Shown here one piece after another: positions 1 to 64,000 of a stretch of 64,000 nucleotides of DNA. The translations under genes and the position numbers were made by a program. This DNA comes from Verrucomicrobium spinosum DSM 4136 = JCM 18804 (GTDB lineage Bacteria; Verrucomicrobiota; Verrucomicrobiia; Verrucomicrobiales; Verrucomicrobiaceae): assembly GCF_000172155.1 (NCBI RefSeq), contig NZ_ABIZ01000001.1:2513105-2577104 (forward strand), in the 5' to 3' direction. The notes below the pieces were generated by a model. The model was not told the DNA's origin. It saw only the letters and a list, made by a program, of their open reading frames with translations, and ran no database searches. Position 1 is the first letter of the stretch. Every line of letters starts with the position of its first letter.

Positions 1-371
1 CAGCACAAAGATCTCTGAATGAGGGTTCCACAGCCGGGCTTGAAGCAAGGCGAGCTGGAGGTCCAGGCATTCCTGCGCCTTTCCCCAGTGGAGAAAGATG
101 ATGGCCGTTCTCATGGCTCGCCTTGGATCACCGGAAGGCTGCCGCCCCAGAACAGCTTCCTATCGGCTGGAGCATGGTGCAACAAGCGCTGGTCCGGGGG
201 ACGCGTTCCTCGGGATTTTCTCCATGGCGGCATGAATCCGAGACGGAGTGAAGCCGGGTGGATCTGGCTGCTTACGGCCGAGGCAAAACTGATGAAAGCG
301 GGCAAGTGCACGGGGTGCTAAATGCACCGAGAGACAACCAATTGCAACGGTAGATGTTCCGGCAGGGGAGA
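1..371. other. Gap with no supported gene
   Basis: An open frame at 19-321 on the plus strand reads through most of this stretch, but its product is rich in Gly, Arg and Trp with no recognisable domain, and the opposite strand is also open. I see no convincing gene. A gene ending outside the window could begin or end here. Confidence 0.5.
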
Positions 372-400
372 CAAAAAAGGGAGCCAATTTTGATTGGCTC
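372..400 (-). terminator. Rho-independent terminator fused to the tRNA-Asn 3' end
   Basis: Read on the minus strand, an 8-bp stem (GAGCCAAT pairing with ATTGGCTC) is followed by CC and six T residues. The 5' arm of the stem is made from the last bases of the tRNA: the final acceptor bases, the discriminator G and the CCA. The terminator therefore cannot form without opening the tRNA acceptor end. Confidence 0.8.
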
Positions 401-469
401 CTGAGGTAGGGTTCGAACCTACGACCTAGTGGTTAACAGCCACCCGCTCTACCGCTGAGCTACTCAGGA
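395..469 (-). tRNA. tRNA-Asn (anticodon GTT)
   Basis: A complete cloverleaf is readable on the minus strand. The acceptor stem TCCTGAG pairs with CTCAGGA, the D-arm starts TAGCTCAGCGG, the anticodon loop is CTGTTAA giving GTT, and the T-loop is GGTTCGAACCC. The discriminator is G and CCA is encoded. Length is 75 nt with CCA. Decodes AAC/AAU. Confidence 0.97.
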
Positions 470-484
470 ATTCCGTGAGGGCCG

Positions 485-527
485 TTATCTTACCCAGCCT
501 CTGATCTTTGCAACTGAATTTGCAAAG
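485..527 (-). promoter_or_regulatory. Possible tRNA-Asn promoter with inverted repeat
   Basis: Upstream of tRNA-Asn on the minus strand lies TTGCAA (513-508), then 15 nt, then TAAGAT (492-487), a weak sigma-70-like pair. The -35-like hexamer sits inside a perfect 8-bp inverted repeat, CTTTGCAA / TTGCAAAG, at 506-513 and 520-527. The call rests on position and pattern only. Confidence 0.3.
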
Positions 528-609
528 TTCCTGCCGCTTTTTTCGATTTTTTTTGGGCTTGTCGTAAAGTTCCCCGGTGTCGGATCATGGATGTTCGACT
601 TTTTGCCAC

Positions 610-2025
610 ATGAATCTCATTATGAAGACGTCACTCCTGTCTCAAGCTCGTCTCGGCAATGCCGGTGGGGGCAGGGGATGGGTGGGGCTGATTGCGCTGC
701 TGATCGTCGGTCTGGGGATGGCCGCACCGGGATCCGCGTGGGCCTTGGGACTGCTGGTGCTGAAGGGGGCGAATGCCAGCCCGGAGTTTGCCAAGGTGGT
801 GACGTTTTCCCGCTGTGAGGAATTCGCGGTGAACTACAAGGTCCAGGTGACGGGCGGCGGGGAGAAAGTGTATTTGATCAGTGAGGTCTTCGGGATGGTG
901 GAGTACGATCCCGTGCTGCTGGCGGTGGATCTGGTGGATCTACAGGACTATGCGCCTCTGTTGGAGGTGGTGGATCGGACACGGAGGCTGGAGGCTCGGT
1001 ACCCGGCGGTGCGGCAGGAGTCGCCTCGCTTCTTGAAGCCCATCCTTGAGGTGATGCTGCTCCGCGATCAGGGCTTGGTGCAATATGAAGGGCGCTGGAT
1101 GACGCGGGCCTCCTACGACCGGGTCAAAGAAGAGCAGCGGCAAAAGGTAAAGGACACCCGTGCCATGACAGAAGCGCTGGAACGGACCCGCAAGCTGGAG
1201 ATACAGCGCCAGGAGGAGGAGGCCAAGGCCATGTTGAAAGCCGCGGCGAACCGCGTGAAGGCGGAGGAACAGGCGCGGATGGAGGAGGAAGAGCGGCGTC
1301 GGGCTGCCCAGAGAAAGATGGAGGAAGAGCAGGAGAAAGAAGCCCGGCTTCTGGCGGAAAAGCGGGCGCAAGAGGAAAAAGAACAGTCGCGACTGCGTGT
1401 GAACTGGAACCGTCTGGGTGGTGGCCCGACGGCGGCGCTGTTGAAGGCGGAATGGGAAACGCTTCAGAACTGGCATCGGGCAGGGCGGGAGACATTTCCG
1501 GGCATGGAACTACCCGGTGCTGCAGAGGCTCTGCTGATGCAGCAGCACTTTGCCAAGGGGGGGACGGATTTGCCGGCGGCGATGGGGAGCACTCAACCTG
1601 CCACCTGGGTGGAGTCTGCGGATGGGCGCAGTCTGATGATTCGCGTGGTTCGGACGGCGGAGGCGGGAGCCTCTGCGTCAGGCGTGCCTCGCTCGGGGCT
1701 GCTCATGGCATTCCAGGTGCCTACGGATGCGAAAGGTGGACCGGTGGCAGGGGAGGAACTGCGAGGTCTGACCACTGTGGTGGGAGACGTGAGTCGCGAG
1801 CTGCAACGGGCCCTTCCGCGCGCCATGACGGTGGCGCTCACCTCACTGCCAGAGGCAGGAGCGCTTTCCCTGCGGGTGCCTTTGGGAGTGGGAGAGCCTT
1901 CTGGCTACCTCACTGTGAGTCGTCCCCTTTTGGGGGAGGATGGGAGCTATCATCTGATCTTGCTGGTGGCATTGGGGCTGACGGATGGCCGGGCTGCTGC
2001 GCCGGTGGATTCCGTGCTGAGATGA
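610..2025 (+). CDS. Exported coiled-coil protein of unknown function
   Basis: I do not recognise the family. From the ATG at 610 (or 622) the protein has a basic start and one hydrophobic stretch ending in Ala-Trp-Ala, which looks like a signal peptide. A region with an 'EGRWMT' stretch, common near gene products of this phylum, follows. Residues of roughly 170-275 are a highly charged Glu/Lys/Arg/Gln helix, almost certainly coiled coil. The last 190 residues look like a mixed alpha/beta domain. The frame is open from a GTG at 577, but that would put 11 non-signal residues before the signal, so I prefer 610. The next gene follows 66 bp later on the same strand, and both are probably envelope proteins. 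No clear Shine-Dalgarno. Confidence 0.75.
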   Translation: MNLIMKTSLLSQARLGNAGGGRGWVGLIALLIVGLGMAAPGSAWALGLLVLKGANASPEFAKVVTFSRCEEFAVNYKVQVTGGGEKVYLISEVFGMVEYDPVLLAVDLVDLQDYAPLLEVVDRTRRLEARYPAVRQESPRFLKPILEVMLLRDQGLVQYEGRWMTRASYDRVKEEQRQKVKDTRAMTEALERTRKLEIQRQEEEAKAMLKAAANRVKAEEQARMEEEERRRAAQRKMEEEQEKEARLLAEKRAQEEKEQSRLRVNWNRLGGGPTAALLKAEWETLQNWHRAGRETFPGMELPGAAEALLMQQHFAKGGTDLPAAMGSTQPATWVESADGRSLMIRVVRTAEAGASASGVPRSGLLMAFQVPTDAKGGPVAGEELRGLTTVVGDVSRELQRALPRAMTVALTSLPEAGALSLRVPLGVGEPSGYLTVSRPLLGEDGSYHLILLVALGLTDGRAAAPVDSVLR

Positions 2026-2091
2026 GTGTGGCTGAGTTGATGAAAGTCTTTCCAACCATTGTAATACCTTAGACTCGGGTCTGAAAGTTCC

Positions 2092-2688
2092 ATGGAATCC
2101 CCATTGCCACCGCCTACCCCGCAGCCCGCACCGCCGCCTGTGCCTTCTTCCGCTGTGCCGATGCCTGCCGCTCCAACGTTGCCGCCTCGGTCAGCCACCC
2201 CAGGCATGCCGGGAGTTTCCGGGGTGTCGGTCCGCTTGACCCAATCCGGGGCCGGACACGGGCAAGTTCTGCTTCCGGCCAAGCAGAAAGGGCGGGGTGG
2301 TTGGTCGCTGGGCATCGTGGCAGGGGTCGTGCTGGTGCTTGCAGCGGGGGGGGCCTGGGATGCCGCCCGGTCAGGGCCGGTCTGGCACGCCTTGAGGAAG
2401 GTGGCAGGTCTCTTGGAGGCTCCTCATCCGACGGGACGTTGGTACGAGTTCGGCCACCGATTGGGGCGCACTCATGCGGGGGTGTGTGCGGCGTTTGAGA
2501 CTGCGCCCGTGGCCACCGCCGCAGATCTGGTGTATGCGCTGAAGTCCTTGGGGGTTGAGAACCCGCCCCGGGAGGTTTTTGAGATGTGTCTGCGGGGCTA
2601 CGAGGACGGCGTGGCGGGGCGGGAACGACGCTACAGGGCTGATGGTAAAGGGTCGGACGGGTTCCCGCCAGCGTTGGAAAACTTGTGA
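2092..2688 (+). CDS. Proline-rich single-pass membrane protein, unknown
   Basis: 198 residues. The first 70 or so are Pro/Ala/Val-rich and likely disordered. A transmembrane helix of about 20 residues (around 78-98, 'GIVAGVVLVLAAGGAWDAA') follows, then a soluble C-terminal domain of about 95 residues with a conserved-looking 'GYEDGV' stretch. The order of Pro-rich segment, basic residues and membrane helix is the same as in the TPR protein at 25030, so the two may share a topology with the N-terminus in the cytoplasm. Function unknown. It follows the coiled-coil protein gene and precedes the aldolase gene by 102 bp. Confidence 0.65.
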   Translation: MESPLPPPTPQPAPPPVPSSAVPMPAAPTLPPRSATPGMPGVSGVSVRLTQSGAGHGQVLLPAKQKGRGGWSLGIVAGVVLVLAAGGAWDAARSGPVWHALRKVAGLLEAPHPTGRWYEFGHRLGRTHAGVCAAFETAPVATAADLVYALKSLGVENPPREVFEMCLRGYEDGVAGRERRYRADGKGSDGFPPALENL

Positions 2689-2790
2689 GGCAGGCGGGGA
2701 GAGGAGGCCGCCTGGATGGGCAACTCCGGGCCGCTGCAACCATTGCGGGCTTTACTTTTCCCCCATTTGGCCGCAAGGTTCCGGCCCGCT

Positions 2791-3582
2791 ATGAGCCGAC
2801 AAGACAACCTTGAGACTTTCTTCCGTGACGGAAAGACCGTCATTCTGCCGATCGACCACGGAGTGGCGATCCCTGTCCCCGGTCTGGAGAATCCGTTCCA
2901 ACTGATCGAGGATGTGAATCCCTATGTGGATGGGTATGTCTTGAATCTCGGCCTGGCCCTGCGCACGGGCGACATGCTCACGGGCAAGGGCATCTGTCTG
3001 CGCACCGATGTGTACAACGTGCGGACCACGGGCAAGGGCGCTGGCAGCATCAACATCTACGGCCTCGGCGAGGCGGAGATGGTGGGGGCCACCGGCGTGA
3101 TGAACATGCTCTTCCCCTTCAGCGAGAATGAAGAACTGATCACCCAGAACTGTGCCGATCTCATCAGCGAGAGCCTGGACGTGGACATCCCCGTCATTCT
3201 TGAGACGCTGCCCTACGGACTGGGCCAGAAGGACAAGTACACCGTGGAAAACATCGGATTCGCCGTGCGTTTGGCCGCCGAGATGGGGGCTGATGTGGTG
3301 AAGACTGCGTACCCCACCAACGGTACGGTGGAGGACTTCAAGCGCATCGTAGAGTCCTGCTACGCTCCGGTCATCGTGCTGGGCGGCGCGGCTGACGGCA
3401 ATGATCTGGACCTGCTCTCCATGGTGCATGATGCCATGAAGGCCGGTGCCGCTGGCATTGCGATTGGACGCAACGTGTGGCAGCACCGCAGCCCTGCGGC
3501 CATCGCCCGCAGCCTCGCTGCCATTGTGCATGAGGGGGCCAAGGTGGACCAGGCGCTCACGCTCCTGAAGGAGCCCGTTTGA
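2791..3582 (+). CDS. Class I aldolase of the DhnA/LsrF type
   Basis: A TIM-barrel Schiff-base aldolase of the archaeal-type class I fructose-bisphosphate aldolase, LsrF and DhnA group. The opening 'ILPIDHGVAIP' carries the family's substrate-binding Asp-His, 'DVVKTAYP' contains the likely Schiff-base lysine, and 'IVLGGA' plus 'GAAGIAIGRNVWQ' form the phosphate-binding end of the barrel. Length, 263 residues, fits the family. The frame is open upstream to 2716, but the extra residues show no homology-like features, so I start at the ATG at 2791. It probably cleaves a phosphorylated sugar or related ketose in the cytoplasm; the exact substrate cannot be told. It stands alone and is followed by a strong terminator at 3711. 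Confidence 0.88.
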   Translation: MSRQDNLETFFRDGKTVILPIDHGVAIPVPGLENPFQLIEDVNPYVDGYVLNLGLALRTGDMLTGKGICLRTDVYNVRTTGKGAGSINIYGLGEAEMVGATGVMNMLFPFSENEELITQNCADLISESLDVDIPVILETLPYGLGQKDKYTVENIGFAVRLAAEMGADVVKTAYPTNGTVEDFKRIVESCYAPVIVLGGAADGNDLDLLSMVHDAMKAGAAGIAIGRNVWQHRSPAAIARSLAAIVHEGAKVDQALTLLKEPV

Positions 3583-3710
3583 AGGGACTGGAGCTGGCGG
3601 CGTTGAGGTGAGTGTATCTGACCGGGTGGATCGCCTCCACACCGGCCCCTTGGGCCGAGACTCCGTCGAGTGACCCCGACTGCGAGAGCGAGCAAAAAGA
3701 TCTGCGAAGA

Positions 3711-3736
3711 AGACGGGCCGAAGCCCGTCTTTTTTT
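3711..3736 (+). terminator. Rho-independent terminator after the aldolase gene
   Basis: An 8-bp stem AGACGGGC / GCCCGTCT with a CGAA tetraloop is followed by seven or more T residues. It lies about 130 bp after the aldolase stop and just before the tRNA-Ser promoter. Confidence 0.9.
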
Positions 3737-3758
3737 GTGTCAAAAATGCACCTCTCGC

Positions 3759-3787
3759 TTGACTCTGAAGACGGCTCGGCTAAGAAT
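3759..3787 (+). promoter_or_regulatory. Likely tRNA-Ser promoter
   Basis: TTGACT at 3759-3764 is followed after 17 nt by AAGAAT (3782-3787). The start of transcription would fall roughly 30 nt before the tRNA. The -35 element matches consensus at five of six positions. Confidence 0.5.
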
Positions 3788-3824
3788 CTCTTCCCGGGCT
3801 TAACCGCCTGAGCTGAGCATTATT

Positions 3825-3916
3825 GGAGAGATGGCTGAGTGGTCGAAAGCACATCTTTGCTAAAGATGCGTAGCCTTTAACAGCTACCGAGGGTTCGAAT
3901 CCCTCTCTCTCCGCCA
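3825..3916 (+). tRNA. tRNA-Ser (anticodon GCT)
   Basis: A 92-nt class II tRNA. GGAGAGA pairs with TCTCTCC, the anticodon stem CATCT/AGATG encloses TTGCTAA (anticodon GCT), a long variable arm follows, then GGTTCGAATCC and an encoded GCCA. It reads AGC/AGU codons. Confidence 0.97.
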
Positions 3917-4734
3917 GCTGCTTCATCGGAAAAACTGTCAATGCATTCGGCCTCAATGCCACGCCACATGAGCTGCAAAATGATGTCGATTGTGTAGCAC
4001 AGGAGCTTTGCCGAAGGCCAGAAGTATGACCACCCACCGAACAGAGACCGGGCGGGTGTTTCACTCCAAGCGCCACTCGGTTCCGTCGAACACTAGAGAG
4101 CATCTGTGCTGGTACGACGTGTGGGCGACCATTGAACCAAAGCACACGTCCCAAGAGACCCTTGCCATTGCCTGGAGCCGGTCTTTCGGATCACTGTGGG
4201 ATGGGACAAGTCCGTTCATCAACATCAAGGACAGATATTCAAACTTTGAGAACCTGAGGAAGAATTGGATTTTGTTTTGTCGAGTTCCACACATGATGAA
4301 TACATGACTTCTCAATCCAAGCCGCACGTGCTGCTTTCCGGCTGGCAAAAGGATCTATTCGGCAGTGAACACTGAGGCTGGCTGGTGACTGACCAGGCAT
4401 TCACCGCAGACGGTATTGGGGGGGGGCGGCTGGGGGCGGGAGGGCGGCTGATCTTCCTCGAAGAGGATGTGGCTAAAAGCCCGATGTTGACGACCTTCCA
4501 GCGAATCTACGTTGGGTGGAGGAGTGATTGTTTCCTACTCCGAAGGGGTTGTGGCGGTCTAGTCCTTGCGACGCTCAAGGATTCTTGGCAGGCACGGACT
4601 TCTGATTCTGCTGAGTAGTTGGAACGAACCTGTGGGAGCTGCCCAACGGGTGGTCGCCTTGGCTGGGCGGCATTGGCGGTATTGGTGGCAGAGGAGGGAT
4701 GGAGGTGGCCGAGGGAGATGCAAGATGCGTCTGC
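3917..4734. other. Gene-poor gap after tRNA-Ser
   Basis: About 820 bp with no gene I can support. Open frames at 3990-4307 (plus) and 4061-4348 (minus) overlap each other and show no recognisable domain, though the former has an ordinary amino-acid mix. Base composition around 4080-4320 is more AT-rich than neighbouring genes, which would fit decayed foreign DNA beside a tRNA gene, but I find no integrase or copy of the tRNA 3' end. A G-rich tract lies at 4419-4444. Confidence 0.5.
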
Positions 4735-5736
4735 CTACCGAATCTTGATGATCACTTTTCCTTTCGCCCGTCCTGTTTCGACATACGCCATGGCTTCGTT
4801 TGTGGATTCGAACGGGAAAACTCGATCGACGACGGGACGAATTTTTCCGGCTTCGATCAGCGAAGTGATCTGGCTCAACTGCGCACCGTTCGCACGCATG
4901 AACAGGAATGAATAGCTGATCTGCCGGGATTGCGCCTTCCTCCGGATTCCGAAGCTCAGAAGGCTTACAATCTTCTGCATGATCCAGTTCAATCCTTGCT
5001 CCCTCGCGAGGTCCGGATCCGGCGGACCCGAGATCGAGATTAGCTTGCCGCCGGGCTTCAGCACTGCGAGGGATTTCTCCAGCGTGTCCTTTCCGAGGCT
5101 GTTCAGCACGACGTCATAACCTTGCAGCACTTTCTCAAAGTCGTCATTCTTGTAGTCGACGACGACGTCTGCGCCGAGGCTTTTCACAAGATCGACATTT
5201 GCCGTGCTGGTGGTGGTGGCAACATGGGCACCGAGATGCCTGGCAAGCTGGATGGCGATCGTGCCCACGCCGCCTGAACCTGCATGGATCAGGACTTTCT
5301 GCCCCTTTTGCAAGTTGGCCCGCTCGACAAGCACCTGCCAGGCGGTCAGGGCGACAAGCGGAAGGGATGCGGCTTCCTCCATGGTGAGATTGGCGGGCTT
5401 CATCGCGACATCGGCCTCGTCCATGGCGATGTACTCTGCAAATGTCCCGATGCGATCCTGGGCCGGACGTGCGTAGACCTCGTCGCCGAGCTTGAATCGG
5501 CGAACATTGGACCCCACCCGCACCACGACGCCCGCGACATCGTTGCCCAGCACCAAGGGAAGACGATACGGCAGGATTAGCTTGAGCTCCCCGCTTCTGA
5601 TCTTGTGGTCCAGGAGATTGACCCCGGCGGCATGAATCTCAACCATGACGTCGTTGTCCCGCAACTCCGGCGTTGGACTTTCGCCGGGTCTCAGAGCGCC
5701 GTGTTTCGCGTAGTGATCGATCAGGAATGATTTCAT
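4735..5736 (-). CDS. Zinc-independent MDR oxidoreductase (quinone oxidoreductase-like)
   Basis: 333 residues, typical of the medium-chain dehydrogenase/reductase family. The N-terminal GroES-like half carries 'GVNLLDHKIRSGE' and 'LGNDVAGVVVRVGSNV'. The Rossmann half carries 'VLIHAGSGGVGTIAIQLARHLGA', the NADPH-binding loop of quinone-oxidoreductase-like members. The structural zinc cysteines of alcohol dehydrogenases are missing, as expected for this branch. It likely reduces quinones or enones with NADPH in the cytoplasm. The SDR gene lies 36 bp upstream on the same strand, and both are probably transcribed from the operator region at 6635-6666 under the HxlR regulator. Confidence 0.9.
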   Translation of the reverse strand: MKSFLIDHYAKHGALRPGESPTPELRDNDVMVEIHAAGVNLLDHKIRSGELKLILPYRLPLVLGNDVAGVVVRVGSNVRRFKLGDEVYARPAQDRIGTFAEYIAMDEADVAMKPANLTMEEAASLPLVALTAWQVLVERANLQKGQKVLIHAGSGGVGTIAIQLARHLGAHVATTTSTANVDLVKSLGADVVVDYKNDDFEKVLQGYDVVLNSLGKDTLEKSLAVLKPGGKLISISGPPDPDLAREQGLNWIMQKIVSLLSFGIRRKAQSRQISYSFLFMRANGAQLSQITSLIEAGKIRPVVDRVFPFESTNEAMAYVETGRAKGKVIIKIR

Positions 5737-5772
5737 AGAACTAGCTTTCGTAGTTATGCTGGTGGTAGAATC

Positions 5773-6624
5773 TCATCCGGGAAGTCTGTTGAATTTGCGA
5801 AGGTTCCTGTCGACGAGGGTCTCGGGCAGGAAGCGGCGCATGAAACGGACTTGTCCGGCAGACTTTCCGGCCGTGTAACGCCTTTTGGGCGTGGCCACAT
5901 TTGCGGCTCTTACGACGGCTTCGGCGACCACTTCGGGCGCGTCGCCCTTTGCGACGATTTCCCGCATCAATTTCTCCGCGTCCGCGCGGACGGCATCGTA
6001 GAGGGGAAGCGGTCGGTCCGGTCGGGTGATGTTCTCTTCGAAGGACGTGCGGGTGACCCCGGGCTCGACAAGCACGATGCGGATGCCTTGCGTCCGCACC
6101 TCGTGGTCGAGCGATTCCGAGTACCCCTCGATGGCGTGTTTGGTCGATGCGTAGAGGGCGTTGTAGGGAGCGGGGATTAGCCCGAGGATGGAGCTGAGAT
6201 TGATGATGCGGCCTCCACGCTGCTGTCTCATCACTGGCAGGACCGCATGGGTCATCCGCATGGTGCCGAACACGTTCACCTCAAACAGGGCCTTTGCCTG
6301 TGCCGTGGTGGATTCCTCAGCGCCGCCAAGCAGGCCGATTCCGGCATTGTTGACGAGAAGATCGATCCGGCCTTCCCGGGTTAGCACCTCGCCGACCACG
6401 CTCTGCACGGATGTCTCGTCAACGACGTCGCAAACCAGCATCGTGATCCCATCGACGGGATGGGCGGCCGGCTTGCGACTGGTTCCAAAGACACGGTAGC
6501 CATCGCGACTCAGGGCCTGTGCCGTCACCAGCCCGATGCCTGAGGATGCCCCCGTGACCAGGGCGACACGGCGACGGCTGTCAGCCACCGGCTCCTGCTC
6601 TCTTTTTGTTGTTGCTGCATTCAT
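5773..6624 (-). CDS. Short-chain dehydrogenase/reductase (SDR)
   Basis: A classical SDR of 283 residues. The cofactor motif 'VTGASSGIG', the structural 'NNAG', the catalytic Ser in 'INLSS' and the YxxxK motif in 'YASTKHA' are all present, so it should be active. The reaction is an NAD(P)H-dependent carbonyl reduction or alcohol oxidation; substrate unknown. It is the first gene of a likely two-gene unit with the MDR oxidoreductase and is divergent from the HxlR regulator gene, 54 bp away, a layout usual for redox genes controlled by HxlR proteins. Confidence 0.92.
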   Translation of the reverse strand: MNAATTKREQEPVADSRRRVALVTGASSGIGLVTAQALSRDGYRVFGTSRKPAAHPVDGITMLVCDVVDETSVQSVVGEVLTREGRIDLLVNNAGIGLLGGAEESTTAQAKALFEVNVFGTMRMTHAVLPVMRQQRGGRIINLSSILGLIPAPYNALYASTKHAIEGYSESLDHEVRTQGIRIVLVEPGVTRTSFEENITRPDRPLPLYDAVRADAEKLMREIVAKGDAPEVVAEAVVRAANVATPKRRYTAGKSAGQVRFMRRFLPETLVDRNLRKFNRLPG

Positions 6625-6634
6625 AAAGGCGAGG

Positions 6635-6666
6635 TTAGTATTAAATCAGTAGTGAGTCAATACTAA
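6635..6666. promoter_or_regulatory. Probable HxlR operator (inverted repeat)
   Basis: A perfect 8-bp inverted repeat, TTAGTATT at 6635-6642 and AATACTAA at 6659-6666, sits in the 54-bp gap between the divergent SDR and HxlR genes. Half-site centres are 24 bp apart, a spacing suited to a winged-helix dimer. Assignment to the adjacent regulator is by position. Confidence 0.6.
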
Positions 6667-6678
6667 AACGATAGTGAC

Positions 6679-7110
6679 ATGAAGAAGGTTTCGAACCAAC
6701 CCTGCCTGATCGCCCGGAGCCTTGCCCTTGTGGGGGACGCCTGGAGCATGCTGATCATGCGCGACGCCCACGCCGGGCTGACCCGCTTCGATGATTTCCG
6801 GAAAAGTCTCGGAATTGCGCCGACGATTCTGACGGGGCGACTGGCAACTCTGATCGACGAGGGGCTGCTGGAGAAGCGCCGCTACTCTGAACGTCCGCCA
6901 CGGGATGAGTATCTGCTCACGGAAGCCGGTCGGGACTTTCTGCCGGTACTGTTTGCGATCGGTGCATGGGGGCGCAAGCATCGCGGTGGGGGCAAGGTGA
7001 CCCGGTTCTACGACGTTGAGACCGGATCGGAGATCGATCCCGTGATCATTGATCGCGGTACCGGCGCGCCGATTGGAACGCGTCCCATTCGTGTTGCTGC
7101 ACCGGAATAA
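6679..7110 (+). CDS. HxlR-family transcriptional regulator
   Basis: 143 residues with the MarR/HxlR winged helix. A conserved N-terminal Cys ('QPCLIARSLALVGDAWSMLIMRD'), the recognition helix area 'IAPTILTGRLATL' and the wing 'YSERPPRDEYLLTEAGRDF' are all visible. Proteins of this group sense reactive electrophiles or oxidants, often through that cysteine, and control adjacent oxidoreductases. The gene is divergent from the SDR-MDR unit and probably represses both itself and them through the palindrome at 6635-6666. The C-terminal tail of about 35 residues is longer than in minimal family members. Confidence 0.9.
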   Translation: MKKVSNQPCLIARSLALVGDAWSMLIMRDAHAGLTRFDDFRKSLGIAPTILTGRLATLIDEGLLEKRRYSERPPRDEYLLTEAGRDFLPVLFAIGAWGRKHRGGGKVTRFYDVETGSEIDPVIIDRGTGAPIGTRPIRVAAPE

Positions 7111-7317
7111 GCCAAGGTGCCGCACGGCTATTGAATCGCCATCCTTTTCGTAACTCCGGGTTGCTATCGCGTGTGTGGGAGATGGAGCATAGTCCAGCTG
7201 TCCCCAAACGGCAAGGGAGCGGAGTGGTGGGTATTTCAAATAACCGTCACGAAGTCATTTTTGTTTGCCTCGCTCTAGGCGCAGACGAGATCTGATTCGC
7301 AGATGTCAAATAGCGGG

Positions 7318-7776
7318 TCACCTCTCGGACTCGCCTCCCATCAGCAACTCGGCATAGCGGGTCAGCATCTTTGTGAGTCGCTCCATCTCGCGTTCGCTCA
7401 TCAACGAGGGCGCCACGGCTTCCACTTCGAGAATGGCGGTGTGGGCTTCCGTCAAAGCCTTTCTTCCCGAGGCAGTGATTTCGCTGCGGAGAATACGGCC
7501 ATGGTTGGGATCGGGTGATCTCGTGATAAAGCCCTCGCGCTCCATGTTGACGAGGATGCCTTGCATGCTCTGAGGGGTGACAAATGCTGCTCGGGCCAGT
7601 GCGGCATTGGACAGGCCGGGTTCCTGCTCCAGTGCGGAGAGCACTGCGCACTGGGGGGCGGTGAGGTTGAGGGGGCGTAGCGCTTCGTCCAGCCGCGTGC
7701 GCAAGGCATGCTGGGCTAGATTGAGCGCTCCTCCAAAGCGACGAGCGAGCGGAACTGCGAAGTTTGATCTCGACAT
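7318..7776 (-). CDS. MarR-family transcriptional regulator
   Basis: 152 residues with the MarR winged-helix fold: dimerisation helix at the start, 'LTAPQCAVLSAL' entering the helix-turn-helix, recognition helix 'VTPQSMQGILVNMEREGFI', wing 'RSPDPNHGR' and a C-terminal dimerisation helix. It is divergent from the dioxygenase gene at 7834 and two palindromes lie in the 57-bp gap, one abutting its own start codon, so autorepression and control of the dioxygenase are likely. The ligand cannot be predicted. Confidence 0.92.
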   Translation of the reverse strand: MSRSNFAVPLARRFGGALNLAQHALRTRLDEALRPLNLTAPQCAVLSALEQEPGLSNAALARAAFVTPQSMQGILVNMEREGFITRSPDPNHGRILRSEITASGRKALTEAHTAILEVEAVAPSLMSEREMERLTKMLTRYAELLMGGESER

Positions 7777-7812
7777 ATCAGGGGCCTGATACTACTGCGT
7801 TGTCGCAGTAGT
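7777..7812. promoter_or_regulatory. Twin palindromes, likely MarR operators
   Basis: Two perfect inverted repeats lie side by side: ATCAGG-GG-CCTGAT (7777-7790) and ACTACTGCG-TTGT-CGCAGTAGT (7791-7812). The first touches the MarR start codon, the second lies 21 bp before the dioxygenase ATG. The second is 22 bp long, the usual size of a MarR site. Confidence 0.65.
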
Positions 7813-7833
7813 CCAACACCCAAATGGTCCAAC

Positions 7834-8649
7834 ATGTCTGGCACCCGCTCACGACAGGATTCTTCGCGTTCATTGAACGATGAGAAACTCGAACGCTTCA
7901 TTCAAGATGGGTTCGTGAAAATCGAAAACGCTTTTCCGAGGCACCTTGCGGAGGAGGCTCGTGAGATTCTCTGGCAGGACTTGCGAAAGCAGGGAGGTTG
8001 CGATCCTGATGATCGGGCCTCTTGGATTCGCCCGGTGATCCGGCTGGGCATGTACAGTCAGCGGCCCTTCATCGCTGCTGCCAACACGCCGGTTCTCCAT
8101 GCAGCCTTTGATCAATTGGTCGGGGTGGGCTCATGGGAGGCCTGTAGAAGCATGGGTACCTTCCCGGTCCGGTTTCCCTCGGCCGATGATCCTGGGGACG
8201 TGGGCTGGCATGTGGACGTGAGCTTTGACTGCCACCTGCCGAACTTCCTGGATTGGCGGGCGAACATTTACTCCAAAGGAAGAGCCTTGCTGATGCTGTT
8301 CTTGTTCTCCGACGTCGGGGAGAATGATGCACCCACTCGTATTCGTGCTGGCTCGCACCTGGATGTCGCAAGAGTGCTGGCGCCGGCGGGTGAGGCAGGA
8401 TTGACTTTGGGCGAGTTGGTTCCGCATTTTGCGAAGAGCAAGCGGCGTCCCGAGGTTCTGGCGACGGGATCTGCGGGTACAGTCTATCTTTGCCATCCAT
8501 TTCTGGTGCACTCCGCACAGCTGCATTCGGGCAGTGAACCGCGATTTATGGCGCAACCGCCGTTGCTTCCTCGCTGTGAGCGACCGATTGGTTTGGGTGG
8601 TGACCCGGTGACTCCCATCGAGCAAGCGGTGAGGTTGGCGCTTGGGTGA
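7834..8649 (+). CDS. Phytanoyl-CoA dioxygenase (PhyH)-like enzyme
   Basis: 271 residues of the Fe(II)/2-oxoglutarate dioxygenase superfamily, PhyH branch. The iron ligands are visible as the HxD pair His126/Asp128 in 'GWHVDVSF' and a distal His226 in 'FLVHSA'; an Arg about 11 residues later ('SEPRF') is placed to bind 2-oxoglutarate. The N-terminal 'FIQDGFVKIENAFP' is the usual PhyH opening. It should hydroxylate a small organic substrate. It is divergent from the MarR gene and probably repressed by it. The ATG lies directly after the palindromes; no clear ribosome-binding site. Confidence 0.88.
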   Translation: MSGTRSRQDSSRSLNDEKLERFIQDGFVKIENAFPRHLAEEAREILWQDLRKQGGCDPDDRASWIRPVIRLGMYSQRPFIAAANTPVLHAAFDQLVGVGSWEACRSMGTFPVRFPSADDPGDVGWHVDVSFDCHLPNFLDWRANIYSKGRALLMLFLFSDVGENDAPTRIRAGSHLDVARVLAPAGEAGLTLGELVPHFAKSKRRPEVLATGSAGTVYLCHPFLVHSAQLHSGSEPRFMAQPPLLPRCERPIGLGGDPVTPIEQAVRLALG

Positions 8650-8712
8650 CATCCGTTGGGCCGGACCTTAGGCGGTGGCGGTGGCGGTGGATTGGTGTTG
8701 GATCGTGAACCC

Positions 8713-8763
8713 GGCTGGAGAAAGCGGTGTCGAGCCACCGGCACTCCAAGACGCTGTCGCGAG
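8713..8763 (+). repeat. Dispersed intergenic repeat, copy 1
   Basis: About 50 bp with core GTGTCGAGCCACCG and ACTCCAAGACGCT. A second copy lies inverted at 62294-62343, with roughly 85-90 percent identity by eye. A (GGCGGT) triplet-like tract lies just before it at 8671-8691. Confidence 0.7.
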
Positions 8764-8857
8764 ATCAGTGGATGCTGGTGGTAGTGGCGTCTGTGGGAAT
8801 CGCGGGGCGGGGAATTCTTCCTGATGTAACCATAAATGGAGGTCTGGAGTCCGGTCC

Positions 8858-8953
8858 ATGAAGAAAAGCTCTACGGTCTTTCTCCAGGTGGTCATCGTGC
8901 TTGTCGGCAGGGTTGCTCTTGTCCTGATGCTTTGGGAGCCTCACCTTGAAGGC
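8858..8953 (+). pseudogene. N-terminal remnant of a DUF2975-type membrane protein
   Basis: An ATG followed by about 32 codons reads as the typical start of DUF2975 membrane proteins (a Met-Lys-Lys start, then 'FLQVVIVLVG' and 'LMLWEPHLEG'). After that the frame loses all membrane character and stops at 9040. Full-length members have around 150-170 residues and four helices, so only the first helix is left. The match is from memory of the family. Confidence 0.5.
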
Positions 8954-9042
8954 AGCACAAGGCTCAAACCGCCGTTCTTTGGTGGCCATTTCCTCCCGGC
9001 TCAAGACTGGTGCCTGAGGTCTGACCGTGTGCAATCTTGAGC

Positions 9043-10722
9043 TTATTTCTCCGCCTTCAGGCGTTCGAGGAGATAATCCTGGGCGGTGGCGTGCTTCACT
9101 TCCGGGGCCCCGGGGTACACCAGTTCACAGGGGACGTTGTTGGTGCGGCAGTGTTCTTGGAGCTTTACGCCGAAGTTTGCAGAGTGCGTGGGATCCTTCT
9201 GGTTCTGTCCCATGGCGGGGGCTTCTGAGTAGGACATGTAGATGGGTGGATCATCGGAGGTGACGAGGGCATAGGGCGAGTACTCGGCGATCCAGGGGAG
9301 GATGGTTTCGCGCTTCGCGTGGAACTCGGCGAATGAGGAGGTCTTTTTCACCGGGTCGCCCGTGATGCCGAACGCGTGGGCACCGTAGCTGCTGTTGGGC
9401 ATCCATTCCTTCATCTGCTGGGGATCGAGGGAGGTCTGGGCACCGAGCACGGCCGCGCACCAGAGGCGCGTGGACTCGTGGGCGATGGGGTCGGTGTTCT
9501 TCGGATCAGCCAGATCGGGGTGGAAAGCGAGCCAGAGGGAGGTGCAGGCTCCGGCCGAGCCGCCGCAGGCACCGATGCGAGTCTTGTCGATGTTCCACTC
9601 AGCCGCTTTGCTCCGCACCAGTTGCAGGGCGCGCGCGGCATCGTGAAGCGGTCCTTTAACGGGGGGCACGACACCGTCCTTGGTGGCCTCGCCCACGAAG
9701 CGATATTCCACGGAAACGACGGAGATGCCTGCCTTGAGCATCGCTGACAGCATATTGGCGACGCCACTCAAGCGGCCGCCACTGGTCCATCCACCGCCGT
9801 GCACGAAGAACAAGAGCGGGGTCGGCTTGGAGGACTCCGCTTTCCAGAAGTGCAGAACCTGCTTTGGATGCGGGCCATAGGCCACATCGTACTCGGTTGG
9901 GTTGGGGATAAGAGGATTTTCTGCCGCAAACTTCCTGGCCTCGGCTGCTTTGATCTCGCGAATGAAGACGTTGCGCCAGCGGATCTCACCCCCGTGTGTT
10001 TGCAGCATGATGGGACCCTTGGCCGGGAAGGGCTGGGTTTTGTCCCAGTAGTTTTCCATGCGCGCGCCGTTAACCACCAGGCGGGTGTTGTACGTCACCC
10101 AAACGCGGTCACCGATGTGCTTGATGCGAAAGGTGTTCCACTGGCCGAAGGATTTGTCTTTAAGCTCGATGGGATCACGCCCGAGCGTCTTGGACGAGTT
10201 GTTAAAGAGGCCGCCTGAGCCCAGATGAGGACGTCGGTCGGGTTTGGTGGGATCGAACACCTGGTTTGAGTCCCAGATTTGCACCTGCGGCACGCCGCGC
10301 AGATAGATGCCACTGTCGGCCTTGGCCACGGTCTTGTACTCGAGCATCAGTTCGTAGTCGCCGAACTCCTCATCTGTCGTGGCGTAGGGGCCGGTGCCGT
10401 TGTTGACGAGTTCGCCGTTCTCCACGCGCCAGTGGTTCGCGAAGTCCTCCCGCATTTGCTTGAGTGCGGCCTCCTTTTTTTCACCGGAGAGCTTGGCGAC
10501 GGAGTGCGGATTCAGGCCATGCCAGCCGCTCAGATCCCTGGTGTTGAAAAGGGTGCGGAAGCCTTCTGGCGGCGTCGATGCCACGGGAGAGGTCGCAGGT
10601 GAAGGTGCTGAAGTGGCAGGGCTGGCTGGTGGGGGAGCTTTTTCCTGCGCTATGACGGGGAAACTGGAGACGCTGCTGGCGGCCAGAGCGAGGGAACAAA
10701 CAAGAAGGGCGGGGCGGGACAT
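9043..10722 (-). CDS. Secreted fusion: DUF1080 glycan-hydrolase-like domain plus alpha/beta-hydrolase esterase
   Basis: 559 residues. After a signal peptide and a Pro/Ala/Ser-rich linker, residues of about 53-260 form a DUF1080 (3-keto-disaccharide hydrolase) jelly-roll domain: 'LFNTRDLSGWHG', 'WRVENGELVNNGTG', 'DYELMLEYK', 'GIYLRG', 'VQIWD'. Residues of about 285-555 are an alpha/beta-hydrolase of the carboxylesterase type: oxyanion-hole motif 'FVHGGGW', nucleophile elbow 'GGSAG', and a C-terminal 'VKHATAQ' supplying the catalytic His. A combined role in debranching or deacylating plant or algal polysaccharides is likely. The enzyme should act outside the cytoplasm. It stands alone, with no RBS visible. 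Confidence 0.88.
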   Translation of the reverse strand: MSRPALLVCSLALAASSVSSFPVIAQEKAPPPASPATSAPSPATSPVASTPPEGFRTLFNTRDLSGWHGLNPHSVAKLSGEKKEAALKQMREDFANHWRVENGELVNNGTGPYATTDEEFGDYELMLEYKTVAKADSGIYLRGVPQVQIWDSNQVFDPTKPDRRPHLGSGGLFNNSSKTLGRDPIELKDKSFGQWNTFRIKHIGDRVWVTYNTRLVVNGARMENYWDKTQPFPAKGPIMLQTHGGEIRWRNVFIREIKAAEARKFAAENPLIPNPTEYDVAYGPHPKQVLHFWKAESSKPTPLLFFVHGGGWTSGGRLSGVANMLSAMLKAGISVVSVEYRFVGEATKDGVVPPVKGPLHDAARALQLVRSKAAEWNIDKTRIGACGGSAGACTSLWLAFHPDLADPKNTDPIAHESTRLWCAAVLGAQTSLDPQQMKEWMPNSSYGAHAFGITGDPVKKTSSFAEFHAKRETILPWIAEYSPYALVTSDDPPIYMSYSEAPAMGQNQKDPTHSANFGVKLQEHCRTNNVPCELVYPGAPEVKHATAQDYLLERLKAEK

Positions 10723-11306
10723 GGGCGTAGGCTAGAGCGTGGGAGGGCATACGTGGGTGGGAGGGAAATCATTCGGAGAATTTGGGGATTGGGCGTATGG
10801 GAACCTGGAAGCATGGGGAGGAGAGGGTTCGTGGAGGCGACCTTGTGCATTGTCCACAAGGGGCCCTTTGGGGGCTGTGGCAAGTCGGACCGCCGAATCT
10901 CCTGCGGAGTAAATGTTTCCTCCACCTCAACCCCGCCCAGACTCGCTGGAAGCTCGTCAACGTGGGGCTTGTGGCCGCATCCTCTTCGGGGAAGAGCTAC
11001 GGATGATCAGGTGAACGTTGAGGCGTCATGGATGTCAGCTCTCGCCCTTTGCAGCCCAATGATCGGGCGCGACGGACGCGGGACTTGCGACTGATGGGCT
11101 AAAACTCAGTACTGTTTTGCTTTGAGCTCAAAATTCGGAACTTGAGTTCTGAATGCTTCAATATTGGAAGCTGCGAGATCGTCTTAGCACAGAGCACCTT
11201 CAACACATGGGCGTACTGCCCACTGACGCACTGGACTCCGAAGTCAGCCACAGCCAACCGCCTCATATTCTTCTAGCCGATCACAAACTCCCGGCTACCC
11301 CCGACT
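10723..11306. other. Gap with no supported gene
   Basis: About 580 bp. Overlapping open frames on both strands (for example 10753-11094 plus, 10650-10925 minus) have no recognisable domain. The right part, 11100-11300, is more AT-rich and holds a 12-bp palindrome TTTGAGCTCAAA at 11121-11132. I see nothing else. Confidence 0.5.
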
Positions 11307-12782
11307 TTAGAGTGATTTCCAGACGTGAAGGACGGCATAGCTCCGCCAGGGGCGCCAGCGCTGAGACATTTCCTCAGCTCGTTTGGCGGTCACTCCGCCG
11401 AGCTTGTTGCGCACGGCAATGTCTTCCTTGGGGAAGGCGTCGGGCCAGCGGAGCGCGCGCATGGCGATGTAGTGGGCGGTCCACTGACCGATGCCCGGAA
11501 GAGTGACCAGGTGGGCGATGGCGCTGTCGGGAGGGGATCCAGCGTCGAGCTTGAGGGTCCCGTTGTGGTAAGCGCGGGCGAGGCCAATGATGCAGTTGGC
11601 GCGGGCAGCGACGATGCCCAGCCGGGCCACTTCATCCAGTGAAGCGCGGCTCACTCGTTCGGCTTGAGGAGAGAGCCGGGTGAGTTCGGGGAACGGGGTC
11701 TCAATCTTCTCCCCGAACGCGGCGGCGAAGCGGCAGGAGATGGTGGTGGCGGCCTTCACGGTGACCTGTTGGCCCAAGATGGCACGGACCGCGAGTTCGA
11801 AGCCGTCAAAGGCTCCGGGCACGCGCAGGCCCGGGTGTGCCTCCAGGCTGGGGCGCAGAAGGGGATCCTGGGAAAGGTGTGAGGAAATTATATCAGGGCG
11901 TGTGGCGAGGTCGAAAAGGTTGCGAAGCCGGTCCAAGAGCGCGGGCAGGACCGGGGCGAGGCTGTGGGTGAACTCCACGAGCAGGGCGTGCTTCTGCGGT
12001 GCATGCGTCACCCGTACCCAGCCAGCATGGCAGCCAAGGCGGACCGTGCGAGTGTAGCTCTCGCCAGTGACGTGCTCCACGTCCTTGATCATGCGTCCCT
12101 GTAGAAACTCCAGGATGGCCTTCCAGTCATACGGAGGGCGGTAACTGAGCTGGAGGGTGGAGGTGTCTGAGGTGGGGGCCGCTGCGTCCACCTTGGTGGT
12201 GGCTTCCTTCCGCAGACGACTGGGGGGCATGCGGTACCGGGCGCTGAAGGCGTCGTTGAACCGCCGCAGGCTGGAGAATCCGCTGGCAAAGGCGACGTCG
12301 ATCACAGGAAGGCGGGTCTCTGTGAGCAGCTGTTTGGCCAGGAGCAGCCGGCGGGTTTGGAGGAGTTCGAGGGGGGAGACTCCGAGTACTTTCTGCACAA
12401 TCCGGCGGAGCTGGCGGGAACTGAGGCCGAACTCGCTTGCGATTTCCTCGATCCCGGTGCCGTCCTCCAGCAAACCCTCGTTCATCCGGTGGGTGATGAG
12501 CTGGGCAATCCGATGGGCATTGTCCACCGGGGCATGGCCGGGGGCGAGCTCAGGCCGACAGCGCAGGCAGGGGCGGAAACGCGCTTTTTCTGCCGCCTCA
12601 GCACTGGGGAAAAAGCGGCAGTTCTTCAGCATGGGCACCTTGGCGGGGCAGATGGGGCGGCAGTACACACCTGTGGAGGTCACTCCTACGTAGAACACGC
12701 CGTCAAACCGCGGGTCGTGAGAGGTGAGGGCCTGATAGGCCGCCTGGTCATCGATGAGTGGGCTTCCTTCTGGATCGTTCAT
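11307..12782 (-). CDS. Ada-AlkA fusion: alkylation-response regulator and 3-methyladenine DNA glycosylase
   Basis: Three parts in order. First an Ada N-terminal zinc domain with the four cysteines in 'YCRPICPAK' and 'CLRCRPE', where the phosphotriester methyl is accepted. Then an AraC-type DNA-binding domain ('SRQLRRIVQKVLGVSPLELLQTRR', 'FSSLRRFNDAFS'). Then an AlkA-type glycosylase with the HhH-GPD signature 'LPGIGQWTAHYIAMRAL' and catalytic Asp in 'KEDIAVR'. It removes alkylated bases and activates alkylation-repair genes when methylated. The frame is open to an ATG at 12845, but that start would put the left arm of the operator repeat inside the coding region, so I prefer the ATG at 12782, four residues ahead of where the Ada domain normally begins. 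Divergent from ogt. Confidence 0.92.
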   Translation of the reverse strand: MNDPEGSPLIDDQAAYQALTSHDPRFDGVFYVGVTSTGVYCRPICPAKVPMLKNCRFFPSAEAAEKARFRPCLRCRPELAPGHAPVDNAHRIAQLITHRMNEGLLEDGTGIEEIASEFGLSSRQLRRIVQKVLGVSPLELLQTRRLLLAKQLLTETRLPVIDVAFASGFSSLRRFNDAFSARYRMPPSRLRKEATTKVDAAAPTSDTSTLQLSYRPPYDWKAILEFLQGRMIKDVEHVTGESYTRTVRLGCHAGWVRVTHAPQKHALLVEFTHSLAPVLPALLDRLRNLFDLATRPDIISSHLSQDPLLRPSLEAHPGLRVPGAFDGFELAVRAILGQQVTVKAATTISCRFAAAFGEKIETPFPELTRLSPQAERVSRASLDEVARLGIVAARANCIIGLARAYHNGTLKLDAGSPPDSAIAHLVTLPGIGQWTAHYIAMRALRWPDAFPKEDIAVRNKLGGVTAKRAEEMSQRWRPWRSYAVLHVWKSL

Positions 12783-12821
12783 GGCTGGGGGCAAAGTAGC
12801 TGCGCCGGGGATCCAAAACTC

Positions 12822-12869
12822 GCCGTTTTCGGACGTCGATGTCATTTTACTTTCATGTCCGAAAACGGC
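12822..12869. promoter_or_regulatory. Perfect 13-bp inverted repeat between ada-alkA and ogt
   Basis: GCCGTTTTCGGAC (12822-12834) and its exact reverse complement (12857-12869) are separated by 22 bp. Each arm contains the near-palindrome CCG-TTTT-CGG. It lies between the divergent repair genes, 40 bp from one start and 57 bp from the other, and is a strong candidate for the Ada-binding site pair controlling both. Confidence 0.65.
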
Positions 12870-12925
12870 CAGCGATAATCCATCTCCCGTGGCATGCTGG
12901 TGCCGTAAATCATCTGAGGACGATC

Positions 12926-13429
12926 ATGAAGCATGTTTACAAGACCATGAAATCACCCGTGGGAGAACTCACACTGGTGGCTAGCGACCACGGGCTGGCG
13001 GCGGTCCTTTGGGAAGACGACGACCCCAGGCGCGTGCCGTTGGGCCACACTGAGCGCGATGACCTGCATCCGGTGCTACTGGAGACGGAGCGGCAGTTGA
13101 AGGACTATTTTGCGGGCCGCCGAAAGCAGTTTGAACTCAAGCTCGCGGCGGTGGGTACGGCATTCCAAAAAGAAGTGTGGCGGGCGCTATCGACCATTCC
13201 CTTTGGGGAGACTCGCAGCTATGGGCAGATTGCGAATCAGATTGGCCGCCCCAAGGGGGGCCGGGCGGTGGGGGCCGCAAATGGCCGCAATCCCATCTCC
13301 ATTGTGGTACCTTGCCATCGGGTCATAGGCAGCAATGGCAAGCTCACGGGATTCGCTGGCGGGCTGGAGGCGAAGAGCCTGCTGCTCAAACTCGAGGTTG
13401 GGAATGATGAGCTGGGATTGAGGTCTTAG
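12926..13429 (+). CDS. ogt: Methylated-DNA-protein-cysteine methyltransferase (Ogt/AdaB)
   Basis: 167 residues. The active-site motif 'VVPCHRVIG' gives Cys130 as methyl acceptor, and 'FQKEVWRALSTIPFGETRSYGQIA' is the DNA-binding helix-turn-helix and Tyr loop. It repairs O6-methylguanine by suicide transfer of the methyl group. The frame is open back to 12839, but the ATG at 12926 has TGAGGA five bases before it, one of the few clear ribosome-binding sites here, and gives the normal family length. Divergent from the Ada-AlkA gene; both are probably induced by methylation damage through the repeat at 12822-12869. Confidence 0.95.
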   Translation: MKHVYKTMKSPVGELTLVASDHGLAAVLWEDDDPRRVPLGHTERDDLHPVLLETERQLKDYFAGRRKQFELKLAAVGTAFQKEVWRALSTIPFGETRSYGQIANQIGRPKGGRAVGAANGRNPISIVVPCHRVIGSNGKLTGFAGGLEAKSLLLKLEVGNDELGLRS

Positions 13430-13454
13430 AGGCTCTGTGGTCCAACCTGCTTCT

Positions 13455-13613
13455 TCCCTTGCACCATTCGAAAAGGGGCGAGCCCAGCGCTTCCTCCAGG
13501 CGGAGGATTTGTTTGGTCAAAGCAGGCTGGCTTAGGTTTAGCAGCCGGGCGGCGCGCCCATAGTGGAGATGCTCTGCGAGGGTGACAAAGGAGCGCAATT
13601 CGCGGATGTCCAT
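13455..13613 (-). pseudogene. Truncated LysR-family regulator
   Basis: The first 53 codons are an intact LysR DNA-binding head ('MDIRELRSFVTLAEHLHYGRAA', 'LNLSQPALTKQILRLEEALG', 'PLFE'). The frame then runs into unrelated residues and ends at 13386, inside the 3' end of ogt. The effector domain of more than 200 residues is missing. The fragment still has an operator-like palindrome over its start codon. Confidence 0.8.
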
Positions 13614-13626
13614 AACCAGAGGTTAT
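13612..13626. promoter_or_regulatory. LysR-type operator palindrome
   Basis: ATAACC-AGA-GGTTAT, a perfect 15-bp dyad of T-N11-A class, overlaps the start codon of the LysR remnant and lies 56 bp before the HAD gene start. Confidence 0.45.
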
Positions 13627-13681
13627 CACCATCATGAAAACATGCCATTGGAAGAATGGAGGGTAAAATGGAACGTGGAAC

Positions 13682-14407
13682 ATGAATGCAATCCTCGATA
13701 TGGAACCTGATGTAAAAAGTGAACTGGCAGGATGTGATGCTGGGAAAACGGGGCTCCAGGTGAGTTCCAGTCTGCTGGCGGGCATCAAGGCCATCCTGTT
13801 TGACATGGACGGTGTCTTGATTGACTCCGAGCCGGTGCACGCGACTTGCATTTCCACTCTGGCGGTGGAAATGGGTGGCCGGGCGCTCGTAGAGACGGAG
13901 TTGCTGAGCTTCAAGGGCGTGCCGGACCGGGAAGTGGCGGCAGGACTGATGCGGTTGTTTCCTGATTCCGGACGGGACGCGCCGGCGGTGATGAAGCGGG
14001 CCTTTGATCTGTACGTGGAACGTTTTGCCCTGGTGCGCCTGATTTCCGGAGCCCGGGAGTTCGTGCTGGCTGCTGGGGAATCGGGTCTGCGGCTGGCGGT
14101 GGCGACGTCTGCAGCATCAAGCATGCAGAGAATGGCGTTTGATGCATTTGATCTGAGTGGCCTCTTCGAGACGGTGGTGACAGGCGATGACGTGAAACGT
14201 GGCAAGCCGGATCCCGAGCCCTATCTGCTGGCAGCGGAGCGCTTGGGCGTAAATCCGGCCCAGTGCCTGGTCATTGAAGACTCGATCAACGGCGTGAAAT
14301 CCGGCAAGGCGGCGGGCTGCCGGGTGGTGGGGCTCACCACGAGCTTCCCGAAAGAGACCCTGCTGGCTGCGGGCGCTGAGGTGGTGGTGGAGGCTTATGG
14401 GGTTTAG
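13682..14407 (+). CDS. HAD-superfamily phosphatase, beta-phosphoglucomutase-like
   Basis: 241 residues. After a 35-residue N-terminal extension come the HAD motifs: motif I 'FDMDGVLIDSEP' with nucleophile Asp and acid/base Asp, motif II 'VATSA', motif III Lys in 'KRGKPDPEPY', and motif IV 'VIEDSINGV'. The helical cap between motifs I and II is of the C1 type used by beta-phosphoglucomutase, phosphoglycolate phosphatase and sugar-phosphate phosphatases. A sugar-phosphate substrate is likely. The start lies beside a run of heptad-like repeats (13662-13690), and a shorter form starting near the 'AILFDMDG' segment is possible. Divergent from the LysR remnant. Confidence 0.88.
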   Translation: MNAILDMEPDVKSELAGCDAGKTGLQVSSSLLAGIKAILFDMDGVLIDSEPVHATCISTLAVEMGGRALVETELLSFKGVPDREVAAGLMRLFPDSGRDAPAVMKRAFDLYVERFALVRLISGAREFVLAAGESGLRLAVATSAASSMQRMAFDAFDLSGLFETVVTGDDVKRGKPDPEPYLLAAERLGVNPAQCLVIEDSINGVKSGKAAGCRVVGLTTSFPKETLLAAGAEVVVEAYGV

Positions 14408-14420
14408 GCGCGTTTCGCGT

Positions 14421-14463
14421 TGGTTGAGTGCCCGCAAGCGGGCAGTTGAGGTGCTGCGCTGGG
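14421..14463 (+). repeat. Dispersed repeat with internal hairpin, copy 1
   Basis: TGGTTGAGT, then a hairpin GCCCGC-AA-GCGGGC, then AGTTGAG and GCTGG. The same arrangement occurs at 51189-51231. It lies right after the HAD gene stop. Confidence 0.55.
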
Positions 14464-14489
14464 ATGGTGGGCCCCAAGTGAGGGCTCAG

Positions 14490-14523
14490 ATCTGATGTCT
14501 GGAGTCTGGCTGTCTGGTGTCTC
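14490..14523 (+). repeat. Heptad repeat tract (GTCTGG type)
   Basis: GTCT starts at 14497, 14504, 14512 and 14519, with a related ATCT at 14490, that is steps of 7, 7, 8 and 7 nt. A partner tract with the same unit lies at 50158-50170. Confidence 0.65.
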
Positions 14524-14542
14524 CCGACCTTTTTATGTAAAA

Positions 14543-14567
14543 CATACTTTACATAGTGTAAAGTATG
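14543..14567. promoter_or_regulatory. 11-bp inverted repeat before the membrane protein-XRE pair
   Basis: CATACTTTACA-TAG-TGTAAAGTATG, a perfect 25-bp dyad, lies 33 bp before the ATG at 14600. An overlapping ATGTAAA/TTTACAT pair starts at 14535. The XRE regulator encoded second in the unit is the obvious candidate to bind it. Confidence 0.65.
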
Positions 14568-14599
14568 CGCGTAGCTTGTGGCGTCACCCCGACTTCCCT

Positions 14600-15019
14600 A
14601 TGCTTCCGCGCATTTTGTTGCCCCGATGGTTCAAGTGGCTGGGGGTTTTGCTCTATTTGGGCACGGTGGTTTATGTGGCAGTGACGCTGCCGACGCTGGA
14701 CGATCTCACTTCTGGAGTGGGGCTGTTGGTCCAGTGCCTTTGCATGGCGGGCTTGCTCTTCATCACCTGTGCGCGGGAGCAGGTGGAGGACGAGTGGATC
14801 GCGCGTCTGCGCTTGACCTCACTGCAATGGGCGGTGGTGGTGTTGATCGTGGTGCGCATGTCGGTCAAAACCTATGCCTGGGCGCGGCAGGATCCCTCGG
14901 TGGACGTGGGTTACCAGACGAACTTCATGCTGCTGGTGTATGCGTTGGTCTTCCACTCGCAACTCTACGGCTGGTGCCTCTATGCCTGGTGGAAGGGAAG
15001 GGAGGGCGCGGATGAATGA
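14600..15019 (+). CDS. Four-helix membrane protein paired with an XRE regulator
   Basis: 139 residues with four predicted membrane helices ('WLGVLLYLGTVVYVAVTL', 'GVGLLVQCLCMAGLLFI', 'LQWAVVVLIVVRM', 'NFMLLVYALVFHSQLYGWCLYAW'). The middle loop 'CAREQVEDEWIARLRL' is typical of small membrane proteins encoded next to YozG-like XRE regulators. The frame is open from 14495, but only the ATG at 14600 leaves the dyad at 14543-14567 upstream as a promoter element. Its stop overlaps the start of the regulator gene (ATGA), so the two are translationally coupled. Function unknown; probably senses or modifies the membrane. Confidence 0.8.
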   Translation: MLPRILLPRWFKWLGVLLYLGTVVYVAVTLPTLDDLTSGVGLLVQCLCMAGLLFITCAREQVEDEWIARLRLTSLQWAVVVLIVVRMSVKTYAWARQDPSVDVGYQTNFMLLVYALVFHSQLYGWCLYAWWKGREGADE

Positions 15020-15216
15020 AGAACCATCTTAAGGTGGAGCGCGCCCGCCACAGCCTCACGCAGCAGGACCTGGCCGACGCTGTCAAGGTGTCCCGACAGA
15101 CGATCCATGCCATTGAGACGGGCAAGTTTGTGCCGTCCACGGTGCTGGCGTTGAAGCTGGCCCAGCGATTTGCGATTCGGGTGGAGGAGTTGTTCGCCCT
15201 GGAAGAGGGGGATTGA
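15016..15216 (+). CDS. XRE-family (Cro/CI) transcriptional regulator
   Basis: A 66-residue protein that is nearly all helix-turn-helix: 'LKVERARHSLTQQDLADAVKVSRQTIHAIETGKFVPS' followed by 'LALKLAQRF'. It belongs to the YozG-like minimal regulators usually co-transcribed with a DUF2975-like or DUF2178-like membrane protein. Its ATG overlaps the upstream stop by four bases. It probably autoregulates the pair through the 25-bp dyad at 14543. Confidence 0.92.
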   Translation: MKNHLKVERARHSLTQQDLADAVKVSRQTIHAIETGKFVPSTVLALKLAQRFAIRVEELFALEEGD

Positions 15217-15378
15217 GCCCGTCGTCCAAGTGCCCCCCTGGACCCACATTTTTGTGTTTTTCAGTTCTGTCCACAACGGCGTCATCCCTGTCGCGGTCTC
15301 TTCCCGGTGCGTACACGCGCTCCTGCTGGAGGCGGAAGGTGACCGGTTCAGCCGTCATGTTCACCGTTCATCACGAAT

Positions 15379-16806
15379 ATGAAGATTCATCGCACTCTTT
15401 TGATTATGTTTGCCTGGCTTACCAGTCTTATGTCTTCCAATGCCCAACTTGCCGACCGCGTGGCACACGATGAGGTGTGCGAGAAAATCAAGGAGCGCTA
15501 CAACGCCGGAGACTATGCTGCCTTGTACAAGATGCTTTCGGCGGAGTTTCAGGAGCAGTTGAGCCTGGAAGCGACTGAGAAGTTCTTTGGCGCCTCTCTG
15601 CGCCAGACGTATGGCGAGTTCACGGCGGTCACCTTTGCTTTTGCCGACGCGGAGACTCGCGTTTATGAAGTACAGGGCGAGAAGGGTGTCTGCACCTTGA
15701 GATTGGTGGTAGATGGGCAGGGGAAGATCGCGGGGATGATCTTCCGCCCCGGCAAGCCGAAGGTCCCTGCCGGTCAGGCGCTGCGCGCTGAGCCGAGGCA
15801 TGACAATCCTTTGAAAACAGCGACGGACAAGAAGGTGCACGAGGCAGTGCTGGAGTTCTATCGCAAGAGCAAGGTGCCCTGCCTGACGGTGGGAGTGCTG
15901 GAAGACTGGGGGACGCGGATCTACAACTATGGCGAGACGTCTCCTGGCAGCGGCAAACTACCCAGCGGGGAAACGATCTATGAGATTGGATCCATCACGA
16001 AGACGTTCACGGCGCTGCTGCTGGCTCAGGCGGTGGTGGAAAAGAAAGTGGCGCTTGACGCGGACATTCGCCCCTTGCTGGGGCCGGGGGACTGGAGCCA
16101 TCTGGCGAAAAAGAATCAGCCGATCCGGCTGGTGCAGCTTGCAAACCATACTTCGGGCCTGCCACGACTGGCAGATGACCTGGACAAGCAGCCGCACTAC
16201 GATCCACAGCAGCCGTATGCAAATCACGACTGGAAGATGATCTCGGCATTCCTGGAGCGGGTTTCCTTGAACTCCGAGCCAGGGGTGCATGAGGAGTATT
16301 CCAATCTGGGGGCGGCGGTGCTGGGGCGCTTGATGCAAAGCGTGTGGGGTAAACCATACGACACGTTGGTGGAAGAGCGCATCTGCGAGCCGCTCAAGCT
16401 GGCAGATACCCTGGTGGGCACCCGCGACCCTGCGAGAATGGTGTCGGGATACGATGAAGAGGGGGATGAGACGCCAGCGTGGGAGCTGGGTGACTGGGCT
16501 CCTGCCGGTGGTGTGCGTTCGACCATGAAGGACATGCTGGTGTATCTGGAAGCTCACCTGCACCCTCGTGATGAGGCGGTGCGACTGGCTCTCACCAAAA
16601 CGACGGGACAGGGGCGGGAAGCCGCCGCGCTGGGCTGGCAGCTCACCCGCCTGAAGAATGGGGATGAGCTCACCTGGCACAATGGTGGGACGTTTGGCTT
16701 CAGCAGCTTCTGCGGGTTTGTGCGCAACCGGGATTTTGGAGTGGTGGTGTTGAGCAATTCCGGAGAGTCGGTGGATGGCTTGGCGGCCAAGGTGTTGAGG
16801 AAGTGA
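15379..16806 (+). CDS. Secreted serine beta-lactamase-like hydrolase with DUF3887-like domain
   Basis: 475 residues. A signal peptide (about 22 residues) leads into a small alpha/beta domain of about 90 residues resembling DUF3887. The rest is a class C beta-lactamase/DD-peptidase fold. The catalytic set is present: SxxK as Ser205-Ile-Thr-Lys208, YxN as Tyr307-Ser-Asn309, and the third motif as His434-Asn-Gly-Gly. Members hydrolyse peptidoglycan peptides, D-amino-acid esters or other esters in the periplasm, and few are true antibiotic-resistance enzymes. The gene stands alone. Confidence 0.9.
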   Translation: MKIHRTLLIMFAWLTSLMSSNAQLADRVAHDEVCEKIKERYNAGDYAALYKMLSAEFQEQLSLEATEKFFGASLRQTYGEFTAVTFAFADAETRVYEVQGEKGVCTLRLVVDGQGKIAGMIFRPGKPKVPAGQALRAEPRHDNPLKTATDKKVHEAVLEFYRKSKVPCLTVGVLEDWGTRIYNYGETSPGSGKLPSGETIYEIGSITKTFTALLLAQAVVEKKVALDADIRPLLGPGDWSHLAKKNQPIRLVQLANHTSGLPRLADDLDKQPHYDPQQPYANHDWKMISAFLERVSLNSEPGVHEEYSNLGAAVLGRLMQSVWGKPYDTLVEERICEPLKLADTLVGTRDPARMVSGYDEEGDETPAWELGDWAPAGGVRSTMKDMLVYLEAHLHPRDEAVRLALTKTTGQGREAAALGWQLTRLKNGDELTWHNGGTFGFSSFCGFVRNRDFGVVVLSNSGESVDGLAAKVLRK

Positions 16807-17138
16807 GGGTGGCAGGGGGCAAGGGTTGGCTTGCGTGTTGGCTCATGAACTGAGGGGGGCGGAGACGTGCGGCGGCGCTGGTGCCAGCCCTGCTGGACGC
16901 CAAAGCGGCGATTCTCACCGCAGTCCCTAAATCCCGCTGCGCGGGATTAAGTGTTGGGGGGTGTTGAGGTGGATTGGGCGCTGAGGGAGCTTGCGGTGTT
17001 GGAGGGAGGCGGCTGAGTCGCCGGGACACGCAATTCCCAGATTTTTTCCTTCAAAGAACCCGGTCAAAATCGGTGTCGGACTCGTTTCGGTGGGCAACTG
17101 GTACGTCGCCATCGGGATCTCCGCCTTCCATCCTCCGC
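16807..17138. other. Gap before the antiporter gene with hairpin
   Basis: 332 bp without a gene. It holds one copy of the TTGGCTCATGAAC repeat and a strong hairpin AATCCCGC-TGC-GCGGGATT at 16930-16948 without a T-run. The antiporter frame is open back to 16974, but the added residues are Arg/Ser-rich and not membrane-like. Confidence 0.5.
16831..16855 (+). repeat. Direct repeat TTGCG..TTGGCTCATGAAC, copy 1
   Basis: Lies 25 bp after the hydrolase stop. Copy 2 is at 19229-19255, 18 bp after the antiporter stop. About 22 of 25 positions agree, and the G-rich stretch before each copy is also similar. Confidence 0.65.
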
Positions 17139-19211
17139 ATGCATCACGTTTCTTTCCTCCAAGACCTCGCCGTCGTGATGATCGTCGCTGCAGTGGTCAC
17201 GATTATTTTTCGTCAGCTCAAGCAGCCGGTGGTGCTAGGGTACATTCTGGCGGGGGTCATTATTGGGCCCCACACGCCCCCGTTTCCGTTGATCTCGGAC
17301 CAACACACCATTGAGACGTTGTCGGAATTGGGGGTGATCTTTTTGATGTTTGCTCTGGGGCTGGAGTTCAGTCTCAGAAAGCTTACGCAGGTGGGCGTGA
17401 CTGCCTTGGTCGCGGCGGCATTTGAGATCCTGTTCATGGTCTGGGTGGGATATCAGCTGGGGCTGGCTTTTGGGTGGAACACCATGGACAGTGTGTTCCT
17501 CGGAGCGATCCTCTCCATCTCCTCGACCACCATCATCATCAAGGCACTTGAGGAGATCGGGAAGACGCGGGAGCGGTTTGCGCAGCTCATCTTTGGGATT
17601 CTGATTGTGGAGGACATTCTGGCGATCCTCATGATCGCGATGCTTTCGGCGTTTGCCACGACAGGTGAGCTGGGCGTCGGTGAAGTGGCGGCTACTGTGG
17701 GGCGGCTCAGCGCCTTCCTTGGGGTGCTCCTGGTGGCGGGGCTCATTCTGGTGCCGCGACTTCTGAACTATGTGGCCAAGTTCAAGAGCAATGAGATGCT
17801 GCTGGTGACGGTGACGGGCCTGTGTTTTGGCGTGTCGCTTTTGGCGGTGAAGCTGGGCTACAGTGTGGCTTTGGGCGCGTTCCTCATCGGGGCCATCATT
17901 GCGGAGGCCCGGCAGATTGCCCAGATCGAGGACCTGATGCACCCGGTGCGGGATCTCTTCAGTGCGGTGTTCTTCGTCTCCATCGGTCTCCTCATTGATC
18001 CGGCGTTGCTGGTCCAGTACTGGCTGCCGATTCTGGTGATCACCCTGGCGGTGATCGTGGGGAAGGTGCTGACGTGTTTCTTTGGCACCTTTATTGCGGG
18101 CAATGACTTGAAGTCATCCATGAGGGTGGGCATGGGGCTGGCGCAGATTGGCGAGTTTTCGTTCATCATCGCGGCACTGGGGCTGTCGTTGAAGGTCACG
18201 AGCGGTTTCCTGTACCCCATCGCGGTGGCTGTGTCGGCGCTGACCACGCTGACCACGCCTTATCTCATCCGCAGTTCCGACTCCGCAGTGGGGTTGCTGG
18301 TCCGGTGGATGCCGCCGGGACTCGTGACCTCCCTGAACGCGTACACGGAGTGGGTGGGCGGTCTTTCCGCGAACCGCGGGCGAAAGTCTGCGGGAGTCTT
18401 CCTGCGCAAATGGGGCTGGCAGATTGCCTTGAACCTGCTCTTGATCGCCGCGGTATTTATTGCGGCTGTCTATTTCAAAGACCACGGCCGGGACTGGGCG
18501 TGGGTACCGGAAGTGCCCGGCGGGCAAAATGGATGGAAAGGAGCCATCTGGCTCGCAGCCATGGTGGTGAGCCTCCCTATGATCATTGCCGCCGTGCGGA
18601 AGTGGCAGGCCTTCGGCATGCTGGTGAGCGAGATGAGCGTGAGCCGGGCAGCAGGTGGGGAGCGCACCCCGGCCATTCGGGCGGTGATTTCACAGACCCT
18701 GTTCGTGGCTGGATGCGCGGGGTTGTTGCTGTACCTCCTGGTGCTCAGTTCAGCACTGCTGCCCTCCAGGAACCTGCTCGCGGTGCTGGCGGTGGTGCTG
18801 GCGGGCACGGTGGTCCTTTTGCGCAGGGCGTTCATCAAAGTGCACTCCAAGGTGCAGATCGCCCTGCAGCAGACGTTGAGCGAGCCTCCTGCTCAGCGGA
18901 GGGAAGGCGAGTCGCGCCATGGAGACGGACGCGGTCAGGTTGCGGAGACACCTGCGCTGCCTGCCTTGTTGCGTGAGGCTCAGCTGGTGATGGTTCAGGT
19001 CAGTGATGACTCGCCCGTGGCTGGCAAATTGATCGCGGAGATTCAACTCCGCACCCTGACGGGCGCGAGTATCGTCGGGATCGAGCGAATGGCCGAGGGG
19101 GCCAATGTGATCAATCCTGGGGTCAGCGAGGAACTGAAGGCTGGAGACACGGTGTTGTTGCTCGGAACCGAGGGGCAGATCGTGGAAGCAAAGAAGGTGT
19201 TTGGGGGGTAG
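17139..19211 (+). CDS. CPA2/Kef-type cation:proton antiporter with TrkA-C domain
   Basis: 690 residues. About 380 residues form the Na+/H+ exchanger fold with 12-13 membrane helices, including 'VVLGYILAGVIIGPH', the long helix 'LGVIFLMFALGLEFSL', and 'GALILSIS..TTI'-like and 'GAFLIGAIIAEA' segments typical of KefB/KefC relatives. A poorly conserved middle region of 230 residues contains four further hydrophobic stretches. The last 75 residues match a TrkA-C (RCK-C) domain ('SPVAGKLIAEIQLRTLTGASIVGIER', 'GDTVLLLGTEGQI'). There is no TrkA-N nucleotide-binding domain, so control is probably by another ligand of RCK-C, for instance a cyclic dinucleotide, as known for some RCK-C proteins. K+ or Na+ efflux coupled to protons is the likely role. 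The ATG at 17139 gives the usual start one residue or two before the first helix. Confidence 0.9.
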   Translation: MHHVSFLQDLAVVMIVAAVVTIIFRQLKQPVVLGYILAGVIIGPHTPPFPLISDQHTIETLSELGVIFLMFALGLEFSLRKLTQVGVTALVAAAFEILFMVWVGYQLGLAFGWNTMDSVFLGAILSISSTTIIIKALEEIGKTRERFAQLIFGILIVEDILAILMIAMLSAFATTGELGVGEVAATVGRLSAFLGVLLVAGLILVPRLLNYVAKFKSNEMLLVTVTGLCFGVSLLAVKLGYSVALGAFLIGAIIAEARQIAQIEDLMHPVRDLFSAVFFVSIGLLIDPALLVQYWLPILVITLAVIVGKVLTCFFGTFIAGNDLKSSMRVGMGLAQIGEFSFIIAALGLSLKVTSGFLYPIAVAVSALTTLTTPYLIRSSDSAVGLLVRWMPPGLVTSLNAYTEWVGGLSANRGRKSAGVFLRKWGWQIALNLLLIAAVFIAAVYFKDHGRDWAWVPEVPGGQNGWKGAIWLAAMVVSLPMIIAAVRKWQAFGMLVSEMSVSRAAGGERTPAIRAVISQTLFVAGCAGLLLYLLVLSSALLPSRNLLAVLAVVLAGTVVLLRRAFIKVHSKVQIALQQTLSEPPAQRREGESRHGDGRGQVAETPALPALLREAQLVMVQVSDDSPVAGKLIAEIQLRTLTGASIVGIERMAEGANVINPGVSEELKAGDTVLLLGTEGQIVEAKKVFGG

Positions 19212-19228
19212 GGGGTTCTTGGTTCTTT

Positions 19229-19255
19229 TTGCGCATTGGCTCATGAACCGTGAGG
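19229..19255 (+). repeat. Direct repeat TTGCG..TTGGCTCATGAAC, copy 2
   Basis: Partner of 16831-16855, in the same orientation and likewise just behind a stop codon. Confidence 0.65.
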
Positions 19256-19274
19256 TTGTGCCTGTTTGAGTGCT

Positions 19275-19302
19275 GAAAACTTCAAACTGAAAACTCTCAC
19301 CC
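19275..19302 (+). repeat. Heptad repeat tract (GAAAACT type)
   Basis: GAAAACT, TCAAACT, GAAAACT, CTCACCC follow each other with an exact 7-nt period between the convergent antiporter and TPM-partner genes; the last unit runs into the stop region of the latter. Confidence 0.65.
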
Positions 19303-20430
19303 ATACTTCACCCAAGCGCCGCCGCCGCCGCAATGGGGGCCACCGAGGCGGGGTTGGTGATTGGCGGGGAGTTCGGGCAGGAGCCACACCGTCTGGCTGC
19401 GTTTGCGTCGGATAGATCTGAGACCGAGTGAGGTGAGGATGCCCAAAACAACCAGGCCGCCGACGGACCAAGCGGCGGTGGGCCAGGAGCGGGTCCACAA
19501 ATCTCTGGCTTGATCAAGGACAGGGGGTGCCGGGGGGGATGGGGGAGGTGCTACCTCAGGCATCAGACTCTGCTGTGCCGTCTGGAGCACTGGGGGAGGC
19601 TCTGCGTGGGCGGGGGCTTTGAAGGCGGCAGGGTAGGCGCGTTCCATCCAGATCAGGCGGATGGAGAGCTGGGTGGCGAAGCGTTGCAGTTGTTCCTCAG
19701 GCTCCGTGGCCTGGAGGGAATCCGCCACGCAGGCGCGCAAGAGAGCCTGAAGGTAACCAGCCGGTACCACGGCGGTGACCTTGTGACTCATGAAAAGACG
19801 GGACCGAAGGGGGTGGCCCAGTGCGTACACCACGAGGCACTGATTCCCCTCCGTGAGTCGCCCGCCTGCGATCCGTGCAAGGTCCATGCCCGCCGGGAGT
19901 TTCTGATTCTCGTCCAGCAGCAGCATGTTGGCCGTCATGGCAGACTCCTCGGCATGGTAGCTCAGCAGGCGGCGCAGGGTTTCCCCCTGAGTCTCGGGCA
20001 GGACGGGATTAGGGTCAAAGAGGTGATCGTCGGAGTCGGTCGTCTCGCATTTTGCGAGAAAGTCTGGTCCCACTTCTACGAGTCGGCGGGGGGCGGCGAG
20101 CAGTGGTGGCGGGCTTGGGGCAGGCTTGGGTTTGGCCTTGTTGCCCTTCGGGATGAAAAAGAAGAAGCCGTCGAAGGCACTCTTGGGCGCAGCGGGCGGC
20201 GTTGAGGGAAGGCTGTTGCCGACGGAGTCCATGCCTTCCATCTCGCGGATGAAATTCACGTCGTTGGGCAGGAGCGCGTTATCTATGGGAGAGTTGCCCT
20301 CCGCTGGCAGAGCGCTGATTCCGTCCTCAGCGGTCCAGCGTGGCAGTGGCAGGGAGTCCTCCTCCGTTGCGCCAGGCAAGGACGCGATGGCGAGGAATGC
20401 CAGGGACAGGACTGTGAGCTGGACGCGCAC
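19297..20430 (-). CDS. Exported single-pass membrane protein, partner of the TPM protein
   Basis: 377 residues. Signal peptide 'MRVQLTVLSLAFLAIASLPG', a Pro-rich segment, a central domain of about 160 residues ('HLFDPNPVLPETQGETLRRLL', 'NQCLVVYALGHPLRSRLFMSHKV') whose pattern recalls a TPM domain, another Pro-rich stretch, then one membrane helix ('AAWSVGGLVVLGILTSLGL') and a short tail ending in a Gly-rich stretch. TPM proteins often have exactly this order, with a membrane helix and Gly-rich tail. It lies 33 bp downstream of the zinc-ribbon TPM gene, presumably in one operon. Molecular role unknown; a function in envelope protein quality control is only a guess. Confidence 0.65.
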   Translation of the reverse strand: MRVQLTVLSLAFLAIASLPGATEEDSLPLPRWTAEDGISALPAEGNSPIDNALLPNDVNFIREMEGMDSVGNSLPSTPPAAPKSAFDGFFFFIPKGNKAKPKPAPSPPPLLAAPRRLVEVGPDFLAKCETTDSDDHLFDPNPVLPETQGETLRRLLSYHAEESAMTANMLLLDENQKLPAGMDLARIAGGRLTEGNQCLVVYALGHPLRSRLFMSHKVTAVVPAGYLQALLRACVADSLQATEPEEQLQRFATQLSIRLIWMERAYPAAFKAPAHAEPPPVLQTAQQSLMPEVAPPPSPPAPPVLDQARDLWTRSWPTAAWSVGGLVVLGILTSLGLRSIRRKRSQTVWLLPELPANHQPRLGGPHCGGGGAWVKYG

Positions 20431-20463
20431 GAAGGGGAATGGGGGATGCGTGGTGGGTAGGGG

Positions 20464-21177
20464 CTAGATGTAGGGAAGGTCGTCGCTGTCCCGTTCGCGA
20501 TCACGGTCTCGCTCCCGATTGCGCCATTCGAAGTCAGCCTCGCGGGCGGGTGGGGGGCTGTCAGCAGGGCGGAGAGAGCGGAGTCCGGAGCGGCCCATGA
20601 ACTCCTGGGTGGAGCCGGGAGCTTCCAGGCTGGTCGAGGCACGGGTGGGTTTGCCAGCCTGACGCAGGAGTTTGGCCACCTTGCCCAGTGCGGAGGTCAC
20701 GGCATTGACCAACTCCCCGTGCCACAGAGGGGTGCGGATGGCCTGGAGCACTTTTTGCAATTTCTTTGGGGTCAGCACCGATTCCAGGGCATAGCCCACG
20801 TTGATGCCAGCGCATTTGCCCACGGGATCGACAATGAGCAACACGGCGAACTCATTGAGTTTTTTGAGTTCCTCATTGTTGAAGGCGGCATGGTTCAGCA
20901 GCCAGAAACTCAACTCCCCAGGTGAGAAAGAGGGAGGCAGCACCCCGAAGTACGCTGCGAAAAACACCTGGGGGAAGTCGGTCTCCAAGTCCTCCAAGTA
21001 CTCATCGATGGCCTGGGCGTCACGGAGTCGAAGGCAATTTGCCGCATCGGTGAGCCGGTCCAGTTGCACCAGCTTGTGACCGAAGGTGCCGATGACGGCC
21101 GCCAGCGAAAAGGCGCATCCGCCGCACTCGGCCTGGGCCGGTTCGACGGGTGAGCCGCAGCGGGGACACGTCATCAT
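20464..21177 (-). CDS. Zinc-ribbon plus TPM-domain protein
   Basis: 237 residues. The start 'MTCPRCGSPV...CGGCAF' is a CxxC...CxxC zinc ribbon. It is followed by a domain of about 150 residues with the TPM (TLP18.3/Psb32/MOLO-1) pattern: 'DAQAIDEYLEDLETDFPQVFFAAYF', then 'NEFAVLLIVDP..KCAGINVGYALESVL' and 'IRTPLWHGELVNAVTSALGKVAKLL'. The C-terminal 60 residues are disordered and end in alternating Arg/Asp/Glu. No signal peptide, so it is cytoplasmic, unlike most TPM proteins. Two adjacent Met codons could start it. First gene of a two-gene unit. Confidence 0.7.
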   Translation of the reverse strand: MMTCPRCGSPVEPAQAECGGCAFSLAAVIGTFGHKLVQLDRLTDAANCLRLRDAQAIDEYLEDLETDFPQVFFAAYFGVLPPSFSPGELSFWLLNHAAFNNEELKKLNEFAVLLIVDPVGKCAGINVGYALESVLTPKKLQKVLQAIRTPLWHGELVNAVTSALGKVAKLLRQAGKPTRASTSLEAPGSTQEFMGRSGLRSLRPADSPPPAREADFEWRNRERDRDRERDSDDLPYI

Positions 21178-21288
21178 TTTAACTATGGAAAATAAAATAA
21201 TAGAACTGGATTATCAATCACTTCCGCAGGGGTTCATCCAGAGACTGTTACAATATCGTCTGCCAGACCACGATTTGAGGCTCTTGCA

Positions 21289-21316
21289 TTGACATTCTTG
21301 TACAAAAACAGATAAT
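21289..21316 (+). promoter_or_regulatory. Sigma-70-like promoter
   Basis: A consensus TTGACA (21289-21294) is followed after 16 nt by GATAAT (21311-21316, five of six). The start would be near 21323, giving a 40-nt leader for the gene at 21365. The best promoter match I see in the window. Confidence 0.7.
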
Positions 21317-21364
21317 TTGCCGGAATTAGGAAAGGAATCTGCTTCCCTTCGTTCTCTCTTGACT

Positions 21365-22759
21365 ATGAAAACAGCCTCCATTGCGCTTATTTTGGCGACC
21401 GCTGGCCTCGTTGGCGACGCTGCGGCAGCTTCTTGGCCGCGCCTCCCCTCCGCGGGTTCTCAGCCGGTTGATCTTGCCAACAGTGCCATCCCCGGCACGG
21501 TGGTGAGCAGCAGTCAGGGGATTGGTAATGCGTCCTCGCTCCTTGGTGCCGATCCCGTTGACGGTGCCAGCGTTCCCGTGGGGGCGAGCGAGGTGGTGAT
21601 TCGCCTGGCGAAGCAGTACACCATCAACACCGCCCGCTTCCTGAGCGATGGCGTGGCTGGGAAGATCACCGTGTCTGGCAGCGCCGATGGCAACCAGTGG
21701 ACCGGCCTTGGGCAGATGGAAATCACGGGCAGTGACCGCCTTGTTCCAGTGAGCTTTGCCGGAGCACAGGTGAAGTTTGTGAAGCTTTCCATTCAGGCTT
21801 CTCAGAACGGCATGATCCGCAGCCTTGCCCTTTTTGGTTCGGCCCGGTCGAGCGACTTCCATCTGAAATTCTCCGAGAGCTCCAATGCCTCGACGCTGAA
21901 TCTCGCTGATGGCGTGGGTGGTGCTCGCGTCATCTATGCCTACCCGACCCCGACGAATGCCGGTGAGAAGGAGGCCGCGACGAACGTGTTCCACTTTCCT
22001 GCCTCCGGTGACAAGTACCGCACGATCATCTATGATCTAAGCGCTCCGCGGAAGCTGAAGCAGTTCACCGCCACCTACACGGCCACTCCGGTCCGTCTTG
22101 AGGTGTTTGCTTTCAATCAACTGGACGAGAAGAAAGACTGGCGGGGCAAGCTCGCGTTTGATGCCGCTTTGCTCGACTCCGCCACCCCGGTGGCTGTCGG
22201 TCAGGACGCTCGGGGTCTGGGCAACATCAAGCTCACGCCGAGCAAGCAGGTCCAGGCCCGCTATGTGGCGCTTCGTTTCGAGCTCGGTGCTGGTGCCAAT
22301 GCCTCCGTGGGGGGCACAGTGTCCGACTTCCTGCAGTTTGCCAGCCTCCCTATGGATGCCTTGGTTAGTCTGCTGAATCCCTCCGACGCTTCACAGCAAG
22401 TCGTCGCTGGCGGTAACGGTGGATTCACTGTGACGGGTATCGGCCTCAACGCCACGGGCGAAGGCAACTACGAATCCTCCGGCAATGAACAGGGCGATGA
22501 AGAGCAGAAGGAAGATAGCGAAGAGAAGCCCGATGCTGAAGACGAGAAGGCTCTGTGGAGCCAGTTTGCCGGCAACTATGGTGCCTTCAATATGATGACT
22601 GGTTCGCGCGGTGCATCCGGCGGAGCGGCTGGCAGCGTGGAAGGCAACGGCGAAAGCGGCAGCAACAACAATAACAATAGCGGCGGGGATGGTCCTACGA
22701 TCAACATCAACCCGACCGACAACACCCCAACGACACCGCCGACCGACACATCTCTCTAA
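21365..22759 (+). CDS. Secreted discoidin-like protein with low-complexity tail
   Basis: 464 residues from the ATG at 21365, which begins a clear signal peptide ('MKTASIALILATAGLVGDAAAA'). Residues of about 50-165 look like an F5/8 type C (discoidin) beta-sandwich: 'ASSLLGADPVDGASVPVGASEVVIRL', 'INTARFLSDGVAGKITVSGSADGNQW', 'VKFVKLSIQASQNGMIRSLALFG'. A second similar beta-rich unit follows to about 330. The last 110 residues are acidic, then Gly/Asn/Ser/Thr-rich, ending in a Thr-Pro stretch. It probably binds carbohydrate or surface components. It has its own strong promoter and terminator, so it is a monocistronic and probably well-expressed gene. Confidence 0.78.
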   Translation: MKTASIALILATAGLVGDAAAASWPRLPSAGSQPVDLANSAIPGTVVSSSQGIGNASSLLGADPVDGASVPVGASEVVIRLAKQYTINTARFLSDGVAGKITVSGSADGNQWTGLGQMEITGSDRLVPVSFAGAQVKFVKLSIQASQNGMIRSLALFGSARSSDFHLKFSESSNASTLNLADGVGGARVIYAYPTPTNAGEKEAATNVFHFPASGDKYRTIIYDLSAPRKLKQFTATYTATPVRLEVFAFNQLDEKKDWRGKLAFDAALLDSATPVAVGQDARGLGNIKLTPSKQVQARYVALRFELGAGANASVGGTVSDFLQFASLPMDALVSLLNPSDASQQVVAGGNGGFTVTGIGLNATGEGNYESSGNEQGDEEQKEDSEEKPDAEDEKALWSQFAGNYGAFNMMTGSRGASGGAAGSVEGNGESGSNNNNNSGGDGPTININPTDNTPTTPPTDTSL

Positions 22760-22794
22760 TGGGAGTGTGACCAGCGAGTGACCCGATCTTGAAA

Positions 22795-22823
22795 GCCGCA
22801 GTCAGCAATGACTGCGGTTTTTG
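22795..22823 (+). terminator. Rho-independent terminator
   Basis: A perfect 9-bp stem CCGCAGTCA / TGACTGCGG with a GCAA loop is followed by five T residues, 36 bp after the discoidin-like gene. Confidence 0.92.
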
Positions 22824-22849
22824 TTTATGAGGCTAATAGTTGCCTGCCA

Positions 22850-23065
22850 GTCGGATTGACTGAGGCTGAGCCCGGTAAAGCCGGGGACCAAGGGAGGAAC
22901 GGAATCAGCTCAGGGGTGATGCTGTATCGAGGCCATCCGGGGGCAAATCTGACTGATATCTTTGCTGGATTCTCCGTATCCCTTTCGCAACATTACTGGC
23001 CCTCAAGTTTCTAAAGCTGCGCGGGGTCTGCTGAACCTGTCACGGGTCTCGGCTTTCCGCTCCCG
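22850..23065 (+). promoter_or_regulatory. Candidate structured leader (riboswitch-like) before the FGE-like gene
   Basis: The 311 bp between the terminator and the ATG at 23135 hold no gene. Within it, CCCGG-TAAAG-CCGGG is followed by GGACCAAGG and, 26 nt further, GGGGTGA, and CTGAG at 22860 can pair with CTCAG at 22909. GGGGACC and GGGGTGA are the two most conserved blocks of the ydaO/yuaA c-di-AMP riboswitch as I remember it. The 3' conserved block of that class (CCGTCAGCT) is not clearly present, so assignment is tentative. Confidence 0.3.
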
Positions 23066-23134
23066 GTTTTCTACCCACCGCAGTTCCTCGATCTGCTTCT
23101 TTTGCTTTCACCGTCTGGATTCCATTTCTTTCTC

Positions 23135-24913
23135 ATGTCAGTGTTTTCCAATTATCTGTCTCCAGCATTTCGTCACCTGGCACTGGGAGGGGTGACCGCC
23201 ATTGTCGTAGGCGGTTGGGGCGGGGTGCCGGTTTGGTCCCAGGATCAGGTCCCGTCTGGTGCGGAGGCTGCCCCTGCTGCGGCGGTGCCGGGCAAGTTTC
23301 TGCCGGGTTCGCTGGACGAGCCGGTGCAGGTGCTGTTAAAAAACAGTCTGGGGATGAGCTTCTCCACCATGCCGGGCTCGCCGGTGCTATTTGCCCGGTG
23401 GGAGACGCGAGTGTCGGATTTTGAGTCGTTCCTTAAGGCTACAGGTCGGGTGTGGAATCATTCGCCAGCGTTCACCCAGACGGGAGATCATCCTGTGGTC
23501 AATGTGACGCTGCAGGAAGCGTTGGCGTTTTGCAACTGGCTCACTGAAAAGGAGCGCGCCGAAGGCACTCTGGATGCCAATCAATCCTACCGGCTGCCGA
23601 CGACGGACGAATGGACTACGGCCGTGGGACTTGCTGTGGGGCGGGTGACGGATCTGGCCGTTTCCCAACGGGTGATGGACAAGGAAGCGCATCCATGGGG
23701 CCCGGAGTGGCCACCTCCGTCAGATGCGGGGAATTACAACTCCCGGGAGATCAATGGGTCTGACGACGGCTTCACGCATACTGCGCCGGTGGGCAGCTTT
23801 CGCCCTTCAAAGGAGGGGCTCTATGATCTTGGTGGGAATGTGTGGGAGTGGACGTGGGTGAATGAACTGACTGCTCAGAGCTACGGCGTGCTCCGTGGTG
23901 GATCGTGGATGTATTACCGACCGGAGACCTTGCTCTCGTCCTTTGAATACAAGGTTTCTGGAGAATTGCGTGCGCCGAGTGTGGGTTTCCGCTGTGTGCT
24001 GGAAGACAAGCGACGCACATCGGTCTTCTTGACGGAGACGGACAAAGCCAACAAGGCCGCAGCTCAGGCCCGGCGGGAACAGTTGACGGCCACGCCTTCG
24101 GTGTCGGCGGAAGACGTGAAGCGCCGTATGGCGGAACTGGCAGGACGCAACCCGGATGGCACGGTGGCGGGACGGCAGCTGCCGGATGTCAAGTCGCTGA
24201 AGGCTGCGACGGCTGACAAGCCATACACAAACACCCTGGCCATGAACCTGCTGCCGCTGGATACGACGGGGGCAGGACGAAAGCTCCTGGGGGAGACAGA
24301 GGTGAGGGTGCAGGACTACGAGCTGGCCATGGCGCAACAGGGCAAGAGCTGGACAAACAAGCCGCCCTTTGCCGTACGGGAAAACCACCCGATCGTCAAT
24401 ATCACCTGGGGTGAAGCCGTTGATTTCTGCCGTTGGCTGACTGGGCATGATCGTGCTGCGGGTTTGATTCCGGCAAATGCGGTGTATCGCCTGCCGACAG
24501 ATGCGGAATGGAGCGAGGCCGTGGGGCTGAAGGATGAAAAAGGCGCTACGCCTGCGGACAAACATCTGGCTGACAAGGTGCGCTACCCCTGGGGTGACTC
24601 GGCCACGCCGCCGCCCTACAGCGTGAACCTGGATACGTCCCGCATGCAAGGCTACCAGGACAGTCACTCTTACACCTCCCCCGTGGGGAGTTTCACAGGT
24701 GACGCCGGCAGGTTCAAGGATCTGGCGGGAAATGTTCTGGAGTGGTGTCAGGATGAGTGGCCTGGTTCGACCGGGGAGCGCACCCTGCGTGGCAGTTCCT
24801 GGCTGACGTCGGAGCAGGAGGCGCTACTTTCCTCGTACCGCACCCACTTGCCGGCAGACTCGATGCGGCCTCACGTCGGCTTCCGCGTGCTGCTGGATCT
24901 TGGCTCGCCCTAG
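23135..24913 (+). CDS. Exported protein with two FGE-sulfatase-like domains
   Basis: 592 residues. A signal/anchor segment (about residues 12-32) is followed by two formylglycine-generating-enzyme (SUMF1/FGE) folds in tandem. Copy 1, about 60-290: 'NSLGMSF', 'DHPVVNVTLQEALAFCNWLT', 'YRLPTTDEWTTAVG', 'GLYDLGGNVWEWTW', 'LRGGSW', 'VGFRC'. Copy 2, about 360-590: 'NHPIVNITWGEAVDFCRWLT', 'YRLPTDAEWSEAVG', 'FKDLAGNVLEWCQDEW', 'LRGSSW', 'VGFRV'. Neither copy has the paired cysteines that true FGEs carry shortly after the RGGSW motif, so catalysis of formylglycine formation is unlikely; ligand binding is more plausible. The frame is open from 23102 but the ATG at 23135 gives a proper leader. Confidence 0.88.
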   Translation: MSVFSNYLSPAFRHLALGGVTAIVVGGWGGVPVWSQDQVPSGAEAAPAAAVPGKFLPGSLDEPVQVLLKNSLGMSFSTMPGSPVLFARWETRVSDFESFLKATGRVWNHSPAFTQTGDHPVVNVTLQEALAFCNWLTEKERAEGTLDANQSYRLPTTDEWTTAVGLAVGRVTDLAVSQRVMDKEAHPWGPEWPPPSDAGNYNSREINGSDDGFTHTAPVGSFRPSKEGLYDLGGNVWEWTWVNELTAQSYGVLRGGSWMYYRPETLLSSFEYKVSGELRAPSVGFRCVLEDKRRTSVFLTETDKANKAAAQARREQLTATPSVSAEDVKRRMAELAGRNPDGTVAGRQLPDVKSLKAATADKPYTNTLAMNLLPLDTTGAGRKLLGETEVRVQDYELAMAQQGKSWTNKPPFAVRENHPIVNITWGEAVDFCRWLTGHDRAAGLIPANAVYRLPTDAEWSEAVGLKDEKGATPADKHLADKVRYPWGDSATPPPYSVNLDTSRMQGYQDSHSYTSPVGSFTGDAGRFKDLAGNVLEWCQDEWPGSTGERTLRGSSWLTSEQEALLSSYRTHLPADSMRPHVGFRVLLDLGSP

Positions 24914-25029
24914 GAAGAGACTGGTTCATCTGCCGTACTGCTCGAAGCGGGATAGCTCGTTCGGTGGGGTGGTGGGTGATCCCGCATAGAGAAAGCCGCC
25001 CCAAGCCTGGAAAATCTAATTTGCCCGAG

Positions 25030-26976
25030 ATGTCCGGAGGAAATACCCCGCAGCCCCCAATGCCCCCACCGTCTGATCCGCCAGAGGGAGGTGCTGCGGG
25101 GGTGCCTACGCCCGGGGCAAAGGCAGCCGGACCGGCGGGGTCCACTGGGGGCATGGGGGCGACGGGAGCCAGCAGAGTCGCGGCTTCTTCATCTGGCATG
25201 GGCATGGCATCCACCGTTCCGGCGGCGGTGATCATGCCCGGTGGGCTGCCCAGCCAGCGTGGTGGGGCGCGGCGATTTTGGCGGAGGTGGTGGAAGTGGG
25301 GGCTGGCTTTGATGCTGGTTGCGGGGGGCGCGGCTGCGGCTGCACTGGTGGGACGTCCGTTGTACCATGCATGGGAGCGCCGCGAGGCCTCGGCGATGGT
25401 GGCGCAGGCCCGGCATCATCTGGATGCCGAGCGGTGGGAAGAGGCATCGAAGCTCCTGGGCGAAGCGTATCAAAAGTCCCCCGACCAGGAGGACGTGTTG
25501 CGCGCCCTGATGGAGCTGGTGCGGCGCACGAGTCCCAGTGCGGAGCGGCAGCTTTTCTTTTTACGCCAGCTCAGCGCTGGCGGGCACTCCACGGCTGAGG
25601 ACCAGGTGCGGATGGCGGAGAGTCATCTGGCATTACGCCAGCCCGACGAGGCCAGGCAACTTCTGGACAAGATGTCCCCGGCGGAACGTGAGGGGCGCTA
25701 TGGGCTGGAACTGCGGTCATTGCTGGCACGGGCGGATGGCAGGCAGGCCGAAGCCCAGGCGCTGCTGCGCCGTTCTTGGGAGAAAGCACTGGAAGACCCT
25801 GAGTGTCGGCTGCGTCTGGCGACGCTCGATCTGAGGAATCCGTTCAAAGAGGTGCAGCAGAGGGCGGAGGACCAGGTATGGTCGGTGGCACGTGGGAAGG
25901 ATCGTGCGGCGTTGCTTGCGATCGAGTTGCTCTCAGGGCAGGCAGGCGTTGCCATCCCGCTTACTCCTGCGCAGGCGGATGAACTGTGGAAACTGGTCCG
26001 TACTCATCCCTTCGCCTCCCCGAGGCGGGAGCTGGCAGTGCTGGGGGCATATGTGAAGGCGAGGCCGGAGAGGCGCGAGGAGATGATCGAGGAGGAGGCC
26101 ACCCGGCTGGAAGGGCGCCCGTTGGAGGATCGCATGGATTTCCTGCGCTGGCTGGCGACGGGCGGCGACCATGAGCGCTTTCTCAAGCTGGTGCCGCGCG
26201 ACAAGGCGCTGCTGATGCGGGAGCTTTTTCCCCTCTATGTGGAGGCGCTGGCCGCCTCCGGCCGCTGGCAGGACCTGAAGGAGGCCATGAGCCGTACCTC
26301 GATCATGCCACTGAATGCGGCGGAGAAGGCCCTGTTGCAGGCGCGTCTGGCGCGTGGGCTGGGCGAGCCGGTGGAAACGGTGAAAGGTTATTTCCGTGAG
26401 GCCTGCCGTCATGCCGGGGCGATGCGGGACTACCGTGGGTTGTTGCGGGCGGCGGCGTTCTCGGAAGAGGCGGGGTTTGCCGATGTGGCGCTGGAAGCGT
26501 ACCGTTCTGCTGCCGCGTCCTCGAAGGATCCGGCAGTGATGGAAAGACTGTTGCAACTTCAACAGCAGCGGGGGCAGGACGCCGAGTCAATCCTGCTGAC
26601 AGTGGAAGATCTCCTCAAGGCCCAGCCGAAATCCCGGGAGCAGCATGCGGCGCGTTCTTACCTGAAACTCCTGCTCGGGCGGGAGATGGAGGTGTGCGCA
26701 TTCGAGGCCAGGCGTAGTGAGGCCGAGGGGTTGCTGACGGCCAATGCCGCGGCGTTTGTGAGGGCGTTTGCCGCCTATCGCGAACTGGATCCAGAGCGCG
26801 TGCGTTCCCTGGTCGCCAAGGTGGATGCCGAAGCGCTGCCCACCGGTCAGAGAGCGGTCCTGGCTGGTCTGCTCGCCGATTGTGGGGAGACCGCGAGGGC
26901 ATTCGCGATTGCAGAGAAAATTTCTCCGGTGCTGTTGATGAAAGAGGAGGCGGCGTTTTTGAAGAAGGCCCTCTGA
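25030..26976 (+). CDS. Membrane-anchored TPR-like repeat protein
   Basis: 648 residues from the ATG at 25030. The frame stays open upstream to 24757, but there it overlaps the FGE-like gene. The N-terminus is Pro/Gly/Ala-rich (about 80 residues), then a basic Arg/Trp stretch and a membrane helix ('WGLALMLVAGGAAAAALVG'). The remainder is all helical with tetratricopeptide-like periodicity, for example 'ARHHLDAERWEEASKLLGEAYQKSPDQEDVLRALMEL' and 'MAESHLALRQPDEARQLLDKM'. It is probably a scaffold facing the periplasm. The Pro-rich head and helix resemble those of the protein at 2092. Its 3' end converges with the gene at 27045. Confidence 0.8.
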   Translation: MSGGNTPQPPMPPPSDPPEGGAAGVPTPGAKAAGPAGSTGGMGATGASRVAASSSGMGMASTVPAAVIMPGGLPSQRGGARRFWRRWWKWGLALMLVAGGAAAAALVGRPLYHAWERREASAMVAQARHHLDAERWEEASKLLGEAYQKSPDQEDVLRALMELVRRTSPSAERQLFFLRQLSAGGHSTAEDQVRMAESHLALRQPDEARQLLDKMSPAEREGRYGLELRSLLARADGRQAEAQALLRRSWEKALEDPECRLRLATLDLRNPFKEVQQRAEDQVWSVARGKDRAALLAIELLSGQAGVAIPLTPAQADELWKLVRTHPFASPRRELAVLGAYVKARPERREEMIEEEATRLEGRPLEDRMDFLRWLATGGDHERFLKLVPRDKALLMRELFPLYVEALAASGRWQDLKEAMSRTSIMPLNAAEKALLQARLARGLGEPVETVKGYFREACRHAGAMRDYRGLLRAAAFSEEAGFADVALEAYRSAAASSKDPAVMERLLQLQQQRGQDAESILLTVEDLLKAQPKSREQHAARSYLKLLLGREMEVCAFEARRSEAEGLLTANAAAFVRAFAAYRELDPERVRSLVAKVDAEALPTGQRAVLAGLLADCGETARAFAIAEKISPVLLMKEEAAFLKKAL

Positions 26977-27044
26977 TATCCCGTTGGAATTCACGCCGGA
27001 CGCTCGGTCACCCAGTGACGGCGTCCCCACGTGATTTGGCGGGT

Positions 27045-27929
27045 TCACTTCGCCCGACGCACCTGAAAGAGTTCCCCCTGTAGTTGGAGAATTTTGTTCT
27101 CAACTTCACGAGCTTCCATCTCTGCACGGGTGGCTTGGGCTGGGGCGGAGTGGATTTTTGCAGTGGGGCGGCGGGCGGTCATCCCTTCCGCACGTGCGCG
27201 AATGGCAGCCAGTCGATTTTGGTACACTGAAATTTCCCGCTCATAGGCCAGGATCAATTCGGTGCGGTTTTTCTCACGCGCCTGTGTGGCCACTTCCGCG
27301 GGGCTGGGCCCAGTGGGGACCGGAGAGCTCGGGCTGCTGGTGGTGGCCCACCGGGGCGACGATGCCGTCTCAACGACAGGGCTCGGCTTGAATGGGCGGA
27401 GGCTTTCCAGTTGGTTCTCGACTCCCAGTTGCACCAGATCCCGCAAGCCGGGTGGAAGGAGTTTGCCTTCCACGCGGATGATGCCTTGGGAATGGGTGAA
27501 TCCCACGCCTTCCGGCATGATGCTGGTGATGCGGGCGTTGATGAAGAGGCGGTTGTCCTGCAGCCGCAGTTCCGGGATGGTGGTGAGCATCAAGCGCTCG
27601 CGGGTGGACTGGAGTAGCTTGAGATAGTCGAGTATTTCGGCATCAAGTTGCTTCTCCACTCCCCGGCGAAGCTTTTTGGCCTTGTCGGTTTCTTCCAGGG
27701 TCGCGTAGCAGCCGCCGAGGTTCACATGCAGCCCGTTCCAGGCCGACATCCGCTCTTGGGAAGATGCGATGAGAGCTTGGGCGTTTTCAAGCTGGTGCTG
27801 CACCGTACGGAGGTCGTTGCGGTGAATTTCCAGGTCCACTTCTCGGAGAGCCAGAGTGCCGCCGACGACGAGGATGAGGGGGATGAGGGCTCCGGCGGAG
27901 ATGTGACCCAGCAGGCTTTCAGAGGCCAT
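27045..27929 (-). CDS. Membrane-anchored coiled-coil protein, unknown
   Basis: 294 residues from the ATG at 27929, chosen because the open frame upstream (to 28079) overlaps the lipoprotein gene and is Pro-rich junk-like. A membrane helix ('ISAGALIPLILVVGGTLAL') lies close to the start, followed by a helical segment ('LRTVQHQLENAQALIASSQERM'), a beta-rich middle ('LMLTTIPELRLQDNRLFINARITSIMPEGVGFTHSQGIIRV') and a C-terminal coiled coil ending 'ENKILQLQGELFQVRRAK'. The middle part contains the idea of a recognition of 'H-S-Q-G' seen in related proteins of this phylum. No known family. It follows the lipoprotein gene with a 43-bp gap and is probably co-transcribed with it. Confidence 0.6.
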   Translation of the reverse strand: MASESLLGHISAGALIPLILVVGGTLALREVDLEIHRNDLRTVQHQLENAQALIASSQERMSAWNGLHVNLGGCYATLEETDKAKKLRRGVEKQLDAEILDYLKLLQSTRERLMLTTIPELRLQDNRLFINARITSIMPEGVGFTHSQGIIRVEGKLLPPGLRDLVQLGVENQLESLRPFKPSPVVETASSPRWATTSSPSSPVPTGPSPAEVATQAREKNRTELILAYEREISVYQNRLAAIRARAEGMTARRPTAKIHSAPAQATRAEMEAREVENKILQLQGELFQVRRAK

Positions 27930-27972
27930 GGAAAGGGGGCTTTGAGGTGGGGAATGCGGTGGTGAGATCGCT

Positions 27973-28473
27973 TTACCGGGGTGCAGCTGCCGCTGCGGCG
28001 GGGGCATTGTCTGTTTGCGGAGCACTGGGGGGGTCGAGTACCGCTGCATTGGCGGTGACGTGTGCCCGGTACGCGGCAAAATCAGCGCGGACTTTCTCCA
28101 AGGTGGTCGTGGCGGACTTGTGATGTTTCCGCGCGTCGGCAGCCTCCTGCGTGAGTTCTTCCATCACCCTTGCCATCACGATGCGGGCCGAGTTGTGAGT
28201 GATGGCGCTGGACTTGCTGTTTCCCGCGAGGGCGAAGTTGTTGATGTCGGCCAGTACCTCGCCCTCAAGTTTGTGTTCTTCCTCTGCCAGGTCGTCTGCG
28301 CGACGCTCCGCGAGCTCGATTTCCCTCTTCGTGGCCTCGATGCTGCGAACGAGATGTTCCCTTTGGCTGCACGAGGTCAGCACCCCAAAGAGGGGCAACA
28401 ACAGCATCAGACTGACGTGGAGAGTGCGGGATTTTTTTTGGGCGAAGCAGGCCTTCGCTGGGGGGCTCGGCAT
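27973..28473 (-). CDS. Lipoprotein with coiled coil, unknown
   Basis: 166 residues from the ATG at 28473 (another ATG at 28500 is in frame). Hydrophobic stretch 'LMLLLPLFGVLTSC' ends in a lipobox, so the Cys should be lipidated. Residues 40-130 are a charged helix likely to form a coiled coil ('IEATKREIELAERRADDLAEEEHKLEGEVL'), and the end is Ala-rich. Together with the coiled-coil membrane protein downstream it may form an envelope complex. No recognised family. Confidence 0.6.
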   Translation of the reverse strand: MPSPPAKACFAQKKSRTLHVSLMLLLPLFGVLTSCSQREHLVRSIEATKREIELAERRADDLAEEEHKLEGEVLADINNFALAGNSKSSAITHNSARIVMARVMEELTQEAADARKHHKSATTTLEKVRADFAAYRAHVTANAAVLDPPSAPQTDNAPAAAAAAPR

Positions 28474-28908
28474 GCGGTGCCGTAGCGCAAAACTGGGCAA
28501 ATGTCAACGGGCGTTGTAGGGGGTGGCCTTATGGATATGCGGCGGCGCGCCTATTGAGACTGGTTTCATTTCTCCCGGATTCATCTCCCCACGACAGGCG
28601 AGCGACCTCTCCCAATCAGCGCCAGCTTGGTAAACAGACTCGTGCTGATGGAACTCCAGAATCCATAGGCCACCCAGGGGTAGCTGATCGCGTTGACCAA
28701 GATCGTGAAGGCAAGGGGGGGCACCCTGCCGGAGCCAGGGGTGAAGGTTCGTGAAGTTGACGTCGTCCCCACCTGAGAGGCAGCCGGGAAACAGCGATAC
28801 TCCAAGCCAGGCGGTGGCTTTTTGCGAAAGGGGCGATGGTAAGGCTACATGGGCGTCAGAGTCATGCGGCATTCGGGGAATGCGGCATCACGTCAGGTCC
28901 AACGCGGT
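28474..28908. other. Gap with no supported gene
   Basis: About 430 bp. Two overlapping minus-strand frames (28504-28872 and 28581-28805) exist. The shorter one has a hydrophobic stretch ('LAFTILVNAISYPWVAYGFW') that might be a fragment of a membrane protein, but there is no start signal or homology I recognise. Confidence 0.45.
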
Positions 28909-29991
28909 CTAACACCAATGGGCGCCGCGCGTGTTCACATACACGCTGTAGAGAGATTGACTGGCGGTGATGAAGAGACGGTTCCGTTTTGGCCCGCCGA
29001 AACAGATGTTGCTCCCAGTCTCGGGCAGGCGGATAAGGCCGATGAGCTGTCCCTCAGGATTGAAAATGTGCACGCCGTTGTAGCCCTCGCCCGCCCAACC
29101 GGCGCTGGCCCAGACGTTGCCATCGACATCACAGCGGACGCCGTCGGAACCGCCGTCTTTCAGGCGGTACTGTTCCTCCTTGTTCCATGAGCCGCGTGTG
29201 TATTTGGGCCCGCCTTCATAGAGTTGCCAGTCCGTGTTGGCGTTGGCGACAAACACGCCTGCTTTTCCAAGCTTGCTGCCATCGCTCTGGAGGTCATAGA
29301 CGAGGATGTTTTTGGCGGAGCCGGTGTCCACGACGTAGAGCTTCTTGTAGTCGGGGGTGAAGCAGAGCCCGTTGGGACGCTCGGCGTCGTCGCAGACTTT
29401 TTGCACCTTGCCGGAGGGGTCAATGCGATACACGGCGGTCTTGAGTTGGAGCTCACCCTTGTTGCCTTCATAGTCGCCCATGCTGCCGTAGCCGGGGTCG
29501 GTGAACCAGACGCCGCCATCGGGGTGGACGACGACATCATTGGGAGCGTTGAAGGGCTTTCCATCGAAGGTGTCTGCCAGCACTGTGACCGTGCCGTCCA
29601 TCTCATAGCGGGCCACCCGACGGGTGCCGTGCTCTGCGCTGACCTGGCGACCGTGAGTGTCAAAGGTGTTGCCATTGCTGTTGTTGGAGATGCGCAGCGT
29701 GCTGACATGTCCGTCCTCAGGCAGGTAGCGCATTTGGGCGTTGTTGGGGATGTCGCTCCAGACGAGGTAGTTTCCGGTGCCGTTCCACGCTGGACCTTCA
29801 GCCCAGAGGCAGCCAGTGTGGATCCGTTTGATGGGGGTGTTGCCGATGAGGTATTTGTTGAAGCTGGAATCGAGCGCGACGAGGTCCGGGTCCGGATAAC
29901 CAGCAGGCTCGGCATGGGGGCCGAAATCACGGGCGATGGCAGGGGTTGCGGCGGCTAGGGTGGAGAGGGAGAGGAAGGAGCGACGATTCAT
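28909..29991 (-). CDS. SMP-30/gluconolactonase-family protein with Tat-like leader
   Basis: 360 residues. The twin-arginine start 'MNRRSFLSLSTLAAATPAIA' predicts Tat export. The rest is a six-bladed beta-propeller of the SMP-30/gluconolaconase/LRE type: 'GCLWAEGPAWNGTGNYLVWSDIPNN' supplies the metal-binding Glu, 'APNDVVVHPDGGVWFTDPGYG' the conserved Asn-Asp, 'RPNGLCFTPDYKKLYVVDTGS' the second Asn, and 'DGVRCDVDGNVWAS' the catalytic Asp. It hydrolyses a sugar lactone to the aldonate. It is divergent from the keto-deoxy-acid dehydratase gene 175 bp away, in agreement with a shared sugar-acid pathway. Confidence 0.9.
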   Translation of the reverse strand: MNRRSFLSLSTLAAATPAIARDFGPHAEPAGYPDPDLVALDSSFNKYLIGNTPIKRIHTGCLWAEGPAWNGTGNYLVWSDIPNNAQMRYLPEDGHVSTLRISNNSNGNTFDTHGRQVSAEHGTRRVARYEMDGTVTVLADTFDGKPFNAPNDVVVHPDGGVWFTDPGYGSMGDYEGNKGELQLKTAVYRIDPSGKVQKVCDDAERPNGLCFTPDYKKLYVVDTGSAKNILVYDLQSDGSKLGKAGVFVANANTDWQLYEGGPKYTRGSWNKEEQYRLKDGGSDGVRCDVDGNVWASAGWAGEGYNGVHIFNPEGQLIGLIRLPETGSNICFGGPKRNRLFITASQSLYSVYVNTRGAHWC

Positions 29992-30166
29992 GGTGAAAGG
30001 GATAAATGGGCGGGAGAGTTTGAGGAGCCCCTGAGGGCGTCTTAGAAAATCGGGTGGGGGAAGGGGTGTCGAGACAAAAAAAACGGGGGGTAGGTGCAGA
30101 GGTCTTGCTCTGAGGACGGGCTACGGGTAGTGATGGAGGAGTTTTTTGCACTTTTTCGCCGAAGCT

Positions 30167-30991
30167 ATGATCCTCTACCGCACTGCCCAAGGTCTTGTCG
30201 TTGAACGTGATGGTCGGTACCATGCGGTGCCTGTGGGGGATTGGGATGAGGTTCTGAACCAGGAAAACCTGGCGGCATGGTTGCGCGGATTGGACGCGGA
30301 GGTTGCTGAGCCGACGCCGGGGTCTCTGCAGGCTCCACTGGGGGCGCAGGAGGTGTGGGCTTCCGGGGTGACTTATTACCGGAGTCGGAATGCACGGATG
30401 GAGGAAAGCAAGGACGCGGGTGGGGCTGATTTTTACCAACGGGTCTATGAAGCGGATCGACCGGAGCTATTCTTCAAAGCCACGCCGTCCCGCGTCGTGG
30501 GCCCTGGTGGGGTGATGCATCGCCGCCTGGACTCGAAGTGGATTGTGCCCGAGCCAGAGCTGACGTTGGTGATCAACCGGCGCGGGCAAATAGTGGGCTA
30601 CACTTGTGGCAATGACTTGAGCTGCCGTGACATTGAGGGGGAGAATCCGCTGTATTTGCCGCAAGCGAAGGTCTTTGCCCGCTGTGCGGCGCTGGGCCCG
30701 GGGGTGATGGTGGCGGAGAGGCCGATACCCACCGAGACATCGATTCTTTGTGAAATCTGGAGGGGAGATGCGGCGGTACCCGTATTCCGTGGGGAAACAA
30801 CACTGGCACAAATGAAGCGCACGCCAGAGGAGTTGGTGAGTTGGTTGTTTAAGGAAGAGAGCTTCCCTGCAGGCTGCTACCTCATGACTGGCACGGGTGT
30901 TGTGCCGCCGGATGACTTTTGCCTCAAGCCAGGGGATGTCGTAAAGATCACAATCGATGGCATTGGGACTCTCGTGAACGTTATGGATTGA
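30167..30991 (+). CDS. FAH-family protein, likely 2-dehydro-3-deoxy-D-arabinonate dehydratase type
   Basis: 274 residues of the fumarylacetoacetate hydrolase superfamily. '[14 protein letters not shown]', '[25 protein letters not shown]' and the metal-binding 'VPEPELTLV' (Glu-x-Glu) match the branch that dehydrates 2-keto-3-deoxy-pentonates to 2-oxoglutarate semialdehyde, with '[21 protein letters not shown]' as the next family motif. The frame is open from a TTG at 30146, but the ATG at 30167 starts right where the domain does. Neighbours include a lactonase and an enolase-superfamily dehydratase, which fits a non-phosphorylating pentose oxidation route. Cytoplasmic. Confidence 0.82.
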
Positions 30992-31051
30992 GTTTTTGCC
31001 AGGCCGTGGTGAGATAGGTGTCGAAACAGAGGGGATGCGAACCGCCTCGTC

Positions 31052-31732
31052 ATGCTGATCCGCTTGTGTCATACCTATAACCCTACCTGGGCGTATCTGG
31101 CGAAGGCACTGCTCGGGGCGCACGGGGTGGTAGTGAGTGTGGTGCATGAAGAGGCGATGCACCTGTATGCACCAGGATCGATGATGCCGTGCACCCTGTT
31201 GGTGGAAGAGGAGGACTGGGCGGACGCGGTCGAAATCTTGCGGGCTGAGCCAGTGGAGGTGGATTCCGCACCCCTGCCGCCGCCATTGCCAGGGGCTGGC
31301 ATTGATACTGAGGCAGAGGGAGAGGCGGGGGCTCCAATGACGGCGACACGTTCCCGCGCTGTGGAGGGAGAGGTGGAGCCTCGGGAGCACTATTTCCCGG
31401 ATTTCGGGGCGTTTTTGACGGCGCAGGTGTTGGGAGGTGGGGCGTTGGGTGTTGCGGCAGTGTTCCTGGGAGGTCTGCGCAGTGAGGAGGAGGTTAGATG
31501 GCTCAAGGCTGCGGGGCATGAACTTGCTGCCCTGGATCTCAGCTATGCGATCAACCTTTTGCTTGGGCACGTCATCACGACCCCGTTGATCATTGCCATG
31601 GTGCCACTTTGGGTGTGGTTTCGGCATCAACACAGGGCGGTTTACAGGCTGGATGAACTCAGACGGGAGGCCGCCGAATTGGAGGAGGAACTCCAGACGA
31701 TGCAAGGAGAGAACCGTGGTACGGATCTCTGA
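31052..31732 (+). CDS. DUF2007 domain protein with two membrane helices
   Basis: 226 residues. The first 70 residues match the DUF2007 'putative signal transducing protein' pattern: 'NPTWAYLAKALLGAHGVVVSVVHE' and 'LLVEEEDWADAVEIL'. An acidic linker is followed by two membrane helices ('FLTAQVLGGGALGVAAVFLGG', 'LLLGHVITTPLIIAMVPLWVWF') and a short cytoplasmic coiled coil 'LDELRREAAELEEELQTM'. Related proteins occur across bacteria with no proven role. It lies between two sugar-acid genes but is probably unrelated in function. Confidence 0.78.
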   Translation: MLIRLCHTYNPTWAYLAKALLGAHGVVVSVVHEEAMHLYAPGSMMPCTLLVEEEDWADAVEILRAEPVEVDSAPLPPPLPGAGIDTEAEGEAGAPMTATRSRAVEGEVEPREHYFPDFGAFLTAQVLGGGALGVAAVFLGGLRSEEEVRWLKAAGHELAALDLSYAINLLLGHVITTPLIIAMVPLWVWFRHQHRAVYRLDELRREAAELEEELQTMQGENRGTDL

Positions 31733-31890
31733 TGGTGCGGGTGTGGCTCATCTGGTCTGTTCTGTCAGCGCACACCATGGGCTAGTAGTGCCGGGCTTTG
31801 GGCAAAATGTCCTCCGCATTTGGAAACCGCTCCGGACTTTCGACATTCGCTGCTTGAATCCGGTGTTGCCCCGGAGAGACTTGATTCACC

Positions 31891-33288
31891 ATGCCCATGC
31901 TGCCTACTGACGTCCGTGTTGTTTCCGCCCAGATCTATTTTTTGCCGGTGACGCTGCGAGTGCCGCTGAAGTTTGGACCCGAGACGACGACGAGCGTGGT
32001 CTGCCTGCGCACGGCAGTGACGGTGAAGGACGAGTCGGGGAAAACGGCGGTGGGCTGGGGCGAGACACCACTCAGCGTCTCCTGGACCTGGCCGTCAACC
32101 GTGACGACCGTGGCGGAACGCGGACGGCGCATGCAGGAGTTTTCCCTGGTGCTGGCAGAAAAGCTGGCGGCGTTTGACCAGTGGGGGCACCCCTTGGAGA
32201 TTGGGTATGATTTCCAGAAAGTGGCTTTGCTGCCAGCAGTGGCGGAACACAACACGAAAGAGGGCGGAGAGCCTATGCCCTATCTCGCAGCGCTGGTGTG
32301 CCTGAGCGCATTCGACATCGCTGTGCACGATGCGTATGGCAAGCTGCACGAGCGGGACATCTATGACTGCTACGGTCCGGAGCATGTTTCGCGGGATCTT
32401 TCCCAGTTCGTGGAGCCCGCAGAGAAGAGCGGGGTGTCTTTCAAGGGGAGATTTGTGCAAGATTTCCTGGTGCGCCCGGCTCCGACGATGCTGCCAGTGT
32501 GGCACCTCGTGGGAGGGTTGGACCCACTGGAGACGGCAGATCTGACGGGGAGTGAGCCAAACGACGGCCACCCGGTGACTCTCCTGGATTGGATCGCTCA
32601 AGACGGGCTGACCTGCCTGAAGGTGAAATTGCGTGGGACGGACTCTCGCTGGGACTACGAGCGGCTCCTTCGTGTGGGCCGCTTGGGGCTTGCGAACGGC
32701 ATGCGCTGGATGAGCGCAGATTTCAACTGCACGGTGGCGGAGACGGGATATGTGAATGAGATTCTGGACCGCCTGCTACGCGATGAGCCGGAGATCTATG
32801 CCCGCACCCTGTATGTGGAGCAGCCTTTCGCCTATGAACTGGAGCACGACATGCTGGACGTGCGCAGTGTCTCCGCGCGCAAGCCTCTTTTCCTGGATGA
32901 GAGTGCACACGACTGGGAATTTGTGAAACTCGGCCGATCACTGGGCTGGAGCGGGGTGGCCCTCAAGACATGCAAAACCCAAACGGGGGCGCTGCTGAGC
33001 CTGTGTTGGGCCAAGGCGCACGGCATGCCGCTTATGGTGCAGGATCTCACAAATCCCATGTTGGCCATCCTGCCGCATGTGCGCCTGGCGGCCCATGCTG
33101 GGACGATTCAGGGCGTGGAGTGCAATGCGATGCAGTTCTATCCCGACGCAAGCCTGCCCGAGGCCGCGGTGCACCCCGGAATCTACGCGCGACGTGGGGG
33201 CACCGTGGATCTGAGCACGCTGGGTGGCCCCGGAATGGGGTATCGACTGGAAGAGATGGTGAGGGAGCTGCCCGAAAGTTGCTCATAG
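31891..33288 (+). CDS. Enolase-superfamily (mandelate racemase/muconate lactonizing type) sugar-acid dehydratase
   Basis: 465 residues. N-terminal capping domain to about residue 150, then a beta-barrel with the superfamily's residues: acid/base pair in 'CLKVKLRG' (Lys-x-Lys), metal ligands in 'SADFNC' (Asp), 'YVEQPF' (Glu) and 'LDESAHDW' (Asp/Glu), and a C-terminal Lys in 'ALKTCKTQTG'. This lysine pattern is of the muconate-lactonizing-enzyme subgroup rather than the mandelate-racemase subgroup, so dehydration, racemisation or cycloisomerisation are all possible. With a lactonase and a keto-deoxy-acid dehydratase nearby, a role in sugar-acid breakdown is plausible. Family sure, substrate not. 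Confidence 0.82.
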   Translation: MPMLPTDVRVVSAQIYFLPVTLRVPLKFGPETTTSVVCLRTAVTVKDESGKTAVGWGETPLSVSWTWPSTVTTVAERGRRMQEFSLVLAEKLAAFDQWGHPLEIGYDFQKVALLPAVAEHNTKEGGEPMPYLAALVCLSAFDIAVHDAYGKLHERDIYDCYGPEHVSRDLSQFVEPAEKSGVSFKGRFVQDFLVRPAPTMLPVWHLVGGLDPLETADLTGSEPNDGHPVTLLDWIAQDGLTCLKVKLRGTDSRWDYERLLRVGRLGLANGMRWMSADFNCTVAETGYVNEILDRLLRDEPEIYARTLYVEQPFAYELEHDMLDVRSVSARKPLFLDESAHDWEFVKLGRSLGWSGVALKTCKTQTGALLSLCWAKAHGMPLMVQDLTNPMLAILPHVRLAAHAGTIQGVECNAMQFYPDASLPEAAVHPGIYARRGGTVDLSTLGGPGMGYRLEEMVRELPESCS

Positions 33289-33585
33289 CCTATCCTCTTC
33301 GTCGAAGAGCTTCGACGGATCGTGCCATTTGAGCTTGCCGAAGGCTGACCCGCGGCACGTACTCTTCCCTAGGGGAAGCGCGCGGGCAGGGGTGGAAAGG
33401 GGTGTCTGTGGCACCATATGGCCAGTTGCTCCCGTCAGGGGCTGAAAATTCGTGCAAAAAGCTGTCGAATTTCTAATATTATTCTTTCGGAATCGTTCAA
33501 AACACGAAGAGGCGATGCGCCCCGCGCTCACGGCCCTTTGGTTTGATTTTCTCCGACCATCGCATTGACACACTGATAACCCAAA
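33289..33585 (+). other. Leader region before the DUF1549 gene with hairpins
   Basis: No gene. A perfect 8-bp hairpin CGTCGAAG-AG-CTTCGACG (33300-33317) has no T-run. Further on, GCACG (33355) can pair with CGTGC (33451) to close a region that contains CTTCCC-TA-GGGAAG (33364) and TGGC..GCCA (33409). This could be a structured 5' leader of the DUF1549 gene; I recognise no RNA family. Confidence 0.35.
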
Positions 33586-35823
33586 ATGAAAACCAACACC
33601 CTGCTTCTCGGACTCGGCGTCGCCGCCCTGTTCGGAACGATGACGGTCTCGGCTGCTACCACCCGCGTGTGGACGGACAGCCAGGGCCGTAAAGTCGAAG
33701 CCACCTTCGTCAAGCTGGACGGAGACACGGTTTACATCCAGCTGGCCAACGGCACGGTCTTCCCCCTGCCTCTGAACAAACTGGCTGCGGAAGACCAGCA
33801 GATTGCCAAAACCCTGCCCCCGGCGGAAAATGCGAACGCCATGATGGCAGTGCCGACCAACGCCTCCGCGGCTCAAGCGGCGGCGAAGATCGACCAGCTC
33901 GTGGAGATGGGCCTGCAGAAGGGCAACATCAAGATGGCAGAAGCTCACAAGAAGCAGGCTGTCGAAGACATGAAGGCGGGCAAGCAAGCCAAGCCCTTCC
34001 AGCCGGTGGGCCCCAACCCGCTGATGTCGGACGAGCAGTTCGTGCGTCGTGTGTACCTTGACGTCGCGGGTCGCATCCCGAACTACGAAGAGACGATGGC
34101 TTTCCTGAAGGACAATGCCGCCGACAAGCGAGCCAAGCTGATCGACAAGCTTCTGGAGAGCGATGGCTTTTCCAGCAACATGTACAACTATCTTGCGGAA
34201 ATGCTCCGCATCAAGGACCGTCTGGACGGTGCCGACTTCGTGCGTGGTACGCCTTACATCCAGTGGATGAAGGACGAGATCAAGAAGAACGAAGGCTGGG
34301 ATCAGATCGTTTACAAGATGATCACCGCCGACGGCAAGGCTTGGGACAACGGTGCCACTGGTTACCTGCTTCGTGACTCGGGGATGCTTTTGGACAACTT
34401 GGCCAATACCCTGACGGTATTCCTCGGTACGGACGTTTCCTGCGCCCAGTGTCATGACCATCCCTTCTCGGACTGGACCCAGCGCCAGTTTTACGAAATG
34501 GCGGCCTTCTTTGGTGCCACCAGCACGCAGATGGGTAACAAAGACTTCCCCAATGGCAACCCCACCCGGAAGCTGATTGAGGACGCCTCCCAGATCATGG
34601 AGAGCAATGGTGTGGACCCGCAGCGCTACCGCAACCTGCTTGGCAACGTGCTGGGGGCGAACCGCTACCTGGTGAACGATGTGAGCGAAAATCGCCTCAA
34701 GCTCCCACATGACTACAAGTACAAAGACGGCAACCCTGGCGATGCCGTGGCTCCGAAGCTGATCATGTGGAGCGAGAAGGACAAGAAGAACCCGGCTTAC
34801 GATGTGGTCAGCGCCGGTGTCAAGAAGAGCAAAAAGGACGAAGGCGGCGTGAAGAATGCGGAAAACCTGCGCGACAATTTCGCGAAGTGGATGACGCATC
34901 CCTCGAACCCGCGTTTTGCGATGACGATCGCGAACCGCCTCTGGGCTCACACCTTTGGCATGGGCCTGACGCCGACCGTTCGCAACCTCGACCATCCGGA
35001 GGAGGCTTACAACCCGGAACTCCTCCAGCACCTGTCCAACGAGATGGTGCGTGTGAAGTTCAACATGAAGGAATACCTGCGCATCCTTTACAACACCAAG
35101 ACCTATCAGCGCGAGGCGACGACCGCTGAGCTGGCCATGGGTGAGCCCTACTACTTCCAGGGTCCGGTGCTGCGCCGCATGAGCGCAGAGCAGGCTTGGG
35201 ACTCCTACATGACCCTGGTGATGGGCAACCCGGACAGCGTCAAGAACAACGAAGCTGATCTCTACATGCGCTCCATCGACATGGACCTTACGAACCCGAA
35301 ACTCACCGCCACCGACGTGCTCCGCAAGGTGAACGCCGTGCAGGAGATCGGCAAGAAGCAGAACGCCATGATGATGGCTGGGGGCGGCCTGGAAATGGCC
35401 GGCAAGGACGACGAGATGATGGAAGGCAAGGTCATGAAGTACGGCAACATGAAGCTCATGCGTGCTTCTGAGCTGGAGCAGCCCGCCCCTGGCGGCCACT
35501 TCCTCCGCGAGTTCGGCCAGTCTGAGCGTATCCTCATCGACGGCGGCTCCAAGGAGGGCAGTGTGCCCCAGGTGCTGATGATGATGAACGGCAACGCGCA
35601 GAAAATGCTGACGGATCCGACCTCTCTCATCTTCCGAAACATGGAGAAAGTCAGCTCCCCCGCCGACAAGGTGGAAGCCATGTTCCTGAGCATCCTGAAC
35701 CGCCGCCCCACGCTGCGTGAGAAGGACATCGCTAAGAAGCAGCTCGGTTCCAACGGCGACGCTGGCTATGCCAACATGATCTGGGCGCTCGTGAACACCC
35801 GCGAGTTCAGCTTCATCCAGTAA
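33586..35823 (+). CDS. DUF1549/DUF1553 protein with N-terminal SHD1-like domain
   Basis: 745 residues. Signal peptide, then an SLA1-homology-like (SHD1) segment 'TRVWTDSQGRKVEATFVKLDGDTVYIQLANGTVFPLPLNKLAAEDQ' at about 20-70. Residues of about 140-350 match DUF1549 ('FVRRVYLDVAGRIPNYEE', 'SDGFSSNMYNYLAEMLR'), with Cys286-x-x-Cys-His ('CAQCHDHPF'), a heme-c-like CxxCH. Residues of about 430-740 match DUF1553 ('FAKWMTHPSNPRFAMTIANRLWAHTFG', 'RILYNTKTYQREA'). Such proteins are expanded in planctomycetes and Verrucomicrobia and are nearly always paired with a DUF1501 gene, as here. The role is unknown; electron transfer or sulfated-polysaccharide use have been suggested. Codon use is highly biased to C-ending codons, pointing to high expression. 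Confidence 0.95.
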   Translation: MKTNTLLLGLGVAALFGTMTVSAATTRVWTDSQGRKVEATFVKLDGDTVYIQLANGTVFPLPLNKLAAEDQQIAKTLPPAENANAMMAVPTNASAAQAAAKIDQLVEMGLQKGNIKMAEAHKKQAVEDMKAGKQAKPFQPVGPNPLMSDEQFVRRVYLDVAGRIPNYEETMAFLKDNAADKRAKLIDKLLESDGFSSNMYNYLAEMLRIKDRLDGADFVRGTPYIQWMKDEIKKNEGWDQIVYKMITADGKAWDNGATGYLLRDSGMLLDNLANTLTVFLGTDVSCAQCHDHPFSDWTQRQFYEMAAFFGATSTQMGNKDFPNGNPTRKLIEDASQIMESNGVDPQRYRNLLGNVLGANRYLVNDVSENRLKLPHDYKYKDGNPGDAVAPKLIMWSEKDKKNPAYDVVSAGVKKSKKDEGGVKNAENLRDNFAKWMTHPSNPRFAMTIANRLWAHTFGMGLTPTVRNLDHPEEAYNPELLQHLSNEMVRVKFNMKEYLRILYNTKTYQREATTAELAMGEPYYFQGPVLRRMSAEQAWDSYMTLVMGNPDSVKNNEADLYMRSIDMDLTNPKLTATDVLRKVNAVQEIGKKQNAMMMAGGGLEMAGKDDEMMEGKVMKYGNMKLMRASELEQPAPGGHFLREFGQSERILIDGGSKEGSVPQVLMMMNGNAQKMLTDPTSLIFRNMEKVSSPADKVEAMFLSILNRRPTLREKDIAKKQLGSNGDAGYANMIWALVNTREFSFIQ

Positions 35824-35952
35824 TCCAGAGCCATTCAAACAGACGGAGGGGCGGCTGCCCGCCAGGTGCCCCTCCAGTCTTCCTGGTTTCCCTCCTCGTT
35901 TTTTCTCTCACCTCCCGACCATCTCCTTCAACCCTACGAAAGGTTTTTTCCC

Positions 35953-37230
35953 ATGAAGAATGCGTACCTCAAGCTCGATCCGGCTTCCCGCCGTGAGTTC
36001 ATGCTCCGCACGGCCAAGGCTGCGCTGGGCGTCAGCGTCCTCTCCGGACTGGATAACGAGGCTTTCGGCGCTGCCGAAGCCGCCCCTACAGGCAAGGGTG
36101 GCAAAGCCAAAGCCGTGATCTACCTGTACATGGGTGGTGGTATGAGCCACATTGATACGTTTGACCCGAAAACGGGTGAGACGAAGGGTTTCAAAGACCC
36201 GATCAGCACAAATGCTTCTGGCATTCAGCTGGGTGGCTACATGACCAAGATGGCCAAGCAGGCTGACAAGATCTCCATCGTTCGCTCCATGTCCTCCAAG
36301 ACGGGCGTGCATGAGGCGGGTACTTACATCATGCACACGGGCTATGATCCTCGTGGCACGATCGTTCACCCCACGCTTGGCTCCTGGGCTCAGCACTTCA
36401 AGGGCCGTTCCCATGCCACGCTGCCCTCCAGTGTGACCATCGGTGCTGGCACCGCCAACGCGGGCTTCTTCCCACCGGCGCTGGCTCCCGTGCCGATCAG
36501 CAGCCCGGAATCCGGCCTGCAGAACGCCAAATCCAGCGTGACGGATGACATGTTCAAAAAGCGCGTGTCCCTCATGAACGAGTTTGACAGCGCCTTCCGC
36601 GACAAGTTCCGCAGTCCTGAAGTGCGTGCGTACACCGAGTTCTACGACGAAACGATGAACCTGCTCACGAGCAAGGATCTTGAAGCCTTCGACCTCACCA
36701 AGGAAGACGCCGCTACCCGTCAGCTTTACGGGAACGGCTTCGGCCAGGGTTGCCTTCTGGCTCGCCGCCTCGTGCAGAGCGGCGTGCGCTTCGTGGAAGT
36801 TCGCTCCGGTGGTTGGGACATGCACAACTACATCGATGAAGCGATGGAACGCACCGGCAGCGGCATGGACAATGCCTTCGCAGCGTTGCTTACAGACCTT
36901 CAGCGCACGGGCCTGCTTGACTCCACCCTCGTGGTGCTGGGCTCCGAGTTTGGTCGTACGCCCAACATCAACGAGAACAGCGGTCGTGACCACTACCCGA
37001 AGGTGTACTCCACCGTTTTCGCAGGTGGCGGCGTGAAGGGCGGCTATGTGTACGGTTCGTCCGACAAGGACGGCAAGGAAGTCGCCGACAAGCAGGTGAC
37101 GGTGCAGGACTTCATCGCCACCATTGGAGCAGCCATGGGCCTGCCGGTGAGCGAGGTGGTGATGTCCCCCTCCGGTCGCCCCTTCACCGTGGGCGACAAG
37201 GGCAAGGTCGTCGGCGACATCTTCGCATGA
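35953..37230 (+). CDS. DUF1501 (Tat-exported, sulfatase-fold) protein
   Basis: 425 residues from the ATG at 35953. The start has a twin-arginine leader ('SRREFMLRTAKAALGVSVLSGL'). The rest is DUF1501, an alkaline-phosphatase-like fold: 'AVIYLYMGGGMSHIDTFDPK', 'ISIVRSMSSKTGVHEAGTYIMHTG', 'VEVRSGGWDMHNYI', 'LVVLGSEFGRTPNINENSGRDHYPKVYSTVFAGGGVKGG'. The 'GRDHYPK' motif places likely metal ligands. It is co-transcribed with the DUF1549/DUF1553 gene (130 bp gap) and followed by a terminator. Probable periplasmic enzyme complex with the partner. Confidence 0.95.
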   Translation: MKNAYLKLDPASRREFMLRTAKAALGVSVLSGLDNEAFGAAEAAPTGKGGKAKAVIYLYMGGGMSHIDTFDPKTGETKGFKDPISTNASGIQLGGYMTKMAKQADKISIVRSMSSKTGVHEAGTYIMHTGYDPRGTIVHPTLGSWAQHFKGRSHATLPSSVTIGAGTANAGFFPPALAPVPISSPESGLQNAKSSVTDDMFKKRVSLMNEFDSAFRDKFRSPEVRAYTEFYDETMNLLTSKDLEAFDLTKEDAATRQLYGNGFGQGCLLARRLVQSGVRFVEVRSGGWDMHNYIDEAMERTGSGMDNAFAALLTDLQRTGLLDSTLVVLGSEFGRTPNINENSGRDHYPKVYSTVFAGGGVKGGYVYGSSDKDGKEVADKQVTVQDFIATIGAAMGLPVSEVVMSPSGRPFTVGDKGKVVGDIFA

Positions 37231-37306
37231 TGCCAGGCTTAAGCCTTTGCTATTGATTCAGTCAGTTAGTTAGTCAGTCAGTCATAGTTAATTGGGGTTC
37301 AGTACA

Positions 37307-37336
37307 ACACCCGGTCGAAAGGCCGGGTGTTTTTTT
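37307..37336 (+). terminator. Rho-independent terminator after DUF1501
   Basis: Stem ACACCCGG / CCGGGTGT with an 8-nt loop and a run of six or seven T residues. A tetranucleotide-like tract of CAGT/TAGT units lies just before it at 37258-37284. Confidence 0.92.
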
Positions 37337-37500
37337 GTCTGGTGGAGTCGATCAGAGCTGGGAAGGCGTGATGCAGCGGAGGATTCTGGTGTCTCTGAAG
37401 AAGGGGGGGCGATCCTAAAACCGGGTGGAGATCCCCCTTCCGTTTCGAACTTTGGACCGCGAATCTTGAATCCTCATTGCAGATTCACAGGCTTGATGTC

Positions 37501-38148
37501 ATGGACATTGTCATGAAGAAAAAAGCACCGGCCAAACCCGCAAAGAGCAAGCTCGTCTATCAATTTAGGGTTTCGCTGGATGGATCAGAGCCGGAGATTT
37601 GGAGAAGGATCCAACTGCCGGAGGAATGTACCTTCTGGGAATTGCATGTAGCGATCCAGGACGCCATGGGTTGGCAGGACTGTCATCTTCACGAGTTCGA
37701 ACTGGAGCCCGCCAAGGGGACTCGCTTGCGAATCGGGATGCCTTCAGAGGAAGTGGAAGATGATGTCGAGCCCGGGTGGAAGGCAAGCGTCTCAGAGCAC
37801 TTGAATCGCCCGGGTGATCTGGTGAGCTACCTGTACGACTTTGGAGATGACTGGAGGCATACGGTCCTGCTAGAAGGGGTGCTGCTGGCTGAGGCGAAGG
37901 CGGAATACCCCGTCTGCATCGGCGGAAAACGGGCCTGTCCGCCGGAGGACTGCGGAGGGGTGTTTGGCTATGCCAATCTGCTGGAAGCACTCGCAGATGA
38001 GGACCACCCTGACCACGAAGAATTGACTGAGTGGATGGCGGAGAACGTGGAGAGCGCCAAAGCTTTCGATCCGGAAGCCTTTAATCCTGCCAAGATCAAG
38101 TTCGGCAATCCAGCCAAGCGATTGAAGCTGGCGACTGGCGGAAAGTAG
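37501..38148 (+). CDS. pRiA4b ORF-3-like protein
   Basis: 215 residues. The conserved opening 'QFRVSLDGSEPEIWRRIQLPEECTFWELHVAIQDAMGWQDCHLHEFEL' and the middle 'YLYDFGDDWRHTVLLEGV' and 'PVCIGGKRACPPEDCGGVFGYANLLEAL' define the plasmid pRiA4b ORF-3-like family, first noted next to IS1096-type elements but common on chromosomes. Function unknown; the fold is thought to bind nucleic acid or partner proteins. I start at the ATG at 37501; another ATG at 37513 fits as well. It stands alone with no transposase nearby. Confidence 0.9.
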   Translation: MDIVMKKKAPAKPAKSKLVYQFRVSLDGSEPEIWRRIQLPEECTFWELHVAIQDAMGWQDCHLHEFELEPAKGTRLRIGMPSEEVEDDVEPGWKASVSEHLNRPGDLVSYLYDFGDDWRHTVLLEGVLLAEAKAEYPVCIGGKRACPPEDCGGVFGYANLLEALADEDHPDHEELTEWMAENVESAKAFDPEAFNPAKIKFGNPAKRLKLATGGK

Positions 38149-38318
38149 AAACTTCCGTTTCTTTGAGGGTGGTCGCCAGCCCGCTCTCTGCAGCACACCC
38201 CATGGGACAAGGTTGTTGCCTCGTCCGCATGGGGCCTGGGTTGGAAGGTGAAATGGGACGCTTGTCCAGCAGGCACTCGTCCCATTTAAGGTTGCTCTTG
38301 GTCCCTGCGGCGTTTGGC

Positions 38319-41300
38319 TTAGCGCCGTCTGCGACGCATCAGCAGAGCCATCGAGGTGATGGCGAGGAGGATGAGGCGGGAAGGCTCAGGGACGACCACG
38401 ATGCTGATGATGCCCTGCGTATAGAGTTCGCTGGTGTCCCATTCGAGGCTTCCGTTCAGGGTGGGAAGGAGGAAGGTGTCGAAGTAAGAGTAGGTATGGT
38501 CTGGATAGATGACCTGAGTCCAGTCAATGAGCTGCCAGGAGTCACCGGCCTGCCAGGTGGCGGAGGTGCCAGTAACATCGCGAACCTCGAGCGTGCCGCC
38601 AAGGATCACATCATACGCACTGACAAGAACAAGACGGTCGTTGTGAGAGCTGTCATTGGCCCCGGCAGTTCGGTCGAAGATGTCGAATTGCACCGTGCCG
38701 TTGAGGGTGATGTAGCCGCTGGAAATCTGACCGTAACCCCCGCTTTTAAGGGTGAGGGTGGAGGCGCTACCTCCTGAGGCTGCATTGGCGTTGTGGGTGG
38801 TGCCGACAAAGAGGCGTGCTCCTGCCTCGACAGTGATGTTGATGACCGGGAAGCCGGGGTCAGACATGTTGGGGCCGAATCCGACAGTTCCCGTACCGCC
38901 CAGGGCCGCCCCGCTCTGAACCAATACGGAGCCTTTTCCGGTCGCTGAACCAGTGGTGTTGGTCGCAAGCAGGATGCCGCTGCCCACCGCGGTATTGCCA
39001 GCGTAGGTGTTGGCACCCGCCAGTGTCAGGGTGCTGCTGCCGGTCTTTGTCAAACCGTAGGAGCCTGAAATCTGAGGTTCGACCACGATGTCTCCGCTGC
39101 CTCCAATCGTCGAATCTGCGGCAAGCTCAACTGTGGTCAGGTGCGCGTTGGCGACGGCGTTTCCGCCGCTGATGGTGACCGAAGGGGCCTCTGTGTATCC
39201 ATTGCCATGGTCAGTGATGACAAAGCCATTGAGGATGAAGTTGCCATCCACTGCAGTGGCCGTGGCACCGGTGCCTCCGCCGATGGTGATGGCAGGCAAA
39301 GAGATGTAACCAGTGCCGGGATTCACCACGTTGATGCCAGTGACCCTGAAGTTGCTCGCATTGCCAGCACCAGTGGGATTCGTTCCGGCGACGAGGACTG
39401 TCCCGCCCGTAAATGAAAGGGTGGGGGTGTCGGTAAATCCGCTGCCGGGATTGGTGATGGTGATGCTGACCACACGGCCAGAGCCGTCCAGGTTGGCGAT
39501 GGCTGTGGCCCCTCCGTTAAGGGTGACAGTGGGAGCCACGCTGTAGGTGGTGGTTCCTGATGTGATAGTGTAGGAAGCGGTGGTGACACCCAGAATGGGA
39601 ACGACCACAGCTCCTGTGCCACCGCCGCCAGTTACAGTGGCGACGCGATTCGTGAGGCTGAATCCTGTCCCTCCGTTGGTGATGGAAAAGCTGGAGTTGC
39701 TCAGTCCCAGGTTGGCCGTGGCAGTGGCGGCGGTGCCTCCAGCCGGGGGAGGGGAGATGCTGACCGTGGTGCTTGCAGACCAGCCGGTGGAAGTGACTGT
39801 GTTGACGCCCAGTGCGGCCACGCCGGTGCCGATTCGCACAGGAGTGGAGCCATTGTTCACCAGGGCACCGTTGTTGTTGATTCCTGAACCTGACAGGGTG
39901 ATCACTTCCTGGATTCCCGTCTGGCCATTGAGATCCAGCACGGCTCCGGACTGCACTGTGGTGCCGCCGTGATCGCTGGCAAGAGATGACCCGGCACCGC
40001 CCAGCGCATGGACATCCCCGAGCACCACGGTGCCACGAACGATGTTGGTTTGCCCCGTGTAAGTGTTTGCATGGCTGAGGACGAGCAGGCTCGCGCCGTC
40101 CTTGATGAGGGCAAGGTTGTTGTTGGCTCCGTTGTCGCTGGTGCCTGTTCCGGAACCGGTCCCGCCCAGGGAGCCGTCGTAGGCTTGATGGTCCTCGCTG
40201 TTGATCTGGAGGATGCTGGTGCTGGTGGTGCTGCCTCCGATGACAGCATTGCGGTTGCCGGTGCCTTGGGTGCTGATTCCGGCGATCGTCTGGGAGAATC
40301 CATTCAACTGCAGTGCTCCGGAATTGGATCCTGAACCGAGGATGACGCTGGTGCCTGTTGGCAGGCGGTCATTGCCTGCGTCGGTGCGGAGAATCCCATT
40401 TTCAACACGGGTGATGCCGCCATAGGTGTTGCTGCGGGAACTGACGGCCAGAATGCCATTGCCTGACTTCACGAGGCCGCCCGGACCACTGATGTTTCCG
40501 GTGATGCGGAGTGTGGAGAGGCTGCCAACAGCAGTCCCGTTGTCCACCTGGATGCGGGCCAGCGTCTGGAGCACTACCTCATTGGCAATGATGGAGGTGG
40601 GGTCCTTGCCGTAGTTGGTGGTGGACTGGTCGCTCAGTCGAATGGCACCCGTGTTGTTGAAGCCATCGCCGTTGACGTAAATGCGCCCCCCCACAATGAT
40701 GGGGAAGCTATCGGCTCCATCATCATCGATGTTATAGGTGCCTCCAGACTCGACCGTGATGGAGGCGACATCATCGAACTGCGGACTGTTCATGCGCAGG
40801 GTGCCGTTTTTGATGACAATGTCCCCTGTGAATGTGCTTCCGGATGTGCCGACGATCAGTACTCCTGGCCCGGTCAAGGTCAGCGTGCCGGTGCCAGTGA
40901 GTCCGGCCCCTTCCAGGGCCTGATTTACTGACAAGTTGAAGGTGGCCCCTGTGGTGCCGATGGTGATGACCCGGTTGGCCGCGTTGAGGGTGCCGAGCGA
41001 TCCCGCTGTGAGGTTGATGGTGCCACCGTTGATGAAGATGTCAGCCGTGGCGGCTCCGAGGTTGCCTGCGGCGGAGACGGAGACGGTGCCGCCATTGATA
41101 TAGGTGGCACCGGTGTAAGTGCTGGTTCCGGTGAGAACGAGGGTGCCGTTGCCGGTTTTTGTCAGGTTGGTGAGGTTTGCTGCAAGTAGATTGGAATGGA
41201 TCGTGAGCGTGCCGGCGGTGCTCTGCTGATGGACAAAGAGTTCTCCACCCGTCGCCGCGAGGGTGCCACGGGTGGTCGTGCTACCGATGGTGGTGTTGCC

Positions 41301-43358
41301 CACACCTGAAGCCATGAGAATGCCACCGTTTTCCAGGATCAGGCTTCCGGGCGTCGTAGCGTTGAATGTGATGGTGGATCCACCGGTGATACGTAGGGAA
41401 TGAGTGGTGGCGCCCCCGCTTGTGATCGCGGTGTTGCCCGCGAGGCTGGTGTGCAGACCTGAACCAAAATTGGTGGTGTAACTGCTGGCAGCCAGTCGGG
41501 CGATGCTGCCGGAGCCATCGTTCACGGCCCAGTCATTGCCTTGGAAGGTGGCGTATCCGCCAAGGATGCCTGCGGAGTTGTTTTGCGTTGTGGTGTTGAT
41601 TGTCGCAATGCCGGCACCATTGCTGACGGTGGAAAAATCAATGGAGCTGCCCACGGTGCGGGTGATTTCACCGACATTCAGCGTGACGTGTTGATCCTGG
41701 CCAGAGCCAAGGGTGAGCCGACCTCCTCCGCCTGAGAGCCGGGTGTCATTGCCCAAAACCAGCCCGGTCACGTACTGGATGGTGCCACCGGTCTGGCTGC
41801 CTTGAAGACTAAGTGAGCCGCCGCTCAGAATGAGGGAAGCCGTGCTGCTGAGCTTGTCCGTGTTGTTTGTGGTGTAGTCGAGGCTGAGGGTGCCGCCGTT
41901 GACCGTGGTGGTGCCGGTGAAGGTGTTGTTGCCACTGAGGATGATCGTGCCGCTGCCGTTAATCGTGAGGGTATCGGCATTGTTGGTGGTTCCTGTGGCG
42001 CGCTGTATGCCGCCAGTGATGGCTACGGCGCCACCTGCTGTAGAGGTTAGAATCAGGCCTTTGGCCGCGGCGCTATTCGTGCCCAAGATGATGTTACCGC
42101 TGTAGGTGACGGTGCCACTGATGTTGATGCCGCCCACGATGGGGTTTCCGGTATTTCCAGACTGCAGGCGGACGTTCCGGCCAATGGTGACGCCTGCGGT
42201 ATCGATCAACAGGGCGGAATTGCCCGCACCGGATGTGTTCCCCACGAGTACGTCGCTGGTGGCGTTGCCCAAAGCTCCTGCGGAGCCACTCAAGGCGTTG
42301 GCGCTGACAATGAGCCGGCCCGATGTGATCGTGGTGGCTCCAGTGTAGGTGCTGGCTGCACCGGCCAGGACCAGGGTGGTGTTCCCTCCTCCCACTGCAA
42401 TGCCTCCGGTGCCGCTCAGGACACCGGAGTACAGGTAATAACCCGCGAGGGTGGAGGTGATGCCGGCTGTCTGCTTGATGTTGCCAGCCCCGGAGATGGC
42501 GCCCATGGTCTCTCCGTTGTTGCCGAAGTCGAACGTGGCTCCGGCGAGGACATTCAGCACGGCGGAACCTGAGAAGAGGTCGTCAGCACTGGAGCCGTTG
42601 AAGCGAACGGTGCCTGTGCCCCCAATATTGAAGGTCACGTTGCCAAGTGCCCCCATGTCCCCAATGTTGAGGAAGGTGGTGGCGCTGTTGTTGATGAGAT
42701 TGAGGACGAGGCCGGTGCCCGAACCGCTGCTGCCGTAGGTGATGGAGTCCGCGAGGGTGAGGGTACCGGTGCCTCCGTTGACATAAGTCACCTTGGTGCC
42801 GTTGGTGTAGGCCTGCGTGCCGGAAAAGAGGAGGGTTCCAGAACCGTTGTGGTTGACCTGACCGTTGGTGCGCCAGGTGACCGCTGCGGAGAGGGTCGCA
42901 TTGCCACCCGCGCTTACGTTGATGGAAGGTGTGGCCGGTGCAGGTGAGGCGGTGAGTTCGAGCGCATTGGTACCAGCAGCGCTCGCAATGTTGACGGTGC
43001 CCGACGTGTTTTGGAAGTCGATTTGGCTTAATACAAAATTTCCAAGATCGTTCGTCGTGGTGTAGCTGGAGGATCCGCCAAACGCGAGTTCAGTTGCGTT
43101 GTTGCTTGTCGGGATCACCGTCAGGGGCCAGTTGTACTCCTGGCTCCACGTGCCGGTGGAACCCATCCAGGTGTGCTCTGCCGCCTGGATGCAGGCCGTC
43201 TGAAAAGACACCATTGAGGTGGTCAGCGCCAGCGCCAGCCACGCCTTTCCTGCTCCACCCCGGATGTCTGAAAGGCGTTGGGAAACTCGGTGGAGTACCG
43301 CACAGTTTTGATTCGGAACTAGTTTGGTCGGGAACGAACGGATTAGGGAAAGGGGCAT
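38319..43358 (-). CDS. Giant autotransporter-associated beta-strand repeat protein with PEP-CTERM tail
   Basis: 1679 residues. N-terminal leader with a hydrophobic segment near residues 38-60 ('AWLALALTTSMVSFQTACIQAA'). Most of the length is a repeated beta-helix of the autotransporter-associated type, with recurring 'GTLTLSG.NTYTGATTI..GTL' units, for example 'TKTGNGTLVLTGTSTYTGATYINGGTV', 'LTLAGANTYAGNTAVGSGILL'. A Gly/Thr-rich block near 1170-1400 has shorter repeats ('TVTGGGGTGA', 'SGGNAVANAH'). The C-terminus 'VVPEPSRLILLAITSMALLMRRRRR' is a PEP-CTERM signal: Pro-Glu-Pro, a hydrophobic helix and an Arg cluster. It should be sorted by an exosortase, cleaved and released or anchored at the surface. 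No exosortase is in the window. Confidence 0.95.
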   Translation of the reverse strand: MPLSLIRSFPTKLVPNQNCAVLHRVSQRLSDIRGGAGKAWLALALTTSMVSFQTACIQAAEHTWMGSTGTWSQEYNWPLTVIPTSNNATELAFGGSSSYTTTNDLGNFVLSQIDFQNTSGTVNIASAAGTNALELTASPAPATPSINVSAGGNATLSAAVTWRTNGQVNHNGSGTLLFSGTQAYTNGTKVTYVNGGTGTLTLADSITYGSSGSGTGLVLNLINNSATTFLNIGDMGALGNVTFNIGGTGTVRFNGSSADDLFSGSAVLNVLAGATFDFGNNGETMGAISGAGNIKQTAGITSTLAGYYLYSGVLSGTGGIAVGGGNTTLVLAGAASTYTGATTITSGRLIVSANALSGSAGALGNATSDVLVGNTSGAGNSALLIDTAGVTIGRNVRLQSGNTGNPIVGGINISGTVTYSGNIILGTNSAAAKGLILTSTAGGAVAITGGIQRATGTTNNADTLTINGSGTIILSGNNTFTGTTTVNGGTLSLDYTTNNTDKLSSTASLILSGGSLSLQGSQTGGTIQYVTGLVLGNDTRLSGGGGRLTLGSGQDQHVTLNVGEITRTVGSSIDFSTVSNGAGIATINTTTQNNSAGILGGYATFQGNDWAVNDGSGSIARLAASSYTTNFGSGLHTSLAGNTAITSGGATTHSLRITGGSTITFNATTPGSLILENGGILMASGVGNTTIGSTTTRGTLAATGGELFVHQQSTAGTLTIHSNLLAANLTNLTKTGNGTLVLTGTSTYTGATYINGGTVSVSAAGNLGAATADIFINGGTINLTAGSLGTLNAANRVITIGTTGATFNLSVNQALEGAGLTGTGTLTLTGPGVLIVGTSGSTFTGDIVIKNGTLRMNSPQFDDVASITVESGGTYNIDDDGADSFPIIVGGRIYVNGDGFNNTGAIRLSDQSTTNYGKDPTSIIANEVVLQTLARIQVDNGTAVGSLSTLRITGNISGPGGLVKSGNGILAVSSRSNTYGGITRVENGILRTDAGNDRLPTGTSVILGSGSNSGALQLNGFSQTIAGISTQGTGNRNAVIGGSTTSTSILQINSEDHQAYDGSLGGTGSGTGTSDNGANNNLALIKDGASLLVLSHANTYTGQTNIVRGTVVLGDVHALGGAGSSLASDHGGTTVQSGAVLDLNGQTGIQEVITLSGSGINNNGALVNNGSTPVRIGTGVAALGVNTVTSTGWSASTTVSISPPPAGGTAATATANLGLSNSSFSITNGGTGFSLTNRVATVTGGGGTGAVVVPILGVTTASYTITSGTTTYSVAPTVTLNGGATAIANLDGSGRVVSITITNPGSGFTDTPTLSFTGGTVLVAGTNPTGAGNASNFRVTGINVVNPGTGYISLPAITIGGGTGATATAVDGNFILNGFVITDHGNGYTEAPSVTISGGNAVANAHLTTVELAADSTIGGSGDIVVEPQISGSYGLTKTGSSTLTLAGANTYAGNTAVGSGILLATNTTGSATGKGSVLVQSGAALGGTGTVGFGPNMSDPGFPVINITVEAGARLFVGTTHNANAASGGSASTLTLKSGGYGQISSGYITLNGTVQFDIFDRTAGANDSSHNDRLVLVSAYDVILGGTLEVRDVTGTSATWQAGDSWQLIDWTQVIYPDHTYSYFDTFLLPTLNGSLEWDTSELYTQGIISIVVVPEPSRLILLAITSMALLMRRRRR

Positions 43359-44144
43359 TACCCCGCCGCAAATAGGGAGTCCTCACTCTGACGCATCCGA
43401 CGAAACTGTCACAGCAGTGGCGGGGCGGGAAGAACGTAAAAATGTGCACAGGTCACTGAGACCGATTGACGTATGAAAGGAGTTAAAGGTTTTGCTGTGT
43501 CAGTCTAGTTGAAAAACAGGTGGGAACTAGGGTGATGGAAAAATCGTTGTGAATGACGAAATCGTGATGCGACGGCCGGGGCGTACATCTGGAGCGGATG
43601 AGTTTTTGCCGTGATTCAGTGAGATTTTTGTGAAGCTTGCGGCTTGGCGCAAGAGAGGCTTTTCTTCTCTTGGCATGGGTGATTTTCATCGCTATTTTTC
43701 AATGCATTCACGATGCTTTCACACAGGAGTGACTACTTCGTCACATGACGAGCGGCAGAATCTGGTGTGGAACGAGGAAACGATGGATAGGCGGGGGGAT
43801 GCGACTGATCACCGGAGTGGGCCTGATTGTTTCCCTGACTGCCGCTGCAGGGGCCGAAGTTCTGACGGCGATCCTGTGGAGAGTGAAAGGCGGTGAAAAT
43901 GGACATCATGGCAGGGAGCGGAATCAGCTGCCCGTTGCAGGAAGCAGGGCGCTGAGTTGTCTCACAAACCTCATTCTTTCGGCCATCGTCGTCGTTTCGG
44001 TGTCGGGATTGATCCTGCTGACCACAGTTTGGATGGCGGGGAGCAGCGCTGGGAGGCTGATCCGGGGAAGGCGTCCAGCTGACTACCGCTTGAGCCAAAT
44101 TGCCCCGGTGATTACGAAAGTGGAAAGTCAGCGATTGCTGCAAG
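43359..44144. other. Gap upstream of the giant surface protein gene
   Basis: About 790 bp. A plus-strand frame from an ATG at 43799 has two hydrophobic stretches ('LITGVGLIVSLTAAAGAEVLTAILW', 'LTNLILSAIVVVSVSGLILLTTVWMAG') and could encode a small membrane protein, but it runs on through the terminator into antisense of the next gene, so I do not call it. The promoter of the giant gene must lie in the left part, which is AT-richer (43440-43740). Confidence 0.45.
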
Positions 44145-44178
44145 CAAAAAGGGCATCTCCGCCGCGGCGGAGATGCCC
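44145..44178 (-). terminator. Strong terminator of the inverse autotransporter gene
   Basis: On the minus strand, a 13-bp stem (44166-44178 with 44151-44163) and a minimal loop are followed by five T residues. It lies 22 bp after the gene's stop. Confidence 0.92.
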
Positions 44179-44200
44179 TCATTCGATACCTGGCAGTGGA

Positions 44201-47128
44201 CTAGAACGGAAATTCGAATCCGTTGACAAAGAAGCTGCCCGTGATCCCGAGGTTCAACAGGATGTCGCTGGATGCGGGGGCAGTCACGAGGTTGTTCTGC
44301 GTGCCGAATGCAGAGAAGGTGGCGGCCGCATCCTTGAAGAAGTCGAACCCGTATTCCACATGACCAAAGATCAGGTTGTTGTCGAGTTGGGTGACCGCGA
44401 TTGTAGCTGTCTCTTCAGCGGAGATCTCGAGGAAGGTCGAATCAATGTAGGCGTCTTCTGCTACGGTGTTGTTGTATACCTTGACGTTCACGGTGCTGTC
44501 GCCCCACGCGAAGATGTCGATGGCGGAGTCACCGATGTAGTCGGTAAACTGGTTGCCAGCGATGGTCAGATCCAGAATGCCGTCTGATGCGGAGTCACCC
44601 AAATGGGCGTCGATGACGTCGTCCGCGAAGTCGCCACTGAAGAGGTTGTTCTCGAACTTGGCGATCAGCTTCCCAGCAGAGTTCCCGTAAACATTGAGTG
44701 AGATGACATCCCTGCCGAACTCAGCCTCCACAATGTTGTGGGCAAAATGGATGGCGAGAGTGGAGTCATCATGCTGCTCGACATACATCAACTGATCGAT
44801 CTCATTCGAGAATAGGTTGTTTTGGATGTCTGCGGTGAGGGTAGATTGGTCGTAGGAATAGAGATCAAATTGGTTTTCCCAGACATCGCCGAGGAACTGG
44901 TTGTTCTTCACGATGAGGTTGAACTTGGAATCGTCCGATACATCAGCCCCGAACATGTATTCCACCTCACTGGAGGAGGTGAAAATGTTGTTCGCGAAGG
45001 TGGAATTCAGCGTGACATTGCCCTCGGTCCAGAAGATGAAAGGAATGGAGAAGTCGCCGGTGACCTCGTTGTTTGTGAAGTTGGTCGTGACCAAGCCGGA
45101 GCCGTAGGCACTTGTGGCAAAGAGAGCGTAGCCCTCCCCCCCAAACAGGTTGTTTCGTACGTCGAGGGTGACGTTCAGTGTGTCGGTGAGCAAGTTACCC
45201 TCGGCAATGAGGCCGATCGAGTTGAACACATCACGGAATTCGTTGTTCTCCACCACCAACTGATGCGGCTGTTCGTCTTGCACGTAGAAGGTGACAGCAC
45301 CTGCTCCCTCCTCAAAATTGGATTCTCCGATGTCGGAGAAGAGGTTGTGACGGATGAGGGCGTTGGAAGTGGTGATGCCGAAAATGGCTATGCCGAAATC
45401 TAGGATGCCGTTGCGGAAGTCATAGCCTTCCACGATGAGGGTCGGGCCAAAGTAGGAGATGATACCGCCATAGAGCACGGGGCGGGCTGTATTGCCGCCG
45501 AAGGTGCGGCCGTCCAACCCGACGATGGGCAGGTAGCTGCTGGTGAAGCGGGTCATTCCGGCGGTTATGGCATTGTCGTTATAGTCAATGCCTGTGCCAC
45601 CCTGAGTGTACACGGTCCAGAGGCGGGAGGTGCCAAGGCTGTTTTGAGCAGCGAGGCCAGCACCTTCAGTTAGGGTATCGACGGGATTCTCCGCCGTGCC
45701 GTCGGCTCCGTTTGCAAAGGTGTCGCCAGCCTGGATACCGTTGCCCACTGGGCCTCCGTTGTTCACGAAGACGATGTCATCAGCCAGAACGATCTTGCCC
45801 GGGGTCTGTGAGACTACCTTGGTGACCTTCTGCACACTGGTGGAGGTTTTCGTGTCCACATCCACGGTGTTGGCGACCTTGATGGCGGCATTCTGGCGAT
45901 GCACGGGCTCAGCCAGGCGCTCGGCGAGGTGGCGCCGACGGGGCTTGAAGGAGTCGCCAATGCGGCCCCAGAAACCCTTGCCATCGCCCAGATCCCCCAA
46001 CTCGAAGGGAAGCTGAAGCTGGACACCAGCGGTCCAGTCGCTGCCGGTGAGGCGGTCGTCCTCGTACCAGGTGCCGGTGAGGATCACGGCGGGGACGGGA
46101 CGGACTTCCACGCCCGCCTTCCAGCCTTCCACATTGCCGGTGCCGCCGGTCTGCGGGCCGAAGGGCTGGTTGTCAAAGCTGTAGTAGCCGCCGATGAGGC
46201 GGAGGTCGAAGTATTTGTCGAGCCCGGGTACGAGTACGGCTACCTCCGTGTCCCAGCCTTCCATGCCTTCTTCATAGCGGCTGAAGAGTCGCTCGATGGT
46301 GGTGGTGGTGGTCGTCGTCGTGCGCTGCGTCCGGTAGGAGACGTCCTGAGACACGGTGTTGCCCGTGGCGTAGGGGTCGCTCAGGGCGCTGACGGTGGTG
46401 GTATCGCGACTGGAGGAGTTGCGCAGGATCTCGCGGGTGCGGGTCTGCTCGGCGAGCTGCTTGTCGGAGAGGGGGATGTAGTAGTTGCCGCGAACTTCGA
46501 GGTAGCGGGTGCCGGCTTCGATGCCCACACCAAGCTGCCAGAACTGGTTGTTGGCCTCTGTATCGAGCATGTCTATGAAGAGATTGGCTCCGACGAAGAA
46601 GCCTTCTTCAAGAAAGCTGGCCTGAGGCGCATCCTTGCGGGTGAGCGCGGAGACGGGCTGGGAGCCGAAGAGGTGACGCCATCCCAGGCCGAGGGAGGCG
46701 GCGATCTCGCCACCCTCACCCGAGGAGGTGTAGGGCTCGAGGTAAATGACGTCGCCGGAGAGGGTGGCATCCGCACCCAAGGTGCTGAAAACAGGGGCAA
46801 CGATGGAGAAGTTGCCCTCCGTGTACACATCGCTGGTCTTTACCCCGCTAGTGACGGTGCCCAAGTACATGGGATGATTCTCCTGGACCGGCACAAGGTT
46901 CGGGTTCTTGACCGGGTTTTTGTCCAAAGGCCCTGCAAGGGCGGCCGGGCCCAAGGCAAAGCCAAGGGCGAGGAGCGGGGTGGCGGTGACCAGCGAGCCC
47001 AGGAGCTGCGCCCAAGGGGCGCGCCTGGAACCCACATGATGAGTGCGCGGGGAGGATGTATTCAAGCGGGAGTCGAGATGGATATTGCTGATGCCAGATG
47101 GAGACCGGACTGGATGGACCCGTCTCAT
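44201..47128 (-). CDS. Inverse-autotransporter-like beta-barrel with beta-helix passenger
   Basis: 975 residues. A long leader (hydrophobic core 'LLGSLVTATPLLALGFALGPAALA') is followed by a barrel region of about residues 85-400 with amphipathic strands of the inverse autotransporter (intimin/invasin) type: 'LGLGWRHLFG', 'EEGFFVGANLFIDMLDTEANNQFWQLGVGIEAGTRYLEVRGNYYIPLSD', 'DLRLIGGYYSFDN', 'GWKAGVEVRPVPAVILTGTWYEDDR'. A Thr-rich linker (eight Thr in a row near 275) lies between strands. After a 50-residue helical hinge, the passenger (about 470-975) is a right-handed beta-helix with repeated 'NN.F....' turns ('VENNEFRDVFNSIGLIAEGN', 'NNLFSNEIDQLMYVEQHDDSTLAIHF'). Barrel first and passenger last is the inverse order. 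A GTG start at 47035 would also give a good signal peptide. Confidence 0.82.
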   Translation of the reverse strand: MRRVHPVRSPSGISNIHLDSRLNTSSPRTHHVGSRRAPWAQLLGSLVTATPLLALGFALGPAALAGPLDKNPVKNPNLVPVQENHPMYLGTVTSGVKTSDVYTEGNFSIVAPVFSTLGADATLSGDVIYLEPYTSSGEGGEIAASLGLGWRHLFGSQPVSALTRKDAPQASFLEEGFFVGANLFIDMLDTEANNQFWQLGVGIEAGTRYLEVRGNYYIPLSDKQLAEQTRTREILRNSSSRDTTTVSALSDPYATGNTVSQDVSYRTQRTTTTTTTTIERLFSRYEEGMEGWDTEVAVLVPGLDKYFDLRLIGGYYSFDNQPFGPQTGGTGNVEGWKAGVEVRPVPAVILTGTWYEDDRLTGSDWTAGVQLQLPFELGDLGDGKGFWGRIGDSFKPRRRHLAERLAEPVHRQNAAIKVANTVDVDTKTSTSVQKVTKVVSQTPGKIVLADDIVFVNNGGPVGNGIQAGDTFANGADGTAENPVDTLTEGAGLAAQNSLGTSRLWTVYTQGGTGIDYNDNAITAGMTRFTSSYLPIVGLDGRTFGGNTARPVLYGGIISYFGPTLIVEGYDFRNGILDFGIAIFGITTSNALIRHNLFSDIGESNFEEGAGAVTFYVQDEQPHQLVVENNEFRDVFNSIGLIAEGNLLTDTLNVTLDVRNNLFGGEGYALFATSAYGSGLVTTNFTNNEVTGDFSIPFIFWTEGNVTLNSTFANNIFTSSSEVEYMFGADVSDDSKFNLIVKNNQFLGDVWENQFDLYSYDQSTLTADIQNNLFSNEIDQLMYVEQHDDSTLAIHFAHNIVEAEFGRDVISLNVYGNSAGKLIAKFENNLFSGDFADDVIDAHLGDSASDGILDLTIAGNQFTDYIGDSAIDIFAWGDSTVNVKVYNNTVAEDAYIDSTFLEISAEETATIAVTQLDNNLIFGHVEYGFDFFKDAAATFSAFGTQNNLVTAPASSDILLNLGITGSFFVNGFEFPF

Positions 47129-47557
47129 CCCCGAGGCGGAGGCACTGCCGGGAATGAGCCGGGCGGCTGCAACGAGTCATAACGGGACTGGTGCCAACGT
47201 TCCTTCCACGCCTATTTCGTATAATACAAGCGAATGCATCAATAGTTTCGCAAAATTTACGCAGGGTTTGATTGTGGCCTGGAGAACTAAATGTGGGAAC
47301 CAATTGTGAGTGATACGAAGGAGAATGGAACAGCTTTAGAGCAACGAAGTTCGAGGTAAGGAGCCCCGAAAGGGCGAGTGGTGGGGGTGTATAGATGCTG
47401 ATCGAAAATAATTATTGCAGCCGAAGGCGTTAGTGCTCCAGGTTTTAGGAAAGAAAGAGCTCTGTGTGCCCCTTGCTCCCCGAGCTTGCGGTTGCGGGAT
47501 CGACGCGTATTTTCTCTAGTGGAGCCCACCCCTAGCAGCGAACCCCAGGCTATCTAC
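47129..47557. other. Divergent promoter gap
   Basis: About 430 bp between divergent genes. AT-rich near 47210-47260 with TATAAT at 47220-47225 and on the other strand TATTAT, so promoters in one or both directions are probable, but I see no good -35 element. No gene supported. Confidence 0.4.
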
Positions 47558-47950
47558 ATGCACCGGATGTCGATGATGGATGTCTGCCCTTGGGCGATGT
47601 GGACCCTGATGGTTTTGGTGGTGATTTTGCTGCTGATGTTGTTGTGGCGGTTCATCCAGATCCGGGCGACCGCGCCTGGGACGTTTTATTTTGGAGTGTG
47701 TGCATCATTGTTCTTGCTTGCTTGCGCAGGCGTCTTGCATGAGCTGGCTGTGTATATCGGTGATTTTCATTGGAGGGATCAGGAAATTGGGGAGCCGGAA
47801 ATTGCAAGACGTTGGGAGGTGTTTTTGTCGACAAGTTGCAATTTTGTTGCCTTCGCAGCAGCCGGTTCATCCCTGTTTGTGGTGCTGGGCTTGGGAGCGA
47901 CGGCGCTGTACAGGTTGGTGGGCTGGCCCAAGGCGGCTGATGCGGCATGA
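47558..47950 (+). CDS. Small membrane protein, unknown
   Basis: 130 residues from the ATG at 47558 with three hydrophobic helices ('MWTLMVLVVILLLMLLWRFI', 'TFYFGVCASLFLLACAGVLHELAVYI', 'NFVAFAAAGSSLFVVLGLGATALYRLVG'). No family recognised. It is 12 bp upstream of the phosphoesterase gene and likely co-transcribed with it. Two further in-frame ATG codons (47567, 47573) could serve as start. Confidence 0.7.
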   Translation: MHRMSMMDVCPWAMWTLMVLVVILLLMLLWRFIQIRATAPGTFYFGVCASLFLLACAGVLHELAVYIGDFHWRDQEIGEPEIARRWEVFLSTSCNFVAFAAAGSSLFVVLGLGATALYRLVGWPKAADAA

Positions 47951-47962
47951 TCGGAGAAGGAT

Positions 47963-48727
47963 ATGCGCATACGAGTGTTGAGCGACTTACACCGCGAGTT
48001 TGGTCCGACGGCGATTCCTCCCTTGGAAGCGGAGGTGGATTTGGTGGTGCTTGCCGGGGACATCGCGACCAAACAAAATGGGCTGCCATGGATTCGTGAG
48101 TTTTGTGGCAGGACGCCAACGGCGTATGTATGCGGGAATCACGAGTTCTATGGCGACAGGTATCCGCGGGTGATTGAGCGCCTGCAAGAGGCAACCCAGG
48201 GGACCCCTGTGCACGTGTTGGAGAATGGCTTTTTTGAACTGCAGGGGTGGTTCGTGTACGGCTGCACCCTCTGGACGGACCTTTCTCTCCTGGGGCCGTG
48301 GCAGGAAGGGGCCGCACTGGCGGCGGAGAAGATGAATGACTACAAGCGGGTGCGGAACTCCCGGGTGGGATATAGGAAATTGCGCCCGGTGGACACGCGT
48401 GCGGCGCATCTGGAAAGCGTGAGGAAGATGCGGGCCTTTTTTGAGTCGCATGATGCACGCCGCACCGTGGTAGTGACGCATCACGCCCCGTCCCTGCTCT
48501 CCCTGCCGGAACATGGACGGGCGAGGCCGATCAGCTGCGCCTATGCCTCACAACTGGATGAACTCGTGCTGGAGCACCAGCCGAGGTTGTGGATTCATGG
48601 GCATATCCACCACAACAATGACTACTGGATTGGAAAGCCCCGGGTTCTGGCAAATCCTCAAGCTTACCCGCAGGATGTGAATGCGGGGTTTCAGCCCGGG
48701 TTGGTGGTGGAAGTCGAGGGAACCTGA
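47963..48727 (+). CDS. Calcineurin-like metallophosphoesterase
   Basis: 254 residues with the full set of metallophosphoesterase motifs: 'DLHREF' (Asp-x-His), 'AGDIA' (Gly-Asp), 'GNHEFYG' (Gly-Asn-His-Glu), 'VVVTHHAPS' and 'IHGHIHHN' (Gly-His-x-His). Two metal ions should be bound. It hydrolyses a phosphomono- or diester in the cytoplasm; 'YGCTLWTDL' is common in a branch of small nucleotide or UDP-sugar phosphoesterases. Directly downstream of a small membrane protein gene. Confidence 0.93.
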   Translation: MRIRVLSDLHREFGPTAIPPLEAEVDLVVLAGDIATKQNGLPWIREFCGRTPTAYVCGNHEFYGDRYPRVIERLQEATQGTPVHVLENGFFELQGWFVYGCTLWTDLSLLGPWQEGAALAAEKMNDYKRVRNSRVGYRKLRPVDTRAAHLESVRKMRAFFESHDARRTVVVTHHAPSLLSLPEHGRARPISCAYASQLDELVLEHQPRLWIHGHIHHNNDYWIGKPRVLANPQAYPQDVNAGFQPGLVVEVEGT

Positions 48728-48832
48728 GTCCTGCTTCCTACCAGGCGGAAGTGACTCGTGGGCTGAGTATGAGGGTGCCTGTTTGGGCCCTCATTGGGGG
48801 CAGCATTCTCCCGGGGTCGGGTACGACATCCC

Positions 48833-50059
48833 TCACCCCACGGCAATGCTACAGAGCTTGGGACCAAGGTCGGGCAGGCGTTGGGAGACCGTATTCCAAG
48901 ATGGGAGGGTGCTGGGCGTGGGCGGGGCTGGGGGGCACTCGCTGGAGACCTCTTGGATCATCTTCGCGAAGACGGTGATGGCTCCCATTTCCTCAGCGGA
49001 GGTCTCTTCAAGCCCGTTAAACATGGCTTCGTGGGCATACCGGGTGAGGAGCATGCGGGCAATGGCGAGGTAGGTGTCTGCCAGGCGCTCCAGCTTGCGG
49101 GGCTCTGCGGAAAAGCCGAGGTCGGCCCAGAGGTGGTCAAGCAGGGCGCGGGTGACCTCGCGGGCCATGCGCATGAGGCCGCTCGTGGCGTCGGGAATGC
49201 CGGTCACCGGGTCGTAGCCGAGGTGCTGGTGCTTGTGCTCGAAGTTGCTGCCGAGGTCCACCTGACAGAAGCGCTGGGCGGGAGCGTGGCGGAAGACATC
49301 ACAGAGCATGCCAATCTCCAGGCCCCAGTCGGCGGCGAGGGGGATCTTGCGAAGGAACTCGGAGTCCGCAGCGAACTCGCCAGAGAGCGGATAACGGCAC
49401 ATGGCGAGGAAGCGCAAAAGGGGCGTGGAGCCGAAGATCTCCCGCAGCGCCTGGATGAGGGGAAAGACGAGGAGACGGGTGACCCGGCCGTACATGCGCT
49501 CCCGCACGCGACCATAGTAACTTTTGGCAAAGACGTAGCCCATGCCGGGGTGAACAACGGGCAGGCAGAGACGCCAGAGCATCTCTCGGTCGTAATTCAG
49601 AATGTCACTGTCGTGGCAGGCGATGACGCCACGGTGGCCGGTGGCATGGAGGGCGCCGACGCCCATCCAGACGTTTCCACCTTTGCCCGGGCCGCTGCGG
49701 CGGGTGCCGAGGGTGTCCACCTCGCGATGAAGGCTGGTGAGTTCCGGGCCGTCATTCCAGAGGACGGTGTGGCGGAGGTTGGGGAGGCGTTTGGCGTAAA
49801 AAGCCCGCGCGCGGTCATACCCGCGGCGGTTCATGCCATTCATGGTGAAAATGACCTGGCTGATGTAGGGCACCCCGGTGAGCTGCTTCAGCATGCGCGG
49901 CAGGGCGGGGCGCTGGAGCTCGGCGTAGAGGGCGGGAATGACGAGGGCGACGGGTTTCTCCAGCGAGAGCTCCTTGAGCAGGGCCTCACGCTCTTCGAGG
50001 GCAGTCTCGGCGAGGTGATGCAGTGTTGGAAGCAGAATGGGCTGGTGGAAATCGGGCAC
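48833..50059 (-). CDS. GT-A glycosyltransferase, glucosyl-3-phosphoglycerate synthase-like
   Basis: 408 residues. A GT-A fold of the GpgS (GT81) type: 'VALVIPALYAE' opening, 'NRRGYDRARAFYAK', 'GKGGNVWMGVGAL', the metal-binding 'CHDSDI' (Asp-x-Asp), 'YGRVTRLLVFPLIQAL', 'PLSGEFA' and the signature 'GSNFEHKHQHLG'. It would transfer glucose from an NDP-glucose to 3-phosphoglycerate, the first step to glucosylglycerate, a compatible solute. The partner phosphatase (GpgP) is not recognisable nearby, although the phosphoesterase at 47963 and the HAD enzyme at 13682 are candidates. The upstream gap is full of heptad repeats. Opposite-strand open frames here are shadows. Confidence 0.82.
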   Translation of the reverse strand: MPDFHQPILLPTLHHLAETALEEREALLKELSLEKPVALVIPALYAELQRPALPRMLKQLTGVPYISQVIFTMNGMNRRGYDRARAFYAKRLPNLRHTVLWNDGPELTSLHREVDTLGTRRSGPGKGGNVWMGVGALHATGHRGVIACHDSDILNYDREMLWRLCLPVVHPGMGYVFAKSYYGRVRERMYGRVTRLLVFPLIQALREIFGSTPLLRFLAMCRYPLSGEFAADSEFLRKIPLAADWGLEIGMLCDVFRHAPAQRFCQVDLGSNFEHKHQHLGYDPVTGIPDATSGLMRMAREVTRALLDHLWADLGFSAEPRKLERLADTYLAIARMLLTRYAHEAMFNGLEETSAEEMGAITVFAKMIQEVSSECPPAPPTPSTLPSWNTVSQRLPDLGPKLCSIAVG

Positions 50060-50068
50060 GCGTTAGAG

Positions 50069-50232
50069 AGGGAAAAGGGAAGAGGGGTAAGTGATAAGGT
50101 GAGGAAGGGACAGTGCGTCAGTCAGTGCCGAGGGCTGAGGAGGGGCTCAGGCCGGGAGTCTGGTGTCTGGACTTTGGACCTGTCTCAAGTAGCGGGTTTC
50201 ACTTTTCACTCGTTACTTATCACTTTTCACTC
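50069..50232. repeat. Compound heptad repeat block between gpgS-like and pssA genes
   Basis: Nearly the whole gap is made of 7-nt units: AGGGAAA, AGGGAAG, AGGGGTA, AGTGATA, AGGTGAG (50069-50103), then GTCTGGT units (50158-50170), then (C/T)ACT at exact 7-nt steps (50200-50232: TTTCACT, TTTCACT, CGTTACT, TATCACT, TTTCACT). The last part runs into the pssA stop and encodes its final residues. Confidence 0.7.
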
Positions 50233-51106
50233 GGGCTACGGCTTCTGTCTCGCTGTTGAAGGTGTTTCCCTCGCCGTCGGTTTCGATTTCCCCATCGCTG
50301 GTGTCTTCGATCTCGCGGCGCCATTTGCGGGATATCCAGGGACGGACGAGGCCGTAAAGAAGGTAGGAGACAAAGAGGACGGTGGGCATCCACTGCCAGG
50401 CCTTCACGGTGAAAGCGAGGACGATGATGCTGATGAGCACCCAGTGGAAGGAGCGACGTGTGCGCCAGTTGATGGACTTGAAGCTGGGGTACTCCAGGCT
50501 GCTGACCATGAGGTAGGAGAGCAGAACCATGAGGGCGGGCAGGGTGTACTTCCACTTTCCGATTTCGCGGTCCATGCCGTCCAACCACATGAGGGTCATC
50601 GTGAGCGAGACGATGACGCCAGCCGCGGCCGGAATGGGGCAGCCGCGAAAGGAGGTGGAAGACTTTTTCCCAGTTTCAGTCTCGATGGCCGCCAAACAGT
50701 TGAACCGTGCGAGTCGCATGGCACCGCAGACGAGGTAGATGCAGGCAATGAGCCAGCCGAGCCCGCTGAACGTTTTCTCAAACTCAGCCAGCACAATGTC
50801 GTGCACCAGGAGCGCGGGTGCCATGCCGAAGGAGACGATGTCCGCCAGGGAGTCAAACTCACGGCCGAAGTCAGAACTCTGACCGCTGAGACGGGCCAGG
50901 CGGCCATCGAGGAGGTCGAACAAACAGGCGACAAGGATGAACCCAATGGCCCACATGTACCGCTGATGACCAGTGTCCGGCTGGAAACGGCCGACAATAT
51001 GGAGGATGGCCATGAACCCGCAGAGGAGGTTCCCTGCCGTCATGAGATTTGGCAGAACGTAAATGCGAGGTTCGCGGTCGCGATCGTCGGTGGGGGACGT
51101 GGACAT
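50213..51106 (-). CDS. pssA: CDP-diacylglycerol-serine O-phosphatidyltransferase
   Basis: 297 residues. The CDP-alcohol phosphotransferase signature DG(x)2AR(x)8G(x)3D(x)3D is complete in 'DGRLARLSGQSSDFGREFDSLAD'. 'VLPNLMTAGNLLCGFMAIL' is the usual first helix, and about eight helices follow. It makes phosphatidylserine from CDP-diacylglycerol and serine in the inner membrane. The frame is open to a TTG at 51148, but the ATG at 51106 starts closer to the family's usual N-terminus. The C-terminal tail of about 40 residues is charged, and its last six codons are formed by the heptad tract. Confidence 0.92.
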   Translation of the reverse strand: MSTSPTDDRDREPRIYVLPNLMTAGNLLCGFMAILHIVGRFQPDTGHQRYMWAIGFILVACLFDLLDGRLARLSGQSSDFGREFDSLADIVSFGMAPALLVHDIVLAEFEKTFSGLGWLIACIYLVCGAMRLARFNCLAAIETETGKKSSTSFRGCPIPAAAGVIVSLTMTLMWLDGMDREIGKWKYTLPALMVLLSYLMVSSLEYPSFKSINWRTRRSFHWVLISIIVLAFTVKAWQWMPTVLFVSYLLYGLVRPWISRKWRREIEDTSDGEIETDGEGNTFNSETEAVARVKSDK

Positions 51107-51131
51107 GGTGGCCGCGACTGTAGCGCGTTTT

Positions 51132-51174
51132 TTTGACAGGATTGACAAGATTTTTAAGAGATTAACAAGATGGA
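51132..51174 (+). repeat. GACAGGATT-ACAAGATT repeat, copy 1
   Basis: TTTTTTTGACAGGATT, GACAAGATTT, then AAGAGATTAACAAGATGG: roughly 9-nt-spaced ACA(G/A)GATT units. Copy 2 lies at 51954-51997 with about 85 percent identity, so the pair brackets the rhodanese-like gene. Confidence 0.7.
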
Positions 51175-51188
51175 GGCGGGGGGGCGCC

Positions 51189-51231
51189 TGGTTGAGTCGC
51201 CCAAAAGTGGGCTGTTGAGACGCTTTGCTGG
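51189..51231 (+). repeat. Dispersed repeat with internal hairpin, copy 2
   Basis: TGGTTGAGTC, hairpin GCCCA-AAAG-TGGGC, then TGTTGAGACGCTTTGCTGG. Partner of 14421-14463. A partial inverted copy may lie at 51268-51294. Confidence 0.5.
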
Positions 51232-51345
51232 TTTGGGTCCGCTTCTCGCTGGTTTAGGGCAGCTCCCAACCAGCCCACTTGCGCTGTCTCAACTTCCCCC
51301 TCCCCAGTTGCCTCTTTGGCGTGACGGGCGTAAGGTCTTTCTATA

Positions 51346-51945
51346 ATGAGCACCGCGACTGTCGCCGATCCTGTTTCCTCTGATGTTGTAGCTGAGCTGC
51401 CGCCGCTGAGCGGGGCAACCAAGATGGGAGCGCTGCTGGAATCCTACCCGGGGGCGCAGCGGGCACTCTTTGCGAAGTATCACATCGGCGGATGCCGGAG
51501 TTGCGGCTTCCAGCCGGGGGAGACGCTGGCGGAGGTGTGTGCCCGCAACGAAAACATTCCGGTCGAGGAGGCCGTTGCCTTCATTCAGGAAAGTTACCAG
51601 AGCGATGCAAGCCTGCAAATCACCCCAGAGGACTTGGTGAAGCTGCGCGAGGTGAGCCCGAACACGAAGCTGCTGGATGTGCGCTCCCGCGAGGAGCACG
51701 AGGCGGTGGCCATCCCCGGCTCTCATCTGGTCTCGCAGGAACTCATTCAGGTGATCTTTGACCAGTGGAACAAGACCGACCCTGTGGTGATCTATGACCA
51801 CCAGGGAAACAGTGCGATGGATGCGGCCGCGTACTTCCTGGGTCATGGCTTCGTGGAGACGAAGTGCCTGAAGGGCGGGATCGATGCCTACAGCCTGGAT
51901 GTGGACCCCAGCATCCCGCGGTATCGCTTGGAAATCGAGGACTAG
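51346..51945 (+). CDS. Rhodanese-like protein without the catalytic cysteine, fused to a CxxC head domain
   Basis: 199 residues. An N-terminal helical domain of about 90 residues has 'MGALLESYPGAQRALFAKYHIGGCRSCGF', like the DUF1858/ScdA-type heads that precede Fe-S repair domains, with a Cys-x-x-Cys pair. The C-terminal half is a rhodanese fold ('KLLDVRSREEHEAVAIPGSHLV', 'FLGHGFVETKCLKGGIDAYS'), but the active loop reads 'IYDHQGNSAMDAA', with Asp where the sulfur-carrying Cys should be. It therefore should not transfer sulfur by itself. It heads the Fe-S gene group with the NifU-like and SufT genes. Start at the ATG at 51346. Confidence 0.85.
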   Translation: MSTATVADPVSSDVVAELPPLSGATKMGALLESYPGAQRALFAKYHIGGCRSCGFQPGETLAEVCARNENIPVEEAVAFIQESYQSDASLQITPEDLVKLREVSPNTKLLDVRSREEHEAVAIPGSHLVSQELIQVIFDQWNKTDPVVIYDHQGNSAMDAAAYFLGHGFVETKCLKGGIDAYSLDVDPSIPRYRLEIED

Positions 51946-51953
51946 GCGGGGGC

Positions 51954-51997
51954 TTTTTTGACAGGATTAACAAGATTTTTTGAAAATTAACAAGATG
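51954..51997 (+). repeat. GACAGGATT-ACAAGATT repeat, copy 2
   Basis: TTTTTTGACAGGATTAACAAGATT, then TTTTGAAAATTAACAAGATGGG. Same orientation as copy 1. Confidence 0.7.
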
Positions 51998-52049
51998 GGA
52001 GCTTTGGACGGATAGGTGGGCGGCAGGTAGAGATTGATCTGCCCCCGTC

Positions 52050-52086
52050 ATGTCTTCTGTCTTTGGTCTTCCCGTCTCTTGTCTCC
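52050..52086 (+). repeat. Heptad repeat tract (GTCTTCT type)
   Basis: GTCT occurs at steps of 7, 7, 8 and 7 nt (starting 52053), just before the NifU-like start codon. The reverse-complement unit (GAAGAC) forms a similar tract at 62204-62238. Confidence 0.65.
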
Positions 52087-52093
52087 ACTGACT

Positions 52094-52594
52094 ATGAACG
52101 AAGAAGTTTTGCAGGACGCTCTGGCCAACCCCCAGAATGTGGGGGAGATCCCGGATGCGGATGCTGTGGGCACCGTGGGCAGCCCAGACTGTGGGGACAT
52201 GGTGCGCATGTGGATCAAATACAAGGAGCAGGACGGCAAGAAGGTCATCGACAAGGCGACTTTCCAGAGCTTCGGCTGCCAGACGGCGATCGCGGTTGCG
52301 AGTCTGGCGACTCAGCTCATCAAGGGCAAGACGCGGGAGGAGGCGCTCGATCTGAGTGCTGAAGAACTCTCCAAGCCGCTCGGGCCTCTGCCGCCGATGA
52401 AGATCCACTGTGGGCAGATGGTGGAAGGGGCTCTGAAGGCGGCCCTGGAAGCGGAAACGGCAGAGAAAGCCCACGTGCGCCCTGAGGCGTCCCCAACGGC
52501 GAACGCTCCCGTAGAACAAGCTCCGACACTGCACGATGCCCTGGCAGCGGCCGGCAAAAAGCAGGCTGCCAAGATTAAGATCGTGAAGTTCTAG
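52094..52594 (+). CDS. NifU/IscU-like iron-sulfur scaffold protein
   Basis: 166 residues from the ATG at 52094. The three scaffold cysteines are present: 'GSPDCGDMVRMWIKY', 'SFGCQTAIAVASLATQLIKGKT' and 'KIHCGQMVEGALKAAL'. The spacing is that of IscU/NifU N-terminal domains. The C-terminal 50 residues are a low-complexity Ala/Pro-rich tail with a basic end, unusual for the family. It builds [2Fe-2S] or [4Fe-4S] clusters for transfer to target proteins. It sits between the rhodanese-like and SufT genes. No cysteine desulfurase is present in this window. Confidence 0.9.
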   Translation: MNEEVLQDALANPQNVGEIPDADAVGTVGSPDCGDMVRMWIKYKEQDGKKVIDKATFQSFGCQTAIAVASLATQLIKGKTREEALDLSAEELSKPLGPLPPMKIHCGQMVEGALKAALEAETAEKAHVRPEASPTANAPVEQAPTLHDALAAAGKKQAAKIKIVKF

Positions 52595-52794
52595 TCCTGT
52601 GGGGCGAACTGCCACGTTTTCAACTTGAGCGTTGTAGGGCAGGCGCTCTGCCTGGCTCGCACTGCCGCCTCCGCCCCCGGAATCGGCTGCGGACATTCAT
52701 GCGACGACCGTTCCGCCGTCGGCCGCGTATTCATATGCTGAATTCGATCTGCCCGCTCGGGATGCACCGGTCATCAGGCCAGAAGCTGTGCTAC

Positions 52795-52826
52795 CACTTT
52801 TCACCTTTTACTTTTTACTTTTCACT
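52795..52826 (+). repeat. Heptad repeat tract (TTTTCAC type)
   Basis: (C/T)AC occurs at 52795, 52802, 52809, 52816 and 52823, an exact 7-nt period over five units, about 65 bp before the sufT ATG. Confidence 0.8.
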
Positions 52827-52890
52827 GGTTCGCAGCTTCTTAGAGGTCCAAGCAGCCCGCCCCCATTCTTTTCCCTCCCCCTCTATTGCC

Positions 52891-53448
52891 ATGCACACTG
52901 ATATTGACCTGAATCGAGAAGTTGAAGCCATCCAGATCCCGAGTGGGGACGCCATCCGCCTGCCGGCAGGGACGCGGGTGATCATCACCCAGTCTCTTGG
53001 CGGCACCTACACGGTGGCGACTGACCACGGGTTGGCCCGTATCTCGGCCAAGGATGCTGATGCGTTGGGGATCGACCCAGAGGAGGACAAAAAGCAGGAG
53101 ACGCAGAGCTCCTCGAACATCCCGGGAGATGCGAGCGACCTGGAGATGCAGGTCTGGCAGCAGCTCCGCGGAGTCTATGATCCCGAAATCCCGGTGAACA
53201 TCGTGGACTTGGGCCTGGTGTATGATTGTGCTGTGAGCAACGACGAAGAAGGCAAGATCAAAGCCCTCGTAAAGATGACACTCACTGCCCCCGGCTGCGG
53301 CATGGGCCCTACGATCGCAGCCGATGCCCAGGCTCGCATCATGACCATCGAGCACATGGACGATGCCGCCGTGGAACTCGTCTGGGATCCAGCATGGAAC
53401 CAGAGCATGATCTCCGAGGAGGGGAAAATGAAGTTGGGGATGATCTGA
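52891..53448 (+). CDS. sufT: SufT-type DUF59 iron-sulfur assembly protein
   Basis: 185 residues from the ATG at 52891; the frame is open further upstream but that part is repeat sequence. The first 75 residues form the N-terminal extension typical of SufT ('IQIPSGDAIRLPAGTRVIITQSLGGTYTVAT'). The rest is a DUF59/MIP18 domain: 'DLEMQVWQQLRGVYDPEIPVNIVDLGLVYDC', and 'VKMTLTAPGCGMGPTIAADAQARI' with the conserved Cys. It helps mature Fe-S proteins in the cytoplasm. The NifU-like gene lies upstream on the same strand. Confidence 0.92.
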   Translation: MHTDIDLNREVEAIQIPSGDAIRLPAGTRVIITQSLGGTYTVATDHGLARISAKDADALGIDPEEDKKQETQSSSNIPGDASDLEMQVWQQLRGVYDPEIPVNIVDLGLVYDCAVSNDEEGKIKALVKMTLTAPGCGMGPTIAADAQARIMTIEHMDDAAVELVWDPAWNQSMISEEGKMKLGMI

Positions 53449-53478
53449 GGCGCAGTGCGCCTCGAAAGCAAAAAGGGG

Positions 53479-53499
53479 TTAGTAAAAAGTGAAAAGTGG
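53479..53499 (-). repeat. Short heptad tract (GAAAAGTG type)
   Basis: Three units of TTTTCAC on the minus strand (CAC, CAC, TAC at 7-nt steps), 30 bp after the sufT stop. With the tract at 53588-53620 it forms an inverted pair about 90 bp apart that could fold. Confidence 0.65.
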
Positions 53500-53587
53500 A
53501 AGGGTTGCGCTGCAACTCCTCGGCTTTTTTGTTTGGCGCAGGCTAGGAGAGGTTTGGACCTGTGAGCACCTTCGCAGGTTGTCCCTC

Positions 53588-53620
53588 GACTTTTTACTTT
53601 TTACTTTTTACTTTTCACTC
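53588..53620 (+). repeat. Heptad repeat tract (TTTTTAC type)
   Basis: GAC, TAC, TAC, TAC and CAC at 53588, 53595, 53602, 53609 and 53616, exact 7-nt steps separated by runs of T, 40 bp before the purT ATG. Confidence 0.8.
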
Positions 53621-53659
53621 ATCGTTCCTCCCCTCCCTAACACTCCCGTTTTCTCACAC

Positions 53660-54847
53660 ATGTCCTCTCCGAGTATCGGCACCCCCTTCACCTCTTCCGC
53701 AACCCGTGTTCTCATGCTTGGCTCAGGAGAGCTGGGCAAGGAGGTGGTGATTGAGTTGCAGCGGTTCGGGTGTGAGGTGATCGCGGTGGATTCGTATGCG
53801 AATGCCCCGGCCATGCAGGTGGCGGACAGGGCGCACGTTGTCTCCATGCTAGATGCGGAGGCGCTGCGGGCGGTGCTGGTAACGGAGAAGCCGAATCTGA
53901 TCGTGCCTGAGGTGGAGGCGATTGCCACGGATGTTTTGGTCGAGCTGGAGGCGGAGGGGTACAAGGTGGTGCCGACGGCACGGGCGGCGAAGCTGACGAT
54001 GAATCGTGAAGGCATCCGCCGTCTGGCGACGGAGGAGCTGGGGCTCCGCTCCTCGCCGTACAAGTTTGCCGCGACGGAGGAGGAATTCCGCGCGGCGGTG
54101 GCAGAGATCGGCATGCCCTGTGTGGTGAAGCCGATCATGAGCAGCTCTGGCAAGGGGCAGAGCGTGGTGCGCAGCGAGGCCGATCTGGCCTATTCCTGGA
54201 AGTACGCTCAAGAAGGCGGTCGCGCTGGCAAGGGCAAGGTCATCGTGGAAGGCTTTGTGGACTTTGACTATGAAATTACCATGCTGACGGTGCGCCACGC
54301 CGGCGGCACGTCCTTCTGCGAGCCCATCGGGCACCTGCAGATCGACGGGGACTACCGTGAGAGCTGGCAACCGCAGCCGATGACCGTGGCGGCACTGGCG
54401 GAGTCCAAGCGCATCGCGGAGGCCATCACCACCGCTCTGGGCGGGTGGGGCATCTTCGGCGTGGAGCTCTTTGTGAAGGATGACGTGGTGTGGTTCAGCG
54501 AGGTCTCCCCGCGGCCGCATGACACGGGACTGGTGACGATTATTTCCCAAGACCTGAGCGAGTTTGCGCTTCATGCCCGCGCCATCCTTGGGCTGCCGAT
54601 CCCCAATATTGCCCAGCACGGGCCCAGTGCCTCCGCAGTGATCCTGGTGGAAGGTCATTCCAAGGACGTGCAGTTCGGCAATCTCACGGCCGCGCTCAGT
54701 GAGCCAGACACGGCCCTGCGTCTCTTTGGCAAGCCCGAGGTCAAGGGCAAGCGCCGTATGGGCGTGGTGGCGGCGCGGGCGGAGAGCATCGAGGCGGCAC
54801 GGGAGAAGGCTCGCAATGCAGCGGGAGCGGTGGACGTGCGGTTGTGA
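53660..54847 (+). CDS. purT: Formate-dependent phosphoribosylglycinamide formyltransferase
   Basis: 395 residues, the same size as E. coli PurT. ATP-grasp features are intact: '[41 protein letters not shown]' (N-terminal Rossmann-like domain), '[17 protein letters not shown]', '[16 protein letters not shown]' (nucleotide loop), '[18 protein letters not shown]', '[10 protein letters not shown]' and '[24 protein letters not shown]' (metal and ATP site). It formylates GAR with formate and ATP in purine synthesis. The frame is open to 53489, but upstream residues come from heptad repeats, so I start at the ATG at 53660. Confidence 0.96.
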
Positions 54848-55127
54848 TATCAGGGAGAGCTTGCGCTGGAGACCCCGGCGCAAGTGCCCGTAGGGTATCC
54901 TTATTCACAATCGACGTCGTTTGCTGCTGCGTTGACATGACGGAGGATCGACAAGACTCAGCAACGGGCAAAGTCCGGCCGATATCGGTCTGGACGAAAG
55001 CAGATCCCCGACGAGATGCCCAGTTCTCCGGGCTGAATCAGGCTCCCATTCACATGCTGTGGGCAGGGCTGTGTTTTCCGGTGCCGTGGGTTGACGACAG
55101 CACTGCGGATGGGTAAGTGAGCGGACT
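54848..55127. other. Gap after purT, no supported gene
   Basis: About 280 bp. A frame from an ATG at 54937 to 55116 on the plus strand is open and ends 11 bp before the next gene. It has an ordinary amino-acid mix, but no domain or RBS. An unrecognised small gene cannot be excluded. Confidence 0.4.
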
Positions 55128-55649
55128 GTGTCGAGCTATCTATGGAGCACGCCTGAAGTGATTGTGGGTCTCTCGCGAGAGCGGTTTGGCGTGGAGATTG
55201 CCCTGCAACTCTGGAATGAGCTGCAAAAGAAGCCGGTGGGGGAAGGGATGCGGCACTCGCATCGAGACTACTGCGGTATCGGCCTGTTGAAGACGGAGTC
55301 GGGGGTAGGGCTGTTCGAGATCTGTGATGGAGATGGCTTTCAGAAGGTGCACTGGACCCATATCGATTCGTTTGTGAGGTACTGGGCAGAACAGTCTGAC
55401 CATGGACTCTGCGGAGCGGATCCAGAACATCCGGAGTTGCTCACGGATTCTGCCTTCAAGCTGAACAACCAGCGAATCCATAGGAAGTGGGTGTGTGAGC
55501 TCCTGGAGCAGTCGGCAGCCAGACGGGTGGCCGATGGGCAAGGCTGTCGTGGAGTGGAAAAGTGTCCAACGTCCGAATCTCCCCGGGTGGTGAAACGGCA
55601 TCCGGCTCCCTTTGGCCTCCGTTGGTGGAGGGCTTACATGGACAGATAA
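55128..55649 (+). CDS. Hypothetical protein, unknown
   Basis: 173 residues from a GTG at 55128. Composition is that of a normal soluble protein, with well-formed alternation ('STPEVIVGLSRERFGVEIALQLWNELQKK', 'GIGLLKTESGVGLFEICDGDGFQKVHWTHIDSFVRYWAEQS') and several Trp/His/Cys. I recognise no family. An isolated small cytoplasmic protein of this size could be an immunity-type protein, but there is no partner. The end is basic and may overrun the true domain. It converges with the membrane-protein pair downstream, 4 bp away. Confidence 0.55.
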   Translation: MSSYLWSTPEVIVGLSRERFGVEIALQLWNELQKKPVGEGMRHSHRDYCGIGLLKTESGVGLFEICDGDGFQKVHWTHIDSFVRYWAEQSDHGLCGADPEHPELLTDSAFKLNNQRIHRKWVCELLEQSAARRVADGQGCRGVEKCPTSESPRVVKRHPAPFGLRWWRAYMDR

Positions 55650-55653
55650 CGCA

Positions 55654-56211
55654 CTAAGCGACAGGCGCCGTCTGCGTTGCCACCTTGCAATACGCGCGCA
55701 CTTTGGCGCGGCAAAGTAATGCGAACTGGACGATGGCCCAGACGGCGGAGACGATGACCCCGACGATGAAGGAGACGGTCATGGTCACCTCCATGATTTT
55801 TTGGGCGGTGGCGTCGCCGCCGACACCCTTCATCGCCTCAACCATGACCGGCCCCGAAAGGTGGGTGTGACTGATCCAGCCGTTAACTGCGGCCACCGCT
55901 ACGGCAACAACGGCGAGAATCAGGGTGAGTTTGCGGCCCCATTCACGCCCACGGATGAGGCCGATGGCTGAAGCCATTTGCACGGGTACGAGAATCAACG
56001 AAAAGCCCATGAGGACCTTGTAGTAGGCGGCGTATGTGGCGTCGTTTTGCAGAATGGTGGGCACGGGATTGCCGGGGTACATCTCCGGCTTGGTCATCAT
56101 CATCACGCTGGAAAGGATGCCGAAGATGCCAAACGCGGCGAAGGCCAGATTAAGAATGCCGATGACGAGGAGTGTCTTCGGCTTCTGGATGGGGAGGGCG
56201 GGAGGTTGCAT
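55654..56211 (-). CDS. Four-helix membrane protein (tandem paralogue 2)
   Basis: 185 residues from the ATG at 56211, with four membrane helices. 'LLVIGILNLAFAAFGIFGILSSVMM' and 'LMGFSLILVPVQMASAIGLIRGREWGRKLTLILAVVAVAV' correspond one to one with segments of the upstream gene's product, so the two arose by tandem duplication. The shared core is 'AAIGLIR.REW.R'. Function unknown; such proteins are common in planctomycetes and Verrucomicrobia. The gap to the upstream gene is 22 bp. Confidence 0.8.
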   Translation of the reverse strand: MQPPALPIQKPKTLLVIGILNLAFAAFGIFGILSSVMMMTKPEMYPGNPVPTILQNDATYAAYYKVLMGFSLILVPVQMASAIGLIRGREWGRKLTLILAVVAVAVAAVNGWISHTHLSGPVMVEAMKGVGGDATAQKIMEVTMTVSFIVGVIVSAVWAIVQFALLCRAKVRAYCKVATQTAPVA

Positions 56212-56233
56212 GGGGAGGGGCGTTAAGAATGTT

Positions 56234-56845
56234 CTACTGGCAGGCTTGACGAGCGAGGGGGCGAGTGAGGAGGATGATTTGCAGGAGACTGTAGATGAGA
56301 GATAGAGCGAAGAGCATGAGCAGGACGGCCTTGAAAATGCCCCCCAAGGTGTCGAAGACCGCATTCAGAAACTCCAGCTTTCCCTGAATGGTGGGATCTT
56401 TGGAAGTCACGGGAGCGGATGTCGGAGGCGCACCGGGCAGAGGGAGGAGGCCGGTGATCACGGCAATGCTGCCGGTGCAGACAAGGAATTGAAGGCTGGC
56501 GAGAACGACGGTGGTCTGCCGCGCCCATTCCCGCAGCCTGATAAGGCCGATGGCGGCAACAATTTGAAGCACCACCAGGAGAGTGCCGATGCCGAGGAGC
56601 CACAAGGTGGCGGATGTTCCCGGCGGTCCTGATACGGGATTCTGCCCGGAACTGATGATGGAAAAGAGACTGGAGCCAAGACCGGAGACCGCAAAGCATA
56701 GATTGATGATGCCGATTGCCAGAGGTGCTTTTGAAGGGCGGGGGGAGACTGCCGAGGGCGTAGCGGTGGCAGGGGTGAGGTGTGGAGTGGGCAGGTGCGG
56801 CGGTGACTTGGGCCGGGGAATCGGAGGGGGAGAGTCTGGGAACAT
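56234..56845 (-). CDS. Four-helix membrane protein (tandem paralogue 1)
   Basis: 203 residues. A Pro-rich cytoplasmic head of about 38 residues, then four helices: 'APLAIGIINLCFAVSGLGSSLFSII', 'LWLLGIGTLLVVLQIVAAIGLIRLREWARQTTVVLASLQFLV', and 'LGGIFKAVLLMLFALSLIYSLLQIILL'. It is the first gene of the pair with its paralogue. Unknown role. Confidence 0.8.
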   Translation of the reverse strand: MFPDSPPPIPRPKSPPHLPTPHLTPATATPSAVSPRPSKAPLAIGIINLCFAVSGLGSSLFSIISSGQNPVSGPPGTSATLWLLGIGTLLVVLQIVAAIGLIRLREWARQTTVVLASLQFLVCTGSIAVITGLLPLPGAPPTSAPVTSKDPTIQGKLEFLNAVFDTLGGIFKAVLLMLFALSLIYSLLQIILLTRPLARQACQ

Positions 56846-57234
56846 CGGGGCGTCTTTTTAATTAGAAGACCTTCTCGGAAAAGGCGGGGCGGCTGGGGAA
56901 AGATGGGTGTGAAATGGAGAAAAGCAACGGGGGCGTGACCGGGGCGGGGCGCGGGCCCGGTTGCCTCACGGCGCCGAACAGATGTGCGCCGCGGGCATGT
57001 CCTTCCGCGCCGACCGGGCGGTGGTCTCCGGGTGCCCTGCTTGCAATAGGAAACAACTTAAAGTTGCAAAGGGGCACGGTGTTGATCCTGAACACCGATG
57101 ACCGTGCGGGGTGCTTATCTACGACTGGCAGTTCAAGCTCAAAGACGCATCTGCCTCCTGGTAGCGGTTGGCGGCGGAAATGGCGTGACCGAACAACAGA
57201 CCCGCGCCTCCAAGCAGCAAGCGCTAAGAACCTT
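56846..57234. other. Gap with no supported gene
   Basis: About 390 bp, rich in G and C at the left end. Open frames on the plus strand (for example 56914-57312) are low in complexity and mostly antisense to the pseudogene. I see nothing else here. Confidence 0.45.
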
Positions 57235-58066
57235 TCACTCCCCCCACATCTTCTTTTCCCAGGCCTTCTGCTTGCCCTTGGCTTCACGGAGGCAGGGGGG
57301 CGAGATTCATGATCAGGTGGTTTAGCCAGCCAGGGGGGCCGCCTGAGGGGGCGCTCGAAGTCGATGAAAAGGACGACACGATATCCGTTGGTATCGTTCC
57401 AGACTTCGTGGTTCCACGTGTTGTCAAAGATGAGGCGCTTGCCTTCCTGCCAGGTATGAATCTGATTGGCGATGCGGATGCGGCATTGCTCGCGAGGCTC
57501 TGGGACGAGCGGGCCCACATGCAGACGCAGGACGCCGGCCCAGGCTCCGCGATGGGAGGGGATGTGCTTGCCAGGGGAAAGGATGCTGAAGAAGTCGGTG
57601 GTAAGTCCGGGGATCTTGTCCAGAAGTTACATCGTCACCGGGCAACGGGCGGAGTTCTCGCCGCAGTCCATGCCAGCCGCTTTGAGGAAGAATGTCTTCC
57701 AGTGGTCGTCTGCCTGGATGTCGCCCACTCCCTTCATGATGTCCTGGAAGCTTGGCATGGCGTCGCGGTACTTCATGACATGATCGAGCTCTGCCCGCCA
57801 GCCTCCACCTCATCCACCCAGGGGAAGTGCCTGGTGCTGTACACCGGGGGATCTCCCAAGGGCGAGAAGCGGGCAATGACATCTTCCACCCAGTCTTGCA
57901 CGGCTTCCAGCTACTGGCCAAGCGGCGTGGCGGCGGGCTTGATGCGATGGGTGCGATCGTATGCCAGCAGAGGGAGGCTGCCGAGCGCGTGCTGCTTCTT
58001 GTATTCAGCGGCTGACTTTGTGTCAGATGGGCTGGCTGCGGAAGGCATGGAGGCAGGGGCGGACAT
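57235..58066 (-). pseudogene. Decayed aspartyl/asparaginyl beta-hydroxylase
   Basis: Translating the minus strand and switching frames rebuilds an AspH-family protein. It begins at the ATG at 58066, hits an in-frame TAG near 57911, continues 'LEAVQDWVEDVIARFS', shifts frame near 57790 ('LDHVMKYRDAMPSFQDIMKG'), meets a TAA near 57627, then runs 'LLDKIPGLTTDFFSILSPGKHIPSHRG' and 'GVLRLHVGPLVPEP', 'WQEGKRLIFDNTWNHEVWN', 'RVVLFIDFERP'. Two more shifts at runs of G (near 57335 and 57299) lead to an ending 'KQKAWEKKMWGE' and a stop at 57235. The iron-binding His residues ('SHRG', 'NHEVW') survive in sequence. Two stops and at least three shifts mean it cannot be functional unless several are sequencing errors. 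Confidence 0.85.
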
Positions 58067-58259
58067 GGGGGCAAATGCAGACTGGGAACCAGGAATTCGG
58101 AAAGAAAAATTGCAAATGAGAATGGATGAATGGAGGGGGCTGGGAGGTGGCAAGCTTCGTCATCCGAAAGTACGGTAGGTGTGGCACGGGGGAGGGGGGG
58201 CTTTGGGAAGAGGGGCGCTGAAATTCGCGTCTCTGTGGCCACTCCACTTCTCTTTTGGT

Positions 58260-58287
58260 TTGACAATTCCTGCCTGGCGGGCAGAAT
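58260..58287 (+). promoter_or_regulatory. Possible tRNA-Gly promoter
   Basis: TTGACA (58260-58265), 16 nt, then CAGAAT (58282-58287, four of six). The -35 match is perfect. The tRNA begins about 40 nt downstream. Confidence 0.45.
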
Positions 58288-58328
58288 CCCTCCCACGCAG
58301 GTGCCAGAGATGGTGCCACAATGCGAAT

Positions 58329-58402
58329 GCGGGCGTAGTTCAATGGTAGAACACGAGCTTCCCAAGCTTGATACGTGAGTTCGATTCTCATCGCCCGCTC
58401 CA
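58329..58402 (+). tRNA. tRNA-Gly (anticodon CCC)
   Basis: 74 nt with CCA. Acceptor GCGGGCG/CGCCCGC, D-arm TAGTTCAATGGTAGAAC, anticodon stem CGAGC/GCTTG around TTCCCAA (anticodon CCC), T-arm GAGTTCGATTCTC, discriminator T. It resembles E. coli glyU (anticodon CCC), including the AGTTCAATGGTAGAAC arm. Reads GGG. Confidence 0.96.
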
Positions 58403-58730
58403 CAAAATGAACGAGTTACGGCTCGTGTTCTGGACAGTTTCAGGACGAGCCTTCACGAGAGGAGCTGGGACTTCTGGCTAAAAGTACACTTGAGGGCGCA
58501 TGCGACTTTCGGCTAATTGCCTGGCCCCTTTGGTTGAACTGAGCCCCCTCCTTCGCAGGTGCCACGGTTCGAGTCGCCAACGCCCTCTGCGCGCCCTGGA
58601 AAGTTGCTGTTCTCTCCCTGATTCACAGGTCTGGCCTCCGTTGCACAGACTCAGAATGCCCTGCAACACCCCCAAGTGTTTTTATCCAAACCGGTTACGG
58701 GCGATGGTCGATGGTCAATGGTCGATTCGC
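58403..58730. other. Gap after tRNA-Gly
   Basis: No gene. A tRNA-like outline (GAGGGCG at 58492 pairing with CGCCCTC at 58581, with GGTTCGAGTC between) is discussed under findings. A heptad tract ends the gap. The plus-strand frame at 58500-58982 is antisense to a more convincing small gene. Confidence 0.4.
58703..58730 (+). repeat. Heptad repeat tract (GATGGTC type)
   Basis: GATGGTC, GATGGTC, AATGGTC, GATTCGC: exact 7-nt period over four units, ending at the stop codon of the small gene on the other strand. Confidence 0.75.
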
Positions 58731-58928
58731 TCACGGAGAGGCTTCCCAACAGACGATGGAACTGGCGGGGATGACGAGAGGCTCCTGGCCATCCGTCTCG
58801 AATCGCAGTTTCCCCTGAAGAACTCTTACGCGGTGGGCTTGTACCACGCGAAGGGTCCCGTCAGTGAGTGTCAGTTCGTAATGTTTGAGTTCTGGAGTGG
58901 AGTCAGGTTGAATCCCATCACTGGACAT
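58731..58928 (-). CDS. Small protein, unknown
   Basis: 65 residues from the ATG at 58928. A compact beta-rich sequence with good amphipathic pattern, 'HYELTLTDGTLRVVQAHRVRVLQGKLRFETDGQEPLVIPASSIVCWE', which reads like a small SH3-like or 'YjfA'-type barrel. Upstream residues in the open frame (to 59132) do not look protein-like. No family recognised. No RBS. Confidence 0.5.
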   Translation of the reverse strand: MSSDGIQPDSTPELKHYELTLTDGTLRVVQAHRVRVLQGKLRFETDGQEPLVIPASSIVCWEASP

Positions 58929-59150
58929 AGACCGTCGGAAGCCGGAGGTGTAGCGGTGTATGTAAGATACCCTGTGCGCTGAGCCTCCTGGCCGGGCGCA
59001 ATAGTAACGCAAAGTCGGGGCAAGGGAAGGGGATTTTTTGGTGAGGTTTCTGGAACCAAGGGGCGCCGGGGCGATGAGCGCTTCTTGATCAGGGATCCCC
59101 GTGGGGACACCGAAGGCAAAGATGGGCTGCATGGCATTTGCGGCCTTGGG

Positions 59151-59876
59151 TTAGATGGCTTTCTGCTTGGGAGGACCGGGACTGTGGAGATAAAACAAGA
59201 AAAACAACCCGGCGATGGTGATGGGGTAGTACCAGCCCAGATAGCTGTTCAGGAGAATGGAGAGAAAGCTCAAAGAATCCAGATAGGACCAGATGGAGAG
59301 AAGGAGCGCCGCGGTGAGGAAGATGCTGATGAGCACGAGCGGACGGGATGGTCGATTGTGGGACCGTTGGGAGAGGAAACAAGCCAGGCCGGCGGCGAGG
59401 ACGTTGGTGCCGGAGAAGATGCGCAGGTCGATCATCAGTGCCTGGAGGGTGTTTTTGTAGTGGCTGCGGATGTGTTCCTTGATCGCTGCAATCTTGTCGG
59501 AGAGGGGAAGGGCTTTCTTTTTGATCGCGGTGAGAGCCCGGTCTGCGGTGGCTCTGAGCGAGGGCTGGCTGCCGTCGCCCGTCGGTGAGGGGGGAGTTGA
59601 GGTGATGTTGAGGATGTAGTTCTTGGGGTTGACCCGGAAGCTGGCGATCTCAGTCTCGATGGCGGTGGCTTGTGCCGGAGTAAGGAGCTTTTGGGCCAGG
59701 TCCGTTTGCAGGGCCTTCTCGGTCGCATCAAACGCGGGGGTGACAAGTCGCTCAGTCTTGAGGGTGACGTAGTCGCGCGCGTATGCCTCTATGCGTTGCT
59801 GGCCGATGAAGGTATATGCGAAACAACCGGCGAACAGAATGACGAGAACCAGATGCAGGGTCTTTAGAACATGCAT
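59151..59876 (-). CDS. Membrane protein downstream of the ACP-like lipoprotein
   Basis: 241 residues. A first membrane helix ('LHLVLVILFAGCFAYTFIG') is followed by a 130-residue mainly helical segment outside ('ARDYVTLKTERLVTPAFDATEKALQTDLAQKLLTPAQATAIETEI') and three more helices at the end ('GTNVLAAGLACFLS', 'LVLISIFLTAALLLSIWSYL', 'GWYYPITIAGLFFLFYL'). No family recognised. It lies 12 bp after the ACP-like lipoprotein gene and surely forms an operon with it. Confidence 0.75.
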   Translation of the reverse strand: MHVLKTLHLVLVILFAGCFAYTFIGQQRIEAYARDYVTLKTERLVTPAFDATEKALQTDLAQKLLTPAQATAIETEIASFRVNPKNYILNITSTPPSPTGDGSQPSLRATADRALTAIKKKALPLSDKIAAIKEHIRSHYKNTLQALMIDLRIFSGTNVLAAGLACFLSQRSHNRPSRPLVLISIFLTAALLLSIWSYLDSLSFLSILLNSYLGWYYPITIAGLFFLFYLHSPGPPKQKAI

Positions 59877-59888
59877 GTAGCGAGGGGG

Positions 59889-60617
59889 CTAGGGCTGGGC
59901 TTTCGGATGAACCGGCGGGGCTACAGTGCCGGCAGGAGCAGCGGGACGGTTGCGTTGTTCCTTGAACTTGGCGGCATCAGCCGGAGGCATGGCCATCACG
60001 ACAGCTTTGTTTTTGAGCGCAATGCGTTCAGGTTCGGTGAGTTTCTGGCTGAGCTTCTTTGCGGCGGCGGCTTCGAGCGCGGAGAGTTCTGGGACGAAGA
60101 CCAGTTCATACCCTCGCGGGTTGGGGAGCTTGCTGAGGTCTTGATACGCCCCAACCTGGGCGAGGCGCAGCGTGCCGTCGTGGGGTTCGTCGAGCTTCGG
60201 GGACGAAAATCTGGCCTTGGGAGCTTGGGAGACGGTGGCGACGAAGGCTCCGATTGTGAGCCGGGCGGGCAGGGGCGGGGTGCCGGCCGGGGCTTTGATG
60301 GGACCAAGGGCCTCGTCAGGGATGGTGACGTCGAACGCTTCTTCGGTGGCCATCACGATCTCGACGACATCAAGGTCATCGGCACCAAGGGCGGCAAAAG
60401 TCGAGTCTGGATTGATGTTCTCTGGACGAAGGCCGAGCTGCCTGGCGATGATGGCTCGAACTTCGGAAAGGGGGGTGTCCGTTGTAGAGGCAGACTGGGC
60501 AGGGGGGCTCGACGGTGCTGAGGAAGGGCTGGCTGGTGATGAGGGCTTGGGGTTGCAAGAGGTAAGACCTACGGCAAGGAGGGCTATGGAGACACAGGTG
60601 AAAGAGGTTCGAGACAT
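59889..60617 (-). CDS. Lipoprotein with an acyl-carrier-protein-like domain lacking the phosphopantetheine serine
   Basis: 242 residues from the ATG at 60617 (also open to 60644). 'VSIALLAVGLTSC' is a lipoprotein signal, with Cys21 to be lipidated. After a Ser/Pro linker, residues 50-125 match acyl carrier protein: 'VRAIIARQLGLRPENINPDS', 'LGADDLDVVEIVMATEEAFDVTIPDEAL', 'LTIGAFVATV'. The motif GADSLD is here GADDLD; the serine that would hold 4'-phosphopantetheine is Asp81, so it cannot carry an acyl chain in the usual way. The C-terminal 110 residues are Pro/Lys-rich with a helix ('LSALEAAAAKKLSQKLTEPERIALKNKAV'). It is periplasmic or outer-membrane bound, an odd place for an ACP fold. First gene of the two-gene operon. 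Confidence 0.85.
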   Translation of the reverse strand: MSRTSFTCVSIALLAVGLTSCNPKPSSPASPSSAPSSPPAQSASTTDTPLSEVRAIIARQLGLRPENINPDSTFAALGADDLDVVEIVMATEEAFDVTIPDEALGPIKAPAGTPPLPARLTIGAFVATVSQAPKARFSSPKLDEPHDGTLRLAQVGAYQDLSKLPNPRGYELVFVPELSALEAAAAKKLSQKLTEPERIALKNKAVVMAMPPADAAKFKEQRNRPAAPAGTVAPPVHPKAQP

Positions 60618-60853
60618 GGGGACGGAGGCGAAAGGTCGGGCCATCTGGTGCCCATCTTTTTTTGCATCAGTCTACCTTGAATGCCGTGGCGTTTGAAATG
60701 CAAAAAAGACACCTATGGCGTCTCCGGACCAAGGGTGCATGGTGTTGCAGTGGGCCGAGCAGGCTCCCGCAACAGCTCTCCATCAGTTTTTCATTCGCAC
60801 AAGTGGCGATGGTTTTGGTCCAAGAGGGGGCTGGCCGTACCTCACACTTTCCG

Positions 60854-60898
60854 CAAAAAGCTCCAACCCAGCCAGGCTTGCCGGCCGAAGTTGGAGCT
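60854..60898 (-). terminator. Terminator of the sialidase-like gene
   Basis: On the minus strand, AGCTCCAAC (60898-60890) pairs with GTTGGAGCT (60867-60859) around a 22-nt GC-rich loop, followed by five T residues. It lies 40 bp after the stop. Confidence 0.75.
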
Positions 60899-60938
60899 CA
60901 GACTTTCCTTAAATCCTCTCCTTTTTGCGAAGCGCTCT

Positions 60939-62114
60939 CTATTCCAACGGCGGGAGCTTCGCGCTGTAGTGCACTGCGCGGTGGCGGTTGTCATCGTACG
61001 CGAAGTGCAGCCACTGCTTGTCCTTGCTTACGAAGCCGTCGGGGTAGTTGATGTTGCCCTTCGGTCCATCGCTGGATTCCGGCACCAGGACGCGCTGGTA
61101 GGGCCAGGTCTTGAGTCCGTCGAAGCTGATCCACAGGGCCAGGGGCATGCGGCGTTTCGGGTTGGGATTGTGCAGCATCGCCACGGTATCTCCGCCCAAT
61201 GGGTAGAGGGTGGCCTTGCTGCCTGGATTGGGGATGTCCGTCTTTTCCGCGAACTCGGGCCAGGTCCGGCCACCATCCTTTGACTCTGCATAGTAGAGCA
61301 CGCCACCCAGTTTGTCTCCCCGAATGACCATGGCGATTCGTCCGTCACTCAGCTCCGCGAGATTGTTTTCTGCCCAGCCGAAGTATTTGTCATCTGTGGT
61401 CAGGCGGATATTGCCGTGCTCCGTCCAGGTCTTGCCGCCATCGCTGCTCATGATCACACCGTTGCGGGGATTGGTGAATGCGCGGTCAAGCGGGGCTTTG
61501 TCCTGCTCTGCTTCCGGCCCGATGTAGTGCTGGAAGGGGAGGAGGATTCGCCCGTCCTTGGTGATGATGTGATTGCGGATAAAAGTGCGCTCCTTGAGGC
61601 GGCCGGGCACCTCCTGGGGCTTGCTCCAGGTCTTGAAGGAGTCATCGCTGGTCAGGAACCAGGAACGCCAGTCGTTGGCCCAATGCTTGGAGTGGGTGGA
61701 GAAATAGAGGGTGGCCCGCCCGTCGCGAATCATGAGCTCCGTTGGACCTTGGCCGATCGTCTTTCCCTCACGAGGAAAGCCCACGTCGAACGCTTCCAGG
61801 GGTGTCCATGTTCTCCCTTGATCCTTGCTGCGGGTGACGCCGGTGTAGTTCAATGGGGAGGGCTCCGTGTCACCGCCGGCCAGGATGAAGAGGATCCAGG
61901 ACCCGTCAGGAAGCTCCCGGAGTGTGGTGTCGCACACCATGGAGTTGGGTTTGATCCCATCGTAGGGGATGGAGGTGCGGTCCAGCTTCGCATCCGCGGC
62001 AGCCTGGGCGGTCCAGTCTTTCGCCAGCAGGGGGCTCAACTGGGAGAGAGGAAATAGAGCCGCAGCCAGCGCCAGCTGGGTCAGACCATGAAGTGAGTGT
62101 GTGAGGTGTTTCAT
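60939..62114 (-). CDS. Secreted sialidase-like (BNR/Asp-box) protein
   Basis: 391 residues. Signal peptide '[21 protein letters not shown]'. Then a six-bladed propeller with Asp-boxes 'SKDQGRTW', 'SDDSFKTW', 'SSDGGKTW', 'SKDGGRTW' and 'SFDGLKTW'. The family contains exo-alpha-sialidases and relatives that act on other glycans. The arginine triad is not obvious, so sialidase activity is not assured. In this phylum such genes often sit in polysaccharide-use sets. It stands alone, with a terminator. Confidence 0.85.
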
Positions 62115-62203
62115 GCGTCTGGCAAATACGGGGTGAGCGGCGGTTTTGCGCAGACCAAGGGGATCAATGTGGTGTTATGGTAACATGAGGCCCGCTTCGC
62201 GGG

Positions 62204-62238
62204 AGACGGAAGACTTGAAGACAGAAGACTCAAGACCC
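62204..62238 (+). repeat. Heptad repeat tract (GAAGAC type)
   Basis: AGACGGA, AGACTTG, AAGACAG, AAGACTC, AAGACCC: near-perfect 7-nt period, reverse complement in type to 52050-52086. Confidence 0.7.
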
Positions 62239-62293
62239 GAGGTCTCGCGAGGCCAAACATGTCAATCTGCCTCTCACGGCCTCTCATTTCCAC

Positions 62294-62343
62294 TTGCGCG
62301 AAGCGTCTTGGAGTACGGTGGCTTGACACCGTTTTCGCCAGCC
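62294..62343 (-). repeat. Dispersed intergenic repeat, copy 2
   Basis: Inverted copy of 8713-8763: GGCTGGCGAAAACGGTGTC, then AAGCCACCG and ACTCCAAGACGCT. Confidence 0.7.
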
Positions 62344-62476
62344 GATTGCATGCCCCTCCTCCTCCCGTTCACCGTGCTTTCGTAGGCGCCCGACACTCCT
62401 GCACACACTTTCACCTTCCAGTGCCCTCCTGGTTTCGCTACGGTGGCTGAGCTTCTGTCGAAGATATCCCTGCCCC

Positions 62477-63199
62477 ATGAATCGCCGCGCTCTTATCACC
62501 TTGGCCAGCTCTGGGCTTGCCCCGCTCCTAGCCCCTCAGGCTACCGCAAATGATGTCGCTAACAATCCTGTGTCACCGAACCGCTTGAGCGGCCAGGCGT
62601 GGCTCAAGGCCGTCTTTGAACGTGGGGACTTCATCGTCGCCTATTATTTGCGTGATCCAGAAGACAAGGACTACCGTCCACAACTTCCGGGTGGCGATCC
62701 CTTCGGAAGCGGGGATGGCGGAGCGTGGGCGAATGAGAGGGGCGCCGCATCACCGGAGAAACCTTCGCCGACAGAGACTTCCCGGAGCCTGACGCATAGG
62801 ATCCTGAACACTTCAAACTCGCAACACCCTGTGACGGTTGATGTTGCTGCGCTGATCAGCCGCAAAATAAAAGAAGTTCGCGTGCCTGAGGCTGACGCAG
62901 CACCTCTGGTGGCCGCTCTTCTGGACAGCAAGGAGCTTCTCAATCTGAAGGATTGCTATTTGCCACGGCACCTCGTCCTTTTCTATGATCCCTATGGCCG
63001 GGTGAAAGCGGGGCTGGAGATATGCTTCCAGTGCGAGAGCCTTCGGGTTGCTCCCGCTTTCAGGGAGGGGGCGGCGGTAACGGGTGACCTCCTTGCGGTG
63101 GCGAACCTGTTCGACAAGTTGGGGCTGCCCATTGGGAAGGGGATTTCCTCGCTCAGAGAGTATGAGAAGATGAAGAAATCGGCAGCCGAGAAGGAATGA
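62477..63199 (+). CDS. Exported protein of a family with 'H-L-V-x-F-Y-D' and CxxC motifs
   Basis: 240 residues. Twin-Arg-like signal 'MNRRALITLASSGLAPLLAP'. A low-complexity linker follows, then a domain of about 110 residues: 'ISRKIKEVRVPEADAAPLVAALLDSKELLN', 'CYLPRHLVLFYDPYGRVKAGLEICFQC', 'GDLLAVANLFDKLGLPIGKGISSL'. The RHLVLFYD...LEICFQC signature occurs in uncharacterised proteins of many bacteria; the Cys-x-x-Cys could bind metal or form a disulfide. The next, broken gene is a paralogue whose ATG overlaps this stop (TGATGG). Confidence 0.7.
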   Translation: MNRRALITLASSGLAPLLAPQATANDVANNPVSPNRLSGQAWLKAVFERGDFIVAYYLRDPEDKDYRPQLPGGDPFGSGDGGAWANERGAASPEKPSPTETSRSLTHRILNTSNSQHPVTVDVAALISRKIKEVRVPEADAAPLVAALLDSKELLNLKDCYLPRHLVLFYDPYGRVKAGLEICFQCESLRVAPAFREGAAVTGDLLAVANLFDKLGLPIGKGISSLREYEKMKKSAAEKE

Positions 63200-63830
63200 T
63201 GGAGGCAACCTCCATGGTGGTAAAATCGTCGCATCCTTTGTCCTGCCTGCTTGCTGCCGCAGCTGGTAGCGGGCTGGTGTTACTTGCCGCCTTTCTATCT
63301 CCATCCTCCATCTCCCTTTCGCCGTTCCAGGCGGCGCGGGCGGCCTGATTTGCCCGAAACAGCAACGCGCGACTGGGGGTGGGATCGGATGCCAGATTAT
63401 TCGATTCGCATTTCGAAGACCAACGAGGACGACCTCGGCGTACTGGTAAGTCGGGTTACTCATCAATGTCGTGTGCCGGGTGCCGTCGCGAGAGGGCTTG
63501 TGAGGGAACTCTTGGACAATCAGGTGATCCTCGATGTCGCCAGTTGTTTCACGCCTCGACACCTCATTGTTTTTCATGATCCCTATGGTTCGCCCGTCAG
63601 CGTGTTGGAAATCTGCTCTGCCTGCCGCCAGTATGCCATCATTCAGCTGGGCGGGGGATCTTCTGGCGGTCGCGAAAGTGTTCGCCGGGGCAGGCCTGCC
63701 ACTTGGCCCGGGAATAAGCAGCCTGGAACAGTTTGCAGAGGAGCTGCGGCAGGGCCGGGAGGATCGAGTTCGGTATCAAGACGAACAGTTGGCCGGAGAC
63801 GACGTTAGTGGAGTGTCTGGTTGGCGGTGA
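63199..63830 (+). pseudogene. Frameshifted paralogue of the upstream gene
   Basis: The ATG at 63199 overlaps the previous stop and is preceded by AAGGA. It starts a signal-like segment ('LLAAAAGSGLVLLAAFLSPSS') in one frame until a TGA at 63346. The next frame carries 'VSRVTHQCRVPGAVARGLVRELLDNQVI', 'CFTPRHLIVFHDPYGSPVSVLEICSAC' until about 63655. The third frame carries 'GDLLAVAKVFAGAGLPLGPGISSLEQFAEEL' and stops at 63830. Each piece aligns with the intact paralogue, so two single-base shifts (near 63340 and 63655, the latter at a GGCGGGGG run) broke one gene. Sequencing error remains possible. Confidence 0.8.
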
Positions 63831-64000
63831 GTCTTATAATGGGCCGCTCGTGTACGTTTTGAACCATCTATCCGGACGCTTGACCGCACAAGATATAGTG
63901 AACTTTATGATTGAAGGCGGATAGCATTTTATCGTCCAATCCTCGCGTGCCTGATTCACTTCTGTCTTGAGGCCCATTCTTTAAAACACCCACCTTAAAC
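63831..64000. other. Window end
   Basis: The plus frame running to 63924 ends in a plausible segment ('LVYVLNHLSGRLTAQDIVNFMIEGG') that could be a further remnant. Nothing else is supported. Confidence 0.35.

What the first reader, a model, noticed from the sequence alone, without database searches (positions are those of the whole stretch)
59889..60617. Periplasmic lipoprotein with an ACP-like domain that has lost its serine
Residues 50-125 match acyl carrier protein closely, but the GADSLD motif reads GADDLD, and the protein has a lipobox, so it leaves the cytoplasm. A carrier fold without phosphopantetheine outside the cytoplasm suggests a new use, for instance as a protein-docking module. 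It is coupled to a membrane protein gene of unknown family.
Basis: partly seen in the sequence, partly recalled or inferred. Interest (0 to 1): 0.68.

Follow-up and report, generated by a model that had tools for sequence, protein, structure and literature searches.

The report
Exported lipoprotein with serine-less carrier domain
A bacterium of the Verrucomicrobia encodes a protein that looks exported and lipid-anchored and is built on the fold of a fatty-acid carrier whose attachment serine is replaced by aspartate; six related proteins in the same phylum show the same combination, which suggests that the carrier fold has been re-used outside the cytoplasm, perhaps to hold proteins together.

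Summary
The gene is on the minus strand (59889-60617, ATG 60617). It encodes a signal peptide with lipobox (Cys21), a Pro/Ser-rich linker, an ACP domain (PF00550, E 4e-12) reading GADDLD instead of GADSLD, and an unreported C-terminal domain. AlphaFold and fold comparison give an ACP four-helix bundle (Z 11.9). The ACP and C-terminal parts are under purifying selection within the genus. A search for the Asp motif alone found seven ACP-like proteins in sampled Verrucomicrobiota genomes; all begin with a signal-peptide-like stretch ending in Cys. Five of seven pass a strict lipobox rule, against 0 of 107 control ACPs. The pairing with the membrane gene is not general: 2 of 7. The C-terminal domain is a remote member of a family with no Pfam, NCBIfam, PHROGs or PADLOC match, otherwise seen as small proteins in prophages, plasmids and bacteria. 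Five fused proteins form one clade; two without that domain may be independent. Most likely role (inferred): a membrane-tethered docking module that cannot be acylated. Partner and function are unknown. New variant of a known kind.

The parts
59889..60617 (-). lipoprotein gene, 242 aa from ATG 60617 (251 aa from the alternative ATG 60644)
   Evidence: ORF list and translation; selection within the genus
60555..60617 (-). signal peptide and lipobox, residues 1-21, Cys21 as presumed lipidation site
   Evidence: sequence; lipobox rule; Cys invariant in four orthologues
60483..60554 (-). Pro/Ser/Thr-rich linker, residues 22-45
   Evidence: sequence; pN/pS 0.50-0.72 within the genus for the linker as cut (to about residue 50)
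60225..60482 (-). ACP-like domain, residues 46-131, with an insertion of about 12 residues between helices III and IV
   Evidence: PF00550 E 4.3e-12; AF2 mean pLDDT 79-97 per ten-residue block over model residues 11-90; PDB ACPs at VIA Z up to 11.9; alignment with AcpP
60375..60377 (-). Asp81 codon in place of the phosphopantetheine Ser (GADDLD)
   Evidence: Asp in seven Verrucomicrobiota proteins
59934..60206 (-). C-terminal domain, residues 138-228, remote member of the SPLTExEVxxIRDxA...RGYxDIxPExCWxEW family, lacking that tail
   Evidence: hhalign Prob 97.7, E 2e-12 against the 12-row family alignment; profile hit E 2.1e-5 in this genome
59151..59876 (-). membrane protein gene with no Pfam or NCBIfam match, 241 aa, 12 bases downstream; adjacent but not a constant partner
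   Evidence: distribution

Best explanation
The gene makes a lipoprotein anchored on the periplasmic side of a membrane. After a flexible linker it displays an ACP fold that cannot carry phosphopantetheine, followed by a small domain of an undescribed family. The Ser is gone while the recognition helix (DDLDVVEIVMATEEAFDVTIPDE) stays close to that of AcpP, so I propose that the fold is kept as a protein-docking surface: a tethered adaptor that recruits another envelope protein, not an acyl carrier. Shown here: the sequence, the fold prediction, Asp for Ser, the recurring lipobox, selection within the genus, and recurrence in the phylum. Inferred: actual export and lipidation, which membrane, absence of any acyl group, docking as the function, and the partner.
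For: ACP family and fold. Asp81 and the lipobox Cys invariant in four orthologues, the others at 82, 69 and 46% identity to the window's. Within the genus the ACP and C-terminal parts are conserved (pN/pS 0.13-0.35 and 0.05-0.23) while the linker drifts (0.50-0.72). A pattern search for GxDD[L/F]Dx[V/I/M]E, which does not ask for export, gave seven distinct ACP-like proteins (six from 228 order genomes, one more from 377 phylum genomes), all with a signal-peptide-like start ending in Cys. Controls: 79 of 80 IMG/VR ACPs keep Ser, and 0 of 107 control ACPs (those 80 plus 27 from Verrucomicrobiota) have a lipobox. Precedent for ACP as a structural piece: paired with LYR proteins in respiratory complex I, there with its 4'-phosphopantetheine (PMC8762328, passages seen); chains from MukBEF and from the Ycf2-FtsHi motor are among the fold matches.
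Against: No partner gene is constant: neighbours differ between lineages, though the two congeners share most of theirs. Nothing shows export or lipidation. Two of the seven (BvORR034, G258) fail the strict lipobox rule and pass only on a relaxed reading. The AF2 alignment held 37 viral ACPs (36 with Ser, L178 with Asp) among 40 rows, which pulls the model towards ACP; with three orthologues only, the model failed (pLDDT 36). Against G038 synonymous sites are saturated (pS 0.78-0.83 over the gene), so pN/pS of 0.46-0.50 there says little. The lipo-ACP domain is less acidic than AcpP (12 acidic residues against 22), so it may not bind partners in the AcpP way. One Asp-ACP in a viral contig (L178) has no lipobox, so Asp does not imply export. 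The architecture is rare: the C-terminal profile found 2 of 387 phylum genomes and 5 of 239 order genomes.
Confidence: 0.5

Rival explanations
1. A non-covalent lipid binder: the four-helix bundle keeps a hydrophobic cavity that holds a free acyl chain, lysolipid or lipoprotein acyl group in the periplasm, without phosphopantetheine.
For: The ACP fold and most of the helix II core are conserved. Tethering by a lipid would place the bundle near the membrane (inference).
Against: Nothing in the gene neighbourhoods that I read points to lipid transport. In known ACPs the chain is held through phosphopantetheine (established knowledge).
Confidence: 0.17
2. An accessory or immunity-type protein: the C-terminal domain is the working part, kin to small phage- and plasmid-borne proteins, and the ACP part is only a spacer or decoy that brings it to the periplasm.
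For: The C-terminal part has the lowest pN/pS in all three genus pairs. Its relatives are small proteins in plasmids, a Shewanella phage and IMG/VR contigs. In the order the domain profile matches 14 of 189 genomes; G000, G065, G066 and G477 among them have only the fused form.
Against: No toxin or effector gene stood out beside the relatives whose neighbours I read: L059-L062, L072, L074; a type 44 toxin-domain gene is annotated about 5 kb away on the Pantoea plasmid. No PADLOC match. G244 and G258 have the lipo-ACP without this domain.
Confidence: 0.17
3. Not exported: translation starts inside and the protein is a cytoplasmic, inactive ACP paralogue that may compete with AcpP for its enzymes.
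For: The recognition helix is close to that of AcpP. An Asp-ACP without a lipobox exists in a viral contig (L178).
Against: A signal-peptide-like start with Cys recurs in four orthologues and in three further Asp-ACPs although the rest of the N-terminus has diverged. Between Cys21 and Val53 no Met, Val or Leu column is invariant among the four orthologues, so no shared internal start is seen.
Confidence: 0.08
4. A decaying paralogue without function.
For: Sporadic occurrence: 4 of 68 genomes of the family.
Against: Open frame, with pN/pS 0.05-0.35 in the two domains within the genus, and an orthologue at 46% identity that keeps the whole architecture.
Confidence: 0.03

Closest known systems
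Type II acyl carrier protein AcpP (PF00550, NCBIfam TIGR00517)
   Same: Fold; helix II; 43% identity to the genome's own AcpP over the aligned domain
   Different: Asp in place of the attachment Ser; signal peptide and lipobox; Pro-rich insertion between helices III and IV; extra C-terminal domain; scores below the TIGR00517 cut-off (57.6 against 70.45 bits)
ACP as a structural subunit (NDUFAB1 in complex I, ACP in MukBEF, ACP in the Ycf2-FtsHi motor)
   Same: ACP present in a large complex; chains from MukBEF and Ycf2-FtsHi are among the fold matches
   Different: NDUFAB1 carries acyl-phosphopantetheine (PMC8762328, passages seen) and is not a bacterial lipoprotein; here the Ser is gone and the protein has an export signal. 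The state of ACP in MukBEF and Ycf2-FtsHi was not looked up
Small SPLTExEV...CWxEW proteins of prophages, plasmids and bacteria (members tested gave no Pfam, NCBIfam, PHROGs or PADLOC family)
   Same: The C-terminal domain is a remote member
   Different: The window copy lacks the RGYxDIxPExCWxEW tail and is fused to a lipo-ACP

Membership tests
Acyl carrier protein (functional, PF00550) | Sequence over the curated Pfam cut-off | tested here: met
   46.6 bits against 20.8
Acyl carrier protein (functional, PF00550) | Four-helix ACP bundle | tested here: met
   AF2 helices, mean pLDDT 79-97 per block over model residues 11-90; VIA Z up to 11.9 over 75 residues; the alignment rows favour this result
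Acyl carrier protein (functional, PF00550) | Ser that carries 4'-phosphopantetheine | tested here: not met
   Asp in the window and in all six relatives
Acyl carrier protein (functional, PF00550) | Cytoplasmic location beside its enzymes | tested here: inconclusive
   Signal peptide and lipobox by sequence speak against it; location itself not measured
Bacterial lipoprotein | Signal peptide with lipobox Cys | tested here: met
   GLTSC at Cys21; Cys invariant in four orthologues
Bacterial lipoprotein | Diacylglyceryl-Cys at the mature N-terminus | not testable with these tools
   needs labelling or mass spectrometry
SPLTExEV...CWxEW domain family | Profile similarity over the LTxxE core | tested here: met
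   hhalign Prob 97.7 over 61 columns; profile hit E 2.1e-5
SPLTExEV...CWxEW domain family | RGYxDIxPExCWxEW tail | tested here: not met
   absent from the window, BvORR106, BvORR034 and G038; a form of it is present in G477

The most novel reading that the evidence does not exclude
Verrucomicrobiota have, possibly more than once, turned acyl carrier protein into an exported, lipid-anchored adaptor by replacing the phosphopantetheine Ser with Asp and adding a lipobox. This would be an extracytoplasmic class of ACP that works by binding proteins alone.
Probability: 0.4. Interest if true: 0.68.

Novelty: new variant of a known kind. Interest (0 to 1): 0.52.

Why it matters
ACP is among the best-studied carrier proteins, and I know of no ACP domain described on the outside of the cytoplasmic membrane (recall; the paper searches showed none in their listings, which were capped). 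A set of Ser-less ACP lipoproteins offers a clean test of what the fold can do without its prosthetic group. It also warns annotators: PF00550 passes its cut-off here, so such proteins are liable to be named acyl carrier or phosphopantetheine-binding proteins although they have no Ser to carry it. The C-terminal domain adds an uncatalogued family found on prophage-like contigs and plasmids.

Tried and rejected
Structure. The first AF2 run, on the full protein with three orthologues, gave pLDDT 36 and was not used. The second used 37 of the 80 viral ACPs as alignment rows. In a trial alignment eight rows of the small C-terminal-domain proteins were laid over the ACP part by MAFFT, so they were dropped. 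The C-terminal domain was modelled at block pLDDT 65-80 and no fold match to it is claimed; the fold comparison covered model residues 6-95 only.

Motif matches that are not ACPs. One search gave 24 places in 23 of 228 genomes, of which 6 are ACP-like. One search gave 24 places in 24 of 377 genomes, of which 4 are ACP-like (3 already seen). The rest lie in unrelated proteins or antisense frames. The pattern sees only Asp in that motif, so other Ser replacements were not surveyed, nor were other phyla.

Other leads. Second ACP hits in G018 and G013 proved to be Ser-containing ACPs without a lipobox by eye, and no ACP was made out at G043:C268. In one search, 63 of 68 genomes matched; I read the frames of 26 listed ACP loci besides the orthologues, not those of every match. 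The genome-contig scan confirmed 4 loci: the two congeners and two partial matches, L043 (63 residues) and L044 (27 residues), not examined further. One origin of the seven: not rejected (p-AU 0.55) but not shown; one search used 54 rows, 43 of them viral, one search used 83. The Fisher value printed counts 7 of 7 although the strict rule passes 5 of 7, so I do not use it. PHROGs, PADLOC and PDB sequence searches gave nothing for members of the C-terminal family; one hit, in G620, covers 44 residues inside a 723-residue frame and is doubtful.

Papers. Searches found no paper; one found one unrelated; others listed 20 of 58, 15 of 875, 12 of 16 and 10 of 85. None of the listed titles and abstract starts is about a lipoprotein ACP. 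Only passages of PMC8762328 were read.

Full report
What is there. The gene lies on the minus strand, 59889-60617, in an 8.22 Mb one-contig genome. By its size and by its congeners Verrucomicrobium sp. BvORR106 and BvORR034 I take it to be Verrucomicrobium spinosum or a very near relative; the species name is an inference. G066 and G065 have contigs of the same lengths as the BvORR106 and BvORR034 records and are taken to be those genomes. The protein starts MSRTSFTCVSIALLAVGLTSC, a signal peptide with the lipobox Cys at 21. A Pro/Ser/Thr-rich linker follows, then an ACP-like domain with GADDLD at the attachment site, then a C-terminal domain.

The ACP domain. Pfam PF00550 matches at E 4.3e-12, above its cut-off. 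NCBIfam ACP models match below their cut-offs (best 59 of 71 bits). The best-scoring solved sequence is 2ehs, E 8.5e-11, the ACP of Aquifex aeolicus. Against the genome's own AcpP ([26 protein letters not shown]) the identity is 43%, with one residue fewer in loop 1 and about 12 more, Pro-rich, between helices III and IV. AlphaFold2 on residues 40-228 with 40 rows gave a four-helix bundle: block means of pLDDT 91-97 for model residues 11-60, 79 and 86 for 61-80, 94 for 81-90. The 50 Foldseek matches listed are, by their titles, carrier proteins or complexes that contain one. VIA-align gives Z 11.9, rmsd 1.6, 75 residues for the best. Since 37 of the 40 rows were viral ACPs (36 with Ser, one with Asp), the model says that the sequence fits the fold; it is not an independent discovery of the fold.

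Orthologues. Asp81 and the lipobox Cys are invariant in all four. In the 68 genomes of the family, only these four show a match that covers the C-terminal part, and the Asp pattern gave ACP-like proteins in the same four family genomes. Within the genus pN/pS is 0.13-0.35 in the ACP part, 0.05-0.23 in the C-terminal part and 0.49-0.72 in signal and linker. Against G038 synonymous sites are saturated and the ratios (0.46-0.50 over the gene) carry little weight. This looks like a working gene.

Recurrence. I searched for the Asp motif GxDD[L/F]Dx[V/I/M]E in DNA, without asking for a signal peptide: 228 genomes of the order and 377 of the phylum (overlapping sets). Reading the frames gave seven distinct ACP-like proteins: the four above, G477 (a gene cut by contig ends), G244 and G258. 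All seven begin with a signal-peptide-like stretch ending in Cys. By the strict lipobox rule five of seven pass; BvORR034 (no K/R in the first seven residues) and G258 (Tyr at -3) pass only on a relaxed reading. Controls: 79 of 80 ACPs from IMG/VR contigs have Ser and one (L178) has Asp without lipobox (the search patterns allowed Ser or Asp at that place). Of 107 control ACPs (those 80 and 27 verrucomicrobial ones, many near copies) none has a lipobox. In these samples Ser-to-Asp and a lipobox-like start go together in Verrucomicrobiota, but L178 shows that Asp alone does not imply export.

One origin or several. The five with the C-terminal domain form a clade at SH-aLRT 98-99 (the Ser/Asp column was left out). 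In G477 the two halves lie on two contig ends, C29 and C91, which I take to be one gene. G244 and G258 fall elsewhere in the free tree. Their lipo-ACPs end without the domain; G244 has no match to it at all and G258 has it in a separate 224 aa protein. One clade of all seven is not rejected, p-AU 0.55. About 80 columns cannot decide it; G258 is a long branch and the three Verrucomicrobium rows have odd composition.

The C-terminal domain. A profile of the four orthologues found 2 of 387 phylum genomes and 5 of 239 order genomes, the fifth being G477. The G477 protein led to other verrucomicrobial genomes (7 of 286 in the class, two of them the fused form and one, G620, doubtful), to 50 plasmid records, 48 of them Pantoea, to a Shewanella phage (two records of one phage) and, through an alignment, to 16 IMG/VR loci. 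The shared pattern is PSLxxLLxxExxKGSPLTExEVxxIRDxA...RGYxDIxPExCWxEW. hhalign joins it to the window's domain at Prob 97.7, E 2e-12, over 61 columns. A profile of these matches 14 of 189 genomes of the order, of which G000, G065, G066 and G477 have only the fused form. Members run against Pfam, NCBIfam, PHROGs and PADLOC gave no significant family. The window's copy has lost the RGYxDIxPExCWxEW end. The neighbours of the small proteins that I inspected gave no function.

The membrane gene. 59151-59876 starts 12 bases after the lipoprotein gene and matches no Pfam or NCBIfam family. The pair is kept in BvORR106. BvORR034 lacks it and has the next gene directly behind; G038 lacks it too. G244, G258 and G477 gave no match at E 0.01 (no positive control among those three). 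In 67 family genomes only G000, G066 and G034 have it, and in G034 the gene before it is not an ACP. So 2 of 7 lipo-ACPs have the pair: a possible partner, not a defining one. Upstream neighbours also differ: a BNR-repeat (sialidase-like) gene in the window, an autotransporter-like gene in both congeners, a sulfatase-like gene in G038, an autotransporter-like gene before and a parB-like gene after G244's, small unnamed ORFs and an IS30-like transposase near G258's, and large vWA/BatA-like genes before G477's. These names, other than BNR, are my reading of the sequences, not tool hits.

How it may work. The Ser is gone, so the usual phosphopantetheinyl transfer to Ser cannot take place (established knowledge), and the periplasm has no ACP enzymes that I know of. 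What remains conserved is the ACP core and an AcpP-like helix II, the face by which ACPs bind partners (established knowledge), although the domain is less acidic than AcpP (12 acidic residues against 22). ACP is used as a structural piece elsewhere, for example paired with LYR proteins in complex I, though there with its prosthetic group (PMC8762328, passages seen). I therefore favour a tethered docking module, at about one half. A non-covalent lipid binder and a protein whose working part is the C-terminal domain are the main rivals.

Verdict. Observation confirmed, interpretation partly supported. It is an unusual variant of a very well-known fold, recurrent in one phylum, with a clean set of tests and no known partner.

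Noticed in passing
G000:C1 about 305341-310843 (L006, L008-L010): Short ORFs in which ACP-like segments stand in permuted order: a helix II-III-IV segment first (MGLDSVELVMAVEKEF...), then a helix I segment ending DFVRDLGLD. They look like circularly permuted ACPs.
   Followed up: no
58731-59132 (-): The ORF downstream of the membrane gene shares its first residues (MQPxFAxGVPTGIPDQxAL) with a 323 aa gene in BvORR106, less closely with a 322 aa gene in BvORR034, and then differs, as if an internal deletion had fused it to a following gene.
   Followed up: no
L178 (IMG/VR contig): A viral ACP-like protein with GADDLE and no lipobox: an Asp-ACP without export signal, 1 of 80 viral ACPs.
   Followed up: partly
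L059, L060, L061-L076, L212, L219, L228, L230: A small-protein family (SPLTExEVxxIRDxA...CWxEW) in IMG/VR contigs, plasmids and bacteria whose tested members match no Pfam, NCBIfam, PHROGs or PADLOC family; in G258 it is the N-terminal part of a 224 aa protein and in G518 two copies lie in one 202-residue frame.
   Followed up: partly
62477-63199 and 63251-63924 (+): Two neighbouring stretches encode similar segments (PRHLVLFYDPYG / PRHLIVFHDPYG ... LEIC), apparently a tandem duplication; the first has no Pfam family, and the second is split over frames.
   Followed up: no
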